In this document: positions 1-39,617 of the stretch, piece by piece | How positions within the stretch are numbered: position 1 is the stretch's first letter | How the letters are laid out: each line of letters opens with the position of its first letter | Assembly: GCA_903822205.1 (NCBI GenBank) | Contig: CAIJOK010000121.1 | Span: 1-39,617, forward strand | Direction of reading: 5' to 3' | Source: an uncultured beta proteobacterium | GTDB taxonomy: Bacteria; Pseudomonadota; Gammaproteobacteria; Burkholderiales; Burkholderiaceae_C | DNA: 39,617 nt | Notes under the pieces: generated by a model | Database searches by the model: none | Told to the model about the DNA's origin: nothing | Seen by the model: the letters and a program-made list of their open reading frames with translations, nothing else | Position numbers and translations under genes: made by a program

Positions 1-134
1 GGTGGGGTTAGTGAGTAAATCTAGGTATTTACAATTTAAGAGGTTAGTGAGCTGGAGCTGGTAGTTCCCTCCCCTGACAAGGGGAGGGTTAGGGTGGGGT
101 TAGTGAGTAAATCTAGGTATTTACAATTTAAGAG
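1..134. repeat. Direct repeat pair with a GC-rich hairpin, DUF559-associated
   Basis: A 42-bp sequence at 1-42 recurs exactly at 93-134. Between the copies lies a perfect inverted repeat, CCCTCCCC (67-74) and GGGGAGGG (81-88) with a 6-nt loop. Short CCCTCCCC hairpins of this style are commonly found directly upstream of DUF559 genes, and a DUF559 remnant follows here. The duplication suggests recombination or slippage at the hairpin. The window edge may cut a longer array. Confidence 0.75.
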
Positions 135-141
135 ATCAGCA

Positions 142-402
142 ATGGAAAAATCTGAAATCACCAAGATTTTTAACAAAACCCAATACAAGCAACGCCGTCA
201 TGAATTACGTCATCACTTGACAGAACCTGAGCAGCGATTATGGAAAATTTTACGCAATAAACAGATGGGCATAAAATTCCGCAGACAGCATGGCATTGGT
301 CATTACATAGTTGATTTTTATTGCCCTGAGCTCAAACTGATTATAGAGGTAGATACCTCGTTCCCATGCTCCTGCGTGGGAATGCATACGGATGCTGAAT
401 AA
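142..402 (+). pseudogene. Truncated DUF559 endonuclease-like protein
   Basis: This encodes the N-terminal half of a DUF559 protein, a family in the restriction-endonuclease-like (Vsr-like) fold group whose cellular role is not established. Seen: the family's opening block, with ARG/LYS-rich residues, LTEPEQRLW, and then FRRQHGIGHYIVDFYCPE and LKLIIEVD. In intact members the last motif runs on into a GGQH-type segment and a further 40-50 residues. Here homology stops exactly where a palindromic repeat begins (about 357), and the frame ends 12 codons later. The ATG at 142 is preferred over upstream codons because those lie inside the direct repeat. The product, about 86 residues, lacks the second half of the predicted active site, so this is probably a dead gene. 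Confidence 0.75.
356..397. repeat. Palindromic intergenic repeat interrupting the DUF559 gene
   Basis: The hairpin TTCCCATGC (361-369), TCCT loop, GCGTGGGAA (374-382) pairs over nine positions with one T-G wobble. It is followed by an ATGCATACGG-type tail. Repeats of this form (CGTTCCCA...TGGGAATGCATAC) are widespread in proteobacterial genomes as dispersed elements. Its left border coincides with loss of DUF559 similarity. From 403 to 599 I see no gene or further recognisable element. Confidence 0.6.
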
Positions 403-599
403 TGGGCAGATCCCGCTACATACTAACCGAACCACAACAGCCAGCGCGGTTATGTTGATGCAGAAGAGCATTGGCGATACGCCAGCGCTAGAGATTATGC
501 TGGGTATGCATCTCCCTACATGCATGTCAGGCTAATGGGTTAGCCGAATGTTTACAAAGTCGGGGAGGTCTGACCATTGCACGCCACACGGGCTAGCAA

Positions 600-1682
600 T
601 CAGGCGGCGATGCCCAACACGACACTTTTGGCTTGCAGATAGGCTGGCTGCACCCTGAGAGATTCCCACGAAGCCGCCGTACCACGCCCGAGCAGCGAGC
701 GTCTGCGCGCTTCGCTGGCGGTTTGCGGCTGCCATAGACCCTGCTCTTGCCCCTGCTGCATGGCCTGGGTCAGCCCATCGATCAACTGATCGATGGCAGC
801 ACCGTCGCCCACCGACTGGTTGCACAGCAGCACCAGGTCGCATCCTGCCTGCATGGCCGCAACCGCCGACTGCGAGTAACTGACGGGCTGTCCGTTGATG
901 ACGCGGGCTGCCGCCATGGACAAATCGTCGCTAAAGATAGCCCCCTCAAAACCCAGGCGTTCGCGCAAAATGCCTTGCAGCCACCGGCCTGAAAAACCGG
1001 CGGGGCGGGCATCGACCGCAGGATAGACCACATGAGCCGGCATGACCCCCGTCAGCGCCAAGCCCAAGCGTTGGTAGGGTGCGGCATCGTCTGCCAGGAT
1101 GGCATCCAGTCCGCGTGTGTCCACCGGCGTGTCGGTGTGAGAGTCTGCCACCACATAGCCATGCCCCGGAAAATGCTTGCCACAGTTGGCCATGCCAGCC
1201 ATCAGCAGGCCGTGCATCAGACTTTGGGCCAAGTGGCAGACCACGGCAGCGTCTGCGTCAAAGGCGCGGTCACCGATGACACTGCTTGCACCGTAGTCCA
1301 GGTCAAGCACGGGGGCAAAGCTCAGATCAACACCGCAGGCACGCAGCTCTGCGCCCATCACATAGCCACAGGCCATCGCCGCTTTTTGGGCCACCCAGGT
1401 GTCCTGGTGCCACAGTTGCCCCAAAGCGCGCATGGGCGGCAGGTGGGTTAACCCGTCGGTCTTAAACCGCTGCACCCTGCCGCCTTCGTGATCGACACAG
1501 ATCAACACATCAGGACGCAGGTCTTTGATACTGCGGCACAACGCTGTCAGTTGCAGTCGGTCTTGCCAGTTGCGGGCAAACAAAATGATGCCCCCCACCA
1601 GGGGGTGCGCGAGTCTTTGGCGGTCTGCCGCGCACAGGGCCAAACCGGCGACATCAATGATCAGGGGTGAATGAAGTGTCAT
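600..1682 (-). CDS. nagZ: Beta-N-acetylhexosaminidase (glycoside hydrolase family 3)
   Basis: NagZ removes N-acetylglucosamine from anhydromuropeptides in the cytoplasm during peptidoglycan recycling. Seen in the 360 residues: DHEGGRVQR (64-72), the family signature KHFPGHG (169-175) followed by SHTDTP (181-186), whose His and Asp form the mobile catalytic loop, and SDDLSM (251-256), which carries the nucleophilic Asp. Length matches the usual 330-360, and no signal peptide is present. The ATG at 1682 overlaps the coaD stop by 4 bp (ATGA), so translation is probably coupled to coaD. Strongly supported. Confidence 0.96.
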   Translation of the reverse strand: MTLHSPLIIDVAGLALCAADRQRLAHPLVGGIILFARNWQDRLQLTALCRSIKDLRPDVLICVDHEGGRVQRFKTDGLTHLPPMRALGQLWHQDTWVAQKAAMACGYVMGAELRACGVDLSFAPVLDLDYGASSVIGDRAFDADAAVVCHLAQSLMHGLLMAGMANCGKHFPGHGYVVADSHTDTPVDTRGLDAILADDAAPYQRLGLALTGVMPAHVVYPAVDARPAGFSGRWLQGILRERLGFEGAIFSDDLSMAAARVINGQPVSYSQSAVAAMQAGCDLVLLCNQSVGDGAAIDQLIDGLTQAMQQGQEQGLWQPQTASEARRRSLLGRGTAASWESLRVQPAYLQAKSVVLGIAA

Positions 1683-2236
1683 GGAATCAGGGGGCAGGGG
1701 GCAGTGGGCAGCGATCCATCGTGCGGGGCATCAAGCTGGCGTGCCTTTTGATGCTGAATTTGATGAAGTCGTTGCTGGACGCATGGCGACACAAACTGCG
1801 AGACATCACCGCCCAGCAAGGCAATCTCGCGGACAAAGGTGCTTGAGACAAACTGGTATCGGTCGCTGGGGGTCAAAAAGACAGTCTCTACCTCGGGCAT
1901 CAGCGTGCGGTTCATGCCGGCCAATTGACACTCGTAGTCAAAGTCCATGGCAGAGCGCAGGCCGCGCACCATGGCCCTGGCCCCCTGCGCCATGACAAAG
2001 TCGCGCATCAGCCCCGTCCATCCTGCCACCTCAACCATGGCATCTTGGCCAAACACCTCTCGCGCCATGGCTAGGCGATCTTCCAGTGAAAACAGCGTTT
2101 TTTTATGGTGACCGGCGGCCACAGCCACGACAACACCCGCAAACAAACGCGTGGCACGGCGAACGATGTCCTCGTGGCCCAGGGTGATGGGGTCAAAGGT
2201 GCCCGGGTAAACGGCAAGGATGGGGGGGTGAGTCAT
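1679..2236 (-). CDS. coaD: Phosphopantetheine adenylyltransferase
   Basis: CoaD transfers AMP from ATP to 4'-phosphopantetheine, the penultimate step of coenzyme A synthesis. Seen: GTFDPITLGH (12-21), with the nucleotidyltransferase TxGH motif, VRGLRSAMDFDYE (90-102), and VSSTFVRE (130-137), the variant of the ISSTxxR ATP-binding motif. Bacterial CoaD is normally about 160 residues. This one has 185 because of a proline-rich tail after residue 165 with no family similarity that I recognise. It sits between murB (53 bp upstream) and nagZ (4-bp overlap) in a minus-strand run. Confidence 0.96.
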   Translation of the reverse strand: MTHPPILAVYPGTFDPITLGHEDIVRRATRLFAGVVVAVAAGHHKKTLFSLEDRLAMAREVFGQDAMVEVAGWTGLMRDFVMAQGARAMVRGLRSAMDFDYECQLAGMNRTLMPEVETVFLTPSDRYQFVSSTFVREIALLGGDVSQFVSPCVQQRLHQIQHQKARQLDAPHDGSLPTAPCPLIP

Positions 2237-2289
2237 GATCTGTTGATGGAATCTGTAGCGCCGATACGATTATCAAGCCCTGCAAAGCG

Positions 2290-3306
2290 CTACCAAACCG
2301 CCGGCTCGATCTCAAGCAGGATGCCAAAGCGCTGTTGCACACTGGCCTGGATGGCGTGGGCCAGGCGCAATACATCGGTACCACTGGCGTGGCCGTGTCG
2401 TCGGTTGATCAGCACCAAAGCGTGCTGGTCATGCACACCGGCGGCACCCAGGGTCTGACCGCGCCAGCCACAGGTGTCGATCAACCAGCCGGCGGCCAGC
2501 TTGATGCTGCCGTCAGCCTGGGGGTAATGCACCAAACGCGGGTGCCCAGCCACCAAACCGGCCCACTGTGCAGAAGTGACCACGGGGTTTTTGAAGAAAC
2601 TGCCGGCGTTGCCCGTCACGTCAGGGTCAGGCAGCTTGGCGCGGCGAATGTCACACACCCAGTCACCCATCTGCTTGGCATCAGGCCGATCGCAGCCGTG
2701 CAAAGTCATTTGGTGGCGGATGTCGGCATAACCTAGCACCGGTGTCCACGGTCTGGGCAGCCGCAGCCTAACCCTGACGATCAGGGCATGGCAGCCGTGC
2801 TTGAAGACCGAATCGCGGTAGCCAAAGCCACACTGTTCGGCAGTCAGGCTAAAGAGGTGACCGCTTGGCAAATCGACAGCGTCCAGCGACAAAAAACGGC
2901 TGTGCAACTCAAGCCCATAGGCACCGATGTTTTGCACCGGTGCCGCCCCCACGGTGCCCGGGATCATCGCCAGGTTTTCAAGGCCCCCATAGCCCTGCGC
3001 CAAGGTCCAGGCCACCAGGTCATGCCACAGTTCACCCGCTCCTGCCTCGACGACAAAAGCATCCTCCGTGGCCTGTACCAGCCGGATGCCCTTGATGTCC
3101 ACCTTCAGCACCAGGGAGGTGACATCTGCCGTCAGCAGCAGATTGCTGCCGCCACCCAAAACCCGTTTGGAAACTCCGGCCCACTCGGGGTCACGCAGCA
3201 AGGCCTGTGCTTGTTCTACCGACGTGATGCGGGCCAAAGAATGTGCTGTGGCAGCGATGTGAAAACTGTTTAAGGACTGTAGGGGGACGTTTTTCTGAAC
3301 TAACAT
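2290..3306 (-). CDS. murB: UDP-N-acetylenolpyruvoylglucosamine reductase
   Basis: MurB is a cytoplasmic FAD enzyme that uses NADPH to reduce UDP-GlcNAc-enolpyruvate to UDP-MurNAc, committing it to peptidoglycan synthesis. Seen in 338 residues: FAD-binding GGGSNLLL (51-58) and IPGTVGAAPVQNIGAYG (115-131), YRDS (163-166), AGSFFKNP (234-241) with the catalytic Ser at 236, and a C-terminal LEIEP with the conserved Glu. These features match the type I enzyme. The open frame continues 200 codons upstream, but that part is antisense to yajQ. The ATG at 3306 gives the normal N-terminus. It is divergent from yajQ across 54 bp, which must hold both promoters. Confidence 0.96.
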   Translation of the reverse strand: MLVQKNVPLQSLNSFHIAATAHSLARITSVEQAQALLRDPEWAGVSKRVLGGGSNLLLTADVTSLVLKVDIKGIRLVQATEDAFVVEAGAGELWHDLVAWTLAQGYGGLENLAMIPGTVGAAPVQNIGAYGLELHSRFLSLDAVDLPSGHLFSLTAEQCGFGYRDSVFKHGCHALIVRVRLRLPRPWTPVLGYADIRHQMTLHGCDRPDAKQMGDWVCDIRRAKLPDPDVTGNAGSFFKNPVVTSAQWAGLVAGHPRLVHYPQADGSIKLAAGWLIDTCGWRGQTLGAAGVHDQHALVLINRRHGHASGTDVLRLAHAIQASVQQRFGILLEIEPAVW

Positions 3307-3360
3307 GACGGTATTGTCAAACACCTTGAGCACCCACCCCCTTAAACCTGCGAGAACGCC

Positions 3361-3846
3361 ATGCCATCTTTTGATACCGTTTGTGAAGCCAATAGGGTCG
3401 ATGTCAAACACGCCGTCGAAAACACCCAAAAAGAGATCAACACCCGCTTTGATTTCAAAGGCACACCAGCCGCGATCGAGCTTAAAGACTTGGCGATCAC
3501 GCTCATCGGCAATGCCGACTTTCAACTGGGCCAGATCGAAGACCTCTTGCGTGGCAAGCTGACCAAACGGTCGGTGGATGTCCGCTTTTTGGACAGGGGC
3601 GATGTGCAAAAAATGGGCGGAGACAAGGTGAAGCAAGTCTTGACCGTGCGCGATGGCATTGAGACCGAACTGGGCAAAAAAATCCAGCGGCTGCTCAAAG
3701 ACAGCAAACTTAAAGTGCAGGCCGCCATTCAGGATGGCAAATTGCGGGTGACCGGCGCAAAGCGTGATGACCTGCAGGCCGCCATGGCCCTGATGCGCAA
3801 AGAGATCACCGACATTCCTCTCAGCTTTGACAATTTCAGGGACTGA
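3361..3846 (+). CDS. yajQ: YajQ family nucleotide-binding protein (DUF520)
   Basis: Small cytoplasmic protein of the YajQ/DUF520 family, 161 residues as expected. Family landmarks seen: the N-terminal [22 protein letters not shown] and a C-terminal [12 protein letters not shown] followed by PLSFDNFRD. Members have two ferredoxin-like repeats and bind nucleotides or RNA. The Xanthomonas homologue has been reported as a c-di-GMP effector, which is worth noting because other c-di-GMP-type proteins occur in this window. Whether this copy binds c-di-GMP cannot be read from sequence. Confidence 0.94.
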
Positions 3847-3870
3847 TTTAGACAATACAATACAATGCAA

Positions 3871-3957
3871 TAAATTAGATACCTTATATTTTGGCGTAAA
3901 TTTCACTTTACGCCCATGAATAGGGCGTTAGATGCTATCTATTTTATATTTATTAAG
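3871..3957. repeat. AT-rich dispersed intergenic repeat, copy A
   Basis: The 22 bp at 3871-3892 match 35433-35454 with two mismatches, and the 27 bp at 3919-3945 match 8151-8177 with two mismatches. Between these blocks lies a perfect 8-bp inverted repeat, GGCGTAAA (3893-3900) and TTTACGCC (3907-3914). No U-run follows the stem, so it is not a clear terminator. AT-rich repeats of this kind between genes are typical of Comamonadaceae genomes; their function is unknown. Confidence 0.6.
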
Positions 3958-4017
3958 TTGGTAATTTGTTGTGTTTAGTTTGACGATCAACCCTGTGCCT
4001 GATGCCCTGTTCACAGC

Positions 4018-5007
4018 ATGAACCTGCTGATCAAGTCCGAGGATGAATACGAAGACCTGCTGGGTCTGTGGGCCGACCTGGAGTCGGGTCTGGGCATGGT
4101 GCTGGGGCATCCTGGCTGTGTGCCTGAGTTTTTGCAACGAATTTTGCAATACGACCAGTGGCTGCAAAATTTGCTTGAGCGCGATACCGACCTGGGCCTG
4201 TACCTGTTGTTTCAACTGACCATTCACTCGCCTGTGGGCTACAGCGCTTCGCATGCCTTGGTGTGTGCGGTGTTGTGCCATTTGATCGCCCTTGATTTTG
4301 CGATGCCGCAGCCCGATCGCGACGGCCTGGTTCATGCGGCCATGACCATGAACATTGCCATGACCCGCTTGCAAGACACGCTGTCCACTCAGCGCGGTCG
4401 CCCCACGTCAGCGCAGCAAGCCGCCATCAAGACCCACGCCGCAGACAGCACACGCCTGCTGGGCCGCATGGGGGTCAGCGATGCGTTGTGGCTGAACACC
4501 ATCTTGTTGCACCACCAGGATGAAAAATCTGACGATTTGGCCGACACCGTGCCCGCCCCGCTGATCTCAGCGCACCATCTGGCCCGCATCCTGCGCACCG
4601 TCGATCGTTATGCCGCGATGATCAGTCCACGCCAGTCCCGCGAGGGCCGCAGTGCGGCAGAGTCAGCCCGATCAATTCTGCGCGGCAACAACCCACTGGA
4701 TGACGACGTTGGTGCAGCCCTGGTTCGCATCGTGGGGCAGTGTCCACCTGGCACCTTTGTGCAATTGGACGACAACCAGGTGGCCATCGTGACCCGTCGC
4801 AGCGATCGCCCCAACCTGCCCGATGTTGCCATCGTGATGGACGGCAACGGCATCCAGGTTAAACCCCCCAGACTGCACGCCACAGCCATCCATGCGCACC
4901 CCGCCATTCGATCGGCCCTGACGGCGGCAGCCGTACCAGAGCACATCAACCACCATCTGATCCTGCAACTGGGCCAACCACCGCATGTTGAACGGGTGGT
5001 CAGATAG
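4018..5007 (+). CDS. Degenerate HD-GYP-like phosphohydrolase-family protein
   Basis: A 329-residue soluble protein resembling the betaproteobacterial HD-GYP-related family. Seen: SASHALVCAVLCHLIA at about 77-92, a following helix VHAAMTMNIAM where catalytic HD-GYP proteins carry the His-Asp pair, then IKTHAADSTRLL and a HHQDE stretch at about 166-170, and a C-terminal beta-rich segment ending near GTFVQLDDNQVAIV. The metal-coordinating HD dyad and the GYP triad are not recognisable, so I infer a binding or regulatory role rather than c-di-GMP hydrolysis. No signal peptide or membrane span. Start ATG follows the AT-rich repeat. The S66 peptidase gene begins 1 bp after the stop. Confidence 0.75.
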   Translation: MNLLIKSEDEYEDLLGLWADLESGLGMVLGHPGCVPEFLQRILQYDQWLQNLLERDTDLGLYLLFQLTIHSPVGYSASHALVCAVLCHLIALDFAMPQPDRDGLVHAAMTMNIAMTRLQDTLSTQRGRPTSAQQAAIKTHAADSTRLLGRMGVSDALWLNTILLHHQDEKSDDLADTVPAPLISAHHLARILRTVDRYAAMISPRQSREGRSAAESARSILRGNNPLDDDVGAALVRIVGQCPPGTFVQLDDNQVAIVTRRSDRPNLPDVAIVMDGNGIQVKPPRLHATAIHAHPAIRSALTAAAVPEHINHHLILQLGQPPHVERVVR

Positions 5008-5008
5008 C

Positions 5009-6034
5009 ATGACATCAACTGACCAAGACACATCCCAAGACACCATGCCAAGGGTACAAGCTCACATTTACATCTATTCGCCCTCAGGGGCCGTGCGTGA
5101 CAAGGCGGCTTTTAGACGCGGCGTGGCCCGGCTGACGGCCTTGGGCTATGCGGTTGAGGTGGACAGCGCGGCGCTAGACCGTCACCAGCGTTTTGCAGGG
5201 GACGATGCCACGCGTCTGGCCGCCATTCACCGAGCAGCCGCCAGCGGGGCCGATCTGGCCTTGATCTCTCGCGGAGGCTATGGGCTGACGCGCATCTTGC
5301 CGGGCATTGACTATGCGGCAGTAGCACAGGCCATTGACAAGGGCACACGGTTTATCGGCATCAGTGACTTCACGGCTTTTCAAAGTGCGGTGTTGGCGCA
5401 AACAGGCCAGCCAACCTGGGCCGGCCCTGCCCTGTGCGAGGGCTTTGGCATGGCGCACCACCACGGTGATGACAACGCTGATGACGCTGATTCTGCGGCC
5501 CTGACCGAGGCCTGTCTGCAAGACCTGATGCGTGGACAAAACGCCGGCGTGGCTTGGCGTTTGCCACGCAGAGCGTCCAGGTCACCGGGGGCCATCACCC
5601 CCTCAGCAATGCCGCCCCCCAATGAGGTACACATCAGCCAAGCGGTTTTGTGGGGCGGCAATCTGACGGTTTTGACATCGCTGCTGGGCACACCGTATTT
5701 CCCGTCGGTGAAGGGCGGTATATTATTTTTAGAGGATGTGGCCGAACATCCGTATCGCATCGAACGCATGCTGACCCAGCTTTTGTACGCCGGCGTTTTG
5801 GCCAGGCAGCAGGCAATTTTGATGGGGCAGTTCACCGAGTTCAAACTGACACCGCATGACCAGGGTTTTGGTCTGCACAGCGTGGTGGACTGGCTGCGCC
5901 AGCGTGTCGCTGTGCCGGTTTTGACCGATCTGCCCTATGGTCACGTGGCCGCCAAGGTGCTGCTGCCAGTAGGGGCCAGGGTGAACTTGACCGTGACAAA
6001 ACGACAGGCCAGTTTGGGGTGGTGGCCCGCATAA
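5009..6034 (+). CDS. ldcA: LD-carboxypeptidase (peptidase family S66)
   Basis: Serine peptidase that removes the terminal D-alanine from murein tetrapeptides in the cytoplasm, part of peptidoglycan recycling, fitting nagZ nearby. Seen: SRGGYG, the family's RGGYG motif (about 89-94), GISDFTAFQ with the nucleophilic Ser of the GxSDxT motif, EDVAEHPYRIERM with the catalytic Glu, and PYGHVAAKVLLPVG with the catalytic His. Length 341 is slightly above the usual 300-330, partly from an insertion around residues 155-190. The ATG at 5009 is chosen because it lies directly after the upstream stop; the ATG at 5045 is also possible. Confidence 0.92.
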   Translation: MTSTDQDTSQDTMPRVQAHIYIYSPSGAVRDKAAFRRGVARLTALGYAVEVDSAALDRHQRFAGDDATRLAAIHRAAASGADLALISRGGYGLTRILPGIDYAAVAQAIDKGTRFIGISDFTAFQSAVLAQTGQPTWAGPALCEGFGMAHHHGDDNADDADSAALTEACLQDLMRGQNAGVAWRLPRRASRSPGAITPSAMPPPNEVHISQAVLWGGNLTVLTSLLGTPYFPSVKGGILFLEDVAEHPYRIERMLTQLLYAGVLARQQAILMGQFTEFKLTPHDQGFGLHSVVDWLRQRVAVPVLTDLPYGHVAAKVLLPVGARVNLTVTKRQASLGWWPA

Positions 6035-6040
6035 GTCTTC

Positions 6041-6562
6041 ATGAAAGATAGCCCCATGATGATCTCTCTCATCGGTATGCCAGGCTGTGGCAAGTCCACG
6101 ATTGGCAGACAACTGGCCAAACGCCTGCATGTGGCGTTTTTTGACTCGGATCAAGCGATCGAGCAGCAGCAAGGCTGTTCGGTGCGGGCATTGTTTGACC
6201 AAGAGGGTGAGGCCCGCTTTCGTGACCTTGAATCGGGCGTGATCGATGATTTGACACTCAAGTCTGATGGCGTTTTGGCCACTGGCGGCGGTGCGGTTTT
6301 GCGTATGGTCAATCGTCTGAATTTGCGCCAGCGTACCCGTGTGGTCTATCTCAACGCATCGCCTTATGACCTCTTTGTGCGCCTGCACCACGACAAAAAT
6401 CGACCGCTGCTGCAAGTGCCTGATGTGCTGGGGCAATTGCGTTTGTTGCACTCGCAGCGTCATGGGCTGTACTGCGAGACCGCGCATTTCAGCCTGGATA
6501 TTGGCAGGCCCTCGGTGGCCACCGTGGTCAATATGATTTTGATGCAGATTGAGCTTGGGTAG
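6041..6562 (+). CDS. aroK: Shikimate kinase
   Basis: Phosphorylates shikimate with ATP, the fifth step of the shikimate pathway. Seen: Walker A GMPGCGKST (12-20), the shikimate-binding Asp in FFDSD (33-37), GGGAV (82-86) and KNRPLL, the lid region. 173 residues is the usual size. It starts 6 bp after the S66 peptidase, so the two are probably cotranscribed. The ATGs at 6056 and 6059 are alternative starts that would trim five or six residues. aroC, two steps later in the pathway, follows 460 bp downstream; aroB, the usual partner of aroK, is not in the window. Confidence 0.95.
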   Translation: MKDSPMMISLIGMPGCGKSTIGRQLAKRLHVAFFDSDQAIEQQQGCSVRALFDQEGEARFRDLESGVIDDLTLKSDGVLATGGGAVLRMVNRLNLRQRTRVVYLNASPYDLFVRLHHDKNRPLLQVPDVLGQLRLLHSQRHGLYCETAHFSLDIGRPSVATVVNMILMQIELG

Positions 6563-6649
6563 CCTGCTCGTCACTTGTGGTCAGGCTGACAGACTCACAT
6601 ATCCGCATCCTTTCGGCCCGTAAGGCCAGCAACGAAGAAAGGCGCAATC

Positions 6650-6937
6650 ATGAGCATTCCTGATCTGATCAAAACCCGGTTATCCAAAGACCGCCCCATG
6701 ACCTCCATCACGCTGCGCATCCCGGTTGATGTGGTGGATTCGATGAAAAGCATTGCGCTACAGCGCGGTTTTTCTGGTTACCAGTCACTGCTAAAAGCCT
6801 ACCTGAGCGAAGGACTGCGCAACGATGAGGTCAAATTCAAGTTTGACCCTGCTTTGCGGCTAATGGATGCACTGAAAAAGCGCGGAGTGGCACAAGAAGT
6901 GCTTGACGACGCTGTGCGAGAGCTGGTTTCGGCATAG
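6650..6937 (+). CDS. Orphan CopG/ribbon-helix-helix antitoxin-like protein
   Basis: A 95-residue protein. Residues 17-55 match a ribbon-helix-helix DNA-binding domain: beta strand TSITLRIPVDV, then helices through SMKSIALQRG, the turn FSGYQSLL and KAYLSEGLR. This arrangement resembles the CopG-type antitoxins of type II toxin-antitoxin pairs. The remaining C-terminal residues are charged and would normally contact a toxin. No toxin-sized frame is seen on either side: aroK ends 87 bp upstream and aroC begins 88 bp downstream. An ATG at 6698 could be an alternative start at the RHH strand. Likely a solitary regulator or relic. Confidence 0.75.
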   Translation: MSIPDLIKTRLSKDRPMTSITLRIPVDVVDSMKSIALQRGFSGYQSLLKAYLSEGLRNDEVKFKFDPALRLMDALKKRGVAQEVLDDAVRELVSA

Positions 6938-7025
6938 CCGTGAACAAACGCAAACAAACGCAACCAAGCGCAATAAGGCAAAACCCATGCGAACAAGCGC
7001 TGTGGCTCAGGGATAATCCCGCGCC

Positions 7026-8120
7026 ATGAGCGGAAATACTTTTGGAAAACTTTTTGCCGTCACCAACTTTGGTGAGTCCCACGGCCCGGCCATTGGCTGC
7101 GTGATCGACGGTTGCCCCCCCGGGCTTGGCCTGTGCGAGGCCGACATTCAGCCCGATCTGGATCGGCGCAGGCCAGGCAGCAGCAAGTTTGTGACCCAGC
7201 GCCAAGAGCTGGATGCCGTTGAGATTGTGTCCGGCGTGTTTGAGGGGCAGACCACCGGAACACCGATCTGCTTGTTGATCAAAAACACCAATCAGCGCAG
7301 CCAAGATTACACAGGCCTGGCCCAAACTTTTCGCCCTGGCCACGGCGACTACACCTATTTTCAAAAATACGGCAGGCGTGACCCTCGTGGCGGCGGTCGA
7401 TCCAGCGCACGTGCGACGGCCCCCATGGTGGCCGCAGGTGCGGTTGCCAAAAAATGGCTTTTGGAGCACCACGGTACGCAGTTCAGGGGCTGCATGGTTC
7501 AGATGGGCGAGATTGTGCTGGCCTTTGAGTCCTGGAGCCACGTGCCGCTCAATCCTTTTTTTGCCCCTGTGGCCGATGTGTCAGGCCTTGAAAACTATTT
7601 AAGCGCTTTGCGCCACGACGGTGACTCTTGCGGGGCGCGGCTGCGCATTGTGGCCAGTGGTGTGCCAGTGGGCCTGGGCCAGCCCTTGTTTGACAAGATG
7701 GATGCAGACATTGCCTACGCCATGATGGGGGTCAATGCGGTCAAGGGCGTTGAGATTGGGGCGGGCTTTGCCAGCGTGGCTCAGCGCGGCAGCGTTCATG
7801 GCGATGCCCTGTCACCCGCAGGTTTCAAGGGCAACAACGCTGGCGGTACGTTGGCAGGCATTACCAGCGGTCAAGACCTGGAAGTGTCGGTGGCGGTCAA
7901 GCCCACCAGTTCTATCCTGACCCCCCGTGAGTCGATCGACATCCACGGTTGCAGCACCCAGGTGATCACAGAGGGCCGCCATGACCCCTGTGTGGGCATT
8001 CGCGCTGTGCCAGTGCTTGAGGCCATGCTGGCGCTGGTGGTGATGGACCACGCTCTGCGTCATCGTGCCCAGTGTGGCGATGTGCAAACCACGCTGCCTC
8101 CTATCGCGGCGCAGGTCTGA
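7026..8120 (+). CDS. aroC: Chorismate synthase
   Basis: Converts 5-enolpyruvylshikimate-3-phosphate to chorismate using reduced FMN, the last common step to aromatic amino acids and folate. Seen: the N-terminal signature GNTFGKLF then FGESHG, the FMN and substrate loop RPGHGDYTY followed by [17 protein letters not shown], a C-terminal [10 protein letters not shown], and [13 protein letters not shown]. Length 364 is typical. It has its own start after the orphan RHH gene and is convergent with hemB across 46 bp. Confidence 0.97.
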
Positions 8121-8150
8121 CGGGCGACTTATCCGGCTAAAAAACCCGTC

Positions 8151-10118
<1,968 letters not shown>

Positions 10119-10211
10119 TGAAATAAAGGCTAAAAAAAACCTAATTTTGGCCGTTATATGATCTACGAAAGGAGGAAAGACCTCTGGACCTTATCCGCTG
10201 TCTGAATCACC

Positions 10212-10826
10212 GTGCAATCTTTATCAGTTCAATCCGTTCACCCTGCCCAGAGTGTATGGCCTGTGTCGGCCCGTCCGGCTGGGTCTGCCCAGCTTGGGAC
10301 GGGGGCCTCTGCGCATAATACCCTTGCGGGGGGCGACGCATCACCCTCAGACACGTCTCCTAGCGTGGTCAATCTGATTGGCCAGACCGGCCAATACGGC
10401 GCTGACGGCAGGATTAAAACAAGCCAGGCCGGTTTTTTGCCAGATGGCCAGGATGGCTCAAATGGCTCCGTTGTCTCCAACGGTCCTAACGGTTCGACCA
10501 CTCCCCACGACTGGACGATTCACCACGCCCCGTCCAAGAAGGTGCAAGATCCACCGCCCAAACCGCTGTACAAGATCTTGCTCGAACATATCAAATCCGT
10601 GTGGCTGGCCAGTACCGGTGCGATTCACATCCAAAATCCTGTTCTCGATCAAGCCAATACGGCGAATGCGAATGCGAATGCAAACGTCACGGCCACGCCC
10701 GGTGTTGCCTCTGACACGGCCTTGTCGTCTTCATCGACCGGTGTCACGCCGGTGGGTCAAACGCAAACCCTGGTGGGGGGGTCTTTGCCTCGCAATCGTT
10801 TGCATTCTGAACAAGTCACAAAATAA
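10212..10826 (+). CDS. Hypothetical low-complexity protein with a short conserved-looking core
   Basis: Function not recognised. The 204-residue product starts with GTG and is largely Ser/Thr/Gly/Asn-rich and disordered-looking (1-115 and 150-204). It has no signal peptide or membrane span. The exception is residues 116-140, PPPKPLYKILLEHIKSVW followed by LASTGAIHI, which looks like a structured, selected helix-forming core. A hexamer repeat at about 10665-10682 gives the ANANANAN run. The strongest Shine-Dalgarno, GGAGG at 10171-10175, is too far upstream for this GTG and sits inside a 15-codon frame (10158-10205). It is divergent from the methyltransferase gene across 93 bp. Confidence 0.55.
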   Translation: MQSLSVQSVHPAQSVWPVSARPAGSAQLGTGASAHNTLAGGDASPSDTSPSVVNLIGQTGQYGADGRIKTSQAGFLPDGQDGSNGSVVSNGPNGSTTPHDWTIHHAPSKKVQDPPPKPLYKILLEHIKSVWLASTGAIHIQNPVLDQANTANANANANVTATPGVASDTALSSSSTGVTPVGQTQTLVGGSLPRNRLHSEQVTK

Positions 10827-10956
10827 GCGCAGCCTTTTGGCCATTGTTTGGCAGTTAGACTGTAGGGAGCAGGGCCAATGGCCTTTGCTTTGTTCACCGA
10901 ACTCGCCAACTACAACCGACTGCAAAGATGCGCCACATGGCCATCACACTTGATTC

Positions 10957-12315
10957 ATGAATTTTTTTCAGCGCCTGTTGGCGGTCATTTTTTCCCGTAA
11001 ACCCCCGCAGTCCAACATCTTGGGGACCGCTTCCGGTCTTTCAGTCCCCACCGAGTCACCGCACCCTCCACCCGCATCAGCCATTCAGACCACACTGCCA
11101 ACCATCGGTGCGCGCTGTCCCATGATTTCAAATCAGGGCGAGATCATCGGGTTTGAATTTCGCATCGGCGAAGACGTACAACGGCGCATGAATCGCCGTG
11201 CCAACCATGCTGCGTGGACGGCCTATGCACATGCTGTGCTGTCATGCGCCCATTTGATCTCGCAAAGCGGGCGCGTGGGACTGGCCCGGTTGCCCGCCGT
11301 CTGTCTCGCTCATCTGCCCAGCCACCAGTCTGTCACAGGTGTCTGGATCGCAGTCGATCAGACCGACGACGTAGCGTCTGACCCCGCCTTGGTGCAAACC
11401 GTCACAGAGGCCCTACAGCAGCTTCGCACCCAAGGTGCCAAAGTCTCGTGGGATGCGAAGCTGGTCTTGGCCCTTACCCCTGACTTTGTCTGGGTGCGCC
11501 AAGACGGCCAGTCCATGCCAGTCGTATTGGCATCGCTAAAGTCGCGCCCAGCAACACTGCTGAAACTGCCCGACATCATCACCGACATCGCCACGTTTGA
11601 AGACCTTGAACAGGCGCTGCATGATGGCATCAGTTACGTTTGCGGCGGCGTGGCCCTGACGGGCATGTTTGACGACTCCAAAAACGTTTTGCCGGTTTCA
11701 CCCGAAGTGGGTCGCATCGGTCATTTGCTCAAGCTGCTGTCCACAGGCGCTGACACCAGCGTCATCGTGACCGGCATCAAGAGCGATGTTGGCCTGTCCT
11801 ACCGCTTGTTGCAGCGCATCAACAGTGCCAATTTCGCCCACCTGAATGCCGGTGCCAGCATTGACCAGGCGGTCATGATGCTGGGCCGCAGTGAACTTTA
11901 TCGCTGGCTGTCGCTCATGCTTTTTCATTTTGCCGGTAAACGCAAAGTGTCCAGCTCACTGCAAGAGGTGGCGCTGTGGCGTGCCCGTTTGTTGGAACTT
12001 TTGGCCATAGACCGCCAAGAGCCTGCACCCGCGCAGTTATTCACCCTGGGCATGGCATCCATGATGAGTCCCATCCTCAAAATCAGCATGGCTGACGTGT
12101 TGTCGATCTTGCATTTACACCCGTCTGCCGAACAAGCCTTGCTGGGTCACAGCGGGCCTTGGTACGAGTATCTGCAACTTGTGTCACTCATTGAGGCGCA
12201 AAGCCTGACCGATACCAGCCCTGTTGCCGAATCTTTTGGCGGCATAGCGCACATCGTTGCGTCAGCCGACCAGGCCTGGGATTGGGCTAGGTCGGCCATG
12301 GACACCAGCAAATAA
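10957..12315 (+). CDS. EAL-HDOD (YuxH-type) signalling protein
   Basis: A 452-residue cytoplasmic protein. Residues about 50-240 look like a degenerate EAL domain: GFEFRI at the position of the EAL family's opening strand, and the LKLPDIITDIATFEDLEQAL stretch followed by GISYVCGGVALTG, resembling the last EAL strands. Catalytic EAL and metal residues are missing. Residues about 245-430 resemble an HDOD domain: LLKLLS, VGLSYRLLQRINSANF, IDQAVMMLGRSELYRWLSLML. Proteins of this architecture act as non-enzymatic signalling scaffolds in motility or biofilm control. The N-terminal 40 residues are Pro/Ser-rich. The next plus-strand gene, cysM, is 470 bp away. Confidence 0.8.
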   Translation: MNFFQRLLAVIFSRKPPQSNILGTASGLSVPTESPHPPPASAIQTTLPTIGARCPMISNQGEIIGFEFRIGEDVQRRMNRRANHAAWTAYAHAVLSCAHLISQSGRVGLARLPAVCLAHLPSHQSVTGVWIAVDQTDDVASDPALVQTVTEALQQLRTQGAKVSWDAKLVLALTPDFVWVRQDGQSMPVVLASLKSRPATLLKLPDIITDIATFEDLEQALHDGISYVCGGVALTGMFDDSKNVLPVSPEVGRIGHLLKLLSTGADTSVIVTGIKSDVGLSYRLLQRINSANFAHLNAGASIDQAVMMLGRSELYRWLSLMLFHFAGKRKVSSSLQEVALWRARLLELLAIDRQEPAPAQLFTLGMASMMSPILKISMADVLSILHLHPSAEQALLGHSGPWYEYLQLVSLIEAQSLTDTSPVAESFGGIAHIVASADQAWDWARSAMDTSK

Positions 12316-12379
12316 CGATGACCTGTCGTGGGTGGGGACGACGGGGGGGGATCCGCAGCCTTCAATCCTCAATCTTTGG

Positions 12380-12628
12380 TCAGTCTTTGGTCTTAAGCTT
12401 GGCATCGTTGGCCACGATGAACGCCTTGATTTGCTCCGACATGTCCATCAGCTTGAGCCACTGCTCTTTGTACAAAGTGACCGGAAAGCGGCCCATGCCG
12501 TAAACCGAGAGTGCGCCTTTGTCGCTGACTTTCATGGTAGTGCCGACGGTGGTTCCTTTTTTAAGGGCGGCGTTTTCGGAACGCAGCTTTTCAAGTTCAG
12601 CTTGCAGGTCTTGTTCTGATGCAGACAT
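12380..12628 (-). CDS. Small coiled-coil protein of unknown function
   Basis: An 82-residue soluble protein. Residues 4-24 form a short charged coiled coil (EQDLQAELEKLRSENAALKK). The rest, from MKVSDKGALSVYG through RFPVTLYKEQW and KLMDMSEQIKAF, reads as a compact conserved-type domain that I have no function for. Shine-Dalgarno AGGAGA lies just upstream of the ATG at 12628. The gene faces the EAL-HDOD gene across 64 bp. Its leader contains a strong hairpin with a T-run. Confidence 0.75.
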   Translation of the reverse strand: MSASEQDLQAELEKLRSENAALKKGTTVGTTMKVSDKGALSVYGMGRFPVTLYKEQWLKLMDMSEQIKAFIVANDAKLKTKD

Positions 12629-12651
12629 GGTGTTGTCTCCTGGTGGGTGTG

Positions 12652-12687
12652 GTAAAAAACAGGGGGATCGCTAGGTACAGCGATCCC
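12652..12687 (-). terminator. Rho-independent terminator-like hairpin in the leader of the small coiled-coil gene
   Basis: Perfect 9-bp stem GGGATCGCT (12664-12672) and AGCGATCCC (12679-12687) with a 6-nt loop. On the minus strand it is followed by CCTG and then TTTTTT. It points toward the gene starting at 12628, so it either stops antisense transcription from the cysM side or acts as an attenuator. Confidence 0.6.
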
Positions 12688-12784
12688 GAGTTTAGAGGAC
12701 TTGTTCCAGACCGCTCACTGGTTTTGGGTTGGCCGTCCGTCCAACAGCATTAAAACAGCCGTAATTTGTGGCACAGTACACGGT

Positions 12785-13687
12785 ATGTCATACCCCACAC
12801 TTGAAGACGCGATAGGTCATACGCCTTTGGTGCGCTTGCAGCGCATCGGTGCAGACGGCCATGCCGCAAATCACAACGTCCTGCTTGGCAAACTGGAGGG
12901 CAACAATCCTGCCGGTTCAGTCAAAGATCGACCTGCCTTGTCCATGATCGCCCGTGCGCAAGAACGCGGAGACATCCAGCCCGGCGACACCTTGATCGAG
13001 GCCACATCGGGCAACACCGGCATCGCGCTGGCCATGGCTGCGGCCATCAAGGGCTATCGCCTGATTTTGATCATGCCCGAGGATCTATCGCTTGAACGCA
13101 TTCAAGCCATGAAGGCTTTTGGGGCCGAGTTGATGCTTACCCCCAAAAGTGGCGGCATGGAGTACGCACGCGACCTGGCCTGCCAAATGCAGCAAGAGGG
13201 CCGTGGGCATGTGCTGGACCAGTTTGCCAACCCCGACAACCCCCGCATTCACTTTGAAACCACAGGCCCCGAGATTTGGGCCGACACCCAAGGCCGCGTC
13301 ACGCATTTTGTCAGTGCCATGGGCACGACCGGCACCATCACAGGCGTGGGACAGTTCTTAAAAAAAATGAACCCCGCCATCCGGGTGATCGGTGTTCAAC
13401 CCTGTGAAGGCGCACGCATTCCGGGCATTCGCAAATGGCCTGCGGCGTATGTACCTGCCATTTACAACTCCGCCTGTGTGGATGATCTGAGACACGTCAG
13501 CCAGCCTGACGCGGAGGCCATGTGCCGCAGATTGGCACGTGAAGAAGGCATTTTTGCTGGCATATCCTCAGGCGGAGCGTGCCATGTAGCGCTCCAGGTG
13601 GCCCAATCAAGCGACCACGCGACCATCGTCTTTATCGTCTGTGACAGAGGCGATCGCTATCTGTCCACAGGCGTTTTTTCAGCCTAA
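12785..13687 (+). CDS. cysM: Cysteine synthase B (O-acetylserine sulfhydrylase)
   Basis: PLP enzyme making cysteine from O-acetylserine and a sulfur donor (thiosulfate or sulfide). Seen: EGNNPAGSVKDRP with the PLP lysine K47, TSGNTG (74-79), GTTGTITG (180-187), and SSGGA (261-265). The N-terminus YPTLEDAIGHTPLVRLQ and the MEYARDLA region fit CysM rather than CysK. The ATG at 12785 gives 300 residues, the normal length; the open frame extends 28 codons upstream but without family similarity. A TusA-like sulfur carrier gene follows 30 bp downstream, so the pair may form a sulfur-handling operon. Confidence 0.94.
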   Translation: MSYPTLEDAIGHTPLVRLQRIGADGHAANHNVLLGKLEGNNPAGSVKDRPALSMIARAQERGDIQPGDTLIEATSGNTGIALAMAAAIKGYRLILIMPEDLSLERIQAMKAFGAELMLTPKSGGMEYARDLACQMQQEGRGHVLDQFANPDNPRIHFETTGPEIWADTQGRVTHFVSAMGTTGTITGVGQFLKKMNPAIRVIGVQPCEGARIPGIRKWPAAYVPAIYNSACVDDLRHVSQPDAEAMCRRLAREEGIFAGISSGGACHVALQVAQSSDHATIVFIVCDRGDRYLSTGVFSA

Positions 13688-13717
13688 TGCCTACCATCCT
13701 TCATTGACTCAAACCCC

Positions 13718-13945
13718 ATGCAAATCGACAAAGACCTAGACACTCGGGGGCTGCATTGCCCCTTGCCCATCCTCAAAGCCAAAAGAGCACTGGCATCCAT
13801 GAACAGCGGCCAAACCCTGCGTGTGATCTCGACAGACGCAGGATCGCCACGTGACTTTCAGGCTTTTGCCAAACAAACCGGCAATGAACTGATGAAACAA
13901 GAGACCCTGGGAACGGACTTTATTCACGTCTTGCGCAGGCGATAA
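13718..13945 (+). CDS. tusA: TusA/SirA-family sulfur carrier protein
   Basis: A 75-residue protein with the family's CPxP motif (C14 to P17, in LDTRGLHCPLPILKAKRAL). The cysteine carries persulfide sulfur in sulfur relay reactions such as tRNA thiolation or molybdenum cofactor synthesis. The C-terminal part (DAGSPRDFQAFAKQTGNEL) also matches. Placement right after cysM suggests a shared role in sulfur metabolism. The gene symbol is a family-level assignment: several TusA paralogues can occur in one genome. Confidence 0.88.
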   Translation: MQIDKDLDTRGLHCPLPILKAKRALASMNSGQTLRVISTDAGSPRDFQAFAKQTGNELMKQETLGTDFIHVLRRR

Positions 13946-14449
13946 AGGCTGGCACTTGGCAGGGATGTCAAACATGTATCCTGTACGGCAAATCAGGGTC
14001 ACAACACAGGGCTGTTGTGCGTCGGCCCCGTTTGCGTTAAGTCTTGCAGACCAACCTAAGCAAGCAAAGACTGCGCCTGTACCCGTAGGTGCACAAAGAT
14101 GAAACTGTGATGGAACTCACGAATTCAGGAGTATGTTATGATTCTTTTAAAATATATTTCATATAATATATTTATCTAAAGCAAACCATTCTCTTATGCG
14201 ACGTTCTTTCCATCTTCCCTCTTGTGCCCGGCAGTTTACCCATCCTATTGAACCAGTAGCAGGTCAGGCGACCAATACATCAAGCTCAACCATGGATTGG
14301 CGGAACTTATTTTTGCTTTGTCAGTGCCAAAATCTATATTTGGACTTGTACCGCAATATGAGACACCACATGAAATTATCCATTCAGTTTTTTTATTTAC
14401 TTTTTCCTCAAAAATTTGGGTGGATAAAAAAGCACCAACGTGCTGCAAA
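13946..14449 (+). promoter_or_regulatory. AT-rich region upstream of the exopolysaccharide locus
   Basis: A 504-bp stretch without a convincing gene. Composition changes from GC-rich to strongly AT-rich around 14130-14180. TATAAT at 14162-14167 is a good -10 candidate, but its -35 is weak. No known c-di-GMP riboswitch core was recognised. An 85-codon frame (14196-14453) overlaps the next ATG by 4 bp (ATGA) and could be a leader, but it has no family similarity and no clear ribosome site, so it is not called. Confidence 0.4.
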
Positions 14450-16720
14450 ATGATTTCAAGCAGACAACCCAAGACATTTCGGATCGCTATTCTGACGATT
14501 TTATTGGCGCTTACCGGTCTATCGGCAGAATCAAAACGGCATCCATCAGTTCCAAAGAACGAGAAGAAATCTGAAGCGCTCATCAAGCTGACTGCCAATC
14601 CGTCTTCATTAACGGCGGTTTTCGAACATCTCGCTAAAAATACCATCGTCGCTCGCTCAGTGACCATGACTGAACTGGGCGTGGGTTCGTCGCTGGTGAT
14701 GGGCGGTGTCAAGACACAGAGCAGCATTTACTGGCCAGTTCCTGCTGATGTGCCGCTGCAGGATGCTGAGATCACCTTCAACGCGGTGTACGAGCGCGCA
14801 GACCAGGGCCGCACCACCTTGCTACTGTCGATTGACGGCACACCCGCTCTTGCTCGAGGCGTTGCCTTGGAACGCGGTAATGCCGATTTGGTGGTGGCCG
14901 TGCCTCGCGTCGCACAGTCTTTTGGCTATGTTCATCTGGGTATTGACTGGAACACCGTCATTGCAGCCAAGGAAACGGATTCATCGTGTACCGATATGCG
15001 CTCCATGGGTAATTATTTGCGTGTGATGCCAACAAGTCGTCTGACGTATCGGTTCGATTCGGCACAAATCACCAACGTGTCTTCTGCCTGGACATCGTTG
15101 CCACCTGCACCTGTGGTTTTGGTGTCCAACAACAAGTTGAGCGCTGATGCCTTTGAATCTGCCTGGCGCATAGGCCTAACCATGGAAAGATCGGGTAAAC
15201 GCCCCAAAGTGGTCACTTTGCCGCAGGCAGGACACGAGGTGGACACCCACTTGGTATTCGTGCCCGATGTTCTCAAAAAAATCCCGTCTTTTGCAGCGTT
15301 GGCGAGAGGAGATCGGCACGTTTTAAGTCATGCCGCAGAAGCAGGTGCATGGTTTGTTCTGAGCCAACTGGGTGAGGCTCATGCGGATGTGGTGATTGCT
15401 GACCGCGCTATGGTGAGTGCCTTGTCTGCCAACCTGGATGCACTCGGTACTCAGATCAAGGAATACCTGCCAGAAACGTTTGAAAGCTTTGTGCAATTGC
15501 GACATCAGCGTCTTGACGGTTTGACAGCACAGACTGCGACAGGTAACTTTCGCCTGGTGCAGTCTCTTGGTGGCGTGACATTGGTGGTGGCACCGGATGC
15601 CGGCGGCAAGTTCGCAGGATTGTTGGGTACGCAGTGGCGAAGCGCAAGTACGTCCAGCGATTTGCTTGTCAGTACAGCCAATTTGCCATTGCCAGATACC
15701 AACAAGGTGTTGCTCAAATCTCTGCAAGGGGGCAACAGCAATCTGAGAGCGACAGACAACGGTGAATGGGCTTCCCAGTTCCAGATAGATGCCGATATTT
15801 TCAATGGCAAATTCCCAAGCGAATTGGTCATGGATTTTTCAGCTTCACCCAGTTCGCGCGGTGTGACACCAGTGGTTTCCGTATTCTTGAACGATGTGCT
15901 TTTGGCATCCAAACGACTTAAGGCCAATGGTGAACGGGAGCGAGTGACCGCCACCATTCCAGACTATTCATTGGGCTTGGGCAATGTCGTGAAGGTTGTG
16001 TTGATGCGTCCACCTGAGGGTGCTAACTGCCGTGAGAGCCAGGTTGTATTTCCATTTTCAGTCTTGCCAAGCAGCCACCTTGTATTGGATGCTGAAAGTT
16101 CGAATACTGACTTTAGGGGCATGGCTTCTCGTCTCACACAAGGTGGTGATGTTCTTGTGCCAAGCGCGTATCTCACCGATGCACAACGAAGTTTGAGTCG
16201 GCTGATTCGCATCAGTGCGGCAGCGGGTGTATCGCCCGCCAAAGCAAAATTGGTGACCGTCACGAAAGACCAAAAAGGCGAACCTCATTCATCTTTTTTG
16301 GCGCTTGATGTTGGTTTGGTTGTCAATGCACCGACTTCCTTGGTTGATAAAGGGCATCTTGTCATCAAAGATGAAAAAGATCAAAAACTGTTGGACATTG
16401 CTGGTCTGACCTGTATTGGCATTGCGTCGATTGAGCGCGTGAATGACGTGCGTGGGATCGTCTATCAAACCGTGGCCGACGATTTGGAGCATTACGACAT
16501 ACCCTTTCGGCTTAAAAATGGCAACTTTGCCATCATCCGGCGGGAAGGTCAGGTGACAGAATTTGACACACTAGGTAATCTGGATCGCCAGATACTTGAA
16601 CACGTCAATGATTCCAGGCTTATGCGCTATATCGGGTGGATTCTCGTTGGCGTGTTGATCGTGGGGTTTGTGGTACTGCTTTATGCCGCCAACCGCTATC
16701 GTGGACGCAAAAGTGGCTAA
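14450..16720 (+). CDS. BcsB-like periplasmic exopolysaccharide synthase subunit
   Basis: Resembles BcsB, the periplasmic, inner-membrane-anchored partner of cellulose synthase. With the ATG at 14450 the product has 756 residues (BcsB about 700-800). A signal peptide is visible at about 10-28 (RIAILTILLALTGLSAE), and a single C-terminal membrane span at about 725-745 (IGWILVGVLIVGFVVLLYA) ends in a basic tail. In between, two repeats of carbohydrate-binding-like and flavodoxin-like modules fit: SVTMTELGVGSSLVMG near the start, the SSCTDMRS cysteine block, and PVVLVSNN. The frame continues 51 codons upstream without similarity. The NfrB-type synthase starts 23 bp downstream, so I infer it replaces the catalytic BcsA partner here. 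Overall similarity to BcsB is at the architecture level; substrate unknown. Confidence 0.75.
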   Translation: MISSRQPKTFRIAILTILLALTGLSAESKRHPSVPKNEKKSEALIKLTANPSSLTAVFEHLAKNTIVARSVTMTELGVGSSLVMGGVKTQSSIYWPVPADVPLQDAEITFNAVYERADQGRTTLLLSIDGTPALARGVALERGNADLVVAVPRVAQSFGYVHLGIDWNTVIAAKETDSSCTDMRSMGNYLRVMPTSRLTYRFDSAQITNVSSAWTSLPPAPVVLVSNNKLSADAFESAWRIGLTMERSGKRPKVVTLPQAGHEVDTHLVFVPDVLKKIPSFAALARGDRHVLSHAAEAGAWFVLSQLGEAHADVVIADRAMVSALSANLDALGTQIKEYLPETFESFVQLRHQRLDGLTAQTATGNFRLVQSLGGVTLVVAPDAGGKFAGLLGTQWRSASTSSDLLVSTANLPLPDTNKVLLKSLQGGNSNLRATDNGEWASQFQIDADIFNGKFPSELVMDFSASPSSRGVTPVVSVFLNDVLLASKRLKANGERERVTATIPDYSLGLGNVVKVVLMRPPEGANCRESQVVFPFSVLPSSHLVLDAESSNTDFRGMASRLTQGGDVLVPSAYLTDAQRSLSRLIRISAAAGVSPAKAKLVTVTKDQKGEPHSSFLALDVGLVVNAPTSLVDKGHLVIKDEKDQKLLDIAGLTCIGIASIERVNDVRGIVYQTVADDLEHYDIPFRLKNGNFAIIRREGQVTEFDTLGNLDRQILEHVNDSRLMRYIGWILVGVLIVGFVVLLYAANRYRGRKSG

Positions 16721-16743
16721 CATTCGGTGACACCTAACTGAAC

Positions 16744-18909
16744 ATGTTTGCCACCTCTTGGACCTACTTGGCTGCAGACTATTACGCTGGTTTGGAGGTT
16801 GTTGCGATGGTCGTTGCGATCTTGATCATTTTGTCAGCGCTTGACGACTTGATCATTGATGTCTGGTACTGGATTATTAAGATAAAGCGACATTTTTCCA
16901 AACAGATTCGCTCTTACACACCCCTCACGCCAGAGCAGTTATGTCAGAAACAAGAGCAAGCTATTGCAATCATGGTGCCGGCCTGGATGGAATACGACGT
17001 GATTGCTGCCATGATTGAAAACATGGTAACGGTTCTCACTTACAAGAACTATGTGATTTTTGTGGGCACTTACGTCAACGATGCCGCAACGATCAAGGAG
17101 GTTGAAAGGATGCGCCGACGCTACAAGCAGTTACGGAGGGTTGAAGTTCCCAACCCTGGTCCAACCTGTAAGGCAGATTGCCTGAACTGGATTGTGCAGG
17201 CCATTTTTTTGCATGAACAAACCATGGGAATTGAGTTTTCCGGAGTGATTCTCCATGACAGTGAAGACGTACTTCACCCACTTGAACTCAAGTTTTTCAA
17301 CTACCTTCTGCCTCGCAAGGACATGATTCAACTGCCGGTTTTGTCGCTGGAACGCAAATGGTATGAACTGGTTGCAGGAACCTACATGGATGAATTTGCA
17401 GAGTCTCACGGCAAAGACATGACCGTACGCGAAAGAGTCTGTGGTGTGGTGCCCTCTGCAGGTGTGGGCACCTGCTTTTCAAGACGTGCCTTGCTGGCCT
17501 TGAATGCTGAATCCATGAATCAGCCATTCAATACCCGAAGCCTGACAGAAGATTACGACATTGGTAACCGTCTTGCCCACATGGACATGCGTTCTATTTT
17601 TGCTGTGTTTCAGGTGCAGTTTGATGTCAAACGCGAAAACTGGTTTGGTTCAAAACAAAACAATCCGATCACGATCAACATGCCACTGTGTGTGCGCGAG
17701 TATTTCCCTGATACTTTTCGCACAGCCTATCGGCAAAAAGCGCGTTGGACCCTTGGCATTGGTTTGCAAAGCTGGGATCAGCTTGAGTTCAGGGGTACGT
17801 TGGCGGCCAAGAATTTTTTGCTCAGAGATCGAAAAGGTGTACTGACCTCTTTGATCAGCATATTTGCTTATTTGTTACTGATTCAATTTTTGCTGTTTCA
17901 GATGGCCGCTTATGCTGGGCTATGGACCTTGTATTACCCTCCCTTGTTTTCCGTGGATGGCTGGTGGCCTTATGCCTTGGTATTTAATGTGTTTGCCTTG
18001 ATCAGTCGCGTTGGGCACAGGGCTTATTTTGTGACTGTGTTTTACGGTTGGCGGCATGGCTTGATGTCCATTCCTCGAATGATCATCAGCAACTTTGTGA
18101 ACTTTATGGCCGTCTCACGCGCCTGGAAACTGTACTTAAGCTATTTGTTTGCTGGCAAACCCATGGTGTGGGACAAAACCATGCATGATTTTCCCTCTGC
18201 AGAGGCACTGGTGGTACAAAAACAGCGCATTGGCGATTTGCTCCAATCCTGGCAAGCAGTGGACCAGGTCAGGCTCAGCAGCGCGCTTGAGGAACAGATG
18301 CACCTGAAAATTCCTTTGGGCCGTGTGCTCATTTCAAAAGGCTGGTTGGACGATGAGACATTGGCCGAGGCCATTGCCTTTCAATCTGATCTGGCCAGAG
18401 CAGTACTGCGCGCAGAGACAGTGATCCAATACGCAGCATCACTTCCCTTTGAACTTTGCTCACAATGCAGGGCAATTTATCTGGGCAACAATGATCAGGG
18501 CAAACCCATGTTGGGTGTTACCAGCCCCTTGGCCCCCGAGTCACTGAACCAAATCAACCACTTACTGGGGTCTTCTCCATTGCAATACATTGTTCGCGAA
18601 AGTGAGATAGACGCTGCCCTTTTGTTACTGAGCAAAGAATCAGGCCCGCTGAGTACCAAGGTTGCCGCCCCACCAAAAACGCCTTTGTTGGGTGATTTGT
18701 TAATTGAGCGTGGTCTCATTGACCATCAAGTATTTGAGGATGCCCTGGAGAAGTATCAACCACAGCACCACGGGCGCATTGGTGACTATCTTGTCAATGA
18801 GGGAATTATTGACAGAGATGCCATTGAACAAGTTGTTTTACTTCAGCGAAAGCAACAATTCGGTACTCTGTCAGAATGTACCGACAATTTGGAATTGCAG
18901 GCGGCATGA
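16744..18909 (+). CDS. nfrB: NfrB-type c-di-GMP-regulated glycosyltransferase (exopolysaccharide synthase)
   Basis: Inner-membrane family 2 glycosyltransferase resembling E. coli NfrB, which makes a ManNAc-containing exopolysaccharide used as the phage N4 receptor. Seen in 721 residues: N-terminal membrane span (about 13-37); cytoplasmic catalytic domain with HDSED (171-175), TED (268-270) and QxxRW (331-335); further spans at about 365-460; then a cytoplasmic tail. The tail holds MshEN motifs, the nucleotide-binding module that binds c-di-GMP: a first pair at 495-518 and 524-547 followed by a GspE_N-like segment to about 635, and a second pair at about 648-701. Motif glycine 10 of the first block is replaced by Gln. 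I infer c-di-GMP switches polymer synthesis on. Its stop overlaps the nfrA start by 4 bp. Confidence 0.9.
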   Translation: MFATSWTYLAADYYAGLEVVAMVVAILIILSALDDLIIDVWYWIIKIKRHFSKQIRSYTPLTPEQLCQKQEQAIAIMVPAWMEYDVIAAMIENMVTVLTYKNYVIFVGTYVNDAATIKEVERMRRRYKQLRRVEVPNPGPTCKADCLNWIVQAIFLHEQTMGIEFSGVILHDSEDVLHPLELKFFNYLLPRKDMIQLPVLSLERKWYELVAGTYMDEFAESHGKDMTVRERVCGVVPSAGVGTCFSRRALLALNAESMNQPFNTRSLTEDYDIGNRLAHMDMRSIFAVFQVQFDVKRENWFGSKQNNPITINMPLCVREYFPDTFRTAYRQKARWTLGIGLQSWDQLEFRGTLAAKNFLLRDRKGVLTSLISIFAYLLLIQFLLFQMAAYAGLWTLYYPPLFSVDGWWPYALVFNVFALISRVGHRAYFVTVFYGWRHGLMSIPRMIISNFVNFMAVSRAWKLYLSYLFAGKPMVWDKTMHDFPSAEALVVQKQRIGDLLQSWQAVDQVRLSSALEEQMHLKIPLGRVLISKGWLDDETLAEAIAFQSDLARAVLRAETVIQYAASLPFELCSQCRAIYLGNNDQGKPMLGVTSPLAPESLNQINHLLGSSPLQYIVRESEIDAALLLLSKESGPLSTKVAAPPKTPLLGDLLIERGLIDHQVFEDALEKYQPQHHGRIGDYLVNEGIIDRDAIEQVVLLQRKQQFGTLSECTDNLELQAA

Positions 18910-21515
18910 TGACCATGCAAGTCAAAATGCGCTGGATGATCGCTCTGCTGTGGTCTGTTTGTGGCATCATGGGTGTCAATGCACAAACCTATGTCATTGA
19001 GCTGCCGCTGGCGGGGCAAGCCTTGATCCTGACCGAACAAGCAGAGGCCGCTTGGGATCAGGGTGACAGAGCGCAGGCCATGACTTTGATCACTGAAGCA
19101 ATCCGTCTGCGGCCCGATGCCAAACGTATTCAAACTTTACGCACAAAAATTGAGAAGAAACATAGCAATGTTAAAGCAGACTCAAGTCATGAAACCCCTC
19201 TTTTTGTCAAGAATAGCAAAAGCGAACGTCACTCAGTAGAACAAAAGACGCTTGCGCCTCCACCAGTACCAGTCGTCGTGGCTGATGCGCAAATTGTTTA
19301 CGATCTGATCAAAAATGGGAATCCAGAGCCTGCGCTTGCGTTTGCAGTCAATCTTTCAATGGCGCACCCTAACGATCGCAACATACAAATTGCGCATGTG
19401 AACGCGCTGTTTGCTGCAGGCAAGCAAGCCGAAGCGGATGCTTCGGTGAATCAGGCTATCGCACAGTTTGGCATGGATGACACCTTACTGGTATTGCGGG
19501 AAGGCATTCGTCGTCAATTGGCCGAGAGTTCTACGTACAGGATTCATCGTGCGCTCGAAAATGACGATGTGCTTGCCGCAATTCAGGCCGCAAAAGATAC
19601 CATTGTTTATGCGCCAGATGTCATGGACAACCGTCTGCTCTTCATCCAGATATTGATGAATGCGGGGCAGTACGAAGATGCCGAGCGATCGGCAACGGAA
19701 GCCATCTCCATTGACCCCGATGATGTGTTGCCCTGGATGTTGCGGGCCTATGCCCGTCAATACCAAGGACAACGCGCTACTGCCGTGGCTGATTTCAAGC
19801 ATGTGTTGACGGGGTTCGATTTGACAGCCAACGAGCAAAAGCTGTTCAGGGTCATCATGGCAGATGCTGCACTGGCATCATCCGAACCTGAAACAGCCCT
19901 TGAGTTGCTTCGCCCCATTGAAGAATCTGCAACAGATGCGGTGGACAACAGGGTCATTTGGCATCGCCGAGCGGCAATGCTTCAATTGTCTGAACAATCC
20001 AGCGGTGCGATCGTCCTGGCTGAAACACTCAGGCCATTGAGTTTTACCTGCCGCATCAGCCCTTACGGGCGTGAATGCAGTTTGCTTCCTGCCATGTTGG
20101 TGCAAGACCCCGCTTATGCTATGGCGGAGCAAACCTACACGGCTATTCGTGCGAAAAACTATCCACAAGCAGTTCAAAAAGCACGTCTCGCTGTCCAATT
20201 GGATGCCAACAATACCGACTATCGCTCTCTGCTGATCAACGCATTGGTGCTTAACAATGATCTCAAAGAAGCTGACCAACTGGCAACCCTGGCCATCACG
20301 CCTGAAGCCACTTCGGCGCAAGCGCTGGTGCAACGCGGCGAGATCCGTGACAAGCTAGGCCAACGAGAACTGGCCGCCCAGGACTATTCAGCGGCGCTGA
20401 AGATGGATGTTTTGCCATTGGCTCAAACGTTGCCCCTGCTCGCCAAGATCAACCGCAAGGCTGAGGCCAGAGACCGTTTGGCGCAGGCGTTGCAGACTGG
20501 TGAAAAGCCCGTGGCCTCCGACCTGGATCTGGCTTACCTCGCCATCAACATTGGTGACGATGAAATCGCCAATGATGCCTTTAAACGCAGTGATGAGGCA
20601 GGTCTTCTGAGCGTTTTGAATTTGCAGGACGCAGCTTACGTGGCCATCCGGGGGGGGCTCGACCAGAGGGCGATAGCTTATTTGTCGCGGGCCGTGGATA
20701 ACTTGTCACCCGACCCGCCGCTGGAACTGCAAGACAGCGTTGAAATTCAATCGTTGCTGAATTTACGACGAATGATTGCAGAACTGTCACGAAGTTGGGG
20801 GGCGAGCATGTCGGTCAGCTACCGTGGCGGCATTCCCTCCGTGGGTGGCATCCAGTCGAACGTGGACACTGACCAAAGTATGCAAATTGGCAGTGAGCTG
20901 TACTGGCGTCCCTTTGGCTATCAAAACGGCAGTCCATTCGAGGTCTATGCACGTGCGTTCGAAACACCCAGCAACAGCGCTGGTGGCTTGGTGGGTTCAG
21001 AAAGTTTGCAAGGCTCTGTCGGTATGCGCTGGAAGCCATTGACCGATGCCAGCCTGATATTCGTGCTGGGACACTTGTTTCCGGTCGATTCAAAAGTGAA
21101 CAGCGACTGGCTGGCGCAAGTGGCTTACTCCGCTGGTGTGGGGGGGGAGTTCAGAACAGACACACCCAGTTGGGAAACACAGCAGTACTATGCCGAGGCG
21201 GGTCGCTATTTGCAGCATTCGCAGAACTACGCGTCGGGCAATGTGCGCTGGGGCCGCAGTTTCAGGCTCGATGGCATCAGCCCGGATTTGCTTGCTTTTC
21301 CTCATGCCGTGCTGGTTGGCGACTACAACTCTGATTATGCCGAGCGCAGTGCCATTGGTTTTGGTCTTGGCATTCAGTTACGGTACGGGTTCCGTCAGGA
21401 TACCTACAATGCCCATCGCTCTTACTTTGATTTGTCTTTGCAGCACCGCACAAGCCTCCAAGGCAACGAGGAACGCGCCAAAGGGACGTTTCTGACCATG
21501 ATCATGTCGTATTGA
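18906..21515 (+). CDS. nfrA: NfrA-type TPR outer-membrane export protein
   Basis: Resembles E. coli NfrA, the outer-membrane partner of NfrB and the N4 adhesion receptor. With the ATG at 18906 it has 869 residues (E. coli NfrA about 990). Seen: signal peptide (RWMIALLWSVCGIMGVNA, about 8-26); tetratricopeptide-like helical repeats from about 35 to 620, for example AEAAWDQGDRAQAMTL, AGQYEDAERSATEAI and a KNYPQAVQKARLAV unit; and a C-terminal domain from about 630 with alternating strands ending in an aromatic residue, as in beta-barrel proteins. It is translationally coupled to nfrB. The barrel would provide the polymer's route across the outer membrane, so it may also be exposed to phages. 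A frame-shifted earlier ATG (18876) is possible. Confidence 0.85.
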   Translation: MMTMQVKMRWMIALLWSVCGIMGVNAQTYVIELPLAGQALILTEQAEAAWDQGDRAQAMTLITEAIRLRPDAKRIQTLRTKIEKKHSNVKADSSHETPLFVKNSKSERHSVEQKTLAPPPVPVVVADAQIVYDLIKNGNPEPALAFAVNLSMAHPNDRNIQIAHVNALFAAGKQAEADASVNQAIAQFGMDDTLLVLREGIRRQLAESSTYRIHRALENDDVLAAIQAAKDTIVYAPDVMDNRLLFIQILMNAGQYEDAERSATEAISIDPDDVLPWMLRAYARQYQGQRATAVADFKHVLTGFDLTANEQKLFRVIMADAALASSEPETALELLRPIEESATDAVDNRVIWHRRAAMLQLSEQSSGAIVLAETLRPLSFTCRISPYGRECSLLPAMLVQDPAYAMAEQTYTAIRAKNYPQAVQKARLAVQLDANNTDYRSLLINALVLNNDLKEADQLATLAITPEATSAQALVQRGEIRDKLGQRELAAQDYSAALKMDVLPLAQTLPLLAKINRKAEARDRLAQALQTGEKPVASDLDLAYLAINIGDDEIANDAFKRSDEAGLLSVLNLQDAAYVAIRGGLDQRAIAYLSRAVDNLSPDPPLELQDSVEIQSLLNLRRMIAELSRSWGASMSVSYRGGIPSVGGIQSNVDTDQSMQIGSELYWRPFGYQNGSPFEVYARAFETPSNSAGGLVGSESLQGSVGMRWKPLTDASLIFVLGHLFPVDSKVNSDWLAQVAYSAGVGGEFRTDTPSWETQQYYAEAGRYLQHSQNYASGNVRWGRSFRLDGISPDLLAFPHAVLVGDYNSDYAERSAIGFGLGIQLRYGFRQDTYNAHRSYFDLSLQHRTSLQGNEERAKGTFLTMIMSY

Positions 21516-21573
21516 TTGGCATTGAGGGCGTTTTTCTGTGCCTGGTATCGTTCATTCATAGTGAGGTTTCAAA

Positions 21574-22239
21574 ATGAGCTTTTTTGTGTTTCTGACTGGT
21601 TTTTTCACGGGCTTTGCACTGGCATCATCTGCCATGGCGCAGCAGCCCGCACTGGCACAGTTGTACCCTGCTGCACCACCGGCGGGGTCTTCATTTGTGC
21701 GTGTGGTCAACCCTTTGCAAGAATCCGTCAAATTTAGCCTATCGGGTATGGATGAGTCAAAGCCTATTTCGGCGCATGGCAATATTGCCTCCAGTTACAA
21801 AATTGTCAATCCGGACAAGCCATTGCAGATCGGGGTCAATGGCAAAGTGCTGCCTGATGCCATTGCCATTGAACCCAACAAGTTCTTAACTTTGGTACTA
21901 GGACGCAACGGCGAAACTTTCAAAGTGACGGTCATCCCCGATGCGACACAGGGCAACAATGCCTTAAAAGCTGATCTGCGGGCCTACAACCTGACATCTG
22001 GTTGCGTTTCCACCATCATCGCCAACAAAGAAACCAAGGTTTTCACCGATATCCCCGTGGGTGGATCGTCGCGTCGTATGGTCAATCCAATTTCTGTTGA
22101 ATTTGTAGCGCAATGTGGCAAAACGATGTCTGAACCCTTGGCCGCACCCCCCTTACAACCTGGTTCCCGTTATAGCCTGTTTGTCACGGGCAACGAAACA
22201 AATCTTGCATTGACCGGAAAAACAGACACGGTGGACTGA
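21574..22239 (+). CDS. algF: AlgF-like periplasmic O-acetylation protein
   Basis: Resembles AlgF, a periplasmic protein required for O-acetylation of alginate. The 221 residues begin with a signal peptide (FLTGFFTGFALASSAMA, about 4-22). Family blocks seen: LYPAAPPAGSSFVRVVNP (about 30-47), a KPLQIGVNGK and FLTLVLGRNG middle section, KADLRAYNLTSG, and a C-terminal RYSLFVTGN. The ribosome site GAGG stands 9 nt before the ATG. It lies 58 bp after nfrA and 18 bp before the AlgJ-like gene, so it is probably part of the same transcript. Symbol by resemblance to the family; the glycan here is unlikely to be alginate. Confidence 0.82.
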   Translation: MSFFVFLTGFFTGFALASSAMAQQPALAQLYPAAPPAGSSFVRVVNPLQESVKFSLSGMDESKPISAHGNIASSYKIVNPDKPLQIGVNGKVLPDAIAIEPNKFLTLVLGRNGETFKVTVIPDATQGNNALKADLRAYNLTSGCVSTIIANKETKVFTDIPVGGSSRRMVNPISVEFVAQCGKTMSEPLAAPPLQPGSRYSLFVTGNETNLALTGKTDTVD

Positions 22240-22257
22240 CTCGCATGGAATCGCCGC

Positions 22258-23259
22258 ATGGATACGTCCAATGTCGAAAAAACGTTTTCTAATCAACGTT
22301 TTTTGCAGTTCATCACTCTTTTTGTCTGCGCAACATTTTTGTTTGCAAGCACCCCTGCGCGCACTGAAGATTTGGTCATCAAAGGCCAGGATGGCTGGCT
22401 TTTTCCTGTTTGGGAAAGCTTGACCGATGCCTCTAAACCCCGTATTGATGCCAACCTAGTCATCATCGGTGCGGTCAGAAAACATTTGGCTGAGAAAAAC
22501 ATCCAACTATTGACCTTGGTGGTGCCCATGAAGGCATCGTTTTATCCGGATCGGATGCCACCAACAAAACCAATCAGTGCAGAGGTTATGAATCGCTACG
22601 CTTATGTCATGGCTGGTTTATGTGCAGCAGGCATCCGCACGGTCAATGTGGCAAATGTCTTGCGCGCTCAAGAAAAGGATGGGCAACATGCATTTTTTCG
22701 AACGGATTACCATTGGACCGCCCAAGCTGCAGAGGCCAGTGCTGTAGCGACCGCCGAACAAATCAGACAGCAGGTGCACTTTGACAAAGAGCCTGCGGGC
22801 GGAAGTGAGTTGGGTGAATGGGTCAATACTCGTCTCTATGGTGATCTGGCTGTGCGTTACATGTCAGCAGAGCAGCGAGTGTTACTCAAACGCGATGTCT
22901 TTCGTGTTCGTGAGCAGCCAAAACAGTCCATGTCTTTGCTGGACGATGACCTCGCTGAAGTCCATGTGGTAGGAAACAGTTTTGTGCAACCTTACCTGGG
23001 CTTTCCTCAAAAACTATCCGAAACACTCAATCGACCGGTATCTCTGACTTGGAAATTCGGTAATGTGGGGCCGTGGGCAACGATGCTCCAGTATCTGGAG
23101 TCGGACGAGTTCCTGCAAAACAAACCTAAGGTTATCCTCTGGCAGCTCAATGAACCTCGCATGCATTCTGGACCGGATGCGGTGAATGTATGGGATACAG
23201 AATCTTTGATGAAAGCCGAGGTTTGGCTCAGCAGAGTTGTCGCTGCCATCTCAAGGTAA
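22258..23259 (+). CDS. algJ: AlgJ/AlgX-like SGNH-type O-acetyltransferase
   Basis: Resembles AlgJ/AlgX, periplasmic SGNH-fold enzymes that acetylate secreted polysaccharide. In 333 residues: an N-terminal hydrophobic anchor or uncleaved signal (FLQFITLFVCATFLFA, about 16-31); DGWLFP early in the fold; the catalytic pair in TDYHWT (D150, H152); and VVGNSFVQPY with the nucleophilic Ser at 241. These are the three catalytic residues expected of the family, with the usual spacing. It follows the AlgF-like gene by 18 bp and precedes the DUF4434-like gene by 11 bp. The O-acetylation partner AlgI is not found in the window. Confidence 0.85.
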   Translation: MDTSNVEKTFSNQRFLQFITLFVCATFLFASTPARTEDLVIKGQDGWLFPVWESLTDASKPRIDANLVIIGAVRKHLAEKNIQLLTLVVPMKASFYPDRMPPTKPISAEVMNRYAYVMAGLCAAGIRTVNVANVLRAQEKDGQHAFFRTDYHWTAQAAEASAVATAEQIRQQVHFDKEPAGGSELGEWVNTRLYGDLAVRYMSAEQRVLLKRDVFRVREQPKQSMSLLDDDLAEVHVVGNSFVQPYLGFPQKLSETLNRPVSLTWKFGNVGPWATMLQYLESDEFLQNKPKVILWQLNEPRMHSGPDAVNVWDTESLMKAEVWLSRVVAAISR

Positions 23260-23270
23260 GGTAACAAAAG

Positions 23271-24152
23271 GTGTCTTGTTTATCTGATTCAATCACAGCT
23301 CTGCGATGCATTTGCATCTCAATGGGGTTGGCCTGCACTCTATCTGTCTCATCCTGCGCCAGCGGCGGCCGGTCCGAGCAAATTTTGGTACAAGGTACAG
23401 TATGGCAACCCGATGGCGCTACGGTCCATCCAAAGGGTCAATGGCATCACCTGGGTGCCCGAAAGTTATTGATTCAATGGAGCATTGTTGATGCCGTTGC
23501 TTTTGTTTCGGGCACGTCGGTGCCTGTTGCTGAACCACTACCCGACTGGGGTCGGATAGCCAAAGAGCCTTGGGCGCAAGAAGTCATTTTGGGTTTGGCA
23601 GGGCATTTTGACGAGAATGTATCCCGAAGTGATTTGCCGAGATTAATCAGCTTGTCACAACAACTGACGCAGTTGCCAACACCCCTCAATGTCGTCGGAT
23701 GGTATTTTCCTGTCGAAGTAGACCCCACTTGGAGAGAAGCTCATTTATTGGCGAAGTACTTTGAGCAACTGCCTCGTCCGCTGTGGATCAGCGCCTATGA
23801 CAGCGCAAATTTGGGTGCTGACGCACTGGCTGACTCGTTGGCCACATGGTTGCCTGCTGATGTAGGTGTATTCTTTCAGGATGGCGTGGGTATCCACGCC
23901 CGCAGCGCCGCAGTGGCTGTGCGTTATGCCGATGTACTGGTCGCACGATTGGGTGTCCATCGGGTGAAGATCATCGCAGAGGCTTTTCGACCCAAGATCG
24001 GCGGCGGTTTTCGTTCTGCAACTGCGGCAGAACTCTTGTCGCAACTGAGTCTTTATAAAAATCATGGTGTTTACCTGTTTGATGGCCCTCATTACGTTCC
24101 AGATACTCTGGTAAATGAGCTACTTCAATCCATGTCCATGCCAACGAAATAA
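23271..24152 (+). CDS. DUF4434-like lipoprotein, possible glycoside hydrolase
   Basis: A 293-residue protein starting at GTG, with a ribosome-site-like AAGGTAA upstream. A lipobox VSSC (about 27-30) follows a hydrophobic stretch, so I infer an outer-membrane or periplasmic lipoprotein. The body resembles DUF4434: GTVWQPDG at the start, a LGARKLLIQWS strand, NVVGWYFPVEVDPTW, GVFFQDGVG, and a DGPHY-type end, consistent with a TIM-barrel hydrolase-like fold. Catalytic residues cannot be assigned confidently. By analogy, E. coli carries the periplasmic protein gene ybcH next to nfrA. A role in trimming or releasing the polymer is inference. An ATG at 23322 would remove most of the lipoprotein signal. 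Confidence 0.6.
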   Translation: MSCLSDSITALRCICISMGLACTLSVSSCASGGRSEQILVQGTVWQPDGATVHPKGQWHHLGARKLLIQWSIVDAVAFVSGTSVPVAEPLPDWGRIAKEPWAQEVILGLAGHFDENVSRSDLPRLISLSQQLTQLPTPLNVVGWYFPVEVDPTWREAHLLAKYFEQLPRPLWISAYDSANLGADALADSLATWLPADVGVFFQDGVGIHARSAAVAVRYADVLVARLGVHRVKIIAEAFRPKIGGGFRSATAAELLSQLSLYKNHGVYLFDGPHYVPDTLVNELLQSMSMPTK

Positions 24153-24183
24153 ACTGACGCAACCGGTAATTGAGAATTTACAA

Positions 24184-24264
24184 ATGAATTTGACTAAACC
24201 AATTGTTTCTTCTAATGAACTCAACTTTAGACATTCAGCACATCATGAAGAGCTAACTTGTTGA
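24184..24264 (+). other. Short open frame in the AT-rich gap upstream of wecB
   Basis: ATG at 24184 opens a 26-codon frame that runs into the TGA at 24262-24264, inside the AT-rich repeat. It has no recognisable similarity and no strong ribosome site. It could be a remnant of a deleted gene. A second short frame, 24353-24412 (19 codons), has a ribosome-site-like GTGGAG just before its ATG and could be a leader peptide for wecB. Both are weak calls. Confidence 0.2.
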
Positions 24265-24275
24265 TTTCTAATAAC
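24254..24275. repeat. AT-rich dispersed repeat, copy E
   Basis: These 22 bp match 39538-39559 with about three mismatches (the CTTGTTGATTT/TTAATAA core). The copy lies in the gap between the DUF4434-like gene and wecB, separating wecB from the main operon. No clear terminator or promoter was identified in the remaining gap. Confidence 0.5.
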
Positions 24276-24435
24276 AATGTAGAAAAAGTTCTGATTCCGT
24301 CAAGTCATTGATTTTGTTCAATAAATCTTCGAGAGTCTAAAGTGGAGTTCTAATGAAAACGAACATGAAAATGACAAATTCATTTACTTTGGTACGTGTC
24401 TCCATGTCGTAGAACGACTCATAACAAGATAAAAA

Positions 24436-25560
24436 ATGAAAATACTTTGTGTTTTTGGTACGCGTCCTGAAGCTATCAAAATGGCCCCCTTGGTGCGTGC
24501 TTTGGCAGCAGATCCGCGATTTTTGACACGGGTCTGCGTGACGGGTCAGCACCGCGAGATGCTTGACCAGGTGCTTGATCTTTTTCATATCAAGCCAGAT
24601 TTTGACCTCAGCGTCATGAAGAGCGGTCAAGACCTGACAGATGTCACCACAGCTATCCTGCACGGCATGACGGGCACATTTGCCCAATTCAGACCAGATA
24701 GGGTGTTGGTGCATGGTGACACGACCACTACCTTTGCGGCTAGCCTGGCTGCTTATTACCAGCAAATCCGTGTGGCACACGTAGAGGCTGGGTTGCGCAC
24801 CGGCAACATGTATTCGCCGTGGCCCGAAGAAGGCAATCGAAGGCTCACATCTGCCTTGGCCAGCCAACACTTTGCACCCACCCAAACTTCTCGAGCCAAC
24901 TTGCTTGCAGAAGGCATTGCCCCAGAATCCATCACGGTAACAGGCAACACGATCATTGATGCACTGCAAGATGTGGTGCATCGATTAAACATGGATGCCA
25001 ATTTACGTGAACTTGCCGCAGCACCCCTTAGATTTCTTGAGCCACAGCGCAAGCTGATTTTGGTCACTGGTCACCGTCGTGAGAGTTTTCAGGGTGGTTT
25101 TGATCGAATATGCCTTGCACTCGTGCAAATAGCCAGACAGCATCCAGATGTAGATATTGTGTATCCCGTTCACTTGAACCCCCATGTGCGTGAACCAGTA
25201 AATCGCTTACTGGGTCAAATTGACAACGTTCATCTGATTGAGCCACTTGACTACTTGTCTTTTGTGTATCTGATGAGTCGTTCGCACATCATCCTGACCG
25301 ATTCAGGTGGTATTCAGGAAGAGGCACCCTCGTTGGGCAAACCAGTCTTGGTGATACGCGACACAACGGAGCGACCAGAGGCAGTAGCCGCAGGCACGGT
25401 CAAGCTGGTTGGCACGGATACCAAAAACATCGTCAACGAGTTACACCAACTGTTGACCCAGGATGCCAAGTACCTTGCCATGAGCCACGCTCATAATCCC
25501 TATGGAGACGGCCAAGCATGCCACCGTATTGTGGAGGCATTGGGTGGTGTCTCACGTTGA
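24436..25560 (+). CDS. wecB: UDP-N-acetylglucosamine 2-epimerase (non-hydrolysing)
   Basis: Interconverts UDP-GlcNAc and UDP-ManNAc in the cytoplasm. Seen in 374 residues: the N-terminal signature [29 protein letters not shown] (about 36-44), HGDTTTTFA (about 95-103), [26 protein letters not shown] and [11 protein letters not shown], all canonical. In E. coli, WecB supplies ManNAc for the NfrA/NfrB polymer, so its place beside nfrB and nfrA here fits a ManNAc donor role. It sits 283 bp after the DUF4434-like gene and may have its own promoter. It carries one arm of a 24-bp inverted repeat at its 3' end. It is convergent with znuA. Confidence 0.95.
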
Positions 25561-25566
25561 CATACA
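25543..25566 (+). repeat. Left arm of a 24-bp perfect inverted repeat
   Basis: The 24 bp at 25543-25566, covering the last wecB codons and stop, are the exact reverse complement of 25692-25715. The arms are separated by 125 bp. Confidence 0.9.
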
Positions 25567-25691
25567 AGGTCGTGCTGGGTACGAAATCCATGCCAAAGTT
25601 GTCCAAACGCAGTCTGTAAGCCCCGCAGACGTGGCGGGTTGGCGACTTTTCCATTCCCATCACATCACTTTTGACGCATCATGTTCAGCGC

Positions 25692-25715
25692 TGTATGTCA
25701 ACGTGAGACACCACC
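25692..25715 (-). repeat. Right arm of a 24-bp perfect inverted repeat
   Basis: Exact reverse complement of 25543-25566. It lies 7 bp beyond the znuA stop. One arm thus sits at the 3' end of each of two convergent genes. Within the 125-bp interval a short stem CCCGC/GCGGG occurs near 25636, but no strong terminator is seen. Confidence 0.9.
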
Positions 25716-25722
25716 AAGTCTT

Positions 25723-26652
25723 TCACCTGATTGGGGACGGAGATGTCATTCCTGTCACCAGTTGCGTTAGGTTGTGGTTCATCATTTTGAGGTAAGTCGC
25801 TGCCGGGCCATCGGCATCAGACAAGGCATCTGAATACAAGGTGGCCCCCACGGTGACACCTGCGTCTTTGCCCAGTTGGTTGATCAATTTGGGGTTGCGC
25901 ATGTTCTCTACAAACACTGCCTTGATGTTTTCCCGTTTGATCTGGCGGATCAGATCGGCCACGTGCCGTGCGCTGGGCTGTGAGTCGGTGCTGATACCCT
26001 CGGGAGACAACATGACGATGCTGTACCGCGTAGCCAGGTAGCCAAAAGCATCGTGCGATGTGATCACCCTGCGTCTGTCCGGCGCTATGGCATCCAACCG
26101 TGATTGGGCCTGGGCATCCAGGTCTTTAAGCCGCCCTATATAGGCCCGGGCGTTGTCCTGGTAAATGGCGGCCCCACTGGGGTCCACCTTGGACAGACCT
26201 GTAGCAATATTGGCCACATACAGGATGACGTTTAAGGGGTTTTGCCAAGCGTGAGGATCGATCTCCGCATGGACATGCCCCCGCTCTGTGGCCATCTGGC
26301 GTGGGGTAACGCCTTTGGATGCCACCACTGTGTCGCCCTTGTAATCCGCAGATTTGGCCAGTTTTAGCGCCCATGGTTCAAAGTTCAGGCCGTTCACGAC
26401 AAACAGATGTGCGTCAAGTAAGGCCTTGGCGTGGGCAGGTTTTGGTGTGAATTCGTGCGCGTCAGCATTTGGCCCGGCCAGGGTGGTGACCTTGACGCGC
26501 TCACCGCCCACCACCTGGACCAAATCACCCAGAATACTGAACGAGGCCACGACGGGTACAAGAACAGGTTCAGCAGCATGGGCTGTCAAAGCCCACCAAC
26601 CGCTGACAGCCAGTGTGAACCAGGCCATCCGTTGGATCGCTATGCGTTTCAT
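25723..26652 (-). CDS. znuA: Zinc ABC transporter, periplasmic metal-binding protein
   Basis: Cluster A-I metal-binding protein that captures Zn(II) (possibly Mn) in the periplasm for the ZnuBC importer. In 309 residues: signal peptide ending near AHAA (about 24-27); ligand candidates H66 in DAHEF, H134 in DPHAW, H200 in TSHDAF and D275 in LYSDALS, the three-His/Asp set seen in TroA-type proteins. A short GHVH loop (125-128) stands where long His-rich loops occur in ZnuA. The ATG at 26652 has a good ribosome site (AAAGGAA). It is 23 bp downstream of znuB in the znuC-znuB-znuA order. Zinc is favoured by the Fur-family neighbour. Confidence 0.9.
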   Translation of the reverse strand: MKRIAIQRMAWFTLAVSGWWALTAHAAEPVLVPVVASFSILGDLVQVVGGERVKVTTLAGPNADAHEFTPKPAHAKALLDAHLFVVNGLNFEPWALKLAKSADYKGDTVVASKGVTPRQMATERGHVHAEIDPHAWQNPLNVILYVANIATGLSKVDPSGAAIYQDNARAYIGRLKDLDAQAQSRLDAIAPDRRRVITSHDAFGYLATRYSIVMLSPEGISTDSQPSARHVADLIRQIKRENIKAVFVENMRNPKLINQLGKDAGVTVGATLYSDALSDADGPAATYLKMMNHNLTQLVTGMTSPSPIR

Positions 26653-26675
26653 GGATTTCCTTTGGTGATCAAAAA

Positions 26676-27575
26676 TCAGGCCACCCGGTGCGGGCGTTTG
26701 AAAATTTGCGGCAGCCATCCACCTGGTGCAAACACCAGAGAGAGGCCATACAACACGCCGGCGCAGCCAATGATGGTCGGGCCGCTGGGCGTGTCAAGAT
26801 GGTAGGACAGCAGCAGCCCGGCCACACCTGCGATGGCCGCCTGCACACTGGCGTTGAGCAGTTGTGCCGCCAGGCTGTCATGCCACAGCCGCGCAGATAC
26901 TGCGGGCAGCATCATCAGACCAACCGCCATCAGCGTACCCAGGGTTTGAAACCCCGCCACCAGGTTAATCACCACCAGCATCAAAAAGACCTGCTGCCAA
27001 AACCACCCCCGTTGCCAACCCCACCCACCCCCGCCGCGTGTACTGGCCGTGGCCAAAAACACCGGATCAAAGGTTTCAAGAACAAAGCCCCTGTACAACG
27101 CGGCCAGCAGCAGCAGACTGACGCTAGCCACACCTGCCACCAGCAACAGGCCCGGTGAATCGACACCGAGCGCGCTGCCAAACAAAATGTGCAGCAGATC
27201 CAACTGGCTACCTTGACGCGAGATCAGTGTCACGCCCACGGCCAGCGCAAGCAGGTACATGGCGGCCAGACTGGCATCCTCTTTAAGCGTCGTCGCACGG
27301 CTAACCGCGCCAGCGAGGGCTGCAACCAGCAGACCGGCGGCCACCCCCCCCAGCGCCATGGCGGGCAGCGACAAGCCAAACAGCATGAAGCCTATCGCCA
27401 CACCCGGCAACACGGCATGACTTAAGGCATCACCCAGCAGGCTCATGCGTCGCAGCGTCAAAAAAACCCCCAGGGGGGCAGCGCTGATCGCAAGCGCCAG
27501 CGTGGCCACCAAAGCCCGTCGCATAAAGGCAAATTCGGCAAACGGGCCGAGCAAAATGTCCCATAAACCGGTCAT
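26676..27575 (-). CDS. znuB: Zinc ABC transporter, membrane permease
   Basis: Integral-membrane permease of the metal ABC family (ABC-3). The 299 residues are almost entirely hydrophobic with about eight spans. Seen: RRALVATLALAISAAPLGVFL, the SLLGDALSHAVLPGVAIGF motif typical of the family, and MAVGLMMLPAVSARL near the ABC-coupling loop. It overlaps znuC by 4 bp (ATGA), so translation is coupled, and znuA follows 23 bp later. Together with ZnuA and ZnuC it forms a complete importer. Confidence 0.92.
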   Translation of the reverse strand: MTGLWDILLGPFAEFAFMRRALVATLALAISAAPLGVFLTLRRMSLLGDALSHAVLPGVAIGFMLFGLSLPAMALGGVAAGLLVAALAGAVSRATTLKEDASLAAMYLLALAVGVTLISRQGSQLDLLHILFGSALGVDSPGLLLVAGVASVSLLLLAALYRGFVLETFDPVFLATASTRGGGGWGWQRGWFWQQVFLMLVVINLVAGFQTLGTLMAVGLMMLPAVSARLWHDSLAAQLLNASVQAAIAGVAGLLLSYHLDTPSGPTIIGCAGVLYGLSLVFAPGGWLPQIFKRPHRVA

Positions 27576-28309
27576 GCTGCGATCTCGTCAGTGTGGCAAA
27601 TTGCTGCGTTATCGTCCCAGGCCTCAGCCAGGGTACGGGCGCGTTGCAAATGAGAGGCAGTCAGCACCTGCATCGTTGGTCCCCAGGCGACCAGTTCACG
27701 CGCCAGCAGCACGGTTTGGTCAAAGTGTGCGCGCACTTGGGTCTCGTCATGCAGCACGGCAATCACGGTCCGGCCCTGGGTTTGCCATTGGTGGATCAGA
27801 TCAATCAAGGCGGCTGTAGTCCGCGAGTCCATGGCGTTAAAGGGTTCGTCCAGCAAGATCAAATCAGCGTCCTGCATCAGCAGACGGGCAAACAACACAC
27901 GTTGAAACTGCCCGCTGGACAACGACCCGAGCGATCGTCCCTCAAAACCTGCCAGCCCCACGGTGTGGATGGCGGTATCAGCTCGAGACAACTTGTCGGC
28001 ATTGGTCCCGCCAAAGGCCCCTGTGGCGTTCCAGCAGCCCAGCAGTACGCAGTCGCGCACCTGTAGCGGAAAGCTGCGATCCACCCCTGTCTGCTGGGGC
28101 AGGTAGGCGATGCGATCCGGCGGCGTGTCGGTGCGCACACAACCCCCTGCAGGCTCTTGCAGACCCGCGATGCTTTTGAGCAAAGTGCTTTTACCAGACC
28201 CGTTGGGACCTATCACGGCAGTCAGTGCTCCCGTCACAAACTGGCCGCTGATGTGGTGCAGGGCCGGATGTTGGCGGTAGCTCACGGTCAGGTTATCGAC
28301 AGTTACCAC
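27572..28309 (-). CDS. znuC: Zinc ABC transporter, ATP-binding protein
   Basis: ATPase subunit of the metal importer. Seen in 245 residues: GPNGSGKST (Walker A), LSSGQFQRVLFARLL (ABC signature), DLILLDEPF (Walker B) and a downstream H-loop LHDE. I place the start at the GTG at 28309, where similarity begins (VTVDNLTVSYRQHP); the open frame continues to a TTG at 28384 through residues of no family similarity. The start codon overlaps the stop of a small upstream frame, which would allow translational coupling. Transcription probably starts in the zur intergenic region. Confidence 0.9.
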   Translation of the reverse strand: MVTVDNLTVSYRQHPALHHISGQFVTGALTAVIGPNGSGKSTLLKSIAGLQEPAGGCVRTDTPPDRIAYLPQQTGVDRSFPLQVRDCVLLGCWNATGAFGGTNADKLSRADTAIHTVGLAGFEGRSLGSLSSGQFQRVLFARLLMQDADLILLDEPFNAMDSRTTAALIDLIHQWQTQGRTVIAVLHDETQVRAHFDQTVLLARELVAWGPTMQVLTASHLQRARTLAEAWDDNAAICHTDEIAA

Positions 28310-28566
28310 AGCCAGGTTTCTGCATGGGCCCACCACACCGCCAGCCACAGCACCACTGGCAATACGGCAACCCTCCGCAGCCAAGCCGACCAGGCCAGAA
28401 CACTGCGCATTGAAGCGGCACTGACCCGTGTTAGCTGTGTTAGCTGTGTTAGCTGTGTTAGCGGTGTTAGAAGGCTGTGCAAAGCGTCGTGAGCGTGCTC
28501 AGGTAAAGGGGTGGACGGTTTCATGGAGACGGAGGTAACAAACAGGGAGAGGGAGGCTTCAGCCAT
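28303..28566 (-). CDS. Possible small membrane protein upstream of znuC (low confidence)
   Basis: An 87-codon frame beginning with ATG at the edge of a predicted Zur operator and ending across the znuC GTG. The middle holds a repeated LTQ run encoded by a 9-bp tandem repeat; the C-terminal 25 residues are hydrophobic (RRVAVLPVVLWLAVWW). No family similarity is recognised and no strong ribosome site precedes the ATG. It may be a genuine small leader or membrane peptide in the znu operon, or chance. Confidence 0.25.
   Translation of the reverse strand: MAEASLSLFVTSVSMKPSTPLPEHAHDALHSLLTPLTQLTQLTQLTRVSAASMRSVLAWSAWLRRVAVLPVVLWLAVWWAHAETWLW
28428..28470. repeat. 9-bp tandem repeat, GTGTTAGCT units
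   Basis: Units at 28428-28436, 28437-28445 and 28446-28454 are identical. 28455-28463 differs in its last base, and a partial unit ends at 28470. It lies in the znuC-zur intergenic part and keeps the small upstream frame open. Confidence 0.85.
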
Positions 28567-28612
28567 AATGCAATCTCATTGCACGCTAGTCTAATGCAAC
28601 TAAATTGCGTTA
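28566..28612. promoter_or_regulatory. Two candidate Zur operators between znuC and zur
   Basis: Two imperfect palindromes share the form TAATGCAA-N5-TTGCR. Site 1 spans 28566-28583, with TGCAAT (569-574) and ATTGCA (578-583) in perfect symmetry. Site 2 spans 28592-28612, with TAATGCAA and TTGCGTTA differing from perfect symmetry at one position. They lie between the divergently transcribed znu genes and the zur-like gene, where a zinc-responsive repressor would act on both. Naming the binding protein as Zur is inference from position. Confidence 0.6.
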
Positions 28613-28649
28613 AAGACAAAATTGCAAAAATTTTGCTTTCTTCACCGTC

Positions 28650-29189
28650 ATGCCTGCTCGCCAGACTTCCTCTGCCCCAGACCCGATCGATGCCTTGTTA
28701 TCTGCCCATGGACTGCGCCGCACGGTGGCGGCACGGCGCGTATTGGGCTGGCTATTAGCGCATCCAGATACCAGCTACACCCATCCCCAGTTGCAGATCG
28801 CCTTGCAGGCCGATGGCAGCACCGACGGTGTGGCCCTGGATCGTGTCACGCTCTACCGATTGATCGACCGATTGACGCAGGTCGGGCTGTTGTTATGCAG
28901 GGTGGATGCCCGGCGCGTGCGCCGCTACCAGGCGATGCCCATCAGCGTTCACGCCTTGCCGCACTTTGAATGCCAAAGCTGCCACCGTGACAGCCCCTTA
29001 AGCGGTACGTTGCAAGGCAACGCACAGGATTTGGAAGTGGCCGCACAAAGCGCCCTGCAAGCGCTCAAAGCCTTGGGCTATCAGGGCCTTAGCTGGGACC
29101 TGGCCGTGCGTGGCGTGTGTGCCGATTGCGCCACGGCCTGCGCCATCACACCACGGGCTGATGCCTGCACTGGGCCAGTCGCGGTTTGA
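28650..29189 (+). CDS. zur: Zinc uptake regulator, Fur family
   Basis: Fur-family repressor, 179 residues. Seen: N-terminal winged-helix region with RRTVAARRVLGWL and the recognition-helix pattern DRVTLYRLIDRLTQ (about 64-77), then HFECQSCH with C108-x2-C111 and CADCATAC with C157-x2-C160, the two cysteine pairs of the structural zinc site. Divergent from znuC with a palindromic operator pair between, so Zur, which represses zinc uptake when zinc is plentiful, is the natural assignment. The gene is followed directly by a 5-bp tandem repeat. Confidence 0.88.
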   Translation: MPARQTSSAPDPIDALLSAHGLRRTVAARRVLGWLLAHPDTSYTHPQLQIALQADGSTDGVALDRVTLYRLIDRLTQVGLLLCRVDARRVRRYQAMPISVHALPHFECQSCHRDSPLSGTLQGNAQDLEVAAQSALQALKALGYQGLSWDLAVRGVCADCATACAITPRADACTGPVAV

Positions 29190-29190
29190 T

Positions 29191-29240
29191 CCATTCCGTT
29201 CCGTTCCGTTCCATTCCGTTCCATTCCGTTCCATTCCGTT
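29191..29240. repeat. Pentanucleotide tandem repeat after zur
   Basis: Ten consecutive 5-bp units, either CCATT or CCGTT, fill 29191-29240 starting one base after the zur stop. The mostly alternating units suggest expansion of a 10-bp composite. A larger or smaller array would not affect zur itself. The rest of the gap to 29387 has no recognised element apart from the ribosome site of the next gene. Confidence 0.9.
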
Positions 29241-29387
29241 CACTTCGCAACGTTCAGCCATCAATCATCGATCCATTGGTATGAAAATTGGGCCAATGAT
29301 TTCACTGGATTCAGTTTGAGGCGCAAGGCATTGCCCCCAAGACCAGCCGTGCCCATGAGAACCTTAGTCGCCAAGGAGCAAGTCACC

Positions 29388-31175
29388 ATGTCTCGAATAG
29401 ATTGTCCCAGTAGGACGCAGTGGGCCGTCAGGTGGATGCTGCTTTGTGCGGTGTGGCTGACACTGGTGACATCACCCGCCAGGGCTGCACTGCCTGAGGT
29501 TTTGACCCAGTTTTATTTGTACGACAGCCCGCTGACCAAAGTGTTTTTTGTGGCGAACGGCACTACCTACGACCCGATCAAAGACCGCTGGAAGTCTTAT
29601 TTGCGGCGTTCCACTTCGACCTTCAAAGAGGTTTCTCGCGCTGGTTTGTTGGCGGGCCTCAAACCCGGCGTGCTGGTGCTGGCATCAGCCGTGCTGCTAG
29701 ACGACGCTGAGCGCGAAGCGGTTGAACGCTTTACAGCCTCTGGCGGCAGCCTGCTGCTAACCTGGGGCACGGGTGCACGCAACGCCCAGGGCCAATGGAT
29801 GGGCTATTCTTTTATTGAGAAATTGCTGGACATGAAGGTCACCGGCAAAGTGAACATTGACTCCAACGAACGCTTCCTCAATCCCTTTGGTGACGGCCCC
29901 TTGTCGTGGTCACTGCCTGCTGGCGAGCGTATTTTTTTGGGCGAGATCGCCGAGACACCCCTGCGGGTGGACTCTGCCCACTTAGCCGCCCGCTACTTTG
30001 ACTGGATGCGTGCACCCAAACCTAAAAACTCCAACGGCGCGGTGGCATTCCTTGAACACAATGGGTCAAGGCGGGTGTATCTGGGGTTTTCTGAGGCCAG
30101 TTGGGACTATGACGAGCGCCTGCGGCTGCCCAAGCTGCTGGACAGCATCATGGTGTGGCTGCAACATGTACCCGCTGTCAGCAAAGCTGCTTGGCCCAAT
30201 GGCAACGTTTCAGCACAATTGTTGGAGATGGACACCGAGGCCAAATTTGCCAATGCCCTTAACTTTGCAGCAGAGCTGGATCAGGCCAAAATTCGTGGCA
30301 CTTTTTATTGCCTGACCAGTGTGGCCAAAGACAACCGCGATGTATTGCAAAAACTCTCGACCAAACACGAGATCGGTTACCACGCCGAGGTTCACTATGG
30401 TTTCAAGGGCAAGCCTGAGGAGATCCAAAAGGACAGACTGAACACCATGATCGGCGACATGAAAGGTGTCATGGGTGTGAGGTTTTTACCCACCGTCACG
30501 GGGTTTCGGGCACCAACAGAGTCCTGGGATGCCACCACTGAGAAATTGTTGCGTCAGTTGGGCATTCACCACCATGTGGCAGACCCCGGGTCCTCAGAGT
30601 CGCGCGTGCCTTTCTTTTCGATGTCAGAGCCTGACCTGGATGTCGAAGAGGCCATCGTTGTCATGCCCAGAACGCAGATGGATGATTTGAACTACCTGGG
30701 CCTCAAACTGGATGTGGACAGGGCATCGGCGTTGATCATGCTGGACTTTGACTACCTGCACGAGACCGGTGCCTTGGGCGTGTTGTCGGTGCATTCGCAA
30801 AACTACGGTGCGGACGGCCTGATGGCTAGGCTAACCCCCCCTTACGTCAAACGTCTCGAAAAATACCGTCAGGACGTATGGGCCGCATCAGGCCAAGAGA
30901 TCGCCGATTGGTGGCGGGCCAGGGCGCGGGTAGCCTTTCAACCCGGGCCATTGATAGGCGGCAGGTTTACCTTTGCCGTTCTGGCCCCAGGCCAAGTTAA
31001 AGGTTTGGCCATGGTCGTGACGCATCCCGCCCAAGATGCCATCGTCAAGCGTGTCGTGGCAGCCTCTGAGGGCATACCCGTGCCTGAGCTGGTGCATCTC
31101 GACTCCTGGCGATCGATTTTGATTTTCAGAAACGAGCTGAAGATCGGCAGCTACAGTTACTTTTTGGAGTTTTAA
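29388..31175 (+). CDS. Exported polysaccharide deacetylase-like protein (NodB fold)
   Basis: A 595-residue secreted protein. Start ATG at 29388 chosen for its ribosome site AAGGAG and the signal peptide directly after it (WMLLCAVWLTLVTSPARA, about 16-33). Residues about 40-260 resemble a class I glutamine-amidotransferase/ThuA-like fold (VLVLASAVLLDDAEREAV, GGSLLLTWG). Residues about 280-480 fit the NodB/CE4 deacetylase fold: metal/catalytic candidates D282 in EMDTE, H332 and H336 in YHAEVHYG, GFRAP (R374) and SVHSQ (H469). Substrate unknown. It does not belong to the exopolysaccharide operon by position, but could deacetylate a GlcNAc or ManNAc polymer; that is inference. Confidence 0.65.
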   Translation: MSRIDCPSRTQWAVRWMLLCAVWLTLVTSPARAALPEVLTQFYLYDSPLTKVFFVANGTTYDPIKDRWKSYLRRSTSTFKEVSRAGLLAGLKPGVLVLASAVLLDDAEREAVERFTASGGSLLLTWGTGARNAQGQWMGYSFIEKLLDMKVTGKVNIDSNERFLNPFGDGPLSWSLPAGERIFLGEIAETPLRVDSAHLAARYFDWMRAPKPKNSNGAVAFLEHNGSRRVYLGFSEASWDYDERLRLPKLLDSIMVWLQHVPAVSKAAWPNGNVSAQLLEMDTEAKFANALNFAAELDQAKIRGTFYCLTSVAKDNRDVLQKLSTKHEIGYHAEVHYGFKGKPEEIQKDRLNTMIGDMKGVMGVRFLPTVTGFRAPTESWDATTEKLLRQLGIHHHVADPGSSESRVPFFSMSEPDLDVEEAIVVMPRTQMDDLNYLGLKLDVDRASALIMLDFDYLHETGALGVLSVHSQNYGADGLMARLTPPYVKRLEKYRQDVWAASGQEIADWWRARARVAFQPGPLIGGRFTFAVLAPGQVKGLAMVVTHPAQDAIVKRVVAASEGIPVPELVHLDSWRSILIFRNELKIGSYSYFLEF

Positions 31176-31271
31176 GTGAGCGGCAGCATTCGACTGACGC
31201 ACCAATGACGCGCCAATGACGCGCCAATACCACGATAATCCCGCGCCCTTTCTGTCCAATCGCACCACACC

Positions 31272-32933
31272 ATGGCCCAATACGTCTTTTCATTGAACCA
31301 CGTCGGCAAAATCGTTCCGCCCAAGCGGCACATTCTCAAAGACATTTCACTCAGTTTTTTCCCTGGTGCCAAGATCGGCGTGCTGGGCACCAATGGCTCC
31401 GGCAAATCGACCTTGCTGCGGATCATGGCCGGTGTTGACCGTGAGATTGAGGGCGAGGCCCTTCCCATGACGGGCTTGAACATCGGCTATCTGCCGCAAG
31501 AGCCACAGCTTGACCCCAGCCAGACTGTTCGCGAAAGCATCGAGGCCGGCATGGGCAAATTGCTTGCCGCCAAGGCGCGCCTTGAAGAGGTCTATATCGC
31601 TTATGGCGACGCTGACGCTGACTTTGACAAACTGGCCGCAGAGCAAGCCGAGCTTGAGGCCATCATTGCCAGCGCAGGTACCGACTCTGAGCACCAACTG
31701 GAGATCGCCGCAGATGCCCTGCGACTGCCCCCATGGGATGCCCGCATCGGGGTGTTGTCGGGCGGAGAAAAGCGTCGCGTTGCCCTGTGCAGCCTGTTGT
31801 TGTCGCACCCAGACATGCTGCTGCTGGATGAACCCACCAACCATCTTGATGCAGAGTCGGTCGATTGGCTGGAGCAGTTTTTGCAGCGTTATGCTGGCAC
31901 GGTGGTGGCCATTACCCATGACCGTTACTTTTTGGACAATGCGGCCGAGTGGATTCTGGAGCTGGATCGCGGGGTGGGCATCCCCTACAAAGGCAATTAC
32001 AGCGCCTGGATGGAGCAAAAACAAGAGCGTCTGGCACAAGAACAAAAAGGCGAAGAGTCTCGCGCCAAAGCGCTCAAAAAAGAGCTGGAATGGTCCCGCC
32101 AAAACCCCAAGGCCCGCCAGGCCAAGAGCAAGGCCCGTCTGGCGCGCTTTGAGGAACTGTCTGACTTTGAGTACCAAAAACGCAATGAAACCAATGAGAT
32201 TTTTATCCCAGTAGCCGACCGTCTGGGCAATGAAGTCATTGAGTTTTGCGGTGTCAGCAAGTCTTTTGGCGACCGTATTCTGATCGATAACCTGAGCTTC
32301 AAAGTGCCTGCGGGTGCCATCGTGGGCATCATCGGCCCCAACGGTGCAGGCAAATCGACCTTGTTTCGCATGATCTCTGGGCAGCAACAGCCCGACAGTG
32401 GCCAAGTTAAGGTGGGTACAACCGTCAAAATGGCCTTTGTTGATCAACATCGTGACGATTTGGCCAACGAAAAAACCGTCTGGGAAGACGTCTCTGGTGG
32501 ACTGGACATGCTCAACATCGGGCGGTTTACCATGGCCAGCCGTGCCTATTGCGGACGATTTAACTTCAATGGTGCCGACCAGCAAAAGCGCGTGGGCATG
32601 TTGTCAGGTGGCGAACGGGGTCGCTTGCACCTGGCTAAAACCCTGATAGCAGGCGGCAACGTCCTCATGCTGGACGAACCGTCTAACGACCTGGATGTTG
32701 AGACCTTGCGTGCCCTTGAAGATGCTCTGCTTGAGTTTGCCGGTTCCATCATGGTGATCAGCCATGACCGCTGGTTTTTGGACCGTATCGCTACCCACAT
32801 TCTGGCCTGCGAAGGCAATAGTCAATGGACTTTTTACGACGGCAATTACCATGACTATGAGGCCGACAAGCGCCGCCGACTGGGCGAAGAAGGTGCCAAG
32901 CCCAAACGGATGCGATTTAAAGCGCTCAAGTAA
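31272..32933 (+). CDS. ettA: Energy-dependent translational throttle protein (ABC-F ATPase)
   Basis: ABC-F protein that binds the ribosomal E site and gates early elongation according to ATP/ADP ratio. Seen in 553 residues (EttA about 555): first Walker A GTNGSGKST, LSGGEKRRVAL, MLLLDEPTNHLD; the arm and interdomain linker with KGNYSAWMEQK and ARQAKSKARLARFEEL; second Walker A GPNGAGKST, LSGGERGRLHLAKTL and VLMLDEPSNDLD. Sequence is canonical throughout, with both glutamates after Walker B present. Monocistronic-looking, with its own upstream spacer. Confidence 0.96.
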   Translation: MAQYVFSLNHVGKIVPPKRHILKDISLSFFPGAKIGVLGTNGSGKSTLLRIMAGVDREIEGEALPMTGLNIGYLPQEPQLDPSQTVRESIEAGMGKLLAAKARLEEVYIAYGDADADFDKLAAEQAELEAIIASAGTDSEHQLEIAADALRLPPWDARIGVLSGGEKRRVALCSLLLSHPDMLLLDEPTNHLDAESVDWLEQFLQRYAGTVVAITHDRYFLDNAAEWILELDRGVGIPYKGNYSAWMEQKQERLAQEQKGEESRAKALKKELEWSRQNPKARQAKSKARLARFEELSDFEYQKRNETNEIFIPVADRLGNEVIEFCGVSKSFGDRILIDNLSFKVPAGAIVGIIGPNGAGKSTLFRMISGQQQPDSGQVKVGTTVKMAFVDQHRDDLANEKTVWEDVSGGLDMLNIGRFTMASRAYCGRFNFNGADQQKRVGMLSGGERGRLHLAKTLIAGGNVLMLDEPSNDLDVETLRALEDALLEFAGSIMVISHDRWFLDRIATHILACEGNSQWTFYDGNYHDYEADKRRRLGEEGAKPKRMRFKALK

Positions 32934-33015
32934 TTGCGTCGGCTGTGTTGTCCGCAACTGATGAGCAACACAAGCCAGTGTCCACTTTGCAACCCTAACC
33001 TCATTGCAAGTTTCG

Positions 33016-35325
33016 ATGCCCGTCACTGAAGCGCCCTACCGCCACGATGCCTTGCTCAGAACCGTCCTGAATCAGGCATCGCGTGAGGGCGATGCCATGC
33101 TGTCAGCGGTCTTGCTTCTGGCACGTCATTCTCTCTATGACGATCTCAAGCGATCTCATTCGTCGCATGATCGGGTGCAGCCAGAGCGACACATTCAGTG
33201 GATCGATGACAACGCCAGGCCGTTAAGTCAGCGTTTTTCTGCGGTTTTGCAAGAGTCCTTTCAACACATTTGCGACGGCGACTCTCCACCGTCAGAGATG
33301 GCTGCGTTCGCTCCCAGCCTAGAACAATTGGCACAGATGGACCCGTCACAGCTTCAAGAGCGGGTGGAACTGGCCAAAGCCTTACACCGTGTTTTGCAGA
33401 CTGTCGCCAAGCTATTGCCCAGTCTGGATGCTGGCATCTGCGCCTTACTGGGGGTTGGTCGTATCCAACCCATGCAAAACCCCCTGCACCCCCAGCATTT
33501 CCTCAGCGCATTGCAGTCCTTGTGGGTATCCATGGCCGTCCCCGCTGCGATCTGTGCCCTTTGCATCAGGCACTTGGAGCCGGTGTGGGGCAAATCCTTG
33601 ACAACGCTTTATTCTGCCTTGATGCACAACCTGCATCGTCATGGCATCCTGGCAACGGGGACATCGGCCCTGCCACCTGCGAGATCGTTTACCCCCCCCC
33701 CCGTGCCAAGTCGGTCGGGGTCACGCAAAGACAGTTTTCTGACGCTAGAGCGTTTGCGCGGACTCTTGGCCAGAGAGCTGGACACTGTGCAGGCCATTCC
33801 ATGCGAAGGGGATGTATCGCTGGCTTCATTTGACGCGCAGTTCTCACGAGAATTTGAGTCCGGTTATGCACCTGATGCCGTGGCATCTTCTGACGACGCG
33901 CCCCAAGCCAGCTTTGCCGCTACACAGCCCTCTGCATTTGTCTCTACAAGACCTTCTTCACTCGCCTTGTTCACAGATGCCGCGGGCACAGAGCAGCGAC
34001 CTGCACTCCCTGGCGACACTGCACCCTCTTTGCACCAACAATTACAGAGCCGTTGTCGCACTTTGGGGCAACAGATCAGTCTGGACGTGGTGTCACTGAT
34101 GGTGGATCAACTGGTCCACGACTTGCGTTTGCTTGAGCCTGTGCGGCGCGTCATTCAGGACCTTTTGCCTGCCTTGTTGCACTTGGCTCTGGCGGATCTC
34201 CGTTTTTGGAGTGACCGGCAGCACCCTGCATTCAAACTTCTGCTTGAAATCACACAGCGGGGACTGGCCTTCGGATCGACCAACGAGGCTGAATTTGGCA
34301 CTTTTTTGATGGCGCTCCACCGCAACATCACCCCCCTGATCGGTCAGCCCGTCAGCAATGTTCAGCCGTTTGACTTGGCGCTTAGTCGCCTTAAAACCCT
34401 GTGGCAGGACTTACCCGAGCAAACGGGCCAAATCAGTCACGTGGTCAATGCCGTGCAAGCCTTGCAGCGCGCCGAAGAACGCAACCTGTTAGCCGAGCAA
34501 ATGGTCGCAGCGATGGAGCTGATGCCTGAGATGCAGCAGGTGCCCTCAGACGTGGCCGAGTTTTTATGTGGCCCCTGGGCACAGGTCATGGCGTTTGCCG
34601 AGATCAACAGCGACGGCAGCACCGAAGACCCCGGCCAATACAAAGACCTGGTCAATGCCCTGCTGTGGAGCGCCCAGCCTGATCTGACCCGCCAAAACGT
34701 GGCCACACTGACCAAACTGGTTCCCAGATTGCTGTCCAGACTGCGCCGGGGGCTTGGTCTGATCGACTACCCATCCGTCAAAACCAGCTTGTTTTTTGAT
34801 GTGCTGATGAAGCTGCATCAACAGGCCTTTCAGCCACCTGAGACATCGAGCACACAGCATCATCCGGTCCCATCAGGCAGCCAATTTGGCAATCAAGACC
34901 ATTGGGTGGCCCCTACGGAGGTCAAAGCCTCCGGGTTTATGGACCTGCCTGATGATGCGGACACACCGCAGTCCCCTGGCCCACACGCGACGGCATCTGA
35001 TGCCGAAAGCCCCCATACCTACGGCCCCCAGCCTCTTGAAACCCTCGTGTGCAATACCCCGGGGGTTTCTCTGGTCGTGGGGGCTTGGGTTGAACTGCAA
35101 CACAAAAATGTGTGGCGACGCACCCAATTGACATGGATCAGTCCCAAGGGCACGATGTACCTGTTTGCCAATGTATTGGGGCAAACGCAGTCGATGACGC
35201 AGCGATCGCTCAACAAAATGCTGGCCACCGGCGCATTGCGTGTGGTGTGTGGACAGCCTATGCTGGACAGTGCGCTGGATGCTGTCACACAACAGGCCCT
35301 GCAAAACAGCCTCTCAGACCGATAA
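33016..35325 (+). CDS. DUF1631 family protein
   Basis: A 769-residue cytoplasmic protein of the DUF1631 family, found in proteobacteria and of unknown function. The C-terminal segment is the strongest match: GAWVELQHKNVWRRTQLTWISPKG, then MYLFANVLG and MTQRSLNKMLATGALRVV, the block that ends these proteins. Upstream, a helix-rich region with conserved-type segments (LSRLRRGLGLIDYPSV; VPSDVAEFLCGPWAQVMAF) also fits. The middle (about 240-340) is low complexity. ATG at 33016 is preferred to a TTG four codons earlier. Confidence 0.8.
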   Translation: MPVTEAPYRHDALLRTVLNQASREGDAMLSAVLLLARHSLYDDLKRSHSSHDRVQPERHIQWIDDNARPLSQRFSAVLQESFQHICDGDSPPSEMAAFAPSLEQLAQMDPSQLQERVELAKALHRVLQTVAKLLPSLDAGICALLGVGRIQPMQNPLHPQHFLSALQSLWVSMAVPAAICALCIRHLEPVWGKSLTTLYSALMHNLHRHGILATGTSALPPARSFTPPPVPSRSGSRKDSFLTLERLRGLLARELDTVQAIPCEGDVSLASFDAQFSREFESGYAPDAVASSDDAPQASFAATQPSAFVSTRPSSLALFTDAAGTEQRPALPGDTAPSLHQQLQSRCRTLGQQISLDVVSLMVDQLVHDLRLLEPVRRVIQDLLPALLHLALADLRFWSDRQHPAFKLLLEITQRGLAFGSTNEAEFGTFLMALHRNITPLIGQPVSNVQPFDLALSRLKTLWQDLPEQTGQISHVVNAVQALQRAEERNLLAEQMVAAMELMPEMQQVPSDVAEFLCGPWAQVMAFAEINSDGSTEDPGQYKDLVNALLWSAQPDLTRQNVATLTKLVPRLLSRLRRGLGLIDYPSVKTSLFFDVLMKLHQQAFQPPETSSTQHHPVPSGSQFGNQDHWVAPTEVKASGFMDLPDDADTPQSPGPHATASDAESPHTYGPQPLETLVCNTPGVSLVVGAWVELQHKNVWRRTQLTWISPKGTMYLFANVLGQTQSMTQRSLNKMLATGALRVVCGQPMLDSALDAVTQQALQNSLSDR

Positions 35326-35432
35326 TTTTGTGGCATTTTTGCAAAAATAACAACATTTGGCCAAGGGGGTCTAAACAGTGACCTGCAAACGGTACTTGGG
35401 GTAACTTCGGTTGCCCTAGGTTAGTAGAAAAA

Positions 35433-35525
35433 TAAGTTAAATACCTTATATTTTTCATAAAATTGACGATGATGCACGTCTTTATTGCACAGGCCGCTAT
35501 GATTTTTTATTTTATTTAGTATTTA
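35433..35525. repeat. AT-rich dispersed repeat, copy B, directly upstream of lysS
   Basis: The 22 bp at 35433-35454 match 3871-3892 with two mismatches, followed by further AT-rich sequence in a similar arrangement (a GCTATGATTTTTTATTTTATTTAG stretch resembling the copy A tail). The block runs to within about 15 bp of the lysS ATG, so it must contain the lysS promoter and 5' leader, yet no Shine-Dalgarno is visible before that ATG. Confidence 0.5.
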
Positions 35526-35537
35526 ATTTATTTTTAT

Positions 35538-37094
35538 ATGTTAACTCCCCCCACTCCACCTATCTTGCCCCCTGATGAAAACCATTTGATTTTGGAGCGT
35601 CGCAGCAAGCTAGGTGTGCTGCGTCAGGCGCAGCGCGACGGTCATGACGTTGCTTTTCCCAATGATTTCAAGCCTTCTGACCACGCAGCAGACCTGTTGG
35701 CCGCCCATGCCGATCTAAGCCCCGAATCCCTGCACGCCCTGGGTCGAACCGTCAAAGTTGCCGGTCGCATGATGCAAAAGCGCGTCATGGGCAAGGCCAG
35801 CTTTGCCAGTTTGCAAGACGAGAGTGGTCGCATTCAGATTTACGTCAAAGGCGACGATGTGGGCGTGGATGTCTATGCAGCCTTCAAGCATTGGGACTTG
35901 GGCGACATCATCGCCGCAGAGGGTCTGGTGTTCAAAACCAAAACCGGCGAGTTGTCCATTCACGCCAGTTGCATTCGCCTGCTGACCAAAAGCCTGCGCC
36001 CCATACCTGACAAATTTTGCGGCATGGCCGACCAAGAAGCCAAATACCGCCAGCGTTACCTTGACCTGATGACCGACGAGACGGTGCGACAACGCTTTGT
36101 GATGCGAAGCAAAACCCTGGGCCAGTTGCGCGACTTTATGGTTTCGCACGGCTTTTTGGAAGTTGAAACCCCCATGCTGCACCCCATCCCGGGGGGGGCC
36201 AATGCCCGGCCTTTTGAGACCCACCACAATGCGCTGGACCAGCCCATGTTTTTGCGCATTGCCCCCGAGCTTTACTTAAAGCGTCTGCTGGTGGGCGGCT
36301 TTGAACGGGTGTTTGAAATCAACCGCAGCTTTCGCAATGAAGGCATCAGTGTTCGGCATAACCCCGAGTTCACCATGATGGAGTTTTATGCCGCCTACTG
36401 GAACTACCAGGACGTGATGACTTTTACGGAGTCGCTGATCCAAGACACCGCCCAAAATGCGCTGGGCACTTTGCACGTCAGCTACGGCGGTCGCCCAATC
36501 GACCTGTCTGCGCCCTTTGCCCGCTTGTCCCTCCGCGAGGCCATCGTCAAATTTACCGAGGCCGGCCAGCGTGTGGACGATGCGCAGTGGCTGATCAGCG
36601 CGCTGCACGGTGAGGGACTGAGCGAAACTAAACACCATTTATCAGAGCGCAGCCTGGCAGGCCTGCAAGTGCTGTACTTTGAAGAGATGGTTGAGGAGCA
36701 CCTTTGGCAACCCACCTTTATTTGCGATCATCCGGTCGAAATATCGCCTCTGGCACGCGCCAGCGACAGCCGGCCTGGCGTGGCCGAGCGCTTTGAGCTT
36801 TACATCATGGGCCGTGAGCTTGCCAATGGCTTTAGCGAATTGAATGATGCAGAGGAGCAAGCAGCACGCTTTCAATCGCAGGTGGCTGCCAAAGACCGTG
36901 GCGACTTTGAGGCCATGTACTATGACCATGATTTTGTGCGGGCGCTTGAGTACGGCATGCCCCCTGCCGGCGGTTGTGGTGTGGGCATTGACCGGTTGAT
37001 GATGCTGCTGACCGACAGTCCCAGCATCCGCGATGTCCTCTTGTTTCCGGCCATGCGACGGGAGTCTGTACCCATCGCCGGTATCACACCTTGA
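35538..37094 (+). CDS. lysS: Lysyl-tRNA synthetase (class II)
   Basis: Attaches lysine to tRNA-Lys. Seen in 518 residues: N-terminal OB-fold with [22 protein letters not shown], motif 2 [26 protein letters not shown] and motif 3 [15 protein letters not shown]. Length and motifs match bacterial LysRS. The N-terminal 15 residues are proline-rich. No ribosome site is visible in the AT-rich leader. Its stop overlaps the TTG start of ispF by 4 bp, so the two genes are likely cotranslated. Confidence 0.97.
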
Positions 37095-37630
37095 ATTTCA
37101 GAATCGGTGAAGGCTGGGACATCCACCCCCTGGTGGCTGGCAGGCCTTTGATCCTGGGCGGTGTGCATGTGCCCTACCACTTGGGGCTGATGGGGCATTC
37201 TGATGCCGATGTGCTGCTGCACGCCATCACCGATGCCCTGCTGGGGGCCGCCGCTTTGGGCGACATCGGGACGCATTTCCCGGACACGGATGATCGCTTC
37301 AAGGGCGCAGACTCTGGCAACCTGTTGGCTCAGGCCGCCATGCGTGTTCGCGCCGCAGGGTTTGAAATCAACAACCTGGACAGCACCCTCATTGCGCAGG
37401 CCCCCAAACTGATGCCCCATCTGCCGGCTATGCGCCAAAGCATTGCCCACATTCTGGGCATCCACCCCGATCAGATCAACGTCAAGGCCAAAACCGCCGA
37501 AAAGATGGGACCGGTTGGCCAAGGGCAGGCCATCGAGGCCCGGGCTGTTGTCTTGTTGATCAGGAATCGGGAAACCGACCACAGAATGCGCGGGCAGTCA
37601 GACAGCGGCGTTGCATCAGTTCTGACATGA
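37091..37630 (+). CDS. ispF: 2-C-methyl-D-erythritol 2,4-cyclodiphosphate synthase
   Basis: Cyclises CDP-ME 2-phosphate in the MEP isoprenoid pathway. Seen in 179 residues: metal-binding GWDIH (D10, H12), [17 protein letters not shown], and the [10 protein letters not shown] block, and a [12 protein letters not shown] segment. The start is TTG at 37091, overlapping the lysS stop by 4 bp; no later start keeps the conserved [11 protein letters not shown]-terminus. It is about 20 residues longer than usual because of a C-terminal tail. IspD, the usual neighbour or fusion partner, is not in the window. Its end overlaps the convergent small coiled-coil gene by 15 bp. Confidence 0.93.
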
Positions 37631-37816
37631 TGGGATGCGTTTGATTTCTGCTGCCCACATCAGCATTTCAAGCTGAGTCTCAAGGCGAATGACGCGCTCA
37701 GTCAGATTTTCAATTTTCATCTGTTGGGACTTGACGACCTCGGACTGCGACTTGATTTTGTCTTCCAGCTTGATCATGGATGCCAGTGCATCCCAAATTT
37801 TGCCAGTGATGCTCAC
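37616..37816 (-). CDS. Small coiled-coil protein, partner of the ribbon-helix-helix gene
   Basis: A 66-residue protein dominated by a predicted coiled coil (residues about 15-52, with heptad-like [19 protein letters not shown] and [18 protein letters not shown]). No catalytic motif or membrane span. Its ATG overlaps the stop of the preceding RHH-like gene by 4 bp, so the two are translationally coupled and probably act together. It overlaps the end of ispF by 15 bp on the opposite strand. Function unknown. Confidence 0.7.
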
Positions 37817-38109
37817 GGTACAGATACCGTTGTTTTGGCGTGATTTGCTTCCATCGCGGCGATTCGCAGATTGCTTTGATTGACAAAGTCCAACACATCG
37901 TCAATCGCCAATGCAGCGCTGTTAGCAGCCTGTCTGGCCGCATCGGCTAACGCCCCCAACTCACTATCATCAGACTGGGCTGAATACGCAAATGCCCCGC
38001 GACGCATCAGCTCTGACAGAGGGATGTCAAGTGACCGTGCTTTTTCGGCAATTTTGCGTTTATCCTCAGGTGCGATTTGCACCACGACTCTGTGACTGGC
38101 AAGCTGCAT
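37813..38109 (-). CDS. Ribbon-helix-helix-like DNA-binding protein
   Basis: A 98-residue protein. Residues 5-40 fit a ribbon-helix-helix fold: strand SHRVVVQIAPEDKR, helices through KIAEKARSLDIPLSELMRRGAFAY, a pattern typical of CopG/MobC-type regulators. The C-terminal half is Ala-rich and helical (AADAARQAANSAALAIDDVLDFV). Upstream of its ATG are a -10-like TATAAT and a doubled palindrome, which suits autoregulation by an RHH protein. Coupled to the small coiled-coil gene. No toxin or relaxase is recognised, so it is not confidently a toxin-antitoxin pair. Confidence 0.7.
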   Translation of the reverse strand: MQLASHRVVVQIAPEDKRKIAEKARSLDIPLSELMRRGAFAYSAQSDDSELGALADAARQAANSAALAIDDVLDFVNQSNLRIAAMEANHAKTTVSVP

Positions 38110-38150
38110 GATAAATGTCCAAGGTGGGATTGATGTAATTGATATGATTG

Positions 38151-38174
38151 ATGTACATAGCCATGTACATTATA
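38151..38174 (-). promoter_or_regulatory. Candidate promoter and doubled-palindrome operator of the RHH unit
   Basis: The 8-bp palindrome ATGTACAT occurs at 38151-38158 and again at 38163-38170, 12 bp centre to centre, with AGCC between. On the minus strand, TATAAT (38174-38169) overlaps the second copy. Tandem palindromes one turn apart, overlapping the start region, are the classic operator layout for RHH repressors. The -35 is not obvious. Confidence 0.6.
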
Positions 38175-38258
38175 AAGGTGGCCCCAAAAATTTTGCCTAG
38201 AGGATTTGCCCCGTGCTTTCCTAAAATATGCATCCATATTCTTATCAAGAGTACCCCC

Positions 38259-38489
38259 TTGCCACCCATCCAATATGACACCCCCGCCCCCACATTGGAA
38301 GATGTCTGGCGCATGTTTCAAGAAAATGCCAGGCAGTCCCAGGAGGACTACCGCGTGATGAAGGAACGTTCTGCCGTTCTGAGCAAACAACTGGGTGACC
38401 TGGGCAACCCGTTGGGCGAATTCGTCGAACACGCCGTCAACTTAGCATGTGGTGTACTTGTTTCAGGGCAAATCATTGATCTTGTTTGA
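38259..38489 (+). pseudogene. Remnant of a PD-(D/E)XK nuclease-family-like protein
   Basis: A 77-codon fragment, probably starting at TTG 38259. Seen: TLEDVWRMFQENARQSQEDYRVMKERSAVL and then LGDLGNPLGEFVEHAV, the N-terminal coiled-coil-plus-GEFVE pattern of a widespread proteobacterial family whose intact members continue with a nuclease-like core. Here the frame ends 16 codons after GEFVE, inside the lpxK start region. Probably a truncated gene. The family assignment is from pattern memory and is moderately sure. Confidence 0.5.
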
Positions 38490-39471
38490 AAATCTGACCA
38501 ATGCATGGACACACCGAGGGCTGATTGCCTGGCTGCTGTGGCCCCTGTCAGTGGTGTATGGTGTGCTGGTGCGTGTGCGCCGCGCCCTGTACCGATGGGG
38601 CTACCTGGGCTGTGAACGTGTGGATGTGCCGGTGGTCGTGGTGGGCAATGTGGTGGCTGGCGGGGCCGGCAAAACCCCTTTGGTCATTGCCCTGGTGCAG
38701 CATTTGCAGGAACGAGGCATCACGGTTGGCGTGGTTTCACGCGGTTTTGGAAGGCACAGCCGTGTGTGCAAACAAGTCACCTCCACCAGTGTGGCCGCCG
38801 ATGTGGGCGATGAACCGCTGTTGATTTACCGACGCACATCGGCCCCTGTGATGGTGGCTGCATCGCGCATTCAGGCTGCCCGCCAACTGCTGTCCAGCTT
38901 TCCGGACACCCAGATCATTCTGTGTGACGATGGTCTGCAACACTTGGGCCTGCATCGTGACCTTGAAATCATCGTCTTTGACGACCGTGGAACCGGCAAT
39001 GGTTTTTTGCTACCGGCAGGCCCTCTGCGTGAGCCTTGGCCTCGTGGCTGTGACCTGGTTTTGCACACGGGTTCAAGCCCTGCCTTTGCGGGCTTTAGGG
39101 CCAAGCGCGCTTTGGCTGATGATGCCGTGATGGCCGACGGCAGCCGAGTGTTGCTAGCGCAATGGGTTCTTGACCCACCTCACACCGCCAAGCCCTTGAT
39201 GGCTGTTGCCGCGATTGCCCGGCCAGAGGCTTTTTTTGCCATGTTGAAAGACCGTGGTTTGCCACTGGAACGCACGGTGGCACTGGCAGACCACGATGAT
39301 TTCAGCCATTGGACAGACTTGCACTGCGAGCACTACTGCGTTTTTTGCACTGAAAAGGATGCCGTCAAATTGTGGCCATTGCAGCCTGACGCGCTGGCTC
39401 TGCCGCTTGTTTTTGAGCCTGAGCCTGCATTTTGGACAGCGTTTGATCTGCATATCCAACGGCTAGGGTGA
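38449..39471 (+). CDS. lpxK: Tetraacyldisaccharide 4'-kinase
   Basis: Inner-membrane-associated kinase adding the 4'-phosphate of lipid A. Seen: the Walker A region [12 protein letters not shown] (66-77 from the GTG), [33 protein letters not shown] with the catalytic Asp/His pair, and TEKDAVKLW near the C-terminus. A hydrophobic N-terminal anchor is visible ([16 protein letters not shown]). Start uncertain: GTG 38449 or TTG 38482, neither with a good ribosome site; the latter better matches the usual N-terminus length. Its start overlaps a nuclease-family remnant. The usual lpxK neighbours (msbA, kdsB) are not in the window. Confidence 0.94.
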
Positions 39472-39617
39472 TGACCTTAACCGGTCTTTAACATCAAAAT
39501 TCATAGCAAGCCGGATTTTGCCATACTATCAAATTAGTAGCTTGTTGATTTTTAATAATATTTTTGAGGCTGTTTTCAAATTTGCGTTTTGTTGTGCCAT
39601 AAAATTATGTTGTGCCA
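39472..39617. repeat. AT-rich intergenic end of window with dispersed repeat, copy D
   Basis: The 22 bp at 39538-39559 match 24254-24275 with about three mismatches. Further on, the word TTGTGCCA occurs twice (about 39593 and 39610). No gene is seen; the window ends here. Confidence 0.5.

Follow-up and report, generated by a model that had tools for sequence, protein, structure and literature searches.

Between positions 14450 and 25560 of the window, by which we mean the whole 39,617-nt stretch of DNA that was analysed, lie seven genes, all of them open, on the plus strand and at the positions given in a first-pass annotation (Table 1). The frame of the BcsB-like gene starts with an ATG, the longest frame opening with a TTG at 14297, the longest nfrA frame overlaps the end of nfrB, and a 283-nt AT-rich gap separates the DUF4434 gene from wecB, which counts against reading the seven genes as a single machine. 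The GC content is 50.4% in the locus versus 56.9% in the left and 56.2% in the right flank. AT-rich stretches were found at ~14.0-14.5 kb and ~24.0-24.4 kb. The first-pass annotation had seen a composition shift with AT-rich borders, of which the lower GC and the left stretch hold, whereas the second stretch is located inside the locus, 5' of wecB, and not at the far border. Of 24 further genomes from the genus, several of which are incomplete, one has a BcsB-like match; this patchy presence and the low GC are compatible with lateral acquisition. No match was obtained in the window with Rfam or in a tRNA scan. The seven-gene cluster is real and very probably serves to make and export a surface sugar polymer.

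Table 1. Genes of the locus and their positions in the window.
Feature	Position	Strand	Size or basis
BcsB-type periplasmic subunit	14450..16720	+	756 aa
NfrB-type processive GT2 synthase with C-terminal MshEN c-di-GMP module	16744..18909	+	GT2, NCBIfam models
NfrA-type TPR and outer-membrane barrel protein, putative export	18876..21515	+	NfrA_C, TPR families
AlgF-type putative periplasmic acetylation adaptor	21574..22239	+	Pfam AlgF, PDB AlgF 6czt
AlgJ/AlgX-type putative SGNH O-acetyltransferase	22258..23259	+	ALGX, AlgJ 4o8v, intact D-H-S triad
DUF4434/YbcH-type protein	23271..24152	+	hhalign versus YbcH, predicted TIM barrel
WecB, non-hydrolysing UDP-GlcNAc 2-epimerase (putative UDP-ManNAc supply)	24436..25560	+	TIGR00236, PDB epimerase chains

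The first gene product had been annotated as BcsB-like. It combines a hydrophobic N-terminal stretch with mixed beta and alpha/beta domains and a long C-terminal helix (722-755). In the Pfam BcsB family (PF03170) it scores 19.4-19.7 bits and thus falls narrowly below the curated cut-off of 21, and seven of eight scanned proteins, the window protein among them, match this family at E <= 0.001 (best E 4.5e-12). An hhalign comparison with three canonical BcsB proteins was suggestive (probability 53%, E 1.3e-4), and a search of the sequences of solved structures with the BcsB profile gave no match. When the predicted structure was compared with the PDB by Foldseek, the top 22 matching chains all belonged to bacterial cellulose synthase entries (best E 7.2e-24). 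BcsB is named in the title of 18 of these, and the remaining four, chains of 9b8v, 5ej1, 5eiy, and 4hg6, are presumably BcsB as well. The predicted fold is that of BcsB, and the fold comparison settles the placement that the Pfam score narrowly missed. A stray cellulose gene was considered as an identity for this gene and rejected: the source genome carries a second BcsB, above the cut-off of the cellulose-type model, in a separate locus on contig C23, and the window synthase gave no match to CelA models at E <= 0.001 but did match NfrB-type models. The synthase adjoining the C23 BcsB matches the CelA model, though below its cut-off (186.5 versus 699.1).

The annotation of the next two genes as an NfrB-type glycosyltransferase with MshEN motifs and an NfrA-type TPR/barrel protein was borne out. 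The synthase has a GT2 match and passes NCBIfam PRK15489.1 (1045 bits, cut-off 537), and its C-terminus carries the MshEN c-di-GMP motif NF053729 (75 bits, cut-off 38; motifs at ~18226-18390), the module matching PilB/PilF chains in the PDB. Equivalents of the E. coli NfrB active-site residues D169, D267, and W330 as well as of G491 are kept, and L490 and L537 are replaced by Ile. The protein does not reach the cut-off of the NCBIfam NfrB equivalog (596 versus 1170 bits), which counts against an Nfr machine, and in the NfrB tree the window lineage is separate from E. coli NfrB. NfrA matches NfrA_C with 159.8 bits in addition to TPR families.

Gene order was analysed in the 80 best of 554 confirmed loci. 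Since six of the seven rows in the NfrB profile stem from loci that had been located through BcsB, the set is biased towards BcsB. In this biased sample of the best 80, BcsB is located directly upstream of NfrB in 77 loci (split into two frames in two of them, L036 and L071), and 27 of the same 80 contain AlgF together with AlgX. Loci with the BcsB-NfrB-NfrA core were also found in Pseudomonas, Paraburkholderia, Herbaspirillum, Ralstonia, Ramlibacter, and Microvirga; the gene order is thus present in relatives, as expected if the genes act as one machine. An order-level sample included eight genomes with a BcsB-lineage NfrB, seven of them with an adjacent BcsB; in the eighth (G304) nfrB is cut off by the end of the contig, and no BcsB was found anywhere in the genome. 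In one further genome (G292) a BcsB-like gene stands apart from NfrB, the NfrB of that genome being of the E. coli type and encoded elsewhere, and in G245 and G363 more distant BcsB-like genes adjoin frames with weak matches to the NfrB profile (13 and 36 bits, respectively), so that BcsB proteins of this sort are not tied to NfrB alone. Three Collimonas loci are devoid of BcsB. By sequence, the BcsB-bearing NfrB lineage is distinct from that of E. coli NfrB.

The sixth gene product scores below the cut-offs of Pfam DUF4434 (20.1 versus 30 bits) and of NCBIfam PRK09936.1, a DUF4434 family protein model (32.9 versus 344). Alignment of the DUF4434 set with the E. coli YbcH set by hhalign gave a probability of 99.1% (E 4.3e-19), which identifies the protein as a YbcH relative, and by eye it is a lipoprotein (VSSC, Cys29), in line with its original description as a DUF4434-like lipoprotein. 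The predicted structure is a TIM barrel with the glycosidase-like residues E149, D204, and E237, which are identical in 33 of 33 DUF4434/YbcH proteins across two NfrB lineages. The model places them where barrel strands 4, 6, and 7 end, and retaining barrel glycosidases usually have their pair of glutamates on strands 4 and 7. A common glycosidase active site of DUF4434 and E. coli YbcH is therefore predicted from the models. A search with the DUF4434 profile among the sequences of solved structures and a comparison of DUF4434 with a single full-length PgaB sequence gave no match. In the fold comparison the first match was followed by many barrel families at similar Z (14.2 to about 12), and since PgaB is tied with other barrels, a DUF4434-PgaB link is only weakly supported. 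In the open-licence literature we found no paper that joins YbcH with "glycoside hydrolase" and none that names DUF4434. Junkermeier and Hengge suggested that YbcH is a catalytically dead scaffold (PMC8669469), and the same might apply to the window protein: TIM barrels are common, as the many families among the later fold matches illustrate, no solved structure is matched by sequence, and in the account of these authors deletion of ybcH in E. coli suppresses a motility defect only in part (PMC8669469). However, the invariance of all three residues across both lineages and their placement on the strands argue against a dead protein, and we regard the scaffold as rather unlikely, though it is the strongest of the alternatives.

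AlgF- and AlgJ-type proteins had been proposed for the fourth and fifth genes, and both are clear by profile. AlgF scores 60.5 bits in Pfam (cut-off 34.4) and matches AlgF 6czt in the PDB (E 3.9e-6), and the AlgJ/X protein scores 220.5 bits with ALGX and has AlgJ 4o8v as its closest solved chain (E 1.1e-18). In a quick tree, the main Nfr-associated AlgX/J proteins form one group (SH-aLRT 100) that excludes both alginate AlgJ and the source genome's paralogues. A PF03062 search of the source genome revealed no AlgI-type MBOAT in the locus, which counts against an acetylating machine and also excludes an AlgI overlooked as an ORF in the window; the genome's MBOATs all map to contigs C96 and C94, and in both cases a further AlgX-like gene is nearby. 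Besides the window locus, 17 of the 27 acetylating loci among the best 80 of 554 lack AlgI. These are all from Pseudomonas and comprise every acetylating Pseudomonas locus of that sample. It might be that the synthase machine is real but AlgF and AlgJ are idle or otherwise employed, so that the polymer would carry no O-acetyl groups for want of AlgI, a reading that the consistent absence from the Pseudomonas loci and the neighbourhoods of the C96 and C94 MBOATs would suit. Against this, the D-H-S triad is intact in 31 of 31 aligned AlgJ/X proteins, the window protein counted, which indicates that selection persists. An MBOAT is encoded elsewhere in 17 of 17 Pseudomonas genomes with AlgI-less acetylating loci, yet likewise in 17 of 17 without AlgF/AlgX at the nfr locus, so that its presence does not discriminate. 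The surroundings of the distant MBOAT were viewed in six of the first 17 genomes, and in all six it belongs to an alginate-type AlgX-AlgI-AlgJ-AlgF block. Overall, idle acetylation proteins seem unlikely to us.

The assignment of the last gene to wecB is well founded, as TIGR00236 is matched far above the cut-off (519.7 versus 210.15 bits) and PDB epimerase chains are matched, too. One might nevertheless suppose that wecB is a neighbour serving another pathway and that NfrB uses a different sugar, so that the polymer would not be based on ManNAc. In the window, wecB lies downstream, past the 283-nt gap. Among the best 80 of 554 loci, by contrast, the 71 that have a WecB-family gene (seven of them lower-scoring) all carry it upstream of NfrB, a difference that counts against the machine; moreover, the window NfrB and E. 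coli NfrB are of different lineages, and even for the E. coli enzyme the published substrate is an inferred one (PMC8669469). Against another sugar stand the occurrence of a WecB-family gene in the fetched stretch of 71 of these 80 loci, the fact that the window wecB is the only match above the family cut-off in its genome (the other, on C113, reaches 205.2 bits versus 210.15), and the same linkage rule reported by Junkermeier and Hengge (PMC8669469). We consider a polymer without ManNAc quite improbable. The low GC and the scattered occurrence within the genus would also suit a chance juxtaposition of unrelated exopolysaccharide genes, but dozens of loci from several families share this gene content and order, which rules it out for all practical purposes.

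Thus, the locus probably encodes an Nfr-type machine for synthase-dependent exopolysaccharide production, in a BcsB-bearing, acetylating form. WecB, going by its family, would make UDP-ManNAc, from which NfrB in the inner membrane would polymerise and extrude the polymer once c-di-GMP binds to the MshEN module; E. coli NfrB is reported to bind c-di-GMP and to depend on WecB (PMC8669469, PMC8669472). The BcsB-type protein, given its predicted fold, may guide the nascent chain across the periplasm much as BcsB guides cellulose, and AlgJ, with its triad, together with AlgF would add O-acetyl groups. Since the locus has no MBOAT of its own, one encoded elsewhere in the genome would bring the acetyl group across the membrane. 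The DUF4434/YbcH protein may act in the periplasm as a glycosidase, trimming chains or clearing them, and NfrA would export the polymer. The ManNAc identity and the acetylation of the polymer are what we infer from these gene families. A wider proposal is possible but tentative: that there are two Nfr lineages, one with a near-fixed BcsB, that in both of them the DUF4434/YbcH protein, also that of E. coli, works as a retaining glycosidase on the Nfr polymer, and that AlgF-AlgJ of AlgI-less loci borrow acetyl groups from the MBOAT of another pathway.

Among known systems, the Wss system for acetylated cellulose likewise joins a BcsB-type subunit with alginate-type acetylation genes, but it has a cellulose synthase with PilZ instead of NfrB, NfrA, and WecB. 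The alginate system AlgI-AlgJ-AlgF-AlgX shares the AlgF and AlgJ/X families and the D-H-S triad, whereas the window AlgJ falls into a separate group and its locus lacks AlgI. E. coli nfrBA-ybcH with wecB (the NGR pathway) is alike in its MshEN-gated synthase, NfrA, the YbcH/DUF4434 relative, and the WecB dependence (PMC8669469, PMC8669472), but no BcsB or acetylation genes adjoin it and its NfrB belongs to a separate lineage. By its description, the PGR locus of Acinetobacter baumannii has homologues of BcsB (PgrD), NfrB (PgrC), and WecB (PgrF) next to each other, the BcsB homologue being needed for phage adsorption, as well as the outer-membrane porin PgrG and the PgaB-C-like PgrE; unlike in the window, that description names no acetylation genes, and it makes no clear connection to c-di-GMP (2025; PMC12507263). 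The first-pass annotation knew of no system joining the BcsB, Nfr, and Alg sets, which does not stand: nfrA, nfrB, wecB, a BcsB homologue, and periplasmic O-acetyltransferases cluster in Achromobacter xylosoxidans, described briefly, without experiment and without mention of an AlgI in the text of Sellner et al., 2021 (PMC8669472), and an alginate-type acetyltransferase cluster lies within the nfr cluster of Simplicispira suum (Junkermeier and Hengge, 2021; PMC8669469). The Nfr polymer of E. coli (PMC8669469, PMC8669472) and the related PGR glycan of A. baumannii (PMC12507263) are phage receptors called uncharacterised in these papers. Subdividing Nfr systems by the presence or absence of BcsB and of acetylation offers a handle on the polymer, as does a predicted polymer-specific hydrolase in both NfrB lineages, which might aid identification of the sugar; acetylation might influence which phages bind. 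Other bacteria with this gene combination are already on record, so that the window locus is a further example and not a new kind of system, to which we add the predicted glycosidase site common to DUF4434 and YbcH, the AlgI-less acetylation pair, and the distinct BcsB-bearing NfrB lineage.

The locus at 14450-25560 is genuine, conserved and well identified, and all seven of its genes, which follow one another on the forward strand as listed in the table, encode the families that the first-pass annotation had assigned to them. The composition shift claimed there was likewise found, with a GC content of 50.4% for the locus against 56.9% and 56.2% for the remainder of the window. The nearest neighbours are ordinary: genes encoding a PLP enzyme and an HDOD protein lie to the left of the locus, and to its right lies a zinc-uptake ABC operon of the ZnuA type. 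Past this operon, at 3.8 kb from wecB on its downstream side, lies a gene for a protein of 619 aa that contains a polysaccharide-deacetylase domain (Pfam, 33.4 bits).

Coordinates of the locus genes and of further features in the window and in other fetched sequences
Feature	Sequence	Position	Strand
BcsB-type subunit	window	14450-16720	+
NfrB-type synthase	window	16744-18909	+
NfrB C-terminal tail	window	18685-18860	
NfrA	window	18876-21515	+
AlgF	window	21574-22239	+
AlgJ/X-type acetyltransferase	window	22258-23259	+
DUF4434 protein	window	23271-24152	+
WecB	window	24436-25560	+
Deacetylase-domain protein	window	29316-31175	+
BcsB-like gene, genome G292	L018	11501-13708	
Acetylation-type cluster, own-genome contig C94	L028	8894-14518	

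The window NfrB keeps the counterparts of E. coli NfrB D169, D267 and W330 as well as the MshEN glycine G491, whereby Ile replaces two MshEN leucines. It scores 1045 bits with the NCBI curated model PRK15489.1 (cut-off 537), 75 bits with the NCBI curated c-di-GMP motif model and 596 bits with the NCBI NfrB equivalog model, below the cut-off of 1170. NfrA consists of TPRs and an NfrA_C domain. The NCBIfam c-di-GMP motif matches two stretches within NfrB, and by eye the C-terminal tail resembles a second, weaker MshEN-type pair. In three acetylating loci (L019, L020 and L023) NfrB stops after the first MshEN module, at about 565-573 aa, and lacks the C-terminal stretch of ~150 residues that the window NfrB has.

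AlgF and AlgJ/X are clear family identifications, and all 31 aligned AlgJ/X proteins have the D-H-S triad. A quick tree, calculated without bootstrap and with several long branches meeting, unites the 31 main Nfr-associated AlgX/J proteins (SH-aLRT 100), the window row being placed only loosely, and separates them from alginate AlgJ, the own genome's other AlgX-like proteins and the second AlgX copy of each of the 5 AlgI-bearing loci for which one was included. The window locus contains no AlgI, the MBOAT-type partner of alginate acetylation proteins, and a whole-genome search located MBOAT proteins of the own genome on contigs C96 and C94 only, each close to another AlgX-like gene. On C94, MBOAT, FkbH_N-like, MaoC-like and AlgX-like genes form a single run, a further acetylation-type cluster. 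On contig C30 (L175), close to a contig end, a second AlgF is encoded together with two AlgX-like proteins and a protein of 648 aa that has no Pfam match; this contig has no MBOAT.

Genome contigs were searched with a 7-row NfrB profile, and out of 554 loci confirmed in this way the best 80 were analyzed. The sample is biased because BcsB had led to the genomes from which six of the profile's seven rows stem. Among these best 80, BcsB lies immediately upstream of NfrB in 77 (two as split pairs of frames), and the remaining three are all from Collimonas. A WecB-family gene occurs in 71 of the 80 (7 lower-scoring), always upstream of NfrB, unlike in the window, where wecB lies downstream. AlgF and AlgX are found together in 27 of the 80, of which 10 bear an MBOAT gene (Herbaspirillum, Paraburkholderia, Ralstonia, Rudaea) and 17, Pseudomonas throughout, do not.

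The order- and class-level genome samples give a fairer view of the BcsB-NfrB linkage. A high-scoring NfrB (>900 bits) occurs in eight of 349 genomes of the order, own included, and BcsB adjoins it in seven; in the eighth, G304, a contig end falls inside nfrB and BcsB was not found anywhere in the genome. In seven genomes of this sample NfrB is E. coli-like and scores lower (474-619 bits), and BcsB was found in none of the stretches fetched around it, one of which ends at NfrB by contig end. The class sample (369 genomes) yielded NfrB in eight, own included and a partial match in G485 counted: BcsB is adjacent in one further genome (G644), no BcsB is adjacent in G574, G534, G396 and G437, and G523 has a divergent BcsB beside WecB. 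The E. coli-like genomes in which BcsB is not adjacent, 11 in all, were searched with the Pfam BcsB family: 8 gave no match, and in G292, G574 and G534 BcsB is encoded at a great distance from NfrB or on a different contig.

An NfrB tree was built from the 48 of 102 rows that remained after thinning at 90% identity. Its BcsB-bearing lineage comprises 36 rows, Collimonas and G304 among them, and is divided from the E. coli NfrB side by a branch with 100/100 support. BcsB presence requires at least three changes on this tree. Three genomes speak against a tight link: in G292 a BcsB-like gene of the window lineage has no NfrB as its neighbour, while in G245 and G363 more distant BcsB-like genes adjoin frames weakly matching the NfrB profile. 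The G292 gene lies near a pyruvate kinase gene, and an E. coli-type NfrB is encoded elsewhere in that genome.

Judged from sequence, new here are the putative acetylation pair without AlgI, an apparent separation of NfrB into two lineages, and a predicted glycosidase role for DUF4434 and its E. coli relative YbcH. The joining of BcsB, Nfr and acetylation sets, for which the first-pass annotation knew of no described system, is not new: in the nfr cluster of Achromobacter xylosoxidans, as in the window locus, genes for a BcsB homologue and for periplasmic O-acetyltransferases are reported to accompany nfrA, nfrB and wecB (PMC8669472). A further report describes alginate-type acetyltransferase genes in the Simplicispira suum nfr cluster and links wecB with nfrB (PMC8669469). 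For the A. baumannii PGR locus, deletion of the BcsB homologue is reported to abolish phage StAb3 adsorption, and mutation of the WecB homologue to confer resistance (PMC12507263). By these reports, therefore, both the description of the combination and a test of its BcsB part predate the present finding.
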